From Monodelphis domestica (Eukaryota; Chordata; Mammalia; Didelphimorphia; Didelphidae), in assembly GCF_027887165.1 (NCBI RefSeq), contig NC_077234.1, positions 166,876,210 to 166,940,209 on the forward strand: 64,000 nucleotides of DNA, in the 5' to 3' direction. The position numbers were made by a program, and so were the translations under genes. This document shows, one piece after another, positions 1-64,000 of the stretch. The notes below the pieces were generated by a model that saw nothing but the letters and a program-made list of their open reading frames with translations, had not been told where the DNA came from and did no database searches. The first letter of the stretch is position 1. The number at the start of each line of letters is the position of its first letter.

Positions 1-223
1 GAGACCGTGTTTAAATTTTATCCCCTAAATGGATTGGATGCCCCAAAAGGAAATGGGACATAGTAGGTACTTAATAAATACTTGATTGATATTACCATTA
101 GTAATATATACTTATATAGGTTACATGTGTTGATCAGCTTCACCAATTTCTCAGCTCTTATCTGATTTTTGAGAGGCAAAGATACCCAGAAATGCAGCCC
201 TGACACAATTATCGACTAGGTTT
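1..223. repeat. Duplication copy 1 (220-bp deleted form)
   Basis: Positions 1-90 match 734-823 with one mismatch seen, and 94-223 match 1044-1173 with two. This copy lacks the 220 bp (824-1043) that separate the two halves in the second copy; three bases (ATT) sit at the junction. The unit is not a recognised repeat family. The window begins inside it, so its left edge is unknown. Confidence 0.9.
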
Positions 224-733
224 TTTAAAGGATTTTTAAAGGCAGCGTATTCCATCAGGCTTTTAATTTCAAACTCACCATCTGGTATTTAGGATTTCCC
301 AGGGACCTCAACAAGGCTGTTCTTAATTTCTTCCTCCTTATATCAATTTTACACTTAGATTGGATTTTGTAAATCTGGGTTTTACTCTTGTTAGTTTGTG
401 GGGACCTCATTTCCTATGAAGCCCTCATAAAATTTCTGTTGCATTCTAACCATATTCAAAGAAAAGAAATATATTTCTTACTTTTCACTGTTCCCTGGGA
501 ATCTTTTCCCAAGTAATTTAAAGGAAAGGGGAATGAGTATAGGCTCACCAGGGCATTATAGAAGTTTCTAACTATGGTCCAATGACTTTCTTTATTTAAA
601 ACTAAGTTTTTTTTATGACTTTTTGTCTAACTCTTCCATTTAGTTTCATCTTTGCAATGCTGTTATGTTGCTACCTGAAGAAATTCCTCTTGGGTTTTTG
701 ACAGTGGTATTTTATGACATTGTTTTGGAGATA
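224..733. other. Unassigned AT-rich spacer
   Basis: This stretch separates the two copies of the local duplication. I see no coding potential, no diagnostic repeat and no structured RNA in it. Confidence 0.5.
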
Positions 734-1173
734 GAGACCGTGTTTAAATTTTATCCCCTAAATGCATTGGATGCCCCAAAAGGAAATGGGACATAGTAGG
801 TACTTAATAAATACTTGATTGATTGCTTGATAGGATGAGAGGGAATTGAGGGATGATTTGTATTGTTGGAAGGAGTGCTGTGTCATCCAAATATTAAATG
901 CATAAATATATATGGATGGGTAGTTAATAAAAGCTGTAAACAAAACCATGGTGTGATAGATTTATCCAGTTCCAGATTTCAGGAAATAAAACATAGCTCC
1001 AAGATCTCTAAATTCAATTGTAGTGTTTATAAACAACACACAAACCATTAGTAATATATACTTATATAGGTTACATGTGTTGATCAGCTTCACCAATTTC
1101 TCAGCTCTTATCTGATTTTTGAGAGGCAAAGATGCCCAGAAATGCAGCCCTGGCACAATTATCGACTAGGTTT
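734..1173. repeat. Duplication copy 2 (long form)
   Basis: This is the longer partner of positions 1-223. It contains an extra 220 bp (824-1043) between the two matching blocks. About 98-99% identity in the matching blocks suggests a recent duplication or two haplotypes placed in tandem by the assembly. The extra segment has no GT...AG ends, so a retroposed spliced copy is unlikely. Confidence 0.88.
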
Positions 1174-1731
1174 GAGCCCCAGTGATATCTAGGACTAGCA
1201 TTGCTCTAAAATCTCAAGGGTTTAAGGAACTACTGCCTTAGCAGAAATCTGGGCCAATAGACCTCAAGGGCCCATTGAAATACCTATCACAACTAAGCTA
1301 GAGGAAAGTTGGCAGAATTTCTTTGGTGTTAGGTTCATTTAAGGATTAGTTCCTTCTAGCTGTTTCTATCTACCTTTTGTTTTCTTCCCTCTGCCATGTG
1401 GATGAAGGAGTTCAATGGGGACAAACTGAAAGAAATGCTGTAATTATTGTCAGGATCACTACAGTTCAGAATGATTGAAGACTAGTAAAAGCCAAAGAAA
1501 AGATGTAAAGGGGGCTTGCTTGGTTTCCTATGTTGGAAAAAAAAAAAGAGTAGGTTCAAAGGAGGAACAGAATAATGGCTCATGGTAAATGGTATAATGG
1601 TAAGAATGATGGAGAGAAGGTAGAAACCTTACACTTTTGTTTCTATGTTTTCTATTAAGGAGAATGATATTTAGTTCCTTTGGGAAGAAAAGAGAAAAAA
1701 ATGGCTAACAGAGGGTTGAAAACCCCTTCAT
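1174..1731. other. Unassigned spacer
   Basis: A short A-run lies near 1538. No repeat family or coding signal was recognised here. Confidence 0.45.
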
Positions 1732-1986
1732 GGGGCAGCTAGTTGGTGCAGTGAATATAGCATAGGACCTGGGGTCAAAAGTTTTAATTTTGTAAATTCA
1801 AAATTGGCTTCAGACACCTAATTATCTGGGGGACTCTGAACAAGTATCTTAACCCTGTTTGCCTCAGTTTCCTCATCTGTAAAATGAACTGGAGAAAAAA
1901 ATGTCAAATCACTCCAGTATTATTGCCAAGAAAACTTTTAACAGTCATGAATAGTTGGACATGACTATAAAACAGACCAACAACAG
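1732..1986 (+). mobile_element. tRNA-derived marsupial SINE (Mar1/WSINE type)
   Basis: It opens with the diagnostic head GGGGCAGCTAGTTGG, continues with GCACAGTG-like A-box sequence, then the GCCTCAGTTTCCTCATCTG core. It ends with the CCAAGAAAACTT ... GGACATGACT tail usual for the long form. It is diverged, and the B-box region is degraded. Confidence 0.88.
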
Positions 1987-2399
1987 CTGCCCATATGAAC
2001 TATATCTCAAGATAAAAGAACTAAGTCAATGTCAGTGATCTTTAAGATATCATGGTAAGTTTTAGGAAAACCAGCTAAGCAAAGAAATACAGGCTAGCGC
2101 TATGTAGCACTAACATTTAGGGCTGACTCTGTTTTATAATCAAGAGAGTAAAGGAACTTGCAGGTCTGAAAAAGAACAAATATGTATAGTTTCCAAAAAA
2201 GAATACAGAAGAAGTTGATAAATTTTGTTATGGTAACCTAGATGTTGATTCCTGGCAAAATTATAGCAGGTATTATTAAATTTTGTCATTTCTTTCATTT
2301 CTATCTAATTTTCTTTCCCTAATAAATATTTCCCCTCCTCTTTCCTTTAGTTGTTGGATAGATTTATGTTCATAATAATACAGATCTAGAGCTAAACAT

Positions 2400-2575
2400 T
2401 ATCTAGTGCTCACTTTAGTCCAGGCCCTTCCCTCATTTTAGAGGTGAAGAATTTGAAGCCCAGAGAAGGAAGTGACATGCTCACAGTCACCAAGGTAGGA
2501 AGTAGCAAAACCAATCCTGGAACCCAGCAACTTTGAAGTCAATGACAGCTCTCTTTCCACTCTACCATACTGTTA
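2400..2575 (+). mobile_element. MIR/Ther-type SINE relic
   Basis: Decayed matches to the MIR core are visible: CATTTTAGAGGTGAAG, then AGTGACATGCTCACAGTCAC, then ACCCAGC near the end. This is an old mammalian-wide SINE with no intact promoter. Confidence 0.65.
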
Positions 2576-3158
2576 GGCAAGATGGCTTTCAAGTTCACTT
2601 TCAACTCCAAAATTGTATGATTTCTGAGATTCATTAATTTTTGATTCTTTACTCCTTCCATCAAGGCATGAAGAATGTACTAACTCATATAGGATATCTC
2701 CCAGAAATTATGATAGGTTTAACCTTGTAGAAGGTAATGTTTGCCTAAATGAAATAAAAAATTAAAAAAAAAAACACTTAGCAATCTTGAAATCATAAGC
2801 TTCTCTTTAGTACATTAAGAGTTGAGTTCTGCCTTTCCTTCAGAGTCCATTATCATTTTCCTAGCCACTCCAAGCTGGGCTCCTATTTCTTTTTTTTTTC
2901 CTTTTCTTTTCATCTATTTGTCTCCAAAGTTCTTTTTAAAAGACATTTCTATTATGTTTAATGTTTATAAAAGTCTCAAATGATACTAATCATGGATTTC
3001 TTGACCTTATTCTTATTAAACCTTACCACTTGTGTATTTATTCGCATTTAATTATCCTTGTCTTCCTCTCTCATACGTGTCTAAACTCATGTAGTCATGG
3101 TATCATTAGATATGGAGCCAAAGCACAAAAAACCTAGAGCTTTGCCCCAGGATGCTGA

Positions 3159-3196
3159 CGTGGTTGTGTGTGTGTGTGTGGGGGGGGGGGGGGGTG
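3159..3196 (+). repeat. (GT)n followed by G13 run
   Basis: A TG dinucleotide tract runs directly into about 13 consecutive G residues. It is a simple repeat; the G-run could form a quadruplex and is prone to length error. The small reading frames across it are artefacts. Confidence 0.95.
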
Positions 3197-3284
3197 GATG
3201 GAAATGTTTCTTCACCTTGGTAGACTGTTGTCTTTGTGCCTCACCTTGTCATCTTTTGGAAACGTGTGTGGGGAGTGTAACCTA

Positions 3285-3500
3285 TCAGTCAATAAAAAAG
3301 TATTAAGCAAGATAATTTGCAAGGTAATATGTAAAGCTCTGGGGAAATACAGAGGGGCAAAAGACAATTTCTGCTCTTAAGGAGTTCATGGTCCAATAGG
3401 GGATACAATATGAAAACAACTGTGTACAAATAAGATATATATAGGACAGACTGGAAGTAACTGGTAGAGGGAAGGCTAGATTATCATTAAGAGGGATTAG
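3285..3500 (-). mobile_element. L2-clade LINE 3' end, antisense
   Basis: In plus orientation it reads AGTCAATAAAAAAGTATTAAGC, GGGGAAATACAGAGGGGCAAAAG and CTTAAGGAGTTCATGGTCCA. This is the reverse complement of the L2 3' UTR, as in the longer copies near 41 and 47 kb. It is 5'-truncated. Confidence 0.75.
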
Positions 3501-3959
3501 GAAAGCTGCCTACTCTATCTGAAACCTGGGCACCATTCTACCAGGAACTGCCTTCTCCCCAAACCCCTTGGGGGCAAGGGTGAGGACTGCACCTTATTGT
3601 ACCTGTAATTGGTTCTTCTTGCTCTCACCTCCTCCCTCCTCCCTCTGTACTAGCTATATTTTCTCCACAGTTTTGGTTATTGATAAATGTTTAAATTCTG
3701 CAATCTCCTGATTTCACTTTTAGAGGCAAAGGATCACGCTCATTCTAGATCCTTCTTTTTTTCTCCAAAGATCTAGGTATGAAAACTGTGCTCACCAATA
3801 ACCACCTTTCTAAGTAGCATTTGAAAATGAGAAGAATCAGAAGAAAAATGAATACAGTAACAGCAACATTGTAATAAACAATTTTAAGACTTTAGAACTC
3901 TGTTAAGGGCAATAGCCAGCCATGTTTTCAGAGGACTGAAGATCAAGACTGTTATCCAC

Positions 3960-4165
3960 TGTGAATTTTAAAAGTCTCCATCTTGGTCTAGCACCCAAAA
4001 ATTGTGCACACCCACACTACACGGGCATGCGCTAGTCAATGACAAATCAGAAATAACTAACTGCCCACCTGGGCTGTCCTAAGCCAAGCTAGAGCCAACC
4101 ATTGGATTTGTGAGACACAGGAAGTGAGGTAGGGAACAGCCTCTGGAATTCGCGCACCTCCTGAT
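3960..4165 (+). mobile_element. Truncated LTR of the A/C superfamily
   Basis: It begins TGTGAATTTTAAAAG, like the LTRs at 19785, 24684 and 25792. It retains the block GACAAATCAGAAATAACTAA and the block GAGACACAGGAAGTGA found in the 25792 copy. Homology stops near 4165, so promoter, polyadenylation region and 3' end are missing. Confidence 0.75.
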
Positions 4166-5342
4166 AAAGAGGTGATGCATTACATATATACAATGAGAAA
4201 TGAATTTTTGCACATGGGGATCTATTTTCCTTGAGCATACATATTTGTCACAATTTTTTTTCTCTTTGTGCAGGGAGTAGAAAAGTGGGTGATTAGCAAA
4301 ATGAATTGTTATTAATTAAAAAATTAGTTTCAAAAAAAGAAAACAATCATACAAACTTATAATGAACCAAACTTTTAGAACCAAAGAGTTAAATGTTATA
4401 ATTTATTCTTTTTAATTTTCTCTGAGAATGATTTGAAAACTATTCATAAAACTATTCATATTCAGCTGGGATTTCATGTCTATCATAGCTGGTGGAACAT
4501 TTAAAATGAAAGAAGATCAATATTTGGAAAGAAAGCTCAGCCCAGTAACATTTTTTAAATGAAGTATTATTTAATAGGGGACACTGAAAAGGAAGTCTCT
4601 TAATGTTTTTCACATGGTGAAGGGCAGCACTCTGGCCAATTACTTTTAGAGTCACAGATGGAGGAGATCAATTCAATGGAGAATTCAGAGCCAAGTATTA
4701 AGGATAATTGTTTAGCTAACATTGTTAAGAAGTTTGATTTAATCCAGGAAAACCAAAGACTGTTAAATAATGCCAACAGAAAACACTAAGATCAAAGTAT
4801 TAGCCAATAATGTACCATTGTAAATAGGAAGACAGTGTCTTACTATTGGATAAAAACAAACATAAGCATATATCTCTGTTTTATGCCTCATTTCATATTT
4901 ATTCATCAACATCTATACTTTCCTTCTAACAACCTACAAGCGAGGTCATCTTTAATTGCACCTTCACTCATAGTTATTCTACTTCCATCACCAAGAATTC
5001 TGAAATTCCTTTATCTGACAATCATCTTCTATTATTCTATTTCCCCCTATCGCTCATCATGTCTCCCAAACACATTTTGCATTCTTACTGTGATCTCTAG
5101 TTCTACTATTAGTCTCTCAAATCCTTTCCTAGGCAGCTACTGATACTCTGGCTTGATTTTCCTTTTCCTCCCAGTCTTGAGCCTACAGTTCACCAACTTA
5201 ACTTTGTTTCAACTTGTCTCTGTTCAGATCTTACCAAACCTCCATTTGTATTACCCTACAATGTCTTCCTACTGAAGGAATTTCCAATAGTGCTGATTGG
5301 ATACATTACAAATTTATGTTAATTAATCTCAACTGAGATCTT
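4166..5342. other. Unassigned AT- and pyrimidine-rich spacer
   Basis: A 102-residue frame at 4835-5143 on the plus strand is Ser/Phe/Leu-rich, as expected of translated pyrimidine-rich noncoding DNA. It has no splice context or recognisable domain. I see no gene here. Confidence 0.45.
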
Positions 5343-5415
5343 ACTGGTAATTCATCAATCAATCAATCGAACAACCAACAAACATTTATTAAACACTTGC
5401 TATGTTCCAGGTCTG
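5343..5415 (-). mobile_element. L2-type LINE 3' terminal fragment, antisense
   Basis: ATCAATCAATCAATCG followed by AACATTTATTAAACACTTGC and a TGTTCCAGG match is the reverse complement of the L2 3' terminus. Only the terminal 70 bp or so can be recognised. Confidence 0.6.
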
Positions 5416-5961
5416 GTGCCACAAACCAATTTTTTTACTGTTCCTTAACTGGCTCTTGTTTTCTCCACAGCAATTATTCCAAGCCTTCTTTTCTTTCTTC
5501 AAGCCTCATCCCTACCTTTCTACCCTCCACTCAATCAGCAGAGGACTTTTACTGAGCCATTCTGTGACCATTCATAATGACTTCATCTTCCTCTACATCT
5601 TAACCATCTTGACGTCATTCCACATTCTTTCCTGCTTTAGTCTGGTGTCAACAAAAAGTAGCTTTCTTGCTGAAAGAGGTCAATTTATATTGTTTATTTT
5701 TAAATATTATTTTATTATTTAATTAAACCAATTTTAATTATTTATTAATTCATTTTATTTTTATTCATATTCTACTGATTTCTTAAGTAGATTTTGTCCA
5801 CAATTGTCTCATCTTTTCTTGATTGTCACTATATCACTTTATGCTAGCTTTGCTCTTAAATACAAACATACTCAAATCTCTCTACCATCCTTAAAATACC
5901 TTTACTTCTCTATTATTCTTGAAAGTTTTTCTTCTATGTCTCTAACCTTTTATAGTAAAAC
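5416..5961. other. Unassigned pyrimidine-rich spacer
   Basis: It contains a chance 106-residue plus-strand frame (5402-5722) rich in Phe/Leu/Ser. It could be decayed L2 sequence upstream of the copy at 6180, but I could not align it. Confidence 0.35.
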
Positions 5962-6172
5962 TCCTAGACCTGAGTTCAAATATAGCCTCAGATACTCACA
6001 AGCTATGTGACCCTGGCCAAGTCATTTAACCTCTTTTTTCTTTAGTTTCCTTAACTGTAAAATGAATACAATAATGACACCTACCTCCCAAGTTTAAAAA
6101 GTACTATTTATTTAATGTTGAGCATAGTTCCTATCACATAGTAGGTACTATATAAATGCTGATTCCCTCCCA
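5962..6172 (+). mobile_element. Marsupial CORE-SINE (Mar1/Ther2-like)
   Basis: GACCTGAGTTCAAATATAGC is the B-box region. It is followed by CTATGTGACCCTGGCCAAGTC, AACTGTAAAATGAATAC and the terminal ACATAGTAGGTACTATATAA. Order and spacing fit a tRNA-derived CORE-SINE that has lost its first 40 bp or so. Confidence 0.8.
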
Positions 6173-6179
6173 TTTCTGG

Positions 6180-7440
6180 ATTTTTGTGGTACTGCTTTGT
6201 CTTGGTTCTCCTTCTATCTGACTGGCCAGTTGGATCATCATCCATGGTCCATCCTCAATCTGTAAGTGTATTATAGGGCTCTGACTTCATTTCTCTTCTC
6301 TATATATTCTCTCAGTGATCTCATAGATTCCCAGGTCAGTCACCATCATTATGTAGATAACTCTCTGATTGACATATCTCAGCCTAATCTTTGTCCTGAG
6401 CTATGATTCTGCATCTTCAACTGCATATTGGACTTCTCGAATTGGATGCTCCATAGGAATCTCGAATGTAATGTGCTCAAAAGAGAACTCGTTATCTTTC
6501 TCTTCAGTTATTGTTCATTCATTTCAGTCATGTCTGACTCTTAAGTGACCCCATTGGGGGTTTTCTTGGCAAAGATAATAGAGTATTTTGCCATTTTATT
6601 CTCCAACTCATTTTACAGATGAGGAAACTGAGGTAAACATGGTAAAGTGACTTTCTCCAGAATTATTCAGTTAACAAGCATCTTGACCTGGATTTGAGCT
6701 CAGGTCTTCTTGACTCCAACACTGCTGCTCTAAACATATTACCACATAGCTGCCTCTTCCTCCTAGTACCCACACCCACCCCAACCAAACATAGTCACCC
6801 ACTTTTGCAAAGGGTTCCTTGAATTTTCATTTTCTTTTTCACTACATATTTTGTGTCTCTTCCCTTCTCTCCACTCATATGGCTGCCACCCTAGTTAAGG
6901 TGGTCACCAACCCTCAGCTGGACTATTATAATAGCCTCCTAATTGGTCTCCTAGACCCTAGAGTTTTCCCTTCTTCAATCCATCTCCCATACAGCTGCCA
7001 AAGTGATATTCCTAAAGCTTAGATCTGGCTATGCCACTTTTCTACTCAGGAAACTCTAGTGACTTCTGGATCACCTCCAGGATCAAATACAAACTCTTTC
7101 AATTGAAATTCAAGGACCTTCCCCAACTCACTCTGGTTTATCTTTCCAGACTCATTGCACATGGCGCACTCCTCTCCTTCACACTCTATACATGATAGCC
7201 AACCAGGCTTACTTGTTCCCTGTAGACAATAGTCTGTCTTTGGTCTCTTCTTTTACACAGGTGTCCCCTCATGCCTCGAAAGTACTCCCCCTTCACATCA
7301 GTCCACACAAGGTCTTCCCTGATGTCTCACTTGCTCAAGGTATTATTATTATTATTTATTTACGTCATGTTTTAGTTTTATTAATATGTATATATTATTT
7401 TTCCCAATAGAATTCACACTTTGGGTAAGAGAATAGAGAG
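6180..7440 (+). mobile_element. L2-clade LINE, 3' half with ORF2 remnant
   Basis: The plus strand carries decayed L2 ORF2 reverse-transcriptase and downstream sequence. Recognisable blocks include GATCTCATAGATTCCCA, TGGACTTCTCGAATTGGATG and GGACTATTATAATAGCCTCC, then GAAACTCTAGTGACTTCTGG and CCAAGTGATATTCCT-like text of the 3' UTR. A SINE (6505-6756) interrupts it in the opposite orientation. Frames are broken throughout. The longer antisense L2 copies at 41 and 47 kb contain the same blocks in reverse. Confidence 0.8.
6505..6756 (-). mobile_element. Marsupial SINE inserted in L2
   Basis: Read on the minus strand it starts near 6756 with GAGGCAGCTATGTGG and ends near 6505 with the AGTCAGACATGACTGAAATG tail. 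Its insertion splits the L2 ORF2 remnant, so it is younger than that L2 copy. Confidence 0.87.
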
Positions 7441-7758
7441 AGAGAGAAGCTTTCAGACACACACACAAGTTCTTTATTCACTTCACTAGCCTGCCATCGA
7501 TAGGAAAGTGCGGCATCATGCCTAGAGAGCTGGGAAAATGAAGGTAAGTCTTGTCTCTGACATATATTGGCTGTATGACTACAGTCAATTCAATTGACCT
7601 AACAATGCCCTTGACACTGAGTTAAGCAACTTGGCAACTCTTTAAGATGATAAATTGCAGCAAAGGCCCCATCTGGATTGGCAGGGCCAGCTTCGTCACT
7701 TGAGACTCTCCTGTACCACTGAAATCACACTGTTGTGAAGGTATGTGTATAGAACAAG
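7441..7758. other. Unassigned spacer before the hairpin element
   Basis: Short AG and CA dinucleotide runs occur near 7435 and 7458. Nothing else was recognised. Confidence 0.4.
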
Positions 7759-7927
7759 TACTCCTGATTTATGTTCCTTCACTTCATTATTTTAAATATT
7801 GGCATGCACAATTCCAAATCATGCCAATGCTGCAGACAGCCTAAATATATCCGGCTTAGAGGCTTCCATTGGAACTGAGCCTGCCAATATTTAAAATAAT
7901 GAACTGAAGGAACCTAAATCAGGAGTA
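7759..7927. mobile_element. Hairpin MITE-like element with 46-bp inverted repeats
   Basis: The left arm 7759-7804 and right arm 7882-7927 are reverse complements at 44 of 46 positions and flank a 77-bp loop. Each arm starts with TA followed by CTCCTGATTT, which fits a TA target duplication with inverted termini as in Tc1/mariner or pogo MITEs. The loop itself holds a smaller inversion (TTGGCATG ... CATGCCAA). No transposase is present. The transcript would fold into a long near-perfect hairpin. I do not recognise the family. Confidence 0.8.
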
Positions 7928-8021
7928 TTTCCTACATAGGATAGAAAACATTTTTCGTTTTCCTTTTTTGGATGGCTAAACCAATCTCTTCCGAAGTGTC
8001 ACAGATTGCAAAGTAACATAA

Positions 8022-8094
8022 GATTTAGAGCTGAAAGACCCTTCAGAGGTCAACTAGTCCAGCTTTCTCTTTTTTCTAGATGAGGAAATTGAGA
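8022..8094 (+). mobile_element. MIR/Ther SINE fragment
   Basis: AGATTTAGAGCTGAAAGACC then CTAGATGAGGAAATTGAGA is the left half of a Ther1-like relic. It is cut off by the hAT-like element that follows. Confidence 0.65.
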
Positions 8095-8261
8095 AGAGGT
8101 TGTTAACCTGGGCTATGTGAACTTAACCTTTAATATAATTGGTTTCCTTTGTAATCTCACGTATTTCACTGTAAACATTTAAAAGTATTATTCTGAGAAG
8201 GGTTTCATGGGCTTTAGTAGGCTTTCAAAAAGGCCCATGAAATAAAAGTTAAGAACCCCTG
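8095..8261. mobile_element. Short non-autonomous hAT-like DNA transposon
   Basis: The left terminus AGAGGTTGTTAACCTGGG and the right terminus AGTTAAGAACCCCTGG are imperfect inverted repeats of the CAGGGGTTCTTAACC type. The body matches a short MER-type hAT derivative abundant in marsupials. Only about 165 bp long, it has no coding capacity. An 8-bp target duplication could not be confirmed. Confidence 0.65.
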
Positions 8262-8264
8262 GTC

Positions 8265-9198
8265 TGGAGAGGGCAAATACACTCTGAACGCAATGCTTCC
8301 CTCTGGGCTTGGAAGGCGTTGACCTTTCTGTGCTTGCAAGTTTACTTAGTTTATTAAGCTGGCATATGGGGTTCTCATGAATGTCATTTCTAAACTATGT
8401 GAGGTATTGGTTGAACGCAGTTGAGATGACACGATTGGGAATGATCTAGAAGGGGAACTACACTTAAAACTTCTTTTTCTTCCCAAATGAGATTGTTGGT
8501 GAGAACTTATAGTCAAATAAGACAGTCATTGATTTATTTTAACATTTTTTTATTTTTTATTTTATTTTATTTTAAATTAACATAATTTCTTAAAACAAAG
8601 AGAATGCATTTCTTGGGCTATCTCTGGGCATTAGAACAAGTCAGGAACCCTGTGACAAGCGATGTTGCTGGCATTAAATTACTACTTTATATCTTGTTTG
8701 GAAAAGAAGCCCCTTCCCTAGAGAGGATGTGGCTGAGGGAGACTCTTATACACGAAGAGTATGGGGAAGATAGAGTGACTGACAGCTCTGCCTACCTGTG
8801 AAAGATACAGTAATGACTAGTTTCAAAACCCAACCCATTCTCCACAGCATGGGGGTTCTGGGAGGGGAACAGCTGACAAAGTAGACGGATGCCAGCCAAG
8901 ACTGTGGACAGCCGGGAATGAGAGTATTCTGAAACCATCATCGCACATAGCACTCAAAGCTTGGCAGTATTATGTAATAAAGAGTCAAAAGAGCAGACAT
9001 GGTTGTAGGTTGGCTCTAAAAGAAAATTAAACAATATTTGCCAAGTAGTTGGATATAGATAAAGCTACAAAATAATTTATATTTCCACATAAACTTATAA
9101 AATTGAAGGGAAACATGAAAAAGAATTTGCAGTAACGAAAATATTTGGGTAGTATACTAACAAGATCAGATATATGAAAGCTGTGTAAAGACTTGAGA
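8265..9198. other. Unassigned, mostly single-copy-looking sequence
   Basis: A T/A-rich low-complexity run lies at 8545-8580. The plus-strand 65-residue frame at 8604-8801 has ordinary composition, but I found no convincing splice sites, homologous motif or start context. A host exon cannot be excluded, only not supported. Confidence 0.4.
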
Positions 9199-9453
9199 GG
9201 CATTTGTGTGGCTCAGTGCATAGGGTTCTGGTCCTGAAGTCAGGAAGACCTAAGTCGAAATCTGCCCTTAGATGCTTACTAGTTATGCAGTTCTGAGCAA
9301 ATCACTTACTTCTGTTTGTATCAGTTTCCTCAACTGCAAAATGGGTATAATAATAGTATCTGACTCATAGGTTGTTGCAAAGGTCAAATGAAGTATTATT
9401 TTTGACAAGGACCTAATGCAGCACCTGGCACATAGTAAGTAGTAAAGAAATAC
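9199..9453 (+). mobile_element. Marsupial CORE-SINE
   Basis: GGCATTTGTGTGGCTCAGTG is the degraded head. It is followed by GTCAGGAAGACCTAAGTCGA, TTTCCTCAACTGCAAAATGG and the terminal CACCTGGCACATAGTAAGTAG. All parts are in the expected order, so this is a nearly full-length but mutated copy. Confidence 0.85.
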
Positions 9454-9499
9454 ACTCTTCTCTTTCTCATGATTATAGACTTTTATAGATTTCTATGAA

Positions 9500-11260
9500 T
9501 AGATGAACAAATAATGGAACTTTCTTTAATATTTCCCAGATTAATTTGGGCATTTAATGAAATAGGAAGCAAAATACCAAAAGATCACTTTGTAGAATTA
9601 GGTAAACTAATAACAATATTCAAGTGGTAAAATAGAAATTGAGAATATCACAAATATAAGATGATTAGAAATAGAGAAGATTAAAATAATGAACCATCCA
9701 GAAACAGTAGGGGGGAAAATTTGTCCTAGCGAATTTCAGAAAATTTTATAAAAACTATCTAATACCGGGGGGAAAAATTAGAGCAACAGATCAATGGAAT
9801 AGAGTAGAGAAACCAGAAATAGAAAACAACATTTGAGGTTAGTATTTGAAAACTTGATGTCTAAAAAACACAGGGGAGCAGAATTATTATTTAATAAGAC
9901 TTGTTGGGAAAACTGGATAGCAACCTGGAAAAACTGTGCTTGGAGTCCCAACTATATAATATAATAAATTTTAGATCAATGCTCTAAATATTTTAAAAAC
10001 TCATAAAAACTGGAAGAAAAAGGAATAATACATTTGTCTCAGTTCTGAAGAGGAATGTTTTTATCAATCAAACAAAAGGAAGAAATGATTGGAGACAAAA
10101 TTGATGGGCTTCATTATAAAAGATGAAAAGATTTTGCACAAAAAAGCAATAAAGGAAAAGAAAAAGAAATGTTGGGGGAAATTATTTGCAATAAATATGT
10201 CAGAAAATGCTGACCACTAGACAATATAAAAACAACTGATTTCTATCTATAAAAATATTATTCACTCCATACTGAAAAAGACAAATAGGTGACTTTTGAA
10301 AGAAGAAACAGAAATTAGTCCCCTAAAAACCTCATCCATGGAAAGATATTTAGATTTCTTAGCAATTATTTTAAAAAACCAAACTAAGACAACCTTTGGA
10401 AAATATTACCTATCAACTACCTTGCCAAAAATTATAAAATATAAATCAAAAAGCATTTATGAAATAACCTTGATTTTATCAGGGTTTGTGCTTGTCTTTG
10501 AAATTCCAAAGACAAAAAAGAGATAACTCATTCTACAAAGGAGCTTACTTCTATTGTGGGGAAGCAGTGTGTCTGTGCTGTCTGTGTATGTTTAAAATAA
10601 ATACAAGGTAAGTGAACTGGCCCAACCATTCTGGAGAATGATTTTGAATTTTACCCTAAGGGCTATAAAATTGTGTATATCATTTGACCCAGCATTACCA
10701 TTACTAGGTCTGTATCCCAAAGAAATCAAAGAAAAAGACCTGTATACAAAAATATTTGTAGCAGCTCTTTGTTGGTAATAGCAAATAAGTGGAAATCAAG
10801 GGGTTGATCATTGATTGAAGAAAGGTTGAACAAGCGGCAGTATATGACTATGATGGAGTACTATTGTGCTGTAGGTAATTCTGAGGAGCGTGGTGTCAGA
10901 AAAATATTATATTTATATGAACTGAGGTAAAGTGAAGTGAAACGATCACTGTGCAGAGTAACAGCAATGTCGTAATGATGACCAGTTGTGGAAGACTTGG
11001 CTACTCTGATTGATACAAAGATCCAAGACAATTCCAAAGGACTCATGATGAAAAAATGCTATCCATCTCTGATGACTTCTGAGTGCAAATGCAAGTATAA
11101 TTTTCTTACCTTTTTTTCTTGCTTCTTGGGAAAATATGACTAATATGGAGATACATTTTGCATATGAATTCATGTGTAATTCTATCACTTTTTTTGCCTT
11201 CTCAATTGGTACAGGCTGAGGTGAGAAGGGGGCTTAGGGAAAAATGTTAAAATAGAAATG
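9500..11260 (+). mobile_element. L1 LINE, ORF2 3' part plus 3' UTR
   Basis: The plus strand shows decayed L1 ORF2 C-terminal sequence. Landmarks are ATCAATGGAATAGAGTAGAG, TGTTGGGAAAACTGGATAGC, CCAACCATTCTGGAGAATGA, CTAGGTCTGTATCCCAAAGA and ATTTGTAGCAGCTCTTTGTT. The 3' UTR follows, with TACTATTGTGCTGTAGGTAA, GATCCAAGACAATTCCAAAG and ATATGACTAATATGGAGATA. Stops and frameshifts are numerous, so no functional protein is possible. Short unrelated sequence around 10330-10600 interrupts the match. The 5' end is truncated. Confidence 0.82.
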
Positions 11261-11309
11261 GCAATATTTGGAAACTGATTATATATGTGAAACATCTTCT
11301 TCATCAAAA

Positions 11310-11535
11310 TAATTTTACTCATGGGAACAGATGAGATCACCAAGGGAGAATATATATAAAGAAGCTTATCCAGACATATCCATGGATATCCATTTAGGAG
11401 GAAGGAGATAGATAATGCAGTAAAAAAGACTTAAACAGAGCCCTCAAAGAGGTGTCATGTAAGCCAGCAGAGGAGAGAGTATTTAGAAGGAAGCTACATA
11501 AAGGTTAAATAGGATGAATATTTTAACAAGACTGT
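11310..11535 (-). mobile_element. L2-clade LINE fragment, antisense
   Basis: TGGGAACAGATGAGATCACCAAGG and GAACAGAGCCCTCAAAG-like text correspond to the antisense L2 ORF2 region seen better preserved near 41.85 and 47.8 kb. It is strongly decayed. Confidence 0.55.
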
Positions 11536-12344
11536 CTGGACAAAAATAATAATTATTTAATATTACGATAGGTGATAGCCAATGCATATGCAACATTCAT
11601 AGTAGCTTTGAATTAGAATCACATAGGTTCAACAAAGAACATAAGATACCAGAGCTATCATCTATGGTAGTTGCCCCAGTAGCTTTGCTATTTAATGAAT
11701 ACTTCAACACATGCTTCTTGAGTGAAGTCAGGCATATTTCCCCTTTTTGGGGTGTGAGTATAACTTTTCCAAAGGGATATTGACTTTGGAGATAAAGCAA
11801 GGACAGAAAAAGAAACATCCTTCCTCTCAACAATTCAAGGGGGCACACTCTTTATTATTGATAGTAGGCTCAAGCAACACAGCTTCTATATGCCAAGTGA
11901 CATCACTGCTGGATGAATCCTTGGCTCACCTCTCAATGAATTTGGTCCCAAAGGCTATCCTTTGATCCTCAGGGTTAGCTTGGCTGCAATACCCAGGCTA
12001 CAGTTCATCCCCAGACCTCTACCTCCAATCTCCTTCACTTAAAAGAAAAGAACAAATGCTAAGGCAAATAATGGAAACCTGGGTTTATGGGCCATGTCTT
12101 GGCCTTGAATGGAGAGAGCCTGAGGCCTTTTCCTTTATAGTATTCTGTTTCTTCTTCCATTGGAATCCTACCAGATAGAATCAGTCAAACCAGGAGAAGG
12201 AACAGGATCTAGTCAACTCATACCTAATAGCTCCACAGATAATTAAAGAAGCTCTTCTTTAGGGTAACAATGTCTGAAAATGTTCATAGGGACTGCTCCC
12301 AATCCCAAATTACACATGCCATTTATAATTGCACATTGGTCAGT
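11536..12344. other. Unassigned spacer
   Basis: Overlapping chance frames of 72-83 residues lie on both strands around 11.6-12.0 kb without coding support. No repeat was recognised. Confidence 0.4.
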
Positions 12345-12790
12345 CCCACATTTCACTTGACTTTCTTTGCTGTTCTTCATGGTCCAGCTGAATTGTTCTC
12401 TATTTTCATCCTACAAAATATGTTCTTTCCCATCTCTCATCATCATGCCTTTGCACTAGCTATCCCCCATGCCTATCTTCACTTTTCTGCCTTGCAGAAT
12501 TCTTCACTTCCTTCATGACTCAACCCAAGCAAACCTTAAACCTTTCTTGATTCTCAGAACCATTAGTTTCCTTCTGCCCTTATTATCTTGTGTTCATTTA
12601 CCTTGTACTTATTTTGTATTTACTCTGCATGTTTTCATTCTGTATGTGCTTATTTATGTCCATATTGTCTGCTTTAACAGAATGTAAGGTTCCTGATAGA
12701 AGAACCTGTTTTTTTTTGTAATATTTATTTTTTTATCTCTAGAACAGAGAAATTCCCCAATAAATGTTTCATCGATTGACTCTTTGTTTT
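12345..12790 (+). mobile_element. L2 LINE 3' UTR
   Basis: It reads through the L2 3' consensus order: CCTTTGCACTAGCTATCCCC, CTTCCTTCATGACTCAACCC, CCTTGTACTTATTTTGTATT, AACAGAATGTAAGGTTCCTG and the terminal CCCCAATAAATGTTTCATCG. It is 5'-truncated within the ORF2 end. The reading frames here are accidental. Confidence 0.82.
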
Positions 12791-12931
12791 CTGCTTTTTG
12801 TTCAAATAGCTGTACCTAGTCTTGAAAATAGAAAGGAATATAACATTCACTTCTAACAGCCAAGATGGAAAACTAAGGAATGTTTTAAGCTCACTCAAAC
12901 CCAGCTACAAAAAACACACACAAAAAGTTTT

Positions 12932-13135
12932 TTTTTTTTTAAACCCTTACCTTCCGTCTTGGAGTCAATACTGTGTATTGACTCCAAGGCAGAAGAGTGG
13001 TCAGGGCTAGGCAATGGGGGTCAAGTGACTTGCCCAGGGTCACACAACTGGGAAGTGTCTGAGGCCAGGTTTGAACCTAGGACCTCCTGTCTCTAGGCCT
13101 GGCTCTCAACACACTGAGCTACCCAGCTGCCCCCC
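12932..13135 (-). mobile_element. Well-preserved marsupial SINE with 12-bp target duplication
   Basis: On the minus strand it starts near 13135 with GGGGCAGCTGGGTAGCTCAG and has the B-box GGTTCAAACC and core CTGTGTGACCCTGGGC. It ends with the CCTTGGAGTCAATACAC ... AAGGTAAGGGTTT tail and a poly-A stretch (T-run in plus at 12928-12940). ACAAAAAGTTTT occurs on both sides (12920-12931 and 13136-13147), so it was inserted by LINE machinery into the L1-type element. It is one of the least diverged SINEs here. Confidence 0.92.
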
Positions 13136-13374
13136 ACAAAAAGTTTTAAAACAAATTTTGGAGTGGGAGAACCAACAGAAAGCAAAGTAAAGAAGGGTTT
13201 CAGCCAAAAGAAAATGTAGAGAGCCAGCAGGAGGGACCTATCTTTCTGGAATAAGATATGAGATGAGTGGAATGAGCAGTATAAGGAGCAGCCTGGTTCA
13301 AGCATATGCTGAGGAGTGTGAGAATCTTCCCAGTGCAAACAATAGCTAAGGAGTTTAAGGAGTGATCCAGTATA

Positions 13375-13401
13375 ACAAAACAAAACAAAACAAAACAAAA
13401 C
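13375..13401 (+). repeat. (AAAAC)n microsatellite
   Basis: About five tandem AAAAC units lie within the LINE 5' region. Confidence 0.95.
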
Positions 13402-15280
13402 AGGGGAATCCTGAATGGAAGTAAAAATCCCAGTGCTTGTAATACCAACTGGAGCTTGTAGTTGAAGTGTGGAAACCAGGTAAATCTAGTGAACGTAGAT
13501 ATCTGAGGGGATGCAGGGGCAGTACTACCTCTCCCTGGAAGTATAACTGAGCCTCAAAATACAGGCAAAATCAGAAAATAAGACTTCTCAAATCAGTAAA
13601 AGACAAAGAAAAGGCCTGACTCTGGAAATCTTTTTCAGTAAAACAGAAGACCAAAATGGAAGCTAATAATATGGCAGCAAAAATACCAAAATAGAAATGT
13701 AGGAATGTGTGAATCCTCCAATCCTGAAAGTTTGTCAGACCCAGAATGAACCCACAGAAGAGCTTCAAAATGAGATAAAAAATAAGTAGTAAGAAACTTA
13801 GAAGAAAAATTAGAAAATAAAATGATACAAAAAGTTTATATCTTAGAGCAAAATATCACTGAAGAAAACAGATTCCTAAATAAGGAAATACAAAACCTCA
13901 AACCTGAAAATAACTATCTAAGAAAGGAAATACAAAGCATCAAAAAGAAAATGGCTCCCTAAAAATTAGAATTGGATAAATGGAACTTAAAGACTCCATA
14001 TGACAGCAGGAAACAATAAAAGAAATTTACAAGAATTAAAAAAAAAAAAACCAGAAGAAAATTTAAACTATGTTACTGGAAAAACAACTGTCTTGGAAAA
14101 TAAATGCAGGAGAGAAAACCTAAAAGTCATTGGACTACCTGAAAACCATGATAACAAAATAGCTTAGATACCATATTGCCATAAATTATTAAGAAGAACT
14201 AGCCTGATGTTCTTGAACAAGATGATAAAAATGAGAATTAAAAGAACCCACCAACCACTGCCTAAAAGAGAGCCCAAATTTAAGAGTCACAGGTCTGTTA
14301 CAGCCGAATTCCAGAACTTCCAGGCCAAGGATAAAATACTGCAAGCAGCCAGAAAAAAAAAAAAAAACCCAAACCCTCAAATATCATGGAGCTACGGTCA
14401 AGACTACATAGGAACTAGCAGCTTCTACATTAAAGTCCTAGAAAGTATGGAATATGATATTCCACAAGGCAAAAGATCTAGGACTACAACCAAGACTTAT
14501 CTACCTAGCAAAAATGAGCATAATATTCTAGGGGAAGAAATACACAGTTAATGAACTAGAAGACTTCCAGCCATTCCTGATGAAATGACCAGAGCTAAAA
14601 CTCATCTTACCCTATAGGGAAATAAGAAGGAGAGGAGGAATAATAAAAGGGGGGGACAACAAAAGGTAGGGAGGGAGAGGACAGCACACTTAAAGCATGG
14701 AGATACATACAGAGTAAAGGTATAGGGCTGAAACAGAATCTACTTTGCTTCAGTCAAAGTTAAAAAATCAGGGGTAACAATTATCTCAGATAAAATAAAG
14801 GTACTTTAAAGTACACAGATAAAAGTAAAAAAATGATCTAGTTAAAAGAAGAAAGGAAGGAAATTACATCTTGATAAAAGGTACTGTAGATAATCACAGT
14901 AATAGTAATACAGTACAAAGATCAACTACGAATAACTATGATAAGCAATTTAAGGATCCAGGACAGCTCCAAGGGACTCATGATGAAAAAGGCTTTCAAC
15001 TGCTATAGAAGAACTGATGGAGTGTGAATACAGATTGAAGTATGCCATTCTTTACCTTATTTCTTCAATGAATTTTCTCCAGTGTAAGTAATATGTTTTT
15101 TCATATGATAAAAATGTAAATATATAGTATAATAACATGCATAAATTATATCATACTATGTATAGTCTTGAAGAAGGAGGAGGTGGTAAAAGGGAAAGAG
15201 AGAACATGGATCACAAAATGTCATAAAACAATTACTGAAAATTGTACTTACATGTAATTTGAAAATGAAAACCTTAAAAA

Positions 15281-15574
15281 AAGGACTAAACTTTAATATT
15301 TTAAATGATTTGTGATATAGTTAGTGTGGACATTCTCTCTGCTGGTTCAGACCAACAGCAAGTCATGCCTTCTTATCTTCTATGAATCTTTCCTTAATTT
15401 TCTCATAGATACTCCTCAGAGACTTCCCAACATGTTCCAGCCTTCCATTTGTCATTCTAATTTTTTGTGGATATTAGTGTCCCACTCAGGCTATATATCT
15501 GTCATTCTCCACTATTGTTAAATAACCATTCCACTTTCTTTTCCAGTGTTTTACATCCTTGAAAGGAAGCATGA
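15281..15574. other. Unassigned spacer
   Basis: A chance 65-residue plus-strand frame spans 15324-15521. Nothing was recognised. Confidence 0.4.
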
Positions 15575-15760
15575 TGTACTGGATGACATTCTACAGTTGG
15601 ACTGAGGAAGACCTGTGTTAAAAATCTACTTTAGAGACTTTCTGTGTATCCTTGAGAAAATCACTTACCTTTTCCTTGCTTCAGTTTTCTCATCTCAAAA
15701 GTGGCAATGGTAAAATCTATGGCATTTGGCTCATGGTTCTGTTATGAGGATCCTAGATCT
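15575..15760 (+). mobile_element. Marsupial SINE relic
   Basis: GGACTGAGGAAGACCTGTGT, CCTTGAGAAAATCACTTACC and TTTTCTCATCTCAAAAGTGG follow the order of the CORE-SINE. The head is largely lost. Confidence 0.65.
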
Positions 15761-15761
15761 A

Positions 15762-15942
15762 GAGCTTGAAAGAACCTGAGAGACTATACAGTCTAACCTC
15801 TTCATTTTATAGGTGAGTAATTTGAGGCCCCAAAAATATTCCATCATTTATCTAAGGCCATATAGGCAGTAAACATCAGAAATGGGATTTGAATGCACAT
15901 CCTCACATTCCATAGCAGTGTTTATCCCAATGTACCATGTTG
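15762..15942 (+). mobile_element. MIR/Ther1 SINE
   Basis: CTAGATCTAGAGCTTGAAAG, CTTCATTTTATAGGTGAG, AAGGCCATATAGGCAGTAAAC and GGGATTTGAATGCACATCC give a full set of decayed Ther1 blocks. Confidence 0.75.
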
Positions 15943-15945
15943 TTT

Positions 15946-16191
15946 TGATTATTTAGTTGTTTCAATTGTATTTAACTCTTTCAACCCTATTTGGGATTTC
16001 CCTGTGCAAAGATACTGATGTGGTTTGTCATTTCCATCTCCAGTTTCTTTTATAAATGAGGAAACTGAGGCAAATAGGGTGAAGTAACTTGTCCAAGGTC
16101 ACACAGCCAGTAAGTTTCTGAGGTTGGATTTGAACTCAGTTCTTCCTGTCTCCAGGCCTGATCCTCTATACAATGTGCTACCTGGTTGTCC
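15946..16191 (-). mobile_element. Marsupial SINE, antisense
   Basis: Minus-strand reading gives GGACAACCAGGTAGCACA, a B-box GTTCAAATCCAACC, CTGTGTGACCTTGGACAAG and TTTCCTCATTTATAAAAG, then the long-form tail. It is nearly complete. Confidence 0.88.
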
Positions 16192-16231
16192 TTGTCTACC
16201 ATGTTGCTACTTTGTACATCTTAAAGAATTA

Positions 16232-16714
16232 TAGTAGAAATCCATTTTATGCAAATTCAACACATGCAAATTAAGGTATTGGCAGTGGAAAAAAATTAAG
16301 TCAGAAAGAGATGAAAAATAAAAAAATAATGTGCTAAATCCACACCATATTTTCTTCTGGTATAAAGCCTCTCAGCAGTTTCCCCAATCATACTCACTCT
16401 CCCTCTGAGAAGTGTTAGTGGGAGTCATTACACTGCTTTTTGCCAAACATTAGCTTTCACATCAGTTTCTGTCTGGAGTTCTTTCTTGTGTCTGAATCAC
16501 AGCAAAACTTCTTGTTGTTTCCTTAATGCTATTTAGCTATTAATAATGGCTCCCAAGTACAAGAGTAGTAATGCTGGTAGCTCTTATAAGATTAATTTGT
16601 GTTTAGATATAGTCTTATAAAATTTTTTACTAATAGAATTCTCTATTATGCATGATGTCTAACTTACTCGAAGGGTCTTGGAGAGTTTGGGTTGTATAAA
16701 ACTAGGTCCTACTG
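16232..16714 (+). mobile_element. Tigger/pogo DNA transposon deletion derivative
   Basis: The termini TAGTAGAAATCCATTTTATG (left) and the reverse complement of the right end, CAGTAGGACCTAGTTTTATA, are inverted repeats. TA dinucleotides abut both ends (16230-16231 and 16715-16716). At 16546 an ATG opens a short peptide MAPKYKSSNAGSSYK, which resembles the start of pogo/Tigger-class transposases. The rest of the transposase, normally about 500 residues, is deleted, so the element is 483 bp and non-autonomous. Confidence 0.75.
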
Positions 16715-16789
16715 TATATCAATTAATATAATTGATTGTTTTTCAGGCAACCTTTTACTATCCAAATATTATCAGTAATCTGCTACTGT

Positions 16790-17086
16790 TGTAAAATTTA
16801 AATTAATATCTAATAACTCCAAGTATAACATTTTATAAGATTTGTTAATAATCACTTAAAGTAGAAGAAATAAAATAAACAAAATTAGAAAGCCTAAGTA
16901 AAATAGATATGGGTAAAATTCTCCTGCCTGACTCTAATCCAACCTCCACAGCTGCATTTCCAGAAGAGAGAGAGCAAAGACAGAGCTACATAAAGCTTAT
17001 ATTCTCCCTACATTAGCATATGAAGTGAGAAGGAACATGGGAATCTGGGAAAGAGAGTCCCTGGGGAGAAAAATAATAATTACCCA
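16790..17086 (-). repeat. Element B 3' LTR
   Basis: It reads TGTAAAATTTAAATTAATAT at the low end, the partner of 21656. In element orientation it contains TTATTAACAAATC, where the other copy has the polyadenylation signal AATAAA. It ends at ...TTACCCA, a mutated form of the TTACACA seen in the other LTR. Confidence 0.8.
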
Positions 17087-17095
17087 ATTCCCCTG
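17087..17095 (-). promoter_or_regulatory. Element B polypurine-tract-like site
   Basis: The minus strand reads CAGGGGAAT immediately upstream of the 3' LTR. It is the counterpart of the cleaner AGGGGGGAT in element A at 32202-32210. Confidence 0.55.
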
Positions 17096-17862
17096 TGATT
17101 CCATTGGGAAACAAGCATGTAGAAATCTTCCAGATTTATGTGCCTAGTTTCCCCAATGAATCAGTACACATAACCAACTTATATCTCTAAAGATCTTTAA
17201 CTAGAGATACATATAATATTGTACTTTCTAAGGGAAATCAAAATAATATGGGAATGAGAGGGAAATAAAAGAGAAAGAGAAGAAAATCAATGTTAGGTAC
17301 ATTGACTAAAAGCCAATAAGAGGGCTTTTCCAATCCCTTTGGCATTAGAGAGTACAGTCAAAATAAATGTGTTCAATCACCCACAGTTCAATACACTACA
17401 ATCCAAAGTTCATTCTGGATCTTTTGTGTAGTGTGTGGTTTCTGCAGGTTTCTTTATGATGCCTTCTCCAAACAGTTCACTTTCTCGATTCAGGGAGGTA
17501 GCAAGTTTCTTATCCTAAAATTACTCTCAAACAAGAAAAAATTTTATAAATCTAGAATTTTATGATAATAATACAATCCCCACTGAGGAGGATGTTGACT
17601 AACACACAGATCACCCTGGGATACATGACCAAGTTATGAAGTATATGAATCAATTGTCAACAGAAAATTAAAAAAAAATCAGAAAAACCCAAATAAAAGA
17701 GAAAAAAGTAACTTCTGGATGAAACATAAAATATAAAAGTCTTATGTAAAACAATTCTAAGGTAAGAAGAACAAATCTATAATAGGTCCTAGAATCAAGG
17801 CCCAATTAAAGTGATTTATGTCCCCCAAGCAATTTTGTAGTAGCAATTTTGCCCTTGCTCAA

Positions 17863-18204
17863 TCAGCAGCCAGCACTACAGAAAATTGCCACACTATGAA
17901 AGAGAGAGAAAAGGACTAGATTTTGAAGCAGAAGGGAAATATCATTCCCTGGTCTGATTTTTATCTTTGCTCTCAGGGGTAGGGGAGCCAAGATGGCAAC
18001 CAAACTGAGGTACTTGATAGAAGTCTGGATCTGGCATGAGGGAATCCTGCATCTGACTTTGTAAACATCCTCTTCCTTAAATCCTAAAATAAGTTCAAGT
18101 CCCCTGTCTTGTTGCAGAATCTCATCAATCCCACCAGTATTGGTTAGTTTCCTTGAACTTTTGCTCTTTGGCACTATGCAGGTTAACTTTGTGCTCCTTG
18201 GCAC
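17863..18204 (-). pseudogene. Element B 3' internal frame (decayed)
   Basis: This 113-residue frame has no recognisable domain. Near its C-terminus it contains PGNDIS, which aligns by position and DNA context with the GNDISPSK end of the 286-residue protein of element A. Flanking DNA (for example GGAAATRTCATTCCCT) is also shared. It probably represents the decayed 3' end of the same internal gene. The start chosen by the frame is not meaningful. I cannot infer a function. Confidence 0.4.
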
Positions 18205-19784
18205 TGTGCAGTGCTTCTTTAATTATTCCTTCTCCTGGAATCAGACACAATTATTAAGTAAAGTCCTATAATATTTAACAATCAATGGCAGGTTTCCATA
18301 GTCTAATGCTTTTGGGTATGCATTGACAGTAGAGCCAATGGATATTTTAAAGTTACCATAGTGCAAAATCAAAAAACCAGTAAAACATGTACTTCAAGTA
18401 TAAAAAATGAGAGGAAAAAGAAAACTCAAATATGCTATCGCACATACAAGGAAAAACAATAATAAAATTAAAATAAAATAAAAAACATATTTCATATTCA
18501 GTGACACAGTGTTTTACACAAGTTGAGGCACAATACAAAGGTTTCTCATTCAAAAATGAGATCCATTATCTTTTTAACTTGGCCATGATCCACAGTGTGA
18601 ATGCACATTATTTTTACCAAGTAACAACTTTTTAAAAGAGTAGTACAGTAGCTAATGCACATTCAAAGAAGTACTATACTCCCCCAAATCATAATCGGCC
18701 AGCTAATGAAAATAGCAAACAAACCCACTATCATTAGGATTCACATGAGTTGCTGTATGACATTAAAAAAAAAAAAACATTGAAGGTCATGGATACTTGT
18801 CATAAGTTCTCCAGAATCTAGCCAATCTATAAACCTTGTTGAAGATATTTCTAACAAAGTCTACTGACATCATTCCAAAATGTGGCAGAAGAAACCAGAA
18901 AAAACAACAAAAAAAAACAAAAACAACCCTATACTGCTGATAAAACCTTTTGGGTCTAAAATGCCACCAAGAATTTAGATCATTCTGGTGGAAGGGTAGA
19001 GTAAGCTGAAGAGTTAAAAATATAAAACCAATCTAGGGGTTACAAAGCCCCCTGGTAAAACCCTCTCACCTCCTCAATGAGATTATAACCCATCATGGGG
19101 TAACCAAACCCTTGGGAAACCTCCCTCCTCTGGTATAAGTCTATAATAGCCTTAAAAGACATGTCTTTATAGGTCCCATCCATTGCATTGTGGAGGTGAG
19201 GAATACATTAGTGGAAATCACTTCTGATGTCTCATTCATTACATTTTCATAAATTCAGGGGTGGGGAATACAATAGTGTTATTGCACATCACTTCAATTA
19301 CTAAATAGACCCTTACTTAATCATACAAACAACTCAAAGGAAGGCAAATGATCAATCAGAGGTAGTGGTGATACTAGATATTTGAAAATCACTTTTGAAG
19401 ACCCCTTAAAATCAATTGATAATTTTAGCTCCTTAAGTTCTCCAGAGGTTGTAGACAGGTTGTAACTGCTTTGATGGAGTCCATCCATCATCATCTATAT
19501 GACAATTAACAAAGGCAAAAAGGAACAAAAGGCCATTAAGGCAACATGTGACCTTACTGGATCCGACGACAAATCCAACATCCAAAAGGATTATGGTTTT
19601 TCCATGGAAAAAAATTTTGTCCAAGTTGTTTATCGACTTTTATAATGGTATTTTATCCAATCCACTCATAGGGGGAGTGTACAAATGAAAACAATGTAAC
19701 AGAATATATAGCTAATGGCCAAAACATAGTAGCTGAAAATGACATAGTGTAACAGAAGATACTATATTAGATAAATATGTGAAC

Positions 19785-20479
19785 TGTGAATTTTAAAACT
19801 ACTCCACCCTACTCAAACCATACTTTAGAAGATCTGATTTAGGTATTTCCTGATTAGTAACAATGGAGATACTTGGTTTAACAGAATCAGGTCTTGGGAA
19901 CTCTACATTGCTCCACCCTACTTAGTTTAACAAGGTCAAGAATGTCTGAACTATACTCAAGGATTAAGTATCTGTGGAAATGGCCTTCAACAGATATGTG
20001 CAGAAACAGTGGACAGACCCCTGGGCTGTCCTAAGTCAAGCTAAGCTATCATTGGTACCGATAAGATGCAGGAAAGTGACATAAAACCGTCTATATAAGG
20101 CATGTCACTTCCTCTCTTCTCCCTCTTTTCCCAGAGAGGCGACTCTGCTTGGCAGCATGCTAAGCATTCTGACATCTTGGCGTGGTGGCAGCTATTTGTC
20201 TGGGTTTGGTGGTGAGTTTGCCCTTGAACTGATTCAGGTTCAGGCATCTTGGCTGAGCCCTTTTGGAGTTCAGGTTGATTCCTTCCTCCTTACTCTCCAA
20301 AACCTTACCTTCCTAGAGCCTCTGGTCTTCCTCCTGGCACTAGCCTTGTGAGAGAATCCTACACTCTTTCCTTCTTCCTTCTTCTTAATTTCTTTCCACT
20401 ATATATATATATTTGGGATATCCATGGTGACCAAGTAATTGACATAGTTTAGGTCACAACGCTAAAATTATCCTTTACA
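19785..20479 (+). mobile_element. Solo LTR with GAAC target duplication
   Basis: It runs from TGTGAATTTTAAAACTAC to CCTTTACA, 695 bp, flanked by GAAC on both sides (19781-19784, 20480-20483). It includes a TATA-like CTATATAAGGC at about 20091 and the superfamily block GGTGACCAAG near the 3' end. It is about 87% similar by eye to the LTR at 24684. It lies inside element B in opposite orientation, so it inserted later and then lost its internal region by LTR recombination. Confidence 0.88.
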
Positions 20480-20646
20480 GAACTTAAAAAAAAACAAAAT
20501 TTAATTTTAAAACAAACAATCAGCAAATACAATATATATGACAGGATGTGAGCAATGAATTCAAGAGTCTTTTTCTCCAATTCTGATAGCTGTGTTACAG
20601 AGACTTCTTCACTATTTGGAGGGGAACAAACTGAAACAGTTAACAA
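20480..20646 (-). pseudogene. Element B frame with one membrane segment, cut by solo LTR
   Basis: On the minus strand an ATG at 20646 opens a frame with a polar N-terminus (about 35 residues). A hydrophobic segment HILSYILYLLIVCF and basic residues follow. The frame enters the solo LTR at 20479 and stops. A short N-terminus, a membrane segment and basic residues recall the start of the element A protein, but no residue-level homology is evident. The true extent before the insertion is unknown. Confidence 0.3.
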
Positions 20647-21383
20647 TCAGGCAAATGAAGTCTGAAAAGGCTTAAAATTCACCTCCAGAGAGTTTTAAGG
20701 TTCCTTCCCGTCCCGAGTGTCATCATCCAACTAGATTCCTTTGGTCATACTTCTGGGGTTCCCCATACCTGTACTGAACATAGTATGAATGAACCCCATA
20801 TTGGATGTGTTTCAGAGACTAGGCAGGGAAAATAGCAAGGGGATTTAGGGAGATGAATCTCCCCTCTGATTCTTGAGATTACTCAATCTATCAACTGAAA
20901 GGTATTCAATCAGTACACCCAGGAACTAGTAAGAAAAGACACCCTAAAACTTTGAGCTGTGCAAGCTTTCTGGGAATAGGACCTGTTTGAGATTGGCGGG
21001 AAACTGGGCCATGCTTGCAATTTGATTTCCTGTCATAGGTGGCACTACCCTAGTATGTACTGACTAAAGTTAAGAGGTTTGGAAGAATAACCTTCCTTCC
21101 TTCTCCTCCCCCCAAGGGGTAAAAACCCTAGGGAGCCACTTGCTTGACTTCTGCTCCCTTTGATTGCTCTCCACAGCTATGTGGGAAGGGAGTTAAGAGG
21201 GGGGAAGCTTGCCCTCAGGTGAAATCCCTGGGGAAAGTAATTGTTACCTAAGAGAAATATCCAGGCTTCCAAGGCAGCAGCAAGTACTCAGTTATTAGCA
21301 ATGTAATGGAAAGGGGAAATTCATACTTCATCAGCCACATGGAAAACAGCTCCCCAGGACCCCCAGCCAGTGTCTGGTGAAAC

Positions 21384-21460
21384 ATGGTAGGCAGTGGCAG
21401 CAATGGCAGCAGCAGTAGCAATAGTGGTGGTGGCAGCGGTGGTGGTGATGGCAAAGGTAG
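21384..21460. repeat. GGC/AGC/GGT trinucleotide-rich tract
   Basis: Imperfect GGCAGCAGY and GGTGGTGGC triplets lie in the 5' leader of element B. The poly-Gly/Ser or poly-Leu/Pro frames on either strand come from the triplet repetition. Confidence 0.8.
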
Positions 21461-21633
21461 GTGGGTGGTTGCAGGTTTGGCTCCTCCCATTGGTGGGTCC
21501 CCACCACTGAGAAGAGTACCCCAGAGGGGGAGGGTGAAAAGGGCTAGGGCAGAGAGGAAACATGTTTTTTTTTAAAATAATCTACTTCCTATCTTTACTC
21601 AAAGGCTGTCTTAAAACAAGATCAAAGATTCTA

Positions 21634-21650
21634 TCCCTCCATGGTTGCCA
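21634..21650 (-). promoter_or_regulatory. Element B primer-binding-like site
   Basis: The plus strand reads TCCCTCCATGGTTGCCA, ending in CCA five bases from the LTR edge. From family knowledge this resembles the 3' end of a tRNA-Arg (about 14 of 17 positions as I recall it). A minus-strand element would use its complement to bind that tRNA as reverse-transcription primer. Confidence 0.5.
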
Positions 21651-21655
21651 AACAA

Positions 21656-21956
21656 TGTAAAATTTATATTAATATCTAATAACTCCAAGTATAATATTTT
21701 ATAAGATTTATTAATAATCACTTAAAGTAGAATAAATAAAAGAAACAAAATTAGAAAGCATAAATAGAAAAGACATGGGTAAAAATTTCCTGCCTGGCTC
21801 TAACCCAAACTCCACAACTGCATTTCCAAGAGAAGAGAGAGAGAGCAAGGAGGGAGCTACACAAAGCTTATATCCTCCCTATGTTAGCACATAACATGAG
21901 AAGAAACATGGGAAGCCAGAAAAGAGATTCCCTGGGAAGCAAATCCTAATTACACA
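21656..21956 (-). repeat. Element B 5' LTR
   Basis: It is 301 bp, from TGTAAAATTTATATTAATAT to TACACA (plus reading). In element orientation AATAAATCTTATAAAA near 21700-21715 supplies a polyadenylation signal. Confidence 0.8.
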
Positions 21957-22059
21957 ATTAAAGTACACTTACCATGGTTTCCATGGTCCTTTACATCACC
22001 TGAATTTTTAACACATCTGGGATAGTGGTAAGCTTGTTCGATCAGAAAATTTTAATCCC

Positions 22060-23515
22060 AACAATTTCAGAATATAATACACCAATAATACCCATAAAGA
22101 AAGAAAAACATGACTCTGAAGGAAAAGTTCAATAGAGACTGATCCAAGATTTAAGAGCAGTAAAAAACTTTGTAAAAAAGTTCCATGCAGTCATTCCAAG
22201 CCCATCTAAAATAATTTCAGAAATTCCAAGTAAATCTAGATATTATACCATTGTTGATCTAATCTTTGCTTTCACTTGGAATGGGATTCAGCTGACAAAG
22301 GAGATATTACCAGTGGGATTCTGTGATAGCCCAACAGCATTTTTCCAAATCTTGCAACAAGATTAAAAGAACATCCAATTCAAAGAAAGCAGAGTCATGC
22401 ACTATGTGGATGACATTCTTCTTGCATCCCCATATGCTAAAGTTTGTTACCAGGACAGTAAAAATACTCCTCCTAGAGCTATATAAGAAAGGCCACAAAG
22501 TTTCCAAATCAAAGCTACAATGGGTTATGCTTAAAGTTGAATGCTTAGGATTTATCTTTGAAAAGGTGACAGGAAAGATTTCCAAGAAAAGAGTAGAAGA
22601 TAGACAAAAGCTCAGCGTGCCAAAGACTAAGAACCAACTGAGAGCCTTTTTAGGAGTAACAGGTTTCTGTAGACAATGGATCCCAGGCTATAACCAAATA
22701 ACAAAATGCCTTATGGACTTAACCAAAAACACAGTCACAGAAACTTTGAAACTAATAAAAGAGCATCTACAAGCCTTGGCATAGTTCAAAGAAGCAATCA
22801 TAATAGCTCCAGTCTTAGATATTCCAGACTACAACAAAGAATTTCACCTCTGTACATGAAGCAAGAGTCATAGCTTCTGGAGTGTTAGTTCAAACTTTAA
22901 GACCCAATTTTAGGCCAATGCCATATTATTATAGTACACAGCTATATATAATTGAGAAAGTAGTGATTCCCTGTTTGAGAGTAATTGCAACCATAGCAAC
23001 CATGATTCAAAAATTATCTGATTTGGTATTAGGATCAAAATTTTATGTCTACTCTCCACACCAACTAGAATCCATATTGAAGAAATGTCATTTACAAGCT
23101 TGCACACAGCAAAGACTTTCTCAATATGAAATTGTGTTACTAAGCAATGAAAACATCACTTTAAAACATTGCCAACCATTGAATCTGTCAACCTTGATTA
23201 ACAAAATATATACAAGCTTTACAAACAAGAATAGCAGAGTTGCATGAAATGGGCTCGATACAACAAACAATACCCCTGGATTACAATGTGCACAATATCA
23301 AACAGGAGACAAAGTATACTTAAAAAATTTCAATAGAAAATTGGCTACAGACATAAAAATGAACTGGACCACATGAAGTATTGCTTACTACCACAACAGC
23401 TATAAAAATTGCAAGGAAAGACTCATGGTTCCACTGTTCTCACATAAAACCAGAAAAATCCAACATCACTGTAACAGACATAGAAGAAGAAGAGTTACAC
23501 AAAAGATAGTGCTGA
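22060..23515 (+). pseudogene. Element C: decayed gamma-type retroviral pol
   Basis: An old endogenous retroviral polymerase gene, not functional. Frame 2 shows a reverse-transcriptase core with VDLIFAFTW around 22254 and the catalytic-loop motif YVDDILLASP at 22403. After a frameshift near 22450, frame 3 carries the thumb/connection region, including LRAFLGVTGFCRQWIPGY near 22640. A further shift leads to the RT-RNase H connection in frame 1 (22882-23240). The RNase H and integrase catalytic cores appear to be deleted. Near 23310-23510 the integrase C-terminal part returns (GDKVYLKNFNRKLATD, then SWFHCSHIKP), itself split by a stop and a shift. In-frame stops are present. Gag and protease are absent upstream because element B adjoins. 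Confidence 0.85.
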
Positions 23516-24683
23516 AAAATGAAAACAAAAACTGATTAACATCAAAAGGTACACCATACAGAAACATTAGTGACACATAATGTTCAAGACCACAAGATCC
23601 GATCCCAACAGTTAAGCATACCACAGCGACAAGGAGAAGTCAACTTTCCAGTCCAGAGGAAAAGATTTTAAAGCATCCCAAAAGAAAAGCATCAAGAAAA
23701 GCTGCTAGAGAAAAGAGATAAAGAGAAAAAGATGAAATGGACAGCTAAGGCTTTGAACTTTGCAAATTTGTTTATAGAAGAAGATGGAAAACAGGACTTA
23801 TATGTAAGACTGAGTGTGGTGAAATCATAAAACAAAATTAATTTCACATATTAGTGAAATAGCATGCAGCATTACATAACTTGGAAGAAAGAAGAGATCC
23901 ATTTGTCAGCATGAGAAGTGGAAATCTGAAGAAACTTGATAAGTATTCATTCAACAAAACACTATTAGACACAAAACATAACATTACAAATTGACATATA
24001 TTGGGAGATTTTGTGTAAATAAATGAGTGTCTGAAATTGCATTTATGCAAAATGCAAATATGTATATAGTTAGTTCCATAAGGTCTTAGGCAAATAGAAA
24101 GATCAATAGATATTTCTATTTGACTGACATCAGGATGTGGGAACAATGTATATTATTGTTATTATTACATATGTTATTACATATTATTATATGTAAATAA
24201 TCTCCATAAATTATTTATATACTATAATTAGGCTAGTAACAGTGATAGGGTCTGTAAATATGTAACATAGCATGTATGTATGTTGTACATAAGATTAGGT
24301 TATAGATTAGACTGGAGACTTAGAGAATAATTATAATAAGTAGGGATTAGATTAGGAGTAAATTATGTGAAGCATAGCATAAAGAGTTATACTTAGGAAT
24401 AGACTTAAGCTGCATTTGTAGATAGTAAACTTTTAATTGTTTATTGTAAAGGTGATCCTGAAATTGTGTTTAATGGAAATATATGTAGATAAAATATATA
24501 GATAAAATAGTTTGCAAATAATTATAGATATATAAAATAGGAAAAATGTATGTTTAACTTAGCAAGAGTAAGTAGTATTAGAATTAAGATTCAAATTTCT
24601 TTGTAACATTTATTGTACTGAATTTATTGTAAAACCCTAAAACTATCCTTACCCAAAATTTCCTGCATAGAATTCCTTAGAGT
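23516..24683 (+). other. Element C 3' internal remnant
   Basis: This AT-rich sequence lies between the integrase remnant and the LTR. A Lys-rich frame around 23720-23830 might be a fragment of a 3' gene, but no envelope hallmark (signal peptide, furin site, fusion peptide) is visible. No clear polypurine tract precedes the LTR. Confidence 0.4.
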
Positions 24684-25406
24684 TGTGAATTTTAAAACTA
24701 TTCCCCACTAATCAGACCATTCTTTAGAAGATCTGATTTAGCTATTTCCTGATCAACAACAATGGAGATACTTGGAATAACAGAATCAGGTCTTGCAAAC
24801 TTTACATTCTCAACCTTCTTAGTTTAACAAGATTAGGAAGGTCTGCATCAAACTCAAGATTTAATTATCTGAGGAAATGGCCTTCAACAGACATGTGCAA
24901 AAAAAAAGGACAGACCTCTGGGCTATCCTAAGTCAAGCTAAGTCATCATTGGTACAGATGAGATGCAGGAAAGTGATGTAAAACTGCATATATAAGGCAC
25001 ATCACTTCCTCTCTCCTCTTCTTTCCCCAGAGAGACAACTCTGGCTGGCAGCATGGTGGCAGCTATTGTCTGGGTTTGGTGGTGAGTTTTGCCCTGGAGC
25101 TGATTTCAGATTCGGGCATCTTAGCTGAGCCCCTTTGGAGGTCAGGCTGATTCTTTCCTCCTTCATACTCCAAAACCTTATCTCCTAATCCCCTTCTCGG
25201 TACCAGCCAGGTGTGTGTGTGGGGGGGAGGAGGGGGAGAAAACCTATTCCTTTCCTTCTTTCTTCTCCTTAATCTCCTCCACTATCAATTAAAACAACAT
25301 AAAATTTCCAGCTGACTTGGTTTTTTTATTAGGATTTTATAAATTAAATCCTTGGCGACCAAAATAATTATTACATTCAGTCTCAGCCATAATTTTACCC
25401 TTTACA
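24684..25406 (+). repeat. LTR of element C (3' LTR)
   Basis: It is 723 bp, from TGTGAATTTTAAAACTATTC to CCCTTTACA. It has a TATA-like CATATATAAGGC near 24990, and CCTTGGCGACC near the 3' end as in the other family members. A G-rich insertion lies near 25210. Its place downstream of the plus-strand pol makes it the 3' LTR of element C, though an independent solo LTR cannot be ruled out since the flanks share no duplication. Confidence 0.8.
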
Positions 25407-25791
25407 GAGTAGATAAAGTTAGCATAGAATAGTGATAGAGTAATTGAGGGAAATTTATTATTTTGGGGGGAGTAGTTAGAAAGTAGATTTAGTAGCTTGG
25501 TAAGTATAATAAATATGTGGCCTTGGGAAGGTCACAATAAAAAAAGGGGATGATTGTGGAAAGGAAGACTGAGTCAAGCTCTGGACTTTCTGCCACTGAG
25601 TTAGAGCAAACAGCAGTTGGAAGGTTAGAGAGAAATTGATGGACAGCAATTATAGTTGGTGGGGGGAGGGGGACTTTGAGAGTGACACTTGGTCTTGAAG
25701 GCTCTCTTTCCTGGCCCTCAAACTAGAAGGAGCTCTCTCTCCCTATCTTGGGATAGAAGTACCCCTATTCCTGATTTTCCTAACTATGTGC
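25407..25791. other. Unassigned spacer between LTRs
   Basis: Short purine-rich stretches occur. No family was recognised. Confidence 0.4.
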
Positions 25792-26520
25792 TGTGAATTT
25801 TAGATTTACTCTACCCTGCTTAGTCTTTAGAATTCTAGCAATCAGGAATATATACACCCCCCACTTAAGGATTAACTGTAGGGGAGGATGGCCTATGACC
25901 ATCATGTGCTAGCAAGTGACAAATCAGAAACAACTGACTGACCCCCTGAACTATCCTAAGCCAAGCTTTCCACCATTGGTACATGTGAGACACAGGAAGT
26001 GATATAAAGAACTGCCTATATATTTCATGTCATTTCCTGTGAGAGTCTCTATCTTGGTGGCATTGGGAGATTTTGGCAGCGTTTGGTGTGCTTGGGGTTT
26101 TGGTGGATTTGGTGTTGGAGTTTATGGGGAGGAGCTCTATAGCATGGTCTAGGTGAGGCAATTTCCATGAATCGGACTTGGTGAGTGAGAAGACTGACTC
26201 CCCTTTTCCATGACCCTCTGAGGGTACTATTCTCCTCCAAGGCCTTTCATCTTGGAGGAGGCCTCGTGGCCGGAAGCCAAGCTAGATTTAATCTTCTGAG
26301 AAGGCCACTTGGCTGAGGCCTCTGAAATCCCCTTGGCTTAGGCCAGGCCAGAGCAGATCTTCTACTCTTTCCCTCTTCTTCTTCTTAATTTCTTCCTTCT
26401 ATTGTAAATAAACCACCATAAAATCCCATACTGACTTGAGTATTTCATTGGGATTGAATTTAAATCCCTGGCAACTAATATGCTATATTCAGTCTCAACC
26501 CCTAAATTTCACCCCTAACA
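25792..26520 (+). mobile_element. Solo LTR, A/C superfamily, older subfamily
   Basis: It runs from TGTGAATTTTAGATTTAC to CACCCCTAACA, 729 bp. It contains CCTATATATTTCAT (TATA-like), TTGTAAATAAACCACC (polyadenylation signal near 26405) and CCCTGGCAACTAATATGC near the end. Flanks GTGC (25788-25791) and GAGC (26521-26524) agree at three of four bases, compatible with a decayed 4-bp target duplication. Confidence 0.82.
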
Positions 26521-26585
26521 GAGCTCTACCTTGATTCCTGTGATCGTGTCATCAAACAAAAGAATTTAAGGGGAGCATTTTGAAC

Positions 26586-27203
26586 TGTAAAACTGGTCTT
26601 TAGGGGTGTTAGCCCAAAGAGAAAGACCCAACCAGCTCTGAAGATCAGAACTTTTTCTTCCTCTTGTTGTCTACTGCTAAAGACTTTGAACTTAAAAAAA
26701 ACTAGATTAGTATAGGCAGGAATAAAAGAAACCCTCCACGAGCCGGCAAGGCCTGGCCTCAGCTCAAAAGCTGAGAGAGACTCAAACTCAATCTAGGGAA
26801 ATCCCAAATCCCTCTTCCCTGATATCTTCCCAATTCAAACTTGTTATTAAATTCATCTTGAGTTAAATGAGCCCCAGTCAGATAAGAGGACTATCATTTC
26901 AGGGGACATAGAGGGAGCTGAACCTAAGGACAGTCATTCAAACATAAATGGTCCTTATCAGACCCCTGCCAGGTGACCTTGGTCTGGGGGAGGCTTGTCC
27001 CTCAGGAGGGTCTGTGCTTACCTGCTCTGGGGTATCCTCAACATCAATCAATAGAGAATACATCCCCTTAGGCTATCACAGGTGGACCATTTGTCATGGA
27101 TCCCATTTTTCAAAGATAGCCTCTGTGCAGGAGCATACCTGTCTCCTTTTACCTCGTCAGCAGCCATAGTCCTGTCCCTTCAACTCCTCCATTGACTGTT
27201 ACA
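26586..27203. mobile_element. Possible solo LTR, other family
   Basis: The segment runs TGTAAAACTGG ... GACTGTTACA, and its flanks GAAC and AAAC agree at three of four bases. It is less AT-rich than its surroundings and contains AATAAA near 26722. I could not match it to another copy, so the boundaries and even the LTR nature are tentative. The 73-residue frame at 26948-27169 has no recognisable feature. Confidence 0.3.
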
Positions 27204-27869
27204 AAACCTTTCTTATCCCCTGTACCTTTTCAATCCCTACAATCCCTTTAACTATTACAATACATTGGGCATAGTGGTATTCTACAATCTTGTGTCATAA
27301 AACATTACTGGGAGAATGTTGGTTATCATTTATTTTTTAAAAGATGGGCTTTTGTAGCACTATGCTTTGTAATTTCCCCAGAGTGGTATAACTCATTTAC
27401 TTGCTCCTGTTCTATTTTGAAGCTAGCTCATGGTCTATCTGCAATGTCTATACAAGAGAGTTATATAGTCCTGAAATGACTCATTGACCTACTTGTCCAT
27501 GGAGCACTATAGTCCAGGCTATATGTACTATACTCAGTGTTCTCTTACTAATGCTAATAAAGGGTGAGGTGCAGTGAAAAATAAAGAATAATAAGAAAAA
27601 GTAATATATATATATATACATTCTACATATGCCACAAATACCCTACACTTTTCTTGATATTTTCTGACTTCAATTGAGCCATCACTATTCCCTGGGAGAC
27701 AGCTGGGTGCTTTGGAAAGTCAATCTGGGTGCCCAGCATGTGTGAAGATGCTGCTTCAGGATCATTAATGGCAAGTAAGGGGGTTCTGGGTAAAACTAAC
27801 AAATGAAAACAATCTGATGCCAACCATGACAACAGAAAAGCATAACAGTCAGAAGACATTTTATAGGAA
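27204..27869. other. Unassigned spacer
   Basis: A short TA run lies at 27605-27620. A 78-residue minus-strand frame (27623-27859) has no coding support. Confidence 0.4.
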
Positions 27870-27985
27870 TGTAAGCTCCTACAGAGCAGAGATTACTCTG
27901 GGTTTTCTGTTTTCCTGCTAACTACTATTATGCCTAACTTATAAGATGCTTAACAAATACTTATTAATTTATAAGTACTTTTTAT
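27870..27985 (+). mobile_element. L2-like LINE 3' end fragment
   Basis: GTAAGCTCCTACAGAGCAGAG then TAAGATGCTTAACAAATACTT matches the L2 terminal pattern. Confidence 0.6.
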
Positions 27986-28029
27986 GTCTTCTTTTGCTCT
28001 GGGTGTGTACATTTTAAAATTCAAAATTA

Positions 28030-28252
28030 GCTAGGCATAGTGGTGTTATCCCTGCTATTAAGGATGCTGAGTCTATGGATTTCTCGAGTCTGGGAGTTCT
28101 GAGTTGCAGTGGGCTATTGGATATAAGCACTAAGTTTAGCAGCAATATGGTGATCCCCTGGATTGTAGGGGAAGGTGAGATCATATTTGAAATGAGGCAC
28201 ATCAAAGCTTTCCAGCCTGGGTGAAATAGTGGGACCCCATTCTTAAAAAAAA
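28030..28252 (+). pseudogene. 7SL (SRP RNA) retropseudogene
   Basis: The order of 7SL blocks is clear: GCTAGGCATAGTGGTGTTAT (5' end), GTCTGGGAGTTCTGAGTTGC, GCACTAAGTTTAGCAGCAAT, ATATGGTGATCCCC, then TTCCAGCCTGGGTGAAATAG and GGACCCCATTCTT, followed by an A8 tail. The functional RNA is about 300 nt. This copy is shorter because part of the central S domain is missing, and it carries many substitutions. It is a reverse-transcribed, non-functional copy. No convincing flanking duplication was found. Confidence 0.85.
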
Positions 28253-28259
28253 TCAATGC

Positions 28260-29716
28260 TTAACATTTCTGCTTTCTTTAATGTTGCCTTCTATTTTCCT
28301 ATAGAGAAAAAAGTTTAATCAAATGAAAGCTGAGGACTTCCTTCACACTAAATTTTAGGGAAAAAAATCAGACTTGCTTGCCTCCCTATGCCATAATAGA
28401 AAAAGAGAATAAGGCTTGGCATATGTCAAGCTAATGGTAGTAGCTCAGATACTGATTGTCCTCGAGGTAAATTCCTAATCACTGAAAGACCTGGTATTGG
28501 ATTCTCTTTGTTGCTATGACATGGAAACGTTTAATTCTAAGGACACCATATTTGACAGAAGGTATTGATCATTCCAATTGGGCACCAGATTAATAGTCAG
28601 AATAAATCAAGATCTGCATGATGGTGCAGTCTTGATTACATTTTTAACAAGACTTGCTAGGACAGCAAAACTTTAAATGGAAAGAATGGCAGCTAGAGAC
28701 TGTCAAGTAAATCATTCATTCCTTAAAAAAAAAGGAGGTAGCAAAAATCAGTTTTCTACCAGCTTCTGGCTTTAAAGATTTTGCATATAAATCAGAGCTC
28801 CCTCCCCAATTCCCTCAGTTTTTCTTTCTTATATGTTATTTCCCTCCTCTCTCCATCCTTAACTGCCACATGTCAGAGGACAGATTCAAAAACCAAATGA
28901 AAGCTGGTATTCCAAAGACTAATTGTTTCTTAATATTTCTCTAGTTTTATACTCCCATCCAAGATCCCCAGCTATTACAGAAGTTAATTAGCTAGTTCAC
29001 TGGTTCATGAAAGCTTTAAAATTTCTTGCAGGGGCAATAAAATTAAGATACCGCCATGATTTAGAAAGGCAGCATGAATTAGCAATACGGTTTTTAGCTA
29101 CAATGAGGGTCCTTAGAGTCAGAAGCTGGGGACAATTGATGAAGAGCCTTAGAAGACCCAATGATGTTTGAAGGGATCTGTTTGAGCGTCTTTACCAAGT
29201 GTGACACTTCTGTTGGTTGAAAAGGAAATGTTATTTATTTTTAGATAGGACTAAACATGATTCATTACCAGGGAAGTTTTCATTGTCTCATTACCAAAGT
29301 GCCTTAATTAAAAAATGTGTGTAGGTTTATTTTGACTGCCTGTGACAAAGATTTCTTAACTTGAACACCTTTTTCTTTTATTGGCTTTTTTTTTGTATTT
29401 TATGTTCTTTCTGATGATGTATCTTTTTTTTATCTTGTTAGGCCAATGCTTTTTTCACCCATACTGATACATTAATACATCAGTTATCAGTTAGCTAACT
29501 GTGGTTCTGTCCAGTCTAATCCAAACTAATATAATCTAGTCCAAACCATTCTAATGAACATTAAATTACCTATTTTGTCCCTGACACGAGCTAATTAACA
29601 AGAATCTAAAGAGAAAAATAAAAGTCTGTTCCCAGAAGATAGTTATAGTCTAAACAGAAGTTTTGTATTACTGGGGTCCCCCAACTAGGTATGAGAGCAA
29701 AGAAATTAAAAAGGAA
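28260..29716. other. Largely repeat-free sequence; candidate conserved noncoding block
   Basis: No transposon was recognised over about 1.4 kb. The part at about 28980-29350 has balanced, non-decayed-looking composition with motifs such as CCTTAATTAAAA and TGATTCATTACC that suit homeodomain-type sites. No coding frame exists. Its conservation is a guess to be tested by alignment. Confidence 0.3.
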
Positions 29717-30150
29717 CATAGCATGTTGTAGTGGATAGATAGCTACACTCTCAGACAATACATGTGAGTTCAAATTTTGCCCCAGATACTTAGAGCTGTG
29801 TCCAGGGGAGTGCCAGTTAATTGTTAGGTTTTCAGTGTGGTCACATAGTCTTTTTAAGTGGGAAAATACTACAAGTTGTGACTTGGTTTATTGTTTTGTT
29901 GATTGCTTAGACTTGAGGAAGTGCTAATAATGAAGATGAAACTTGAAAGTGTGTCATGAGTGCCTTTACCCCCTTCTTTTTCCTTTGGAGAATAGTTCTT
30001 AAAGATTTACCAGCATATTCTTGTGGGTAACCATGGACAAATTACTTAACCTGCCTAAAAATCATTTCCTCATTTATAAACTGGAGATGATAATACAGGT
30101 ACTGTTTACTTTCCAGGATATTTGTGAGGAAAATACTATATGAATGCACC
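29717..30150 (+). mobile_element. Marsupial SINE split by unrelated sequence
   Basis: The head and B-box part (GTAGTGGATAGATAGC, GTGAGTTCAAATTTTG) lie at 29730-29815. The core (GGACAAATTACTTAACCTGC, TCATTTATAAACTGGAG) lies at 30028-30150. About 190 bp of unassigned sequence separates them, either an insertion or two adjacent fragments. Confidence 0.6.
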
Positions 30151-30204
30151 TTATTATTGGGAAGATCTTTGACTGGATATGGAAATAATGCCCAAGGTAC
30201 TAGC

Positions 30205-30310
30205 TGAATCAAGTCAAATCTAGACAACAAATATTTATTAAGGACCTACTATGTGCTAGGCACCATACAAAAAATAATACCAGCTCCCAAAGAGCTGTGT
30301 GGTCCCATTA
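30205..30310 (-). mobile_element. L2/MIR terminal fragment, antisense
   Basis: AACAAATATTTATTAAGGAC, CTATGTGCTAGGCACCATAC and CTCCCAAAGAGCTG follow the antisense L2 terminus. Confidence 0.65.
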
Positions 30311-30769
30311 CCCAACAAAAACAACCTCATCCTTCTCAAAACTCTCATAACAGTGCCATTCTTTTATGTGTTCTTAATATTCTAATTAATATTGTGGTTA
30401 TTTATATACCTGTCTTATTAATCCAGAGAAATATAATTAAATCAGGCTTATTAGGACTTTTTTACAGGACATCAAAATTTACAGACTACTGACAATACTT
30501 GCAGTTCTTCAACAGAGTAAAAACAGTTGTAGTTAGTAGAATTAGCAAGAATCTAGTTTAAAAAGGCAGGTTTGGGAATTTCTTCCCCTAGTGACTTCAG
30601 CTCAGCTTAATTCTTCCCCTGTAAGGCCACATTGCCCCTAGTGGGGTCCTTACCAGAAGTAGTTTCAAGGTGCCTTGGGGCAGACTCTCTCTCCTCTCAC
30701 TCTGGTTGCCTCAACTGATGTCCTAATTCCTTCATCTTGATGCCATTTGTCAGAGTTCTCCAGATGACA

Positions 30770-30885
30770 GTTTTCACTCTTTCCAAAACTTAGGGAAGGA
30801 GGGATATCTTGCCTCTGTATTTCTTAGTATTTAGCACAGTTCAAACAATAGCTTTTTAATAAATGGTGACTAAATTGAAAGATAC
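30770..30885 (+). mobile_element. L2-like 3' terminal fragment
   Basis: TATTTCTTAGTATTTAGCAC and TTTTTAATAAATGGTGACTA suggest the last part of an L2 3' UTR. Confidence 0.5.
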
Positions 30886-31237
30886 AAAGACAGAATTTTG
30901 TTAAAGCCCAGAGTTCTGAGTTTCCTATACATCCTATATGAATATAAACATATATATGTACATATATGTGTGTATATAGACACATACACTGTTAAATCCT
31001 GGAGGGGAATGTAAAGTAATTTTGAACATTTGTTAGTTGGGTCATGCCTAAAGGCAACCTTCTATCTTACAATATTTTCTTAGAGAACATAAGGAAAGAG
31101 GAAGACTTTTTTAGTTGAGTAATGCTACAGAAATGTTAATGATTAGTTCAGAGGGATGCTTTGATCTTAGCCCTCTAAATGATGGGAAACAATGATATTT
31201 AGATTGCAAATAGGTGATATCCTTTTTTGATTGAAGA

Positions 31238-32201
31238 TGTAACAAGGGAATCACTTTAAAAGACTGATATATATTAATTTAAGGTCGCCAAGGAATCAGC
31301 TATGTAATTCCTAAATGAAAAACTCAAGTCAGCCGTCAGCCTTTTTTGGAGTTTAATTACAATAGGAGCAAGAAAAGAATTAGAGATATATATAGAGAGA
31401 GAAAGGGGAGAGAAGGGAATAGGGCTTAAATACCCCTTCTGTTTAGGCTGGGCCAAAAGGCCCAAGCCCTTAGATAGCTGGGGCAAAGAAAGGAGATCAG
31501 TCCCTTTCACTCACGTGTCCAAAATGGAGAAACAGTCTCAGAGGCCCCCACCTTCAGCTTCCTTCAGAGCAAGCTTCCTCAGAGCCCAGGAACCACCGAC
31601 CAAAAAACTCCACCCCCCTCGAGTCTCCAGACCCTCCTATCTTTAAGGAAACCATCCAAGTTGCCTCCCCTCAGTCCTCACATCTACCAATCACTCTTCA
31701 TCAATTTCCCTGTCAATGGAGGCTCTCGCTTAACCCAGGACCGCCCAGAGGTTTCTGGCTTTTGCACATGTCCGTTGAAGGTCATATTTTTCAAATGATT
31801 AAATCTTTACTCTTTTGTTACAGCCCTTTCTAAATCCTGTTAACTTGAGTATGGTAGAGATTGGAATAATTAAATTTTGATCTAGGCTGCAGCCCTTACT
31901 CAATCCTATTAGGACTGAATAGGGTGGAGATTTATTCCAAGTATCTCCATTGTATCAATTCTAAAATCAATCAAGACTCAAAGAAATTCCTGTTCTATGC
32001 TCAAGCATAGGTCAAAGTCCTTTCCATTGTTCAGCAAAGGGTTTCTGTCCTAAAGTAATCTTAAGAAGGGAAGAGAAGGAACCTCCCATGCCAATGGGGT
32101 TCCCATTCCAATAGACTATCAGTAAGAAATTTTCCAAGTATGAAATATCCCAATGGTGAAATTTCCAACATTTATAAGTCTAAGGAATTTTGAGGTTTAC
32201 A
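31238..32201 (-). repeat. Element A 3' LTR
   Basis: Its plus reading is TGTAACAAGG ... GAGGTTTACA. In element orientation a TATA-like TATTTAA (31425-31431) is followed about 70 bp on by the polyadenylation signal ATTAAA (31352-31357) and the superfamily block CCTTGGCGACC (near 31290). The 78-residue frame 31274-31510 recurs in the other LTR and is non-coding. Confidence 0.93.
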
Positions 32202-32210
32202 ATCCCCCCT
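32202..32210 (-). promoter_or_regulatory. Element A polypurine tract
   Basis: The minus strand reads AGGGGGGAT directly before the 3' LTR start TGTAAACCTC. This is where plus-strand DNA priming would occur. Confidence 0.8.
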
Positions 32211-32978
32211 GATGATCATTGGGAGACTAGTCTCCCCATTGATCATTTAACATAATCATTTTGTAGTTCTAAATTCACTTCTAACTAAAGATATACACAA
32301 TATTCAATTTTCTAAGAGAAATTAGAATAGTGAGAGAGGAAATAGAAAAGAAAAGAAAGCAAAACCAATGTTTGCTAGGCGCATTGACAGAAAGCCAAAT
32401 TAGGGGCAGTCCCTTTTGGCATAAATGTTACAATAAATGTTCAATCAAAAGTTCAGTCCAATCAATCACATCCAAAGTTCATTCTTGATCTTCTTGATGA
32501 AGTGTAGGTTTTTGGCATCTTTCTGCAACAGTTCATTCTCTGGATATAAAAGTTTCAAGCTTCTTTCTTGAAGATCTTTTCTTGAACAAAATCAAAATCT
32601 TTGAATTTTTTATAAAAGTAAAATCTTAAACAAAAGTCTTGGATTTTTATAAAAATAAAATCTCAAACAAAAAAAATTCAAAAATTCTTAGATTTTAAAT
32701 TAATATACAATCCCCCCTGAAGTAAGTATTAAAAAAATAATATCAAGTTAAGCTCAGAATGCAATGTTCAGGTATGGGGTTGTATGTGTCAATTATCAAA
32801 AAAATAGAAAAATAATCAAAAACATAAGAAAATTTCAAAATAGACCTTGTATAGGTCCAGTTTAAAGTAATTTCTATCCCACAAGTATGTAGGACAGAAT
32901 GCAGTAATATTTCACTTAGCCATTTGTAGCCAAGACTACAGGAAGTTGCCATAATATAAGAAGAAAAGAATTAGAATT
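32211..32978 (-). other. Element A 3' untranslated internal region
   Basis: About 770 bp lie between the stop codon of the heptad protein and the 3' LTR. They have no frame of note but are recognisably homologous along their length to 17087-17930 of element B. A second copy of the purine tract (AGGGGGGATT on the minus strand, 32709-32718) lies within it. Confidence 0.75.
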
Positions 32979-33839
32979 CTATTTTGATGGGGAAATGTCA
33001 TTCCCTTGCATTGGAATTTGGTTTTCTGTAGGAGAAGGAACATGAGAAGCTGGGATTGCAGGGGAAGGGTTTTGGGGATTAAATTCAGACAAGATTTGCA
33101 CTGCACGAGAGAAGCAGTCTGTTAACTGGGCTATAGGGAAGGTGTTTTCCATCTCTATTTCAGGGAAGGAAATTTCCTCATTCAAAGGTTCAGAAACAGG
33201 TCTGTTTCTGGTAGAGTGGTTGTTTGCCCATTGATCCTGTAAGAAACATTTTAGATCTTCTAATTGGGCTTGCATTTTATCCTCAATTTTTCCTATTTTA
33301 TCTTCCATATCTCCCATTTTATCCTCAATATTTCCTATTTTATTCTCAATATTTCCTATTTTATCCTCAAGTTTTTCTATTTTATTCTCAATATTTCCTA
33401 TTTTATCCTCAATTTTTTCTATTGTATCCTCAATTTTTTCTATTGTATCCTCAATTTTTTCTATTTTATCCTCAATATTTTCTATTTTATCCTCAATATT
33501 TTCTATTTTATCCTCATTTTTTTCTATTTTATCCTCAACATTTTCTATTTTATCCTCAATATTTTCTATTTTATCCTCATTTTGTTTTATTTTATCCTCA
33601 TTTTGTTTTATTTTATCCTCATTTTGTTTTATTTTATCCTCATTTTGTTTTATTTTATCCTCAATATTTTTTATTTTTTCATCTCTAAATATAGTATTGA
33701 GGAGTACAAAAATGACAGTACCTATTAATATAAAAATTTGGAGGTATCCTTCATTCCTCAATGCCCCTACTTCTTCAGCTGCCATATAATTGTCAAAGAA
33801 TGTAGTACTCATTTTTATATGTATATTTTGTAATTTCAC
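32979..33839 (-). CDS. Membrane-anchored heptad-repeat protein of element A
   Basis: An uninterrupted 286-codon frame in the sense direction of element A. Residues 1-31 are polar with net negative charge; a second Met at position 10 is an alternative start. Residues 32-51 (YLQIFILIGTVIFVLLNTIF) form one strong membrane segment, followed by basic residues, which favours an N-outside, C-inside topology. Residues 54-206 consist of about 20 tandem heptads of the form KIENIED or KIKQNED, with Ile at one core position and Ile, Asn or Leu at the other. This predicts a long coiled coil. Residues 207-286 are Pro/Ser/Glu-rich and end GNDISPSK. One Cys lies at 198 and one at 242. It matches no retroviral structural protein I know: no zinc knuckle, protease, or envelope hallmark. 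Its place about 490 bp after the 5' LTR is that of gag. Function unknown. Confidence 0.75.
   Translation of the reverse strand: MKLQNIHIKMSTTFFDNYMAAEEVGALRNEGYLQIFILIGTVIFVLLNTIFRDEKIKNIEDKIKQNEDKIKQNEDKIKQNEDKIKQNEDKIENIEDKIENVEDKIEKNEDKIENIEDKIENIEDKIEKIEDTIEKIEDTIEKIEDKIGNIENKIEKLEDKIGNIENKIGNIEDKMGDMEDKIGKIEDKMQAQLEDLKCFLQDQWANNHSTRNRPVSEPLNEEISFPEIEMENTFPIAQLTDCFSRAVQILSEFNPQNPSPAIPASHVPSPTENQIPMQGNDISPSK
33262..33690 (-). repeat. 21-bp coding minisatellite (about 20 units)
   Basis: The DNA behind the coiled coil is a tandem array with a 21-bp period (GAGGATAAAATAGAAAATATT type on the minus strand). Groups of units are identical, for example four KIKQNED-encoding copies in a row near 33575-33665. 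The multiple-of-three period keeps all units in frame. Phe/Tyr-rich frames on the plus strand are shadows of this array. Confidence 0.92.
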
Positions 33840-33883
33840 AAAACACGTGGGGAGCAGGGCAAAGCAACAAACTTTCCACAGGG

Positions 33884-34106
33884 TTTTTTTTTTTTTTTTA
33901 ATCCAGGAAGTTGTTCCTTAAGGGAAAGGATATTTAGAAACAGTTCTTCCAGCCAGGACTTTAGAGTCCTGTTGCTGAGATTTAAAAACAGCTGTTTTCT
34001 GTCTATCAGAGTCACACAGCTGGGAAGTATCTGAGGTCCGATTTGAACCCAGGACCTTCTGTCTCTAGGCCTGGCTCTCAATCCGCTGAGCTACCCAGCT
34101 GTCCCT
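33884..34106 (-). mobile_element. SINE head fused to non-SINE tail with poly-A, inside element A
   Basis: On the minus strand 34106-34010 is a clean SINE head: GGGACAGCTGGGTAGCTCAG, B-box GGTTCAAATC, CAGCTGTGTGACT. Instead of the usual core, about 110 bp of unrelated sequence follows (34009-33901) and then A17 (33884-33900). It lies in the 5' leader of the element and must have been captured before the last transposition. No target duplication was found. Confidence 0.65.
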
Positions 34107-34306
34107 TAAGATTAAAGGGAAGAAAAAGAAAAAAACTGCTGATTCCAATTTAACTTAAGGAGAAAAGAGAAAAAGTTTTTTATACTCACGTGTTCTAGCA
34201 GCTGTGTCTTTAAGCCGAGTTTTTTGTTAAAAAAAAAGGACTAAGTGGTGAAACAGTATAGTAAAAAGGCAAGGAATTTCAAAAGTTTTATTGAGAGGAT
34301 TCTTTA

Positions 34307-34326
34307 GACTCCCGTGTGGTCAGCCA
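34307..34326 (-). promoter_or_regulatory. Element A primer-binding-like site
   Basis: The plus strand reads GACTCCCGTGTGGTCAGCCA, ending CCA three bases from the 5' LTR. It can be aligned to a tRNA-Arg 3' end with small gaps, or less well to tRNA-Glu. The TCCC...GTGGTC...GCCA skeleton is shared with element B. Confidence 0.5.
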
Positions 34327-34329
34327 CAA

Positions 34330-35293
34330 TGTAACAAGGGAATCACTTTAAAAGACTGATATATATTAATTTAAGGTCGCCAAGGAATCAGCTATGTAAT
34401 TCCTAAATGAAAAACTCAAGTCAGCCGTCAGCCTTTTTTGGAGTTTAATTACAATAGGAGCAAGAAAAGAATTAGAGATATATATAGAGAGAGAAAGGGG
34501 AGAGAAGGGAATAGGGCTTAAATACCCCTTCTGTTTAGGCTGGGCCAAAAGGCCCAAGCCCTTAGATAGCTGGGGCAAAGAAAGGAGATCAGTCCCTTTC
34601 ACTCACGTGTCCAAAATGGAGAAACAGTCTCAGAGGCCCCCACCTTCAGCTTCCTTCAGAGCAAGCTTCCTCAGAGCCCAGGAACCACCGACCAAAAAAC
34701 TCCACCCCCCTCGAGTCTCCAGACCCTCCTATCTTTAAGGAAACCATCCAAGTTGCCTCCCCTCAGTCCTCACATCTACCAATCACTCTTCATCAATTTC
34801 CCTGTCAATGGAGGCTCTCGCTTAACCCAGGACCGCCCAGAGGTTTCTGGCTTTTGCACATGTCCGTTGAAGGTCATATTTTTCAAATGATTAAATCTTT
34901 ACTCTTTTGTTACAGCCCTTTCTAAATCCTGTTAACTTGAGTATGGTAGAGATTGGAATAATTAAATTTTGATCTAGGCTGCAGCCCTTACTCAATCCTA
35001 TTAGGACTGAATAGGGTGGAGATTTATTCCAAGTATCTCCATTGTATCAATTCTAAAATCAATCAAGACTCAAAGAAATTCCTGTTCTATGCTCAAGCAT
35101 AGGTCAAAGTCCTTTCCATTGTTCAGCAAAGGGTTTCTGTCCTAAAGTAATCTTAAGAAGGGAAGAGAAGGAACCTCCCATGCCAATGGGGTTCCCATTC
35201 CAATAGACTATCAGTAAGAAATTTTCCAAGTATGAAATATCCCAATGGTGAAATTTCCAACATTTATAAGTCTAAGGAATTTTGAGGTTTACA
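34330..35293 (-). promoter_or_regulatory. Element A 5' LTR (promoter-bearing)
   Basis: As far as I can see it is identical to the other LTR. As the 5' copy for a minus-strand element it supplies the promoter: the TATA-like TATTTAA falls at 34517-34523 and the polyadenylation signal ATTAAA at 34444-34449. A G/C palindrome, GGGCCTTTTGGCCC in element orientation, sits just upstream of the TATA. Confidence 0.88.
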
Positions 35294-35774
35294 AAGATTA
35301 GCTATATTCTACTTATAACCAGTCGGGTTCCACAACTACATAGATGATGTATAGTTGAAAATTCTCAAATTCACCAAATTATTTCATCTTTCAAATATTT
35401 GACCTAATTTGCCCTCAGAATTATTCTAGTTTTAAAGAGTTTGCTCACTACTACAGACTCACTTTCTTTTCTTTTCAAGTCATCTGTCTCTGCCACTTAA
35501 AAATTTTAAAGTATGTTTTATGATAATTCTATAAAATGTGAAGAGGATTTAAAATTTTTCATTTATTGGATCTTATTATTTGGGACTCTAAGCTATTTTT
35601 TCTGAAACTTTTGGTGAAATGTAAGCCTGACGTCTGTTAATATTAACCTGACCTGACTAAAACAGACTCATGGAATAATAATATTAAAGGAAGACTTTTG
35701 ACATTCCTGAGACTAGAAAACAAATGAGAGGAAGAAGGGACTATAGAACATACATCAGAGTGTAACCAATGAAG

Positions 35775-35880
35775 TATAATCTCAGGGTTGGAATGGACCT
35801 TGGGGTCCATCTAGTCTAACTTATACCTAATCAGGTGTCCCATCTATAATATCTTCTGTTTGGTCTGGGAGAGGAGAGCT
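35775..35880 (+). mobile_element. MIR/Ther relic
   Basis: ATAATCTCAGGGTTGGAATGG, then CTTGGGGTCCATCTAGTCTA are typical of the left part of Ther1-like SINEs. Confidence 0.6.
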
Positions 35881-36096
35881 AGGACCATATGCTCTATAAA
35901 ATCTACAAGTAGACATAATTCAAGAACCTATTGCAATCAATGCCCTATACATACTAGGTAATTTAATAAATGGTCTAAAAATCAATAGGCAATTATTAAT
36001 CTGCAGTTTTTATTACATCAGCCACTGGGCTAAATACTAACAGAGGAGTTAAGAACATATAAAAATACACAACAAAAATAGGATGTGAATAAATAC

Positions 36097-36882
36097 TGTG
36101 AAGACTGGATTTAGCTATCTCCTGATTGTAACAATGAAGATACTTAGCTCTTCCTTTATTGGGAAGATTGAATTGTAATCCCTAATCTATTTTTAGATTT
36201 TAATCCCCAAAAGGTGATAACTCAGTATTTGAAGTATATCTACCCATTTTAACTACAAAAAGGTGTTAAGTAACTACAAAAGGTGAACTAACCCAAAAAA
36301 GGTGTTAAGTAACAAATAAAAATATAATCTAACCAAAGAAGGGTGAACTAAAGAGTGGGCAGTCCTGGAGAAAAGTGTCTGCTGTGATTGGTAAATGTGA
36401 AATTTAGGAGAGGTGACACAAGAAAAAAAGATCTTTAAAAAGAGGATCAGAGGCCAGAAGTTATTCAATTCAATTTGGTTCAAGGAGATTCGGAAGAGCT
36501 CTCCTAGGTTTGGAGGAGAGACTGGAAGATAGACACTTGAGGAATGACCAGAAGATAGATACCCAGACTTCTTTCCATTTAGTCATCATTGGTGAGTGAA
36601 AGGCTGACTTAGTGACCCTGACTTTCTCAGAGGTGTAAACCTGAGAAAGGCCAATCATCTTGAGACTCTTTTCCCTGATTAGGGCCTTAGTGTTTCTACC
36701 TGGCTCAGAGGAAGCCAGAGTTTTCTCTCTCTCTCTCTCATTCCTTAATATTTTTCCTCTATTGTAAATAAACTACTATAAATTCCATTTACTTTAGAAA
36801 TTCATTTGAGATTTAGAAATTAAATACCTGGTGACCACAACTTGAAATATTAAGTCCAACCACAATTAATTTTAATGATACA
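36097..36882 (+). mobile_element. Solo LTR, A/C superfamily
   Basis: It starts TGTGAAGACTGGATTTAGC and ends near ...AATTTTAATGATACA. CTATTGTAAATAAACTACT near 36758 is the polyadenylation region, and CCTGGTGACCACAACTTG near 36828 is the family's 3' block. ATAC precedes the element (36093-36096) and recurs at 36878-36881. Either the LTR ends at 36877 with a 4-bp duplication, or its CA terminus overlaps that sequence. A purine/AAAGGTG repeat (36200-36300) is internal. Confidence 0.8.
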
Positions 36883-37261
36883 AATAAATAAAATATACTT
36901 ACATTTAAAGAAGTTTGGGAGGAATGGCACTAGCATTTGGGGAGATCACTCAAGGAGGTAATGTTGCTTGAGTAATGTATTAAAAGGAAGAGATGGATTC
37001 TATGGAGGCAGGTGAGGTGGTATTCTCAAAGACCTGGAGATTAGGAAAATATAGAGGGTCATGGGTGGGGAATAGAGTGAAGTGGATGACAGGATTCAGG
37101 AGGGGAGTAGTGTCCAGGAAGACTAGAAAGATTGGTTGGTATCTGAATGATTTATCTGAGTTCCTAATTCAGAAATCAGAAGAAGTAATGTGATACTTCA
37201 TGTTTTCTTCTTTTAGTCATTCTGGTCAACCTAGAGCTGGTAATAAGAAAACACTTTGTAT

Positions 37262-38078
37262 TGTTACAGACAAAAGAGTGGATGCCATAAACTGTGACCG
37301 TGAAAATATGGTTTCAAGACAGTGTCTTGAGTTAAATAAAAAATAAGTGGTCACCATGGGAAAATAGATTTTAATTAATATAAATGAAGGAATTAAGGAA
37401 AGGGAGAGAGACAAAATAAGAGGAAATAATAGGAAAAGGCTAGGGCCTAGGCCAATGGCCTAGGCCTTTTTCTTTTAATAGAGGAAACTAAGTCAGTCTT
37501 TAATCACTCATCACAAGATTGTCCCAAGCAAAACTCTAGTGTTCAGAGGGACCCTCCAGTTCAGCTCCTGAGCTCAACTATTCTGAACTCTCTTGAACTG
37601 GTTCAGACAGCTCCTTTTAAAGAGAATTATCTCCTCTGTCACCTCCCCTAAGTTTTCATGTCTATCAATCACAGTAGACATTTTCCACAAGACTGACCAT
37701 TCTTAATTCACATCTTCTTTTGTTAATCACCTTCTCTGGGTAGACTAAAACTTCACACCTCTTTTGTTAAACTTGCCTTTTTTTGCTTGACTTTTTAGTG
37801 ATTAATTTGACCTTCATAGATACTTTGCACTCTTTTGTATTAGATCTAAAAATAGACCTAGCTTAAGGGCTTTTGCCTCACTATAAGTATCAGTTAAGTA
37901 CCTTTTCATTGTTCAGTAAGGAGTTTACAACTTTATCTTCCCCTAAAGTATGCCCAAGTATGGGTAGAGTAATTTTAAAGTTCCCAATACATTCCTGATC
38001 AAGTACCTCCATTGTTTAAATGGGAATAGCCTTAACCAAATGTTTTAAGGTAGAGTTTGAGCAGTTTTAAGATCCACA
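37262..38078 (-). mobile_element. Solo LTR with GTAT target duplication
   Basis: It is 817 bp. The minus strand starts TGTGGATCTTAAAACTGCTC (38078) and ends ...TGTCTGTAACA (37262). GTAT flanks both ends (37258-37261 and 38079-38082). It is related to the LTRs of element A through ACCTTCATAG-, CCTAAATA- and GGTGACC-type blocks. A perfect palindrome, GGCCTAGGCC-AAT-GGCCTAGGCC with a T-rich flank, lies at about 37444-37467. Confidence 0.87.
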
Positions 38079-38082
38079 GTAT

Positions 38083-39629
38083 GTAGCTCCCTTAGAAGGA
38101 ACCTGTGTATTTGCTTTAAGTATTTGAATGTTCAAAACAGACAGGTAGGTCATGGTGTCATATTTTCTCACGGAGACTCAGTTTTGATTCAGTTTTCACT
38201 GCTTCTCAGCAAAGAAAGGCTGAAATGTTCAAATGGAAGAAGAGGTAGGGGGAATTCAAATGAACATCACTGTCTGCCAAAGCAGAAATTGTTCATCTTG
38301 GACTGAAATTCAATATACCATCTCCTGGCTGGCACACAAGAACATGACTCCAACTGTTTAATTCCCTGAGCCTTGAGAAGGGTATGTGAAGTAGAAGATC
38401 TTTCTGTTAGAGAAGGAAGTTAAAGAAAAAATGGATGAAGGAGAATGGAGGAGGATGGGAAAGTCAAAGAGCAAAAGTCAGTCAACAAGCATAGTTCATT
38501 GTCATCTGAAAAGCACAAATAGCACACTTTGGGCTCCATATTTGCTTCAAGCAAGATCTTCCAAAGTTTGTCATTTTGGTACAAATGAAGTAGCAAACTA
38601 AAATGCTTTCAATCTGAGCAGCCCTGGGCAATCAAGGCTATCATTATAGTATTGATTATCACAAAGCCTCATAATAATGAATGGTTCATTGTTTTAGATT
38701 GGCTAGTCTTGAAGGAGTTTAATTAGCAAAAATTTCACTAAAACTGGTAGGCTTAGAGTTTAAAGTATATGTTCTCTGCTTTTCTGAGAGCAACTTTGTG
38801 AGAAGGATTCTTTGCCAGTTTTCTAAAAGAGATGTTGAATCCTAATGGCATCTCTTTGGTCTACTTTTGCACTTGAATGGTGTGATTTCAGGCTAGTCAT
38901 ATGTGTAGCTGGAAAAAAAAATTCAAAAGAGAATTTGAAGAAAAAAATTTAGGTATTTATTATTTTCATTTTGTTTCAGAAGGTGATTTCCATTCTGGGA
39001 AACACATTTGTGTTTGCTTCCTTCCCCCTTTTTAAAAATAGTAAGCAGATTATCTTTTCAGGCTCAGATAATTCCAACTTTTTTCCTGCTTATGTCTTTG
39101 AAATTTTTCTTATATTCTTTTAATTTTTATTTTATGGAAGTGTAATGAGCTTATTTCAGATAGCCTGGTTTCATTAACTGATATTGCCAGGAAAATGCTT
39201 TAAGTGGTTGCAGAATTTATTGATATACTGTGTCTATTAAAAACTTCGAAGGCCACATAATGAATTAATTGCTACATGTTGATATATGAAAAAGTCATTG
39301 GCAATGTTCTCATTTGAATTCATATTTGATGCTGTGATTCCAGCAAAATGTTTTAATCCAATAGACTATCGATGCTATAATACTGCACATTTATTGTTTG
39401 CATCAGTTTGGGTATATTGATAGGGACAAATATGGGGGAAATCTTTAAAAAAGATGGTAACTGATGCAGTCGAGTGGTATTGCATTGCATCTACAATTGA
39501 AAAACATTGGCCAAACCTTAAGAATGTGGACATTTAAAAAATATTGGACAGAAAAGTAAAAGGTTTGGGAAGTTATAGAATTAAGGCCACTGATGATAAA
39601 GCCTTTTGAGTCAACTCAAGAATCAACAA
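38083..39629. other. Repeat-poor stretch; candidate conserved noncoding block
   Basis: No transposon or exon was recognised over 1.5 kb. The part 39110-39430 has features often seen in vertebrate noncoding enhancers: no simple-repeat decay, homeodomain-type ATGAATTAATTGC and a balanced text. That is an impression, not an alignment. Confidence 0.3.
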
Positions 39630-39745
39630 ATCAATAGACAATTGTTAAACAACTATTATGGTCCAGGTATTGTGAAATAGCTGGAGATACAAAAAGATAG
39701 TCCTTACCCTCAAAGAGTTTATGATCTACTGGGGAGCTTAAAAGG
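39630..39745 (-). mobile_element. L2 terminal fragment, antisense
   Basis: AATCAATAGACAATTGTTAAAC, ATGGTCCAGGTATTGTG and GGAGATACAAAAAGATAG, then CTCAAAGAGTTTATGATC, give the antisense L2 end. Confidence 0.7.
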
Positions 39746-41075
39746 TTTTAGTGCCATCTGAGAATTTTGATCAAAGAGATCTGCTTGTGAAATTGAGAGA
39801 GGGTTATGTTGAAATAGGGCTGTTTAAAAAAATTTCTTACTAGTTAATACTCAGGGGGAAAAAAGAGTTGCTCAAAGAGATGGGAGCCCTTGCAATCAAG
39901 GGAGGCATTCCTATAGAGAAATTGAATGTCAGTTAAATTCAGAAGTACCACTTCATCTGTGAGTCAGGCTAAGGTGATACTCCCTATTGTAAACAGATAC
40001 CCTAAGGCCCAAATTGTAACTTTCTCTCATCACCAACCATGTCTTCTAGGAGAACAACACAAGGATACCTGGGTTAAACAATCAAAGGTAGGCAGAAGAC
40101 TCTGGGCAGTTAAAATAATGAAACTAACAGTTTGAGTGGGATAGGATTAACTAGAGAGGATAACTTCTTTGGTACTTAGTTGTTACTTGGTGTGAAAGCT
40201 GAGATATTTGAGTGGGGGCAAGGTGATAAAAAATGTCTATAGCATCTTCCTGGAGGAAAAACTTCTATCTCAGTAGTCCTCAGGGCTTTTTCAGGTTTGG
40301 GACATGGAAAACAAGAGAATAACACCACTAGTCCTGGGTTAGAGATCAAGTAGACAGTTGAGGAGGCAGCTGTCTAAGAAAGGGATAGTGCAGAAAAGTA
40401 TTCCCATTAAAAAGGCTAAGGACCGAAGGAATGGAGAGCACAAAGGCCTGATACAAGAACACCTTCATCAAGTACTCCCTGGAATAACATCTATTATAAT
40501 TATGGATTTGAGGACCATACACATGTTAGTTGAATTTGTACCACAAATGCTGATTTCATTGTATAAAAATGGATATCTGCTTTTCCAGCTTGAAGAAATT
40601 AAGATGAGGCCAGGAAAGGAGGTCAACTTGGATATCAAGGATGATCATCATCATTAATTCCTATGGGTCTATCCCACATGGATTCATAGAACTTTGTGCT
40701 ATGGTGATGAGAATGAGAAAAATTCAATCCATGGAGAGCAGTATTGCCTGAATAGTAGATAAAAAGTAACTGTAATTTTCCCAATCTTTTTTATGACAAA
40801 TACTTGAGAGAAATACCTTCAGAGTCTATAACAGGACTTGGAATTGATGTTTTGAATGATAAAGCCTGTCTACACCCAGGAGATGAGCTTGAGTTTTCCA
40901 AGAAAAGTTGCCAATGTCAACAGGAGAATAGACACTGTTTCTGAATGTCCAAACCCTCTAGTACTCATTGAAACATCAATTGGAACTAACTTTAGTCTTT
41001 TCAAGATTCTAGCAGGCGACTGCAAGGAACAAACTAGTTCTCAATATTTGTACATTTTGACCATCTATGTAAGTT
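39746..41075. other. Unassigned stretch with short plus-strand frames
   Basis: Frames of 69, 99 and 79 residues lie at 39926-40135, 40358-40657 and 40856-41095. The middle one is Lys/Arg-rich with a hydrophobic stretch. None shows a domain, signal, splice context or repeat relation that I recognise. An old retroelement or pseudogene is possible but unsupported. Confidence 0.35.
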
Positions 41076-41079
41076 GGTC

Positions 41080-42335
41080 AATAAACATTTATTAAGTACC
41101 TATTTTGTGCTAGGCATTATGCTAAACTCTAGTGATTGAAAAGAAAAGGTTAAAGACAGCGCTACTTACAAAAAGCTTATAGTTGAATGGAGGAGACAAA
41201 ATGCAATGACATATGCATGAACTATATATAGAATAAATAGGAAAATCAACAACAAAGAGAAGACACTCGAATTTAAAATGATGGAAAAAAAGGTTTCTAT
41301 AAAGCTAATATTTTAGTAGGGTCTTGAAGGAAGTCAGGGATATTAGGAAGAGGAGGTGAAAGGAGAGATCATCCTCTCTCCATTGATATGGGGGACAAGG
41401 AATGAAAATGACTAGATTCAGAAAATGGAGTATCTTGTCTGAGAAACATCAAAGAGGTCAGTTTCACTGGATTGACAAATGTGTATGGGGAGGGAAGGTA
41501 TAAAAATACTGGGAAAATGCAGGGTAGGGCAGATTATAAAAAACTATAAATGCCAAAAAGATTTAATATTTGTTCCTAGAGGTGATAGAGTCACTGAAAT
41601 TTATTGAATTAGAGGGCAACGTGGTAAGATTGGGATTTTATCATTTTGACAGCTAAATGGAAATTGACTGGAATGACTGGTGACTCATGGTAGAGAGAAC
41701 AACCAACAGGTTATTGCAATAGTTCAGACATGATGAGGGCCTGTACCAACCTGGTAGCAATGGTACCTGGTACCTTTTTCAATATTAGAGAAATTAGAAC
41801 CAGGAAAGCCTATGGCAGGGAAAGAGAAGTTCAGTTTGAAATATGTGAATTGATGTGAGCTGATGAGATTACCAAATGAAATTATATAGAGGAAGAATGG
41901 GGTACAGGTCAGAGCCTGTAGGATAATCATATTTTGTGATCTGGATGAAGATCCAACAAAGCGCACTGAGAAGGAATGGTCAGATAAGTAGGAGGTGAAT
42001 CAGGAGAGAGCAATAGCACAAAAACCTAGAGAGAAGAAAGGATCAAAGAGTAGAGGGTGATCAGTAGCAATAAAGAGGACAAGAATGTCAGGATTGAGAA
42101 AGAGTCATTGGGTTTGGCACCAAAAAGATTGTTGTTAACTTTGGACAAAACCATTCTGATTGAATGATGAGGTCAGAAGCCAGACTGTAGAAAGTTAAGA
42201 AAGTGAGAGGAAGGCAAGTGTGTAGGAACTACAAGAGGATGAAGGCAAGACATACCAGGCTCAATTTGTCAGTGGACAAAATAATGATGTTCCTGGTAAA
42301 CGTGTTGAAATGGTTACATATATGTAGGTGATGAC
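41080..42335 (-). mobile_element. L2 LINE with ORF2 remnant, antisense, 1.25 kb
   Basis: From the 3' terminus at 41080 (AATAAACATTTATTAAGTAC in plus) it runs through the 3' UTR into ORF2. Toward 42200 the minus strand recalls the L2 reverse transcriptase: the segment around 42150-42190 encodes a decayed QSGF.PHHS.-type motif. A frame at 41724-41966 keeps further ORF2 text (GSSSRSQN ... GNLISSH). Numerous stops and frameshifts are present. Confidence 0.83.
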
Positions 42336-43214
42336 AGGAGAGTTGTCCATGTCTTTATGGTTGTATACCATGCACATTCAAGTATGTATTGTTAACATGT
42401 ATTTGCTTTATTTAGTTTTCAATGATATAATTTCCTGGCACCCCCCAAAAAATACCTTTGTTGCTTTAAAGTGCTCATATTTTTGTATATCTGTCTAGTA
42501 ATATGTTTCAAAAATTTTCAGGCTTAGTTTTTTAAGGGATCAAAAAGCTTTGTCCTAAAGGAGAAATATAACCCAAGTTGTAAGCCTGAGGCTTTTTGCA
42601 AGCTGCCTCCTAGACAGGGTTCCAAATTGGTGGGCTAGAATACCAACCACATATGTGTAGCTGTATGGGAGGAGTTGACACAAGAACTTTAAAGTGGCAT
42701 TCTGCTTTATTCTTTCTTAGATTCTTTGTTAAACAGCACCAGATTCTCTTTAGGTAGAGACTTTATGGAGAAAGAGAGAAATGTAGAAGAACTGGCATCT
42801 CAAAAATGTCCCTGCTTTCCAGATTGCTTTTTTTAAGAGTCTTCAGTGTAGTTATTTTTCCTTTGTGCAAGAACAGGATTTCTATCTTGGTTGGGCTGAG
42901 GTATCTTCCTCCCAGTGGGAGAGCTCATTTGCCTTATTTTTTGTATATTCTAATCTGTATCACAGTTCTGATTTAAATTTGCTATTTGCTTGGACATATG
43001 GGTTTGCTTGCTTTTTACTATTTGTGATGACTTGGGGGTAAGTAGCACTTGATAGGAATGGGCCGTCCCTCTGTGTGTATGCTTGAGGGGTTACTCCTCC
43101 ACTTTGATGGTTTAGCAGTTTGAGAAACACATGGCTTTGTTGGGTTTGAACCTAAAAATTGTGATTCTAAACTAGCAATATTTAGTTCAGAAGACAGATG
43201 GAATTCTAGATAGA
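42336..43214. other. Unassigned spacer
   Basis: No repeat family or coding frame was recognised. Confidence 0.4.
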
Positions 43215-43290
43215 TATAATTCCAGCATTTAGCATAGCACAGGCACTAATGCACACATTAGGCTCTTAATAAAGGTTGTCATTCTATTCC
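43215..43290 (+). mobile_element. L2/MIR terminal fragment
   Basis: TCCAGCATTTAGCATAGCAC then TAGGCTCTTAATAAAGGTTG is the terminal pattern. Confidence 0.55.
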
Positions 43291-43914
43291 ATTACTCCTC
43301 TTTTTTCAAGAGAAAAAATGAGCAGCCAGCTTCATTGCCCTTCTCCTATGGGATCCTATCCATGAAGGAATCATCCTGACTTGGAGAGGGGTGAACAAGA
43401 TTACAGTGAAATCTGTTGGTGCCTCTCCATGACTCGCATTTAGACAACCCATATGGACATACACATCTTACAAGGTCAACATACACCTTACATTTGTAAG
43501 ATGAGAGTTCTATACCAGATCATCTTCAATGTGTGTTACAACTCTTAAAGTCTTTATATAGTTCTATCAACTACTATATAAGTAGTTATTGGGCAGTGTT
43601 GTCTACTACGAGAAACCTTTGCAGGTGGAAACTGACACCATGGATAAATAATACAGTCAGTCTATTTCCTGTAAAGGGCCATATAGACGATGCCAGCAAA
43701 TGCAGTTCATCACTCTAGCTCTAACATCCACATTCTTATAGAGTGTATTTTTATGACTCCCAGGATTCATACACAAAATTATGTTAATGGAACCATAAGT
43801 TATAAGGCATTTGTCCTTGCCCTTTGAATAACTAAAGAGAGAAATCTGAAAGCATGTTTGTCCTTGGTACATTTTGAGCTTTGTCTAGTTCACTGTGAAT
43901 GTCTACTCTATACA

Positions 43915-43985
43915 ACATTATCCAGCAAATAACTGTTGAGTGCATATTTTGGGCATAGCACTGTACTTGGGAGAGATAAAAACAT
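43915..43985 (-). mobile_element. L2 terminal fragment, antisense
   Basis: CCAGCAAATAACTGTTGAGTG, GGCATAGCACTGTACTTGGG in plus are antisense L2 text. Confidence 0.5.
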
Positions 43986-44014
43986 ATAAAGGACATGCAG
44001 CATGGGGTAGCAGC

Positions 44015-44245
44015 AAATCCAAGCTTTGTTAGTTTAGGTGATTCTTCATTTCAGTACTGCCTCTGCCAATAATTGTCTTTATGAACATTTGGAATTCACT
44101 TAAGTTTTCCCAGTTTGTTTTCTTCTCTGTACAATGGAGGTAAAAATATCTGCTAGGTCTTCAGGGTTAGTGTGAGGATCAGATGATATAATGTTTGTGA
44201 AAGCATTTTGTAAATACTATATCAGTATAAAGCCTATTCTTTCTC
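44015..44245 (+). mobile_element. Marsupial CORE-SINE relic
   Basis: TTTTCTTCTCTGTACAATGG, GGTTAGTGTGAGGATCAGATG and AAAGCATTTTGTAAATACTAT follow the core and tail of Ther2-like SINEs. Confidence 0.65.
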
Positions 44246-44260
44246 CTAACAGCCTCCCTC

Positions 44261-44273
44261 NNNNNNNNNNNNN
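44261..44273. other. Assembly gap (13 N)
   Basis: Thirteen undetermined bases. Together with the long tetranucleotide array 280 bp away they mark a locally unreliable stretch. Confidence 1.
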
Positions 44274-44554
44274 CTCCTTTTTCTCCTCTGTTCCTTTTTT
44301 TTCATCTTCTTGAGTCCTGGTTCGAAAGAACTATGATTGCACAAACACATTTTGGATAGGTAATGGTAAATAGGGGGAACCAGTCAGTGTTTTAAGAATT
44401 TATTAATAAAATGGAAAGGTGAGAGAGGAGAGAGAGAAGAGATAGACAGATTATAGATTCTCCATTTAGCTGAAGCAATACTGGCAGTCATTCTCTTCAA
44501 GAGCAGAAGTCCAGAGCCCCTCATGCTTCTCTTGCTGGCCTTATATATTAGATC

Positions 44555-45023
<469 letters not shown>

Positions 45024-45029
45024 CATTGA

Positions 45030-45657
45030 TTTTTAGGCTGAGATTAGGGGATGCCAAGCTATTAGATATGATGGTAGGTTGCATCTACCATTGGGGTCAT
45101 GGAGGGATGGAGCTAGTTTTCTTCACACAAATACCTTTATCTCCTCACACAGGAAAAGAACCCAGCAACTGGTAGATGTGGGTTCCTAGCATTGCAAAAA
45201 TGTACACACTAACTAGAAATGGAATGTTTTATAATGCTACCAACAAAAGCATTTTGACTGATTATTTACAATGCACTCTAGATTTCCAAAGATCTCCTAT
45301 GTTTTTTTTTTCTCAGCCATGTTTTATATGTGTGAATTTAAACTTGAGAGAATTTTAGCTTCTTCTTAGAATAAATTTCTTCATTAGGCATGCCCTGCTT
45401 TTCTTGCAATGTATATTGTAGCTGTCCTGCCATATGTTGCCATCTGTTTTCTGTGAATATATGCAAAACATTTTTACACAAAATGATGGATTAGTGAGCA
45501 TCTTAAGGCCCTGAAGGCCATTTTATCATGGCCTTAAATAATCTGACATTCATCTAAAAAGTGTCATTTAATTTGTGGAGAAGTGAGCAGTAGAATTATC
45601 ATAGTTAAATGTCCAATGTGATTTTAGACTATAAAAGACTACCTCATGTTTCTACCC
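45030..45657. other. Unassigned spacer
   Basis: Nothing was recognised; the 60-residue frame at 45176 has no support. Confidence 0.4.
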
Positions 45658-46724
45658 TGTTAGGAAATATGCCAGCTTTCAGGATTGGGTAGAAACCCAG
45701 AGTTTTATTTTTTAAGTCCCCTTTACTATTATTAAAAACTGGTCCAAACCTAAATCTAAAGTACTAGATGCTTTATTTGGGTTCAAACAGGGAAGGAGTC
45801 ATAAGGGTATCAAGTAGTGAAAATGAGGGGTACAGGAAGCCCTACTACTTGTTCCCTCTGGCTGATAGTCCCTCCAAAGTTTAGGGGTTCAAGGCTTTCC
45901 CAGCCTTGATCCTTCTTCTTATCTGTTACCCATTGATCCCTACTCCTAAGCTAACTAGCTTTGAATTCAGGATCCCAGGAACAAGTAAGGGAGAGATAGA
46001 GAGGGATCCTTGAAAAAAGATCTCTATGGATGGCTTTCTTCAAAGTCCCAGTCCACAATATCCATTGATGGCTTTGATTGCTGTTATTAAGAGTTGAGTG
46101 AGAGGTATCCAGGGGTTCAGGAATAGACAATTGATCTCCAGAGAGACAGCCTAGGAGATCTGCTTCTTCACGCAGGCTCCCAGCTAGAAGAAGTGAGGAA
46201 GTGAAGTGGCTCATTGGCTCTCAGCTTCTGATTCTGAATTGGAATTTTTCAGTTTTTTCTTCTTACTCCTCCCCCACTCTCTCTGCTCAAAGTGGATTAT
46301 CTCTCCTCGTATCTTACAATACTCTGTTGCCCTACTTCCCCAATACTGACTTCCCAATCAGCTGAATCTACAGTAATTATCTACTCCTAGGATCTGCTCC
46401 TTTTATACTGGCCTAAATAGACAGACTAGACCTTAGACTAAATCTGTACCCATGTCCTGTTTGTATTTATCCTTGGTGAATTGATCTCTCTTCAGACTTA
46501 TGTGCATCTCTAGAGTAATTGATTATGTGTCCAAGTTCATATTCTAGACTGTTGTCTAGTTTGGGTTATCATTTTATATTCATAGTCTGTGCCTTTCCTG
46601 TTCTGACTCATCCAAGTATCTTAGGAGCTCTGGTTTTGACATTGTGAGATCTGATTTGCCCTAAACACTGTAAGAGAATTGACATCAAAATCCTTGGCAG
46701 ACATCTTTGAAAGGATTCCCAACA
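45658..46724 (-). mobile_element. Solo LTR of a different ERV family
   Basis: On the minus strand it starts TGTTGGGAATCCTTTCAAAG (46724) and ends ...CATATTTCCTAACA (45658), 1,067 bp. A clear TATA box, CAGTATAAAAGGAGCAG, lies at about 46391-46411. AATAAA lies near 45775, about 115 bp before the end. Sequence and promoter differ from the A/C superfamily. No flanking target duplication could be confirmed. The 87-residue frame at 45951-46214 is incidental. Confidence 0.75.
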
Positions 46725-46762
46725 CCTGAGTGATATATCAATTTAAATGAGAAACATGAACT

Positions 46763-48185
46763 CAATCAATTAGTCAATAAACATTTATTAAGCATCTTTT
46801 TTTTTTTGGCCAGGCATGATGTTAAATGTTGGGGATACAAAGAAATGTAGGACATTTCCTAATTTCAAAGAGCTCACAGTCTAAAGGAAGAGACAACATG
46901 AAAACAATTGTGTAAAAAGAGGTTTTATATGTGTATACATATATTTTTATATTTATATATAAATAATCAGTAGAAGTAAGGCACTAAAAATAAGGAGGAA
47001 GGGAGAATTGTAACTGGCACTTGATGGAAGTCAGGTGAGTCATGAGGTGAAGATAAAGAGAATTCCAGGCATGGATTATGGTGAGGCTAGTGAAAATACT
47101 CAGAATTTTTGTTTGTGGAATAGAAAGCAAGTCAGTACTGATGGATCACAAAATACATGGTTTTGGGGATAAGGTGTGAGAAGATTAGAAATGTACAGGA
47201 AGGGTAAGTTATGAAAGACTTTGAATGCCAGAGGATTTCAGATTTGATTCCAGAGGTAATAGGGAACTACTGGAGTTTATTGAGTAAGTGGGTGACATGA
47301 TCAGCTGTGCTTTAGGAAGACCACTTTGACAGCTGAGTAGAGGATTGTTGAGAGAGACTTGTGACAAGGAGAGAAATCAACAGGCCATTTTGATGTCTTT
47401 GATTTGAGGGTCATGCAAAATAATAAAAGTGTCAGACTTAAGAACGATACATATTCTAGAGATGTTATGAAAGTAAAATTAACAGGCCTTGGCAACAAAT
47501 TGAATGTGGTGTGTGTGTGTGTGTGTGTATGTATGTTGGATGAGTAGTTGAGGATGACTTAAGCTGTGAGCCTGTGTGAGTAGGAAGTTGCTGCTGCCTT
47601 TGACAATAATTGAGAAGTTAGCAAGAATGGAGGGGTCTGGGGAGGAAAGGCAATGAGTTCAGTTTGGAGTATGTTGAATTTCAGATCTTTATAGGATATC
47701 TAGTTCAATATATCTAATAAACAATTGGAGATATGGGAATGGAGGTCAGGAGAGGTTAGGGCTGAATCAGTAAATTTGAGAATCTTCAACACAGAACTGA
47801 TAATTGAAACCACAGGATCCAATTAGATCACCAAGTAAAACAGTACAGAGGGAGAAGAGAAGAGAATCTTAGGCAGAGCCTTGTGGGACACTCAGTTAGT
47901 GGGCACGGATTGTTTGAAGATCCAGCCAAAAAAAGCTTAGAAGGAGCAGTTAGGTAAGAAGAGAATCATGAGTAAGTAGTGTCAGGATTATTTGGAGGGT
48001 ATTTGGAGATCACAAAAGTGATCAATAGTGTCAAAGACTGTAGAGAGCTTAAACAGGATGAAGATTAAGAAAATGATTAATAGCAATTAAAAGTTCACTA
48101 GTACCTTTGACGACAATAGTTTGGGTTGAATTATGATATAAGAAATCAGATTGTAGACAGTTTAGAAAAGAGAAGAAAAGAAACA
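46763..48185 (-). mobile_element. L2 LINE with ORF2 remnant, antisense, 1.4 kb
   Basis: From AATAAACATTTATTAAGCATC (plus) it passes through the 3' UTR, GGGAACTACTGGAGTTTATTG and GTCAGACTTAAGAACG-like blocks. It reaches ORF2 text such as GAGATCACCAAGTAAA-, CCTTGTGGGACACTCAG- and AATCAGATTGTAGACAG near 48140. It is colinear with the 41-kb copy and about as diverged. A GT microsatellite lies inside it. Confidence 0.83.
47508..47537 (+). repeat. (GT)n microsatellite
   Basis: About eleven GT units followed by GTATGTATG, within the L2 copy. Confidence 0.95.
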
Positions 48186-48189
48186 GAGG

Positions 48190-48300
48190 CATGAATCAGA
48201 GAATGTAAATCTAGAAAATCTAGTTCAATTGCTTTGTTTTATAGATGAATAAAATGGAACCCAGAGAAGTTGAATTGTCCTACAAGGTAATTACAGCATG
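48190..48300 (+). mobile_element. MIR/Ther relic
   Basis: AATGTAAATCTAGAAAATCTAG, TTTTATAGATGAATAAAATG and CCCAGAGAAGTTGAATTG are consistent with a Ther1-like SINE. Confidence 0.6.
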
Positions 48301-48329
48301 CTTTTTACCACACCATGATCATATGTAGG

Positions 48330-49124
48330 ACAATGTGATGGTGTGACTATTTATTTGACTATTTGACAATAATGTATGCATTGTAATAAAAAATTCTTGT
48401 TTTTTAAAAATTATATATCAGGAAAGTCCAATTTGTTCATATGTTATGCATACAGAATTTAAGAGGCTTGAACATGAAGTAGGTAAGTTAAAATTGAATT
48501 TCACACCACTAGAACTATATCCAAAGGCAACATTTAAGGATTTTCACCAGGGTCATATGAACACATGATTTAATTAAATGAATTAATAAGCATTTATTAA
48601 GCACCAGGATCTTATAGCGTATCTAATACAAAATCATCATTTTTCAAAGAAACTAAGGCTGAGAGATATATTGGTTAGTGTTTTATTGTAAAACTTTAAT
48701 ATGACAGAGTGAAAGAATGGACCCATTAGGAGCATGAAGTAGGGAAAATTCATATAGGATAATCATTATAACTCTAAGTACGTAAAGATCTGTGGTGGAA
48801 AACATTTTCAGTGCACCAAAATTTTAAAGACCTTCAGAGGAACATAGCCTACATTTAGCATGGATTATTGAAATCTACAGAAAATCCCCAAACCTCACTT
48901 GAATCAATAGATGCTACCTTGCCTCTCAAAACCAGAGCAGTAGTCAAAGTAATTTTTGTTTCATCAATATAATTTAATAGAAGTTGTGTCTTATTATGAG
49001 ATACTTATTTGAAATTTCTTGTATTCAGTATCTCTCCTTGACTGTGGTGATTCTATGATTTTATTAACTAAGTTGACTCTCAGAGCTAAGACTAAGATTC
49101 TGAAAAATGTGGATGAATGCCAAA
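48330..49124. other. Mostly unassigned spacer
   Basis: A short L2/MIR-end fragment in antisense (AATAAGCATTTATTAAGCACC) lies near 48582. Nothing else was recognised. Confidence 0.4.
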
Positions 49125-49375
49125 GTCAGTTAGTCATTAAATTATTACTAAGTGCCTACTATGTGCTAGATACTGTTCTAAGTATTGAGAATATAGACAA
49201 AGATAAGAGATAATCCTTGCTTTCAAAGAATTCATAATCTAATGGGGAGAGAACATGCAAATAACTATGTACAAACAAGATATATATAAGATAAATTGGA
49301 AATAAATGACAGGGAAGGCACTAAACGTAAGTGACCAGAGAAAGAGGAGGGAAAAGTTTCAAATCAGATAATTAC
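49125..49375 (-). mobile_element. L2 LINE 3' end, antisense
   Basis: GTGCCTACTATGTGCTAGATAC, CTTTCAAAGAATTCATAATC, ATGTACAAACAAGATATATAT and GGGAAGGCACTAAACG are the antisense L2 3' UTR, close to the 3285 and 46763 copies. Confidence 0.78.
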
Positions 49376-50946
49376 CTTTTAAAGAGCTGGTTCAATTTTA
49401 TTAAATAAAAAAGAATATATTGTCTTATTTTTGTCCTTCCTCCATGTTCCTCTACTCCATCTCCACTCCCCAAACAGGTTTAATACAGATAACAAATATG
49501 ACCAAAGCAAGAATTATAAAATTTGTCTCTCATATATGTCTCTCATAAATCATAAATATAATTTAATTAAAATTAAAACTAAGAGACTCTGAGTTTTGAA
49601 TCTGAAATAAGTCAAGATTGTCACTTTGCCACCTAAAGGAATCTTGAATGGTCTTAAGGATTATGTGGAAATTGACTCATAATAAGACCTTTTTAGAGAA
49701 AAGTAAAAGAATTACCTGTAGAATTTTCCACTGAGCTGGATCCAGCAAGTAGTACCTGCCAGTGAACTGGAGCTAAGGGCCAAATATAGAGATATTCAAC
49801 TTCATGGGAACCAGGAATGGAGCTATCAGTAAGGAAAATGGGTTTTCATACTCAGGGTATGTGAATAATTCTTATGGACAAATGTCATACCTACATGTTT
49901 GTGCCTAAGTCCCTGTTAATTGTCTTTGAGGAAAGACATGGACACTTTGGTGATTATAAAGATGGAAAAATTTGGGTGTGACAATCATTTAGTTCCAGTC
50001 TCTTTCTTCAGAGTTGATTTGGTGAATCTTGCTGGATAAGCAGTTACTCCCTCCCTCTCTACTATTTAATGTGTATTCTTCCTGAAACTTTTCTCTCAGT
50101 TGAAGATGTCCTTTCTTGGTAGAGGAGGTCCATTTTTCAGTCATTGGTTTCTGGGTAACTATGTTTTCTTGCTAGCACTTCCCAAATAAGATCTTGATTT
50201 TTATTTGCAGGTGAAAAAATAATACTATGTTTCCATTCCTATGAGTGGTGAATCTGAATCTAAAATCAGCAAAAAGACCTAATTGCACATGATTTGGAAA
50301 GACAGGAAAGAGTAGAGTCTCTGAGTCATTTTAAGAGGTACATGTATCCTGGACGCTGTGACATAAAGCCTTTAAGAGTATATGGTAGTGACAGATAATA
50401 ATGCCACATCTTTGAATCAACAGGCATATACAGGATGATCACAGAAAGAAATGGGACGAAAATAACCCCGAGGCATTAAGGTTAACATGTGGTTAATGAT
50501 GTGACTATTTTCTGTCTTTTTACTTGGCAGGTACCTTTTGCCTTTAGTATTTAGAACACCAGTCAATGGAAGGTGGCATTTCCCAAATGCTATTTCTTAC
50601 TGAAAGGTTAGCACATTAATGACATTTCAGGAAGAACACAAAGTTATTTTGTTTTCTTCTTCTACATACGAGAAGGTAAAAGGCATCTCATCTCAGACAA
50701 ACCCAGAGTTTGAGTGAAAGATAGATCTTAGAGGAATCACACAATTATAATTTATAAAACTTCACTGACCTCACAATTTTTCATAAGTGCAGAGTTGGCC
50801 TATCACTTTGGCACATACAAATTGAATACAGATTTCTGAGACCTGTTTTGGTTGACCTGGGAAAGCAGAACTCAAATTAATGGGTGGAATTTATAAATAG
50901 ATAGACTAAGACTCAGTCTAAAATAAATTAGAAATTAGGGTTTTTC
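49376..50946. other. Unassigned spacer, 1.6 kb
   Basis: No repeat, exon or structured RNA was recognised. It may be single-copy intergenic DNA. Confidence 0.4.
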
Positions 50947-51131
50947 AAAAATAGGAGTTATACTAACAACATGGCAATGGGTTCAAGTCAAGAACACATA
51001 TGATACCAGTGGAATCACACGTCGGCTACGGGGGATTGGAGGGAGGAAAAGAAAATGATCTTTGTCTTTAATGAAAAATGCATGGAAATGATCAAATAAA
51101 ATACTATAAAATTAAAAAAAATAGGAGTTAT
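50947..51131 (+). mobile_element. Tiny 5'-truncated L1 insertion with 15-bp target duplication
   Basis: AAAAATAGGAGTTAT occurs at 50947-50961 and again at 51117-51131. Between them lie 155 bp of L1 3' UTR: ACATGGCAATGGGTTC, CCAGTGGAATCACACGTCGG, CAAATAAAATACTATAAAAT and an A-tail. The perfect duplication and clean tail show an L1 target-primed insertion that stopped almost at once. Confidence 0.88.
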
Positions 51132-51134
51132 CAA

Positions 51135-51270
51135 GGGAAAGTTTCCTATCACTGGAGGTGTTCAAATGGGAGACAAGTTATTGGGACATTTTATTCTCTC
51201 ATGCTTGGTTGGATTGGATTGAGATGGCCATGGATGATCTTCCCAATTCCACAATTCAATGATTCTTTAT
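51135..51270 (+). mobile_element. CR1/L3-type LINE 3' terminal fragment
   Basis: CTATCACTGGAGGTGTTCAA, GGTTGGATTGGATTGAGATGG and CAATTCAATGATTC correspond to the 3' end of CR1/L3 LINEs, which finish in an ATTCTATG-type repeat. Confidence 0.6.
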
Positions 51271-51361
51271 ATCTAAAATATATACATAAAATGTTCCCTT
51301 CTTTTTGAGATGGAAAAGTGATGGATGAGATAGCTTATGTTAGTTATTACCTATCTTTTAT

Positions 51362-51575
51362 CATATGACCATAGACACAGCGTTGGAAAGGACCCTAGAC
51401 ACATTTAGTCTAACCTCTTCATTTTTGCAAATGAGAATCTTACAGTTGAGAGATGTTAAATGGTTTCTCTCAGGTCACATTGAGAGCAATGATGAGAACT
51501 GGGGTTTAGTCCCAGGTCCCCTGACTCCAAAAAACTGTGCTCTCCTCTGCATCATTATGCCTTCTGCCATACTAT
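51362..51575 (+). mobile_element. MIR/Ther1 SINE
   Basis: GTTGGAAAGGACCCTAGACA, CTAACCTCTTCATTTTTGC, TCAGGTCACATTGAGAGC and CCCAGGTCCCCTGACTCC give a nearly full Ther1 copy. The 83-residue frame over it is chance. Confidence 0.78.
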
Positions 51576-52194
51576 GCTACCTCATATTCTATAACAATAC
51601 GCCTCAATTAGGATAGTGGAAACTTGAATATTGAATAGATATATTTTATGCCACAAACATTTCCTTTTATATTATGGAATCTACATCAGAGACAGTGTTT
51701 ACATAAAACCCAGAAAAGATGAAATTAGATTTAATGTCTCAATTATTGACTGGCAGGGAATGTGTCCACTGAAGACTTGAAAAACCCTATCAACCCCAGT
51801 GCCTTTAATTAATTAGTTGTGTTAATTAAATACGATTCCATATTCTCACTGGCTACAATCTGCAATAGCAATTGTTATGGAGCAATAGAGGAAGGAAGAC
51901 TATTACCCTCAAAAATTCTGGTGAAGAATTACATTAAAGTCACTTGGAAAGGATTCATAAGGCAAATGTGAAATTTACTAAAGGCTAGTTATATGTGAAT
52001 CGAGGTTAAATATTTCATAACTTAACTTTAACTTCATTCTTTACAATTTACCATCAACCTTCAAATACCATATGTGAAAAGATGTAATCAGGCAATATTA
52101 AAAGGTTGTGACTTTTTTTAGATGAGAAGGATTCTTTAAAATCCTTTTCTGGGAATAAGTGCTGCCCAACATGATTAAGAGTGTTATTTCTGGG
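51576..52194. other. Unassigned; candidate conserved noncoding block
   Basis: 51730-51960 carries TTTAATTAATTAGTTGTG and GTTAATTAAATACGATTCC, a cluster of homeodomain-type TAATTA sites, without repeat homology. A role as an enhancer is speculative. Confidence 0.3.
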
Positions 52195-52335
52195 ATCCCA
52201 GCTTACTTACTGTTATGTGGCTTTAAAGATAATTTCCCAGACATGATCTTACTTAATCATTACAACAAGCTTCTAGGGCAATTATGATTACTCCCTTTTT
52301 ACAGATTAAGAAACCGAGGCTCAGATACTTATTTT
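52195..52335 (+). mobile_element. MIR SINE fragment
   Basis: ACATGATCTTACTTAATCAT, TTTTTACAGATTAAGAAACC and GAGGCTCAGATACTTA follow the MIR core. Confidence 0.68.
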
Positions 52336-52444
52336 GATCACTTGCAATATTTAAGTTTTTCTATTTAACTGTCAAAATTTATTCACCCCTCATAATCTGA
52401 TTATAGCTAGATTCATTTTTCATTGCATGCCAGAACAAATTCAA

Positions 52445-52690
52445 AAATTCAATCCAATTATAAAGTGCCTACTTACATGCAAGACGTTATGTTAAGTACT
52501 GGGGCTACAAAAGAAAAATAAACAAATTCAACCCATGTATGTCTGTGTGGGTTAAACCTTGTGCAAAATAAGTAAATACATGGTAATTTTGAGAAGGAAG
52601 ACAGCACTACCATCTGAAAGAGTCATGGAAGGCTTCCCCAAAGATGGGCAACTAAAAGCTTTGAAGGAAACTAAGAATTCTATAATATGG

Positions 52691-52761
<71 letters not shown>

Positions 52762-53195
52762 AATGTAAAGGTTGGAGGCTGGAGATGAAATACCAAATCT
52801 GGAGATCAGCAAGGAGGTCAATATGACTGCAACAGAGAGAACATGTTTGGGAGTGATATGAAATAAGTTTGGATCCAAAATAAATCCAACAGAATGTAAG
52901 CTCCTTGAAGGATGGGACTTTTTGTCAAATTGAATCAAAATTGAATCAAATTGAATACTTTTGATTTTATCCTAAAGATGGTAGGGAAGGTACTGGACAG
53001 GACAGTGATATAATTTGACTTGTCTTTAGGAAAATTATTTTGGTAACTATATGGAAGATGGATTGAAAATGGATGAGAGGGGAAGCAGGGAGACCAATTA
53101 TAAGGCTATGGTAATCAGGCGAGAGGTAATCAGGATATGAACTAGGGTAGTGACCATTACTTGGAGAGAAAGGGATTATGTGTAAAAAATTATAT
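52445..53195 (-). mobile_element. L2 LINE 3' half, antisense
   Basis: AAAGTGCCTACTTACATGCAAG, GTACTGGGGCTACAAAAG, GATTTTATCCTAAAGATGG, GAAGCAGGGAGACCAATTATAAGGC are the antisense blocks also seen at 41 and 47 kb. A TA microsatellite sits in the middle, and about 70 bp near 52873-52945 do not match. Confidence 0.75.
52693..52759 (+). repeat. (TA)n microsatellite
   Basis: About 33 TA units. The poly-Ile/Tyr frames over it are artefacts. Confidence 0.98.
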
Positions 53196-53408
53196 GAGGA
53201 TAGAATTGGAAAAAAAGACTTGAGAAATGATGGGATATCAGAGAATAAGGGGGAAATGAATAAAGTATCAAGAACAACAATGAAATTGGGAAATTATTTT
53301 AAACATTTACTATTTACTGTCTCTACCTTGCTTGCTTTGGTTAGTTACACTTAGAAATGGCATTCACATCCTTTGGAAATAGCATCACCCCTTCCCTACT
53401 TACTAAGG

Positions 53409-53527
53409 TAAACAGGGTTAAGTGACTGCCTAAAGTCACACAGTTTGTAAGTGTCTGAGGTGAGATTTGAACTCAGGTCTTCTTGACTCCAGATCTGGCT
53501 CTCTATCTATTATGTCACCTAGCTGCC
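53409..53527 (-). mobile_element. Marsupial SINE head, antisense
   Basis: Minus strand: GGCAGCTAGGTGACATAATA, GTCAAGAAGACCTGAGTTC, ACTTACAAACTGTGTGACTTT. The tail is lost. Confidence 0.82.
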
Positions 53528-53569
53528 TTTTCTCCTACTGCAAAATACAAGTACTATGTTAAGAATAGG

Positions 53570-53705
53570 ACAGTGAAAAATGCATTTTGAAATGAGTCAG
53601 AACTATGGATTCTACTACTCTCAATGCTTCTATTTACTACTATATAGCTTCAGACAAGTCATTTCACCTTTAGCTATATTTTCCAACTCTGAAATTCTGT
53701 GATCA
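53570..53705 (+). mobile_element. MIR/Ther relic
   Basis: CAGACAAGTCATTTCACCTTT and CCAACTCTGAAATTCTGTGATC are the core and end of a Ther1/MIR SINE. Confidence 0.6.
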
Positions 53706-54394
53706 ACTCTATTATGCATGCTACTTTGCTATAAAAACATTTGGGATTCTTAGAGAGAAGACATTAATTAAACAACTAGGGATCATTCTTAAGTGCATAG
53801 AATTTCAATCTCATATCAAGTGTGGCCAAGCAAAAGATGGGAATGAGGAAATCCTTGTTCTTTAATCATCTTAATGAAAGATCTTTAAAAGCTGAAAGAG
53901 GTGTGTTGAATTTGGCTTTACTTCTAAAATCTTCAAAGGATACCTCCTTTAAGATTAAGTTGAGATTTTAATTTAATTTTTAAAAGTTCAGTTGGATCAA
54001 AGAAATTTGTGTTTTCTTTACCCTTGTTATGAATAAAGAAAAATGACTCCTCTGACTTTATACCCCTAAATGCATTATGGACACTCCCCTCCCATTTATT
54101 CGTTCAAATGGTTGTCTCTACTTTCTTTTTATTGAATTCAGAATTAATATGGCATAATATATTTTCATCCCCTAGTGTACTGTTAGATCTGCAAATTAAA
54201 TTATGTATTTGCACAACATGCATTTGTCTTTTGCATATGAATATCATGTAAAATTTGGTCATACATTTCATCTGCTTACTACTCTGTGACTTGTAGAGAT
54301 ACAGTGTTAATAGATAACATCTGGGAGAACAAAACAATGGACACTGTTGCATTTTACTAAGACACCAACATAATGATAGACTGTTTACTATGCA
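53706..54394. other. Unassigned spacer
   Basis: No repeat or exon was recognised. The 119-residue minus-strand frame (54104-54463) runs partly into a SINE and has no domain. Confidence 0.4.
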
Positions 54395-54560
54395 GCCTAA
54401 TGTAGAGGAAAGAATGCTAGATCCAGAAGCAGAAAATCTGGCATGGAGTCTTAACTTTACCATTTACATGAATTTGGGCAAGAGGTCTCACTTTCCAGAT
54501 CATCAGTGGGTTTCCTTTTCTGGAGGATGGGGATGATAAGAGGCACACTAGGTGCCTTTT
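54395..54560 (+). mobile_element. MIR/CORE-SINE relic
   Basis: GAGGAAAGAATGCTAGATCC, ATGAATTTGGGCAAGAGGTC and GGAGGATGGGGATGATAAG match a CORE-SINE in order. Confidence 0.65.
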
Positions 54561-54574
54561 TGGTCCAGTAGAAT

Positions 54575-54760
54575 GATCACTGGCTCTGGAATCCAAGGAC
54601 CTCAGTTGGAATCATACTTTTTATTCAAAATGCTTTTTTTGTATATCATTTAAACTTCCCTGGTCCTCATTTTCCTCTTCTGTAAAATGAATGACTTGGA
54701 CTAGATTCTCTCTGATGTCCCTTCCTGCTTGATATCGATGATTCTATCTCACAGCTTTAT
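54575..54760 (+). mobile_element. Marsupial CORE-SINE relic
   Basis: ATCACTGGCTCTGGAATCCA, GGACCTCAGTTGGAATCATA, TCTTCTGTAAAATGAATGAC and CCTTCCTGCTTGATATCGATG are in the right order. Confidence 0.7.
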
Positions 54761-56127
54761 CATGAGGAGGAAATGAGATAATAGACTATAAATGAGGCAC
54801 TTGGTAAACCACAAAACATATAAACATTCTTTTTTCAGATTACATGTACATACCATTTAAAATAATTGTTCCAGACATTCTGCCTTCAGTCCTCTCACTC
54901 CTTCCTCTTTTCTCCCCTTGCCAATATGACAGCTGGTTATATATGATATACATTATACATGCGCTACCATGCAATACATATTTCAATATTGCTTATACAA
55001 GAAAAAAAAACTTCATGAAGGAAATAAAGTGAAGAATGATATGCTTCAATTGACATGCAGATGCCACCATGCTTTTTTTCCAATATAAGTCTTTTGGAGT
55101 TGCCTTGGATCCTTGCATTGCTGAAAATAGTTGCCATTCATTGTTGATCATCTAACATTATAATATTCATTGAAAAATTTTCAGTTCTAAATTCTCTATC
55201 TCCCTCCTATCCATCCCTCATCCATTAAAAAGCAAAATAATGTGACACCTCAATTATACATGCTAAATAATGCAAAACATATTTCCATATTAGCCATGTT
55301 GCAAAAATAGCAAGAAAATAAGGCAACTGAAAAAGTTACACTTTAATCTCCACTCAGACGCCATTACTTCTTTCTGCAGAAGTGGGTAGCATTTTTCATT
55401 GTAAGTCCTTTGGAATTCTCTTTTGAATATTGTATTGCTCTGAATAGCTAAATCGTTCAGAGATTATCATCCTTACAATATTGTTGTTACTATGTTCAAT
55501 GTTCTCCTTGTTCTGCTCACTTCACTTGATTTTTAATGATATAAGTCTTCCCAGGTTTTTCTGAGAGCATCTTGCTTGTCATTTCTTAAAGAACAATAGT
55601 ATTCCATCCCATTGATTTACCATAACTTGTTTAACCATTTCCCAATTGGTGAGCATTCCTTCAGTGTCCCATTTTTTACTACCACAAAAAAAAAATTCCT
55701 CTGCATATTTTTGTACATATGGGTCCTTTTCCTTTTCTTTGATTTCTTTGGGATACAGACCTAGTAGTGGTTTCACTGGAGCAAAGGGTATGCACAGTTT
55801 TATAGCCCTTTGTTCATATTCCAAATTGTTCTTCAGAAGATTGAGCCAGTTCAGAACTCTTCAAATAGTTTACTAGTGTCCCTATTTTTCCAAACCACTT
55901 CCAGCATTTGTCACTTCCTTTTCTTTCATGTTAACTAATTTGATAATGTGAGGTGGTATATCACTGTTATTTTAATTTGCACTTCTTTAATGAAGAGTGA
56001 CTTAGAATTTTTGCTTACATGAGTATAATATAGTTTTGATTTCTTTATCTGTAAACTGCCAACTCATGTCTTTTGACAATTTTTCAGTTGGGGAATGGCT
56101 AGTTTTCTTATAATTTTTTAAAACATT

Positions 56128-56270
56128 GTTACCTTCTGGCTTAAAACCTATCTTAAGTATTGGTTCCAAGGCAGAAGAGATGTAAGGGCTAGGTAATAAG
56201 GGTTAAGGATTTGCCCAGGGTGAGATTTGAACCTACAACCTCCTATCTCTAGCCTTGGCTCTCTATTGTT
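56128..56270 (-). mobile_element. SINE inserted in L1
   Basis: Minus strand: AGAGAGCCAAGGCTAGAGAT, TAGGTTCAAATCTCACCCTG, then the CTTGGAACCAATACTTAAG tail. The head is truncated. Confidence 0.8.
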
Positions 56271-58635
56271 ATAAAGAAGAGAGAGTTAGAGCAAGTTTTC
56301 AGAGGCATGAGACTAACAAGGAGAGAATTCTAGGATGGGGAAGTAAGGGAGAGACAATTAACTGAGGTTTAGAAGTCTTTCTCTGGTTTGACCTGGAGAG
56401 ACAGGCTGCTTTTCCTTAGTGGCTGATACTACCCTGAATTCCCTATCCTGTCTTGTATTTGAGAAATTAGACATTTTATCAAAGAACTTTGCTGCAAATC
56501 TTGCCCTTCACCAATTTTCTTTTGCTTCCCTTTTAATTTTGGCTACATTAGTTTTGTTTATCTAAACAATTTAAATTTCATGTAATAATAATTATGCATT
56601 TAATCCCCATAATCCTTCCTGTCTCCTGTTTGGTCATATACTCTTCCATTATCCATAGATCTGACAAGTAAAATTTTCCATGCTCCCCCCAATTTACTTA
56701 TGAGATCATTCGCTATATCTACTTCATTTATCCATTTAACCTTATTTGGTATGCAATGTGAGATGTTGGTCTGTGCTTAGTTTCTGACAAATTGCTTTCC
56801 CAACAATTTTTTGTAAAAGGATGAGTTCTTGCACCAGAAGCTTGGATATTTGGGTTCATCAAACATTATATTACTACAATCATTTAGTGCTGTGTATTGT
56901 GTATATAATCTATTCCACTGATCCACCACTTTATTTCTTGGTCATTACCAGGTTGTTTTCATGATTACCGCTTGATAATATAGTTTTAATCTGATACTGC
57001 TAAGAAGTCTTCTTTTTCATTCCCCACCCCATTGATTCCCTTACTATTCTTGACCTTTTGTTCTTCCAGATGAATTTAATTTTTATTTTTTTCTAGTGCT
57101 ATAAAATAGTTTTTGGTATTTTGATTGGTATGACCCTGAGTAAGTAGAATTTAGATCAAACTGTTATTTTTATTTTATTAGCTCAGCTTACCCATGAGCA
57201 ATTAATTGTTCAGTTGTTTGGATCTGCCTTTATTTGTATGGAGAGTGTTTTGTAATTATGTTCATATAGCTATTTAACTCTTCTGTTAATTTGGACAATT
57301 TATATTCTGGTAAATATTTATTCATTTCATCTAGATTACCATTTTTCTTGGCATGTAAATGGCCAAAATAACTCCTAATAATTGTTTTAATTCCATCTTC
57401 ATTGATAGTACATTTATCCCTTTCATTTTTGGCACTGGCAATGTGATTTTCTTCTTCAAAAAAATGAAATTAACAAATAGCTTGTCTACTTTATTGGTTT
57501 TTCCCACAAAACTATTTTATATATTTCTTATTTATTTTATGTTTTTATGTAGATTTTATGTAGATTATCCTTTTTTTTTAAATGAAATTAATGATTGTTT
57601 CTATGATTTTTTCTTTAACCCATTCATTTTTTAGGATTAAATTATTTAATTTCAATTAATTTAAAATTTATGCTTTCATGATCCTTTATTTAATGTCATT
57701 TTTATTGTCCTGGTGTGTTAAATGGGTAAATTTAATGTTTCTATTTTCCTGCACTTGAGATTTTGATGTCCTAATATATGATCAGTATTTTTGAAGGTGC
57801 TACGTATAGCTGAGAAAAAAATTGTACTCTTTTCTATTCCCATTCACTCCCCCACAATTTAGTCACATTTAATTTTTCTTAGATTATATTCATGTCTTTG
57901 ACTTCATTCTTATTTATTTGATGGTGTGATTTATAGAGATCTAAGAGGGGAAAGTTGACGTTTTAGTATATTGGCATAGTTTTACTATCTAATTTCCTTA
58001 TGTAATTCATTTAACTTTTAAGAATTTGAATCCTCTGCCTTTTGATATATTAAGAACTTAAATTAATTGTCTATGGTGCCTTTTAGCAAGGGGTCATTTC
58101 CTGGCTAAATTCTTATAATTAGGTCTTTTCTCTTTTTTTCTTTATCAAAAATCATGGTTGCTATCGCTGCCATTTTTGTTTCAGTGGAAGCATAATAGAT
58201 TCTCTTCCAGCCCCTTATTTTAATTTTGTCTTTGCTTTTCTCTGTTTCAAGTGTGTTTCTTGTAAACAATATATGGCTGGATTCTGGTTTCTAATCCATT
58301 CTGCTATATGCTTCCATTTTATAGGTGAATTCATCTCATTCACATTCACAATTATGATTACCAGCTATGCATTTCCCTTCATCCTATTTTCTTCTGTTTT
58401 TTCTTTTTTCTCTTTTTTCTTCTTCCTCTTCTAAAGATTGTTTTACTACTGACCATTGTCTTCATGTCTTGCCTTTTTTTATCGTACTCCCTTCCTCTTA
58501 TTCCCTTCCTATTTCTTTTTCATTTCTTTCCTCCTTTCACATTTGATAAAATAAATATTTTATAGTCATATATTCAAATATATTCACATGTATAATTTCA
58601 ATTGTGTATAGGTATCTATATACATATTTATGCAT

Positions 58636-58664
58636 ACATATATATATATATATAAATATAGTCC
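58636..58664 (+). repeat. Short (TA)n run
   Basis: CATATATATATATATATAAATA within the L1 5' half. Confidence 0.9.
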
Positions 58665-59084
58665 ATATTTGAAGCAATTTAAATGAAAGTGAGGTTCAAG
58701 CATTGCATGCCACCTAACATTTCATGCTTCTTTTATGTGAGATAATTTTTTCCATTCTTCCTCTCTCTTCTCCCAAGGTATCCCTCTTTCTTACCCATCC
58801 ATTTTTTAGGTAATGGCTCACCCTGACCTATTGTTGGCTCTCCTGCTCCTGGATTTGATTTGAGGCATTATTTTGAAGTTGTTGGAAGGGAAATGTTGGG
58901 AGAGCTTTACTATAGTGCTTTATCTATTCCACCATGTTGGCCCTGTGTCCCCAGAAGTACCTCTGATGTTCTATTTTCTTATTTAAATCCTAGTTTCTTG
59001 AGCTTTAAAAATTTTGTAGGCTGCTTAAATTATTTTCTTCTTAACATTTTTTTTTTTGTGTGGGCAAATATATAGTTGTCCTCT

Positions 59085-59210
59085 TCTTGAATACCAAACA
59101 TCTCCTGAGAATAGGAACTACTCAATTCCTTATCTATGTATTTCCAGGTTCTAGCACAATGCCTGGCACATTATATTAGAATAATACATTTTTGTTGATT
59201 GATTTCTCAT
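59085..59210 (+). mobile_element. L2 3' terminal fragment
   Basis: GAGAATAGGAACTACTCAATTC, TTCCAGGTTCTAGCACAATG, CCTGGCACATTATATTAG and TTTTTGTTGATTGATT are the L2 terminus. Confidence 0.75.
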
Positions 59211-60755
59211 ATTGAGTCACTGTGGCATATGTTTTGAAATTAATCTTTTTTCTTCTTATCTGCTTCCTTGTTTTGGTACCAGTCTTTGAGAAAGTAAATA
59301 TTCTTTTAAACAGAAGCCTTGCTGATCTGTCTTTCTTTTCTTAGGATTCGTTATTTAGTATTGTTCACTACCTCAGAAATACCAGGTCTGGGAGGAAATC
59401 TCCTTGGCATTTTATAAATTGATTTAATGGTGCCATTAGCCATATAAGCCTGTAGGTGTCTTTCCTGTAAGCATCAAAGGAATCATATCTGCTAAGTGAC
59501 TAGAAGTTCTTATAGTCAACAAGGAAGAAATTAACCTGGGGTTCTAAGACTCATCCAAAAGCATTGTTTTATGTCACAAGCACTAAAGATGTCACCAAAG
59601 GGATAAATCTTTTATAGAGTGATTAGAAGAGGAGAGGGGAAATCCTTTCTCTCTTCTTTTCATCCCTTGCCCCTCACAAATTGGAAATAAAATCATAAAC
59701 CCTTGGGATTTGACTTTGGAGCCCACCCTCTCTCTTCATCCCAACATTTGGGGTAGCTAATAGGTTTTGCTGGTACAGTACTCTTGGTTTCACATTTCAC
59801 TAGAGAACTACAGTAATTGATTGTCAGCAGGAAGGTATTTAGTCATAACCATAAAATGGTTGCTCAAAAAAAAGAAGTAGTAATTTGTGTAATTGAATAA
59901 TATCAGCAATATCTCTCTCAGGGAAGATTCTATTCCTATAGTAAAAATGGAATTACTCTCTCCCTTTCTTTTGGGGAAAAGGAGTGTTTTTTATTGCACT
60001 CTTTCTTTCATCAGGATCTTTGCTATAGCACCCAGAAACCTAGCCCTCAATTGTTTGTGGGATCATTGTGGATCTGGCTTCGAGCTAGGAACATCGATTT
60101 TTCAGAATGGGATTGTCATTCTCCCATCAGCAACATCAATGGGGCTGTAAGTAAGCAAGCTTGTATCCATGGTTGTGCCCCAGGAAACATGAGTTCTCAC
60201 TTGGGCTAAAGTTGAAAGAGGGCTAAGGGGAATGACTGAAGAAGGAAGCCACTGACCTTTGTTTTAGCCCCTCGTGAAATTTTTTGAGTTTTGATTCAAC
60301 TTCGCTAAACCCCAAATGGGAAAACTTAGTTGAGGCCCTGAGATGCTGAGCCCATCATTGGAGTCTGACTGTTTTGTGTTGGAACCAGCTAGCTGTGCTG
60401 GCCATTAGTAAGAAAGAAATTTGATGCTGATGAAAATGCTGGGTCCTGGGGATTAAAGACGAAAATGACAACTAAACATACAAAATAGGCCTGAAGATGA
60501 CAGATGGAATAGTGCAATAATCTATAATCTTGGATAGACATTTTACTCATTAGTGCAGCAGGGATCCTGTATTAGGTCTTTAAATATTTCTCTTAAAGGC
60601 TGAAATGGCTGTAATGCTCCCTTCTCCAAGTGGCATTCTCCTATAACAACTTGGCCTGAGATCTAACACCCACAAAGCATTTGTTTGGGTTTGTTTATGG
60701 TGAAAATGATGAAAGATATCAGCTGACCCAAGAAACCATGTGTTGTGAATATCCT
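59211..60755. other. Unassigned, repeat-poor sequence, 1.5 kb
   Basis: Overlapping plus-strand frames of 85 and 71 residues (59893-60209) lie in the least AT-rich part. No splice sites or homology were recognised, so I do not call a gene. Confidence 0.4.
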
Positions 60756-60759
60756 AGGT

Positions 60760-60960
60760 AAAACACAGAGCAAGAAATAGAGGTCATGTGGAATGAGTCT
60801 TATATATGCAGAGGACTGAGTTCAAATCCCAGCTTTGTTCCATACTGTCTGAGTGATCTACAACATAACTTCTCTGGGCCTTAGCTTCCTCACCTATAAG
60901 ATGAGAGAGATGTATTGAAATGCTAAAGTCCCTTTTAACTTTAAATTTGTGGTCCTAATT
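60760..60960 (+). mobile_element. MIR/Ther SINE
   Basis: GACTGAGTTCAAATCCCAGC, CTTCTCTGGGCCTTAGCTTC and CTCACCTATAAGATGAGAG are well-preserved Ther/MIR blocks. Confidence 0.78.
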
Positions 60961-60999
60961 TATAATCAGGATGTCTTGAAATAGTAAAATAATTAGTGC

Positions 61000-61080
61000 T
61001 TGAAACAACATTTGGCACAGTACCTGGCACATAGTAGGCACTTAATAAATATTTATCAAAAATTAATGAAATGAATTAAT
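61000..61080 (+). mobile_element. L2/MIR terminal fragment
   Basis: CACAGTACCTGGCACATAGT then AGGCACTTAATAAATATTTA. Confidence 0.7.
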
Positions 61081-61087
61081 GAAGCAT

Positions 61088-61330
61088 CTAATTGTTATGG
61101 TGGATGGAATCCTAGACCTGAAACTAGGAAGATCTGAGTTCAAATTCAAACACGCAGACACTTACTAGCTCAGTGACCCCAGTCAAGACACTTAAACTCT
61201 ATAAACCTCAGTTTTCTCATCTGTAAAATGCATGTATTAATGGCACCTACCTTCTAGGACTATTGTGAAAATCAAATAAGAAAATGTTTGTAAAGTGTTT
61301 TTCAAACCTTAAAAGTGCTATATAAATATG
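61088..61330 (+). mobile_element. Marsupial CORE-SINE (Mar1-like)
   Basis: GGTGGATGGAATCCTAGACC, AGATCTGAGTTCAAATTCAAA, CTCAGTTTTCTCATCTGTAA, AAATCAAATAAGAAAATG and GTGCTATATAAATATG form a full-length copy. Confidence 0.87.
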
Positions 61331-61339
61331 TGCATATGT

Positions 61340-61500
61340 AATACATAAAATTAATTATGTATGAATTTAATATATTAGGTATAATATAAATAGATTTATA
61401 TATGTAATATAAAATATTATTAATTATACAACAAAATTAATATAAAATATGATTCAAGTGCATATATACGTAAAATGTAATCTATAATTAATCTATAAAT
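61340..61500. repeat. AT-rich low-complexity tract
   Basis: ATATAAA, TTAATTAT and similar words fill this stretch between the SINE end and the 339-bp insert. Confidence 0.7.
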
Positions 61501-61858
61501 GCTATAGTAGTAGTCTCTCGGTAACCAAGGATGATGATTGTCTTTGTGCGTTTTTGTGCACAAAGACACTTGTGCATGAAGATTTAAGTGGAAGAGTCGA
61601 TGCACAGAGACAGTCCCACTCTCTCGGCGTTGGAAGCCTGGGTCCAGTGGCACGAAAAGTCGTTACACCTGGAGACTTCCTCAGCTGCATTGGATGGCCG
61701 TGTTGTCTTTTGTGCTCCAACACGCCCTGAGCACTCCACAGTGCTTTGCTGCATCGCCATCTCAGCCGTTGAACCTTCTTATTGGTTTCTTCTGCCTGTT
61801 CCACCGAAACAGTCTTCACATGCTGGGTAAGCAAAGCCCTAGTTATATAAATGCTATA
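61494..61858. mobile_element. Unassigned 339-bp retroposon-like insert with 13-bp duplication
   Basis: TATAAATGCTATA flanks it at 61494-61506 and 61846-61858. The insert (61507-61845) is clearly more GC- and CpG-rich than its surroundings and begins GTAGTAGTCTCTCGGTAACC. It contains a hairpin (GTTTTTGTGCACAAAGAC region) and has no poly-A tail on either strand. Frames of 80 and 121 residues across it are open on opposite strands but show no domain. I believe it is a dispersed marsupial family but cannot name it. Confidence 0.65.
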
Positions 61859-61974
61859 TAAAGACATATATACATAAACATGTTATAAAGGAAGTTAATT
61901 TTATATTAAACTTAATATGTAAAAGTGCTATATAAATGCTAGCTTAAAATGATTGTATCTTTTAGGATAGCTCT

Positions 61975-62165
61975 TCTGAGTGAGGGTTTAGAGGTAGAGG
62001 GACAGATTAGTATATTTGGCATCAGAGGCATGGATGTGAATTTCAGGTATGTTACTTACACCTTCTGTGACATTGGGCAAGTCTTTGCCTCTCTTGGCCT
62101 TAGTTTCCACATATGCAAAATTAGATCATCTCTAAGATCTCTTTACAACTTTAAATTCTATAGGA
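61975..62165 (+). mobile_element. MIR/Ther SINE relic
   Basis: TGTGACATTGGGCAAGTCTT, GGCCTTAGTTTCCACATATG and TCTAAGATCTCTTTACAAC mark it. Confidence 0.72.
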
Positions 62166-62269
62166 TAGGGGTTGGTTCTGTGATTTCACTGCTACAGGGA
62201 ATTCCTGGATGAGAAAACTCCATTAATGCAAATTGGCCCTTTCACTGCAATTTATAATTCCTGAGAATT

Positions 62270-62385
62270 GCTCAGAGTACTGGGAAGTTAAATGACTTAC
62301 CTAGGATCACAGGAGAAGGATGTTTCAGAGGTGGGACTTGAATCCATGACCAGTTCTCTATCACCACTCCACAGATTGACCTGTT
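62270..62385 (+). mobile_element. MIR fragment
   Basis: GTTAAATGACTTACCTAGGATCAC and GAGGTGGGACTTGAATCC are the MIR core end. Confidence 0.65.
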
Positions 62386-62399
62386 TTGCACAGATGTTG

Positions 62400-63020
62400 C
62401 TTGGCATTGTTGTGCAAACAAAGACAAAAAGGACAGCCTATACTGAAGGAGCTTACAAAAGGGGAAGATGGCAAACACAAATATATCTTCATAATGCAAC
62501 AGAGTGGGACAAGTGCATGTGATAATGATCTAATGTGATGAGACATTTGAAGGAGAGACAGAGGTTCTCTTTGGGCAGATAAAGAAATAGTCTAAGGTGA
62601 AGCATCTGCAATATGGGGCCAAGAAATATGGGAAGGATTCAACAGAGATGTGGAGGGGATTTATTACAAGGGCAGAGGATGGTAAGACTTCCAACCTCCA
62701 GAGTTAGAAAACCCAAGCATACATTTAAGGCTCAGAACTTATAGCACAATGAAAGTGTGGGATAAATTCAGTAGTGTGTAGGTAATATAGTTCAGCTGGA
62801 ATATGTGTGTATGAAGGGAAAATGTATGAAACAGATCTATAAAGACAGATTAAAGCTTGAATAACAAGGGTCTGGAATGACAAACTTTAGATTTCAGACT
62901 TTAGACTGTAGATCGTGGGAAGCCAAAGAAGGATTTTAAGAAGGAAAATGGTTTGGTCAGAGCAGGACATTAGAAAGATTATCTTGTTTGTGGTATGTAG
63001 GATTAAATGAAGTGGTTAGA
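62400..63020 (-). mobile_element. Decayed L2 LINE, antisense
   Basis: GAAGGAGCTTACAAAAGGG, GCAACAGAGTGGGACAAG and GGTTTGGTCAGAGCAGGACA-type blocks are weak matches to the antisense L2 copies. Confidence 0.5.
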
Positions 63021-63024
63021 AACT

Positions 63025-63285
63025 AGTAGGGAGAGAAGGGAATAATATTTATATAGCACCTATATGTATGGGCTAAGTGCTTTACCAATATTTTCTCCTT
63101 TGATCATCACAACAACCCTATGAAGTAGGTGCTATTATTATCCACATTTTCTAGTTGAGGAAATGTAGGCAAACAGAACTAAAGTGACTTGCCCAAGAAC
63201 ACACAGCTAATAAGTATCTGAGGCTGGATTTAAATGTGGACCTTCCTGATTCCAGGCCCACTGATCTAATCTACATTGTTCCAGT
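63025..63285 (+). mobile_element. Full-length MIR SINE
   Basis: TAATATTTATATAGCACC, CTCCTTTGATCATCACAAC, CCTATGAAGTAGGTGCTATT, GAGGAAATGTAGGCAAAC, AAGTGACTTGCCCAAGAACAC and GCTGGATTTAAATGTGG reproduce the MIR order end to end. Confidence 0.88.
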
Positions 63286-63299
63286 TACTCTTCTTTCTG

Positions 63300-63660
63300 G
63301 ATCATTATACCAGCCTTCCCAGATTTCTCTGAATTCTTCTTACTCATCATTTCTATTGACAAATGTATATTCCATTACATGAATATACCACAATTTGTTT
63401 AACTTTTCCCTAATTGAAAGGAACTCAGATTATTTCCACTTATTTTCTACTATAAGAAGTGCAGTGGTAAATATTTTCCTTTATATTAGATATTACCCAT
63501 CTTTGATTGCTTTAGGAAATATAGATAACAGTGGCTGTATCAGGTCAAAGATTACTATTTGGTGACTTTTTTAGAGTATTATTCTAAATTCTTTTCCAGA
63601 ACAGTTCAGAATTCAACCACAAGTACATTCATGTACTTGTTTTCCCATAGTCCTTCTGAT
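63300..63660 (-). mobile_element. L1 LINE 3' part, antisense
   Basis: Plus reading TATTCCATTACATGAATATACC, ACAATTTGTTTAACTTTTCC, AGAAGTGCAGTGGTAAATAT is the antisense ORF2-end region, comparable to 55590-55900. Confidence 0.75.
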
Positions 63661-63667
63661 ATTTGTT

Positions 63668-63728
63668 ATCATCATCATCATCATCCATCACCACCACCAT
63701 CACCACTACCACCATCATTATCATCAGC
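63668..63728 (+). repeat. (ATC/ACC)n trinucleotide repeat
   Basis: Imperfect CAT and CAC triplets. The poly-His frame across it is an artefact. Confidence 0.95.
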
Positions 63729-63737
63729 CCTTTTTGC

Positions 63738-63996
63738 CAAGTTGTTGTTTGATCTTTTCTGTCCTGTCTGACTGCTCATGACCCTATTTGGGGTTTTCTT
63801 GTTGAAGATCCTATAGTGGTTTGCAATATCTGTCTCCAGCTCATTTTCCAGAGGAGTAACTGAGGCAAACAGACTTAAAGGACTTTGCCTGGGTTACCCA
63901 GCTAATAAATGTTTGAAGCTGGATCTGAAATCAGGAAGATGAGTCTTCTTGACTGTAGGGCCAGCACTCTCGCCACCATTCCACCACCTAGCTGAA
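63738..63996 (-). mobile_element. Marsupial SINE, antisense, long form
   Basis: Minus strand CAGCTAGGTGGTGGAATGG, then a weak B-box, AGTTACTCCTCTGGAAAATG and GAAAACCCCAAATAGGGTC, and the GTCAGACAGGACAGAAAAGAT tail. Confidence 0.85.
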
Positions 63997-64000
63997 TCTA

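What the first reader, a model, noticed from the sequence alone, without database searches (positions are those of the whole stretch)
32979..33839. Intact transmembrane plus long heptad-repeat protein as the only gene of a fresh LTR element
Seen: one open frame of 286 codons in the sense of element A, with a single membrane segment (residues 32-51), about 20 tandem heptads (54-206) and a Pro/Ser-rich tail. Known: retroviral internal genes are gag, pol and env, or accessory genes such as protease-processed cores. None that I know has this layout. Inference: the protein is an element-encoded membrane scaffold, or perhaps an interference factor acting on membranes like other anchored coiled-coil proteins, kept by selection or at least not yet decayed. 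It sits at the gag position with no gag present.
Basis: partly seen in the sequence, partly recalled or inferred. Interest (0 to 1): 0.85.

Follow-up and report, generated by a model that had tools for sequence, protein, structure and literature searches.

The report
Clipped membrane-anchored Gag of opossum retrovirus
The open frame is the front end of a retroviral Gag protein, cut off by a deletion in one very young opossum retrovirus copy, and the family's full Gag is unusual because a membrane helix and a rod of variable length stand where the matrix domain is expected.

Summary
In detail: on the minus strand an open frame (277 codons from the first ATG, 286 from GTG) encodes one hydrophobic helix, about 20 heptads and a Pro/Ser-rich tail, between identical LTRs (964/964, TSD AAGA). 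"No gag present" is wrong. The frame is the first 270 codons of gag plus 7 read past a deletion. The junction has 7 bases shared by both parents and was found in no other copy (1 of 40 scored matches). In other copies the same frame continues into capsid (Gag_p30) and a zinc knuckle, unbroken for 675-696 codons in 5 of 7 copies read. So this protein is a by-product of deletion. Its layout is the normal Gag N-terminus of a many-copy, very young class I ERV of Monodelphis domestica, without env in the 4 copies read downstream. A similar helix lies before capsid in 11 of 12 relatives examined; the long heptad array is recent, and among 15 open sampled copies its length differs only in steps of seven residues (about 2 to 22 heptads). 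Best reading: the helix replaces the myristoylated matrix as membrane anchor, the heptads space the capsid from it; an IAP-like switch to intracellular life in a gamma-like lineage. Topology, site and function are untested.

The parts
34330..35293 (-). 5' LTR of element A (element sense is minus)
   Evidence: 964/964 identical to the other LTR; TG...CA ends
31238..32201 (-). 3' LTR of element A
35294..35297 (.). target site duplication AAGA (copy 1)
31234..31237 (.). target site duplication AAGA (copy 2)
33813..34329 (-). leader between 5' LTR and gag ATG; 33840-34329 matched over its whole length at 94-99% in 7 of 9 other gag loci (L002-L007, L010) and in part in L008 and L011
33990..34110 (-). 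SINE-like, tRNA-derived repeat inside the leader (kind of repeat recalled, not tested): full in 7 of 9 other loci, part in L008, not found in L011
   Evidence: repeated elsewhere in the window
32979..33812 (-). open frame from first ATG: truncated Gag, 277 aa plus stop
33687..33746 (-). membrane helix (predicted), residues 23-42
33261..33680 (-). 20 heptads, residues 45-184
33003..33260 (-). Pro/Ser-rich linker, residues 185-270; in other copies followed by capsid
33002..33008 (-). 7-base microhomology CAAGGGA at the deletion junction
32979..33002 (-). 7 codons (NDISPSK) and stop, read from sequence that lies downstream of pol in L015
32202..33002 (-). 3' internal region, downstream of pol in L015; no env
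   Evidence: 97.1-98.5% identical to L012-L015
32202..32211 (-). polypurine tract (AGGGGGGAT) next to the 3' LTR; a second copy of the motif at about 32710-32718
   Evidence: direct reading

Best explanation
Element A is a single, internally deleted copy of a very young, many-copy, env-less class I (gamma-like) endogenous retrovirus of Monodelphis domestica. Its open frame is the N-terminal 270 residues of that family's Gag. Reverse transcription most likely jumped across 7 shared bases (inferred), removing capsid, nucleocapsid, pol and about 0.6 kb of 3' sequence. In the full Gag, the N-terminal helix most likely acts in place of the myristoylated matrix domain (inferred). It inserts with its short acidic N-terminus outside and the rest in the cytosol (weak charge rule), the heptads form a parallel coiled-coil rod of about 20 nm, and the capsid domain assembles at its end on an internal membrane, most likely the ER. 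With no env and no recognised late-domain motif, the family would spread inside the cell. The truncated protein itself keeps anchor and rod but no capsid, so it is inert or at most a poison of Gag assembly.
For: SHOWN: the one hit for the C-terminal 92 residues (2 candidates) is an opossum protein with the same N-terminus that runs on into Gag_p30. P0004 carries nearly the same heptad array, then Gag_p30 (2.8e-14) and a CX2CX4HX4C knuckle; its capsid matches PDB chain 6hwx ('Putative gag polyprotein', 4.4e-13). In the genome 5 of 7 other copies read (L002-L008) have one frame from MSTT through the knuckle, 675-696 aa; L003 and L005 are frameshifted. Junction: 1 of 40 scored matches spans it, the other 39 end there (1570 candidates; same, 466 candidates). 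No env: in 4 of 4 downstream pieces the forward strand has no frame of 90 codons between the end of pol and the 3' LTR; in L015 both strands were read and the longest frame is 80 codons. Pol of L015 has RVP, RVT_1, RNase_H, rve and MLVIN_C, in the gag frame of L004 after one stop. TM: in 20 of 20 sampled copies and 11 of 12 relatives found with P0003. FOR THE ANCHOR ROLE (inference): the TM is the only strong hydrophobic stretch of the 5 full Gags (next best 0.68), which also lack PTAP/PSAP, PPxY and YPxL. Capsid is constrained: dN/dS 0.11-0.59 in the 7 of 11 comparisons where it could be computed, the other 4 saturated. Flank charges fit C-side-in: -2/+1 in the window copy; C side more positive in 8 of 9 distant loci, equal in L019 (read straight through stops).
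Against: No experiment on membrane insertion, topology or site. The N-terminus and TM show no amino-acid constraint: dN/dS 1.71 for L025 and 0.79 (4 changes) for L027; L010 and L011 have 4 and 2 nonsynonymous and 0 synonymous changes there; 9 distinct nonsynonymous and 0 synonymous among near copies over N-terminus and linker. Retained hydrophobicity alone is weak evidence: a neutral simulation reaches L025's value in 6.7% of runs. The annotated Gag P0004 begins inside the array, without the helix. In the distant loci the hydropathy scan lists several hydrophobic stretches per locus, in several frames; I picked the one that looked alike, and some of these have stops nearby. L022 showed no such helix. 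A profile of the 9 distant segments finds L025 (5.6e-8) but not the window's own helix (E 0.82, rank 6), so that homology rests on L025 as a bridge. Intactness of young copies does not prove function.
Confidence: 0.8

Rival explanations
1. The truncated TM-heptad protein is itself a functional interference factor, co-assembling with full Gag through the rod and poisoning particles, and kept for that reason.
For: It keeps anchor and rod and loses capsid and nucleocapsid, the layout expected of a dominant negative; precedents are Gag-derived restriction genes such as Fv1 (abstract start in the listing).
Against: Junction found in this copy alone among the matches scored; LTRs identical, so no time for selection to show; N-terminal changes show no constraint; no expression data.
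Confidence: 0.05
2. The helix belongs only to a minor Gag form, as in MLV glycoGag, and a second, cytosolic Gag starting downstream is the structural one.
For: P0004 is modelled from a methionine inside the array, without the helix. MLV makes both forms (passages of PMC12530543). 2 of 20 sampled copies (L030, L039) have no ATG at the expected place.
Against: No matrix domain recognised between helix and capsid: Pfam at E 0.001 shows only Gag_p30, RVT_1 and matches to the heptads. The helix follows an ATG in 18 of 20 sampled copies. A downstream start would leave no recognised membrane-binding part.
Confidence: 0.2
3. The heptad array is a neutral minisatellite that happens to stay in frame; the young family spreads with it by chance. 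(This concerns the array only and can hold together with the best explanation of the helix.)
For: Array length differs widely, about 2 to 22 heptads, and short-array copies also have helix and linker in one open frame; variation between units is mostly nonsynonymous (by eye).
Against: The a and d positions of the array keep Ile, Asn, Val, Leu or Met. That the spacer of 15 of 15 open copies differs by multiples of 7 residues is not evidence of selection, since a 21-bp unit gives it anyway. Not decisive.
Confidence: 0.4

Closest known systems
Gammaretroviral Gag (MLV type)
   Same: Gag_p30 capsid, one CCHC knuckle, pol in the gag frame after a stop (one copy), MLV-type integrase C-terminus
   Different: No recognised matrix domain, start MST rather than the MG needed for myristoylation (motif recalled), TM helix plus heptads instead; no PPxY/PTAP/YPxL in 5 full Gags; no env in 4 copies read
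IAP / MusD intracellularised ERVs of mouse
   Same: Loss of env and an altered Gag N-terminus that changes trafficking (abstract and introduction passages of PMC3197615); young, many copies
   Different: IAP and MusD are class II and IAP Gag enters the ER by a signal sequence (both recalled). Here the lineage is class I, with a predicted TM helix and a rod
MLV glycoGag
   Same: A Gag form with one N-terminal TM helix (passages of PMC12530543)
   Different: glycoGag starts at an upstream CUG and still contains MA, and its topology is debated (same passages); here the helix is at the gag ATG and nothing recognised as MA follows
SnRV / OVEX1 Gag
   Same: Gag presumed not myristoylated, with an N-terminal coiled coil (passages of PMC2717909)
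   Different: Polybasic N-terminus; no TM helix mentioned in the passages seen; other pol lineage
Foamy virus Gag
   Same: Putative N-terminal coiled coils and no standard matrix targeting (passages of PMC3705266)
   Different: Foamy Gag lacks a membrane signal and depends on Env (same passages); here the predicted anchor is in Gag and there is no Env
Tetherin/BST-2
   Same: TM helix followed by a coiled coil (recalled)
   Different: No C-terminal anchor here; sequence is Gag

Membership tests
Class I (gamma-like) ERV Gag | Gag_p30 capsid domain | tested here: met
   P0001 2e-6, P0002 5.3e-13, P0003 4.3e-11, P0004 2.8e-14; not in the window ORF itself, which is cut before it
Class I (gamma-like) ERV Gag | CCHC knuckle | tested here: met
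   P0004 residues 523-536; CHFCEKKGHK in frame in 5 of 5 full Gag frames read
Class I (gamma-like) ERV Gag | pol in the gag frame after a stop codon | tested here: met
   one copy only, L004/L015
Class I (gamma-like) ERV Gag | myristoylated matrix domain | tested here: not met
   No Gag_MA hit at E 0.001 for P0001-P0004, nor among the 25 of 125 families shown for the ORF; N-terminus MST. A matrix fold too diverged for Pfam is not excluded
Class I (gamma-like) ERV Gag | late-domain motif | tested here: not met
   no PTAP/PSAP, PPxY or YPxL in 5 full Gags
Intracellularised ERV (IAP/MusD-like mode of life) | env lost | tested here: met
   4 of 4 downstream pieces have no forward frame of 90 codons between pol end and LTR; L015 longest frame 80 codons on both strands. 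No profile search for env was run on this stretch
Intracellularised ERV (IAP/MusD-like mode of life) | Gag N-terminus retargeted to an internal membrane | not testable with these tools
   TM helix predicted; site not predictable
IAP proper (class II) | class II pol/gag | tested here: not met
   Gag_p30 and MLVIN_C matches
MLV glycoGag | TM leader upstream of a complete MA-containing Gag | tested here: not met
   no MA recognised after the helix
Tetherin | second, C-terminal membrane anchor | tested here: not met
   no second hydrophobic segment; next best window 0.68 in the full Gag

The most novel reading that the evidence does not exclude
A whole lineage of marsupial class I retroviruses replaced the matrix domain by a transmembrane anchor and became an env-less intracellular parasite, independently of mouse IAP. 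In its youngest branch a heptad rod between membrane and capsid grew from about 2 to about 22 units in whole-heptad steps, making spacer length a rapidly evolving trait of the particle.
Probability: 0.5. Interest if true: 0.75.

Novelty: new variant of a known kind. Interest (0 to 1): 0.58.

Why it matters
Retroviral Gag is usually taken to reach membranes through a lipidated or basic matrix domain. A capsid protein held by a true membrane helix and a rod of variable length would be another solution, found in a family young enough that the LTR pairs measured are identical or nearly so. It would give a class I example of how retroviruses turn into intracellular transposons, and natural length variants to test how far a capsid lattice can sit from its membrane.

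Tried and rejected
Rejected: a separate accessory or captured host gene (the frame is continuous with capsid in other copies); a chance translation of a minisatellite (flanks conserved in protein); an intact gene of a proliferating deleted subfamily (junction seen once). Led nowhere: Pfam on the ORF alone (125 families at E<=1; none of the 25 shown is a retroviral family); IMG/VR scan with P0001 (9 pattern matches, none confirmed); Rfam over 31000-35600 (0 matches at E 0.1); a first motif search for the N-terminus of distant loci (motif missing in 7 of 12), replaced by a hydropathy scan. PBS: the sequence after the 5' LTR (TGGCTGACCACACGGGAGTC) was not assigned to a tRNA; no search was run. 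dN/dS inside the array was not computed; units turn over too fast for it to mean much. The heptad differences printed are one base too high for every copy (my arithmetic, checked by hand against the window copy); the frame test is the one used.

Full report
1. What is there. The frame is on the minus strand, 33812 to 32979 from the first ATG (277 codons; 286 from a GTG at 33839). It has a hydrophobic segment at residues 23-42 and 20 heptads, a/d positions 82% hydrophobic against a shuffle mean of 33%, and one predicted helix from residue 4 to 200. It lies between LTRs 31238-32201 and 34330-35293 that are identical at 964 of 964 positions, with an AAGA duplication. Zero differences puts the 95% upper bound of age near 0.5 million years if one assumes 3e-9 substitutions per site per year (hand calculation; rate assumed, not measured here).

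2. What it is. Searching the C-terminal 92 residues gave one hit among two candidates: P0001, Monodelphis domestica LOC130457502. It shares the N-terminus (79% over 62) and linker (89% over 106) and continues into Gag_p30. Two further searches gave P0002 (capsid then reverse transcriptase), P0003 (55% identical in the aligned part) and P0004, a 650-residue Gag with nearly the same heptad array followed by capsid and a zinc knuckle, though modelled without the helix. So the finding's frame is the first 270 residues of Gag. The species is Monodelphis domestica: the window's assembly has a contig of 760810273 bases, the same length as the contig of P0001.

3. The deletion. A 302-base probe of the 3' half of the frame had 40 matches scored (of 1570 candidates): only the window's copy matches in full; the other 39 end at query base 279, window position 33002. 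A 101-base probe across the junction gave the same: 1 of 40 scored (466 candidates) spans it, 39 match the gag side only, to base 49 or 50. The two parents share CAAGGGA at the junction. The other side lies 578 bases after the end of the pol frame in L015. The last seven residues, NDISPSK, come from that side; an old fragment in the window, 17144-17950, shows the same sequence context at 62% identity.

4. The family. Of seven other copies read through gag (L002-L008), five have one frame of 675-696 codons; L003 and L005 are frameshifted. Of 129 gag matches scored (17745 candidates in the first look), 61 have an open frame of 650 codons or more in the tool's column, one of these 61 with a stop listed inside (counted). 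These matches were chosen by score, so this is not a random sample. Of four pieces read downstream, L015 has a 1118-codon frame, open at the start of the piece, with protease, RT, RNase H and integrase domains; L012 has only an integrase C-terminus (Pfam), L014 has the same frame end, and in L013 no pol frame of 90 codons was seen; P0002's RT matched L015 only. None of the four has a forward frame of 90 codons between pol and the 3' LTR, so no env (L015 on both strands). LTR differences in three copies were 1 of 455, 0 of 451 and 0 of 517 (5' LTR known in part only). So gag-bearing, pol-deleted copies seem to have spread too, presumably helped in trans (inference).

5. The N-terminus over time. 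Twelve relatives found with P0003 (50-61% identical to it) were examined. L027 and L025 match the window's N-terminus (87% over 60 and 46% over 41). Nine more (L016-L021, L023, L024, L026) have a hydrophobic segment that looks similar 449-525 bases before capsid; L022 does not. That scan also lists other hydrophobic stretches in these loci, so position and likeness, not hydropathy alone, carry the claim. A profile of the nine finds L025 at 5.6e-8, above all 629 window frames used as background, but finds the window's own N-terminus only at E 0.82, so the link runs through L025. Against L002, capsid shows constraint (dN/dS 0.11 L011, 0.15 L021, 0.19 L017, 0.25 L025, 0.34 L010, 0.36 L027, 0.59 L003; saturated in L016, L018, L024, L026), the linker less (0.40 L017, 0.57 L025, 0.60 L027; L010 and L011 3 and 5 nonsynonymous and 0 synonymous), the N-terminus none (1.71 L025, 0.79 L027; L010 and L011 4 and 2 nonsynonymous and 0 synonymous). 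Hydrophobicity stays high, but a neutral simulation reaches L025's value in 6.7% of runs, so constraint on the helix is likely, not proven.

6. The heptads. In 20 further copies taken at intervals from the list, 20 have the helix (18 with the ATG in place) and 15 have helix and linker in one open frame; the spacer in these 15 is 53, 67, 123, 130, 165, 172, 179, 186 or 193 residues, all in steps of seven; by the comparison the 179-residue copies have the window copy's length. L027 and P0001 have about two heptads. The long array is therefore probably a recent expansion. Ile at a, Ile or Asn at d and Glu and Lys at e and g suggest a parallel coiled coil; sequence matches in the PDB include tropomyosin, trimeric adhesin, reovirus sigma-1 and GCN4-type chains (strand numbers of those structures partly recalled), so the number of strands is open.

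7. How it may work. Shown: TM-heptad-linker-capsid-knuckle order, no env in the copies read, no recognised matrix or late domain. Inferred: the helix is the anchor; charge difference places capsid in the cytosol; assembly is at an internal membrane. The nearest precedent in print that I saw is IAP and MusD, where env loss goes with a changed Gag N-terminus (passages of PMC3197615); ER entry of IAP Gag is recalled. Ten paper searches (listings and abstract starts only) and passages of seven papers (PMC5696478, PMC8278194, PMC11334065, PMC2717909, PMC3197615, PMC3705266, PMC12530543) showed no description of such a Gag in opossum; the library is open-access only and no paper was read whole.

8. 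Verdict. The finding pointed at something real and named it wrongly. The deleted copy is ordinary in kind; the Gag architecture behind it is the interesting part.

Noticed in passing
window 17144-17950 (-): Old fragment 62% identical to the 3' internal region of element A, a decayed relative on the same strand.
   Followed up: partly
window 19860-26495 (+): Remains of an older class I ERV on the plus strand: RT fragment 22148-22811, 47-55% to P0002, with LTR-like stretches 19860-20079, 24759-24977 and 26380-26495.
   Followed up: partly
window 33990-34110 (-): The ERV family carries a SINE-like repeat in its leader; similar stretches at 13035-13133, 16098-16191 and 53410-53525.
   Followed up: partly
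L002, L006, L007, L008 after the gag stop; L012, L014: Gag-intact copies that share the same sequence after the gag stop and lack most of pol: apparently a spreading gag-only subfamily.
   Followed up: partly
window 32710-32718 (-): A second copy of the polypurine motif about 500 bases before the one at the LTR; a similar GGGGATTGTA stretch is in the old fragment at about 17575.
   Followed up: no
window 44553-45023: Long (TCTT)n tract open in several frames.
   Followed up: no
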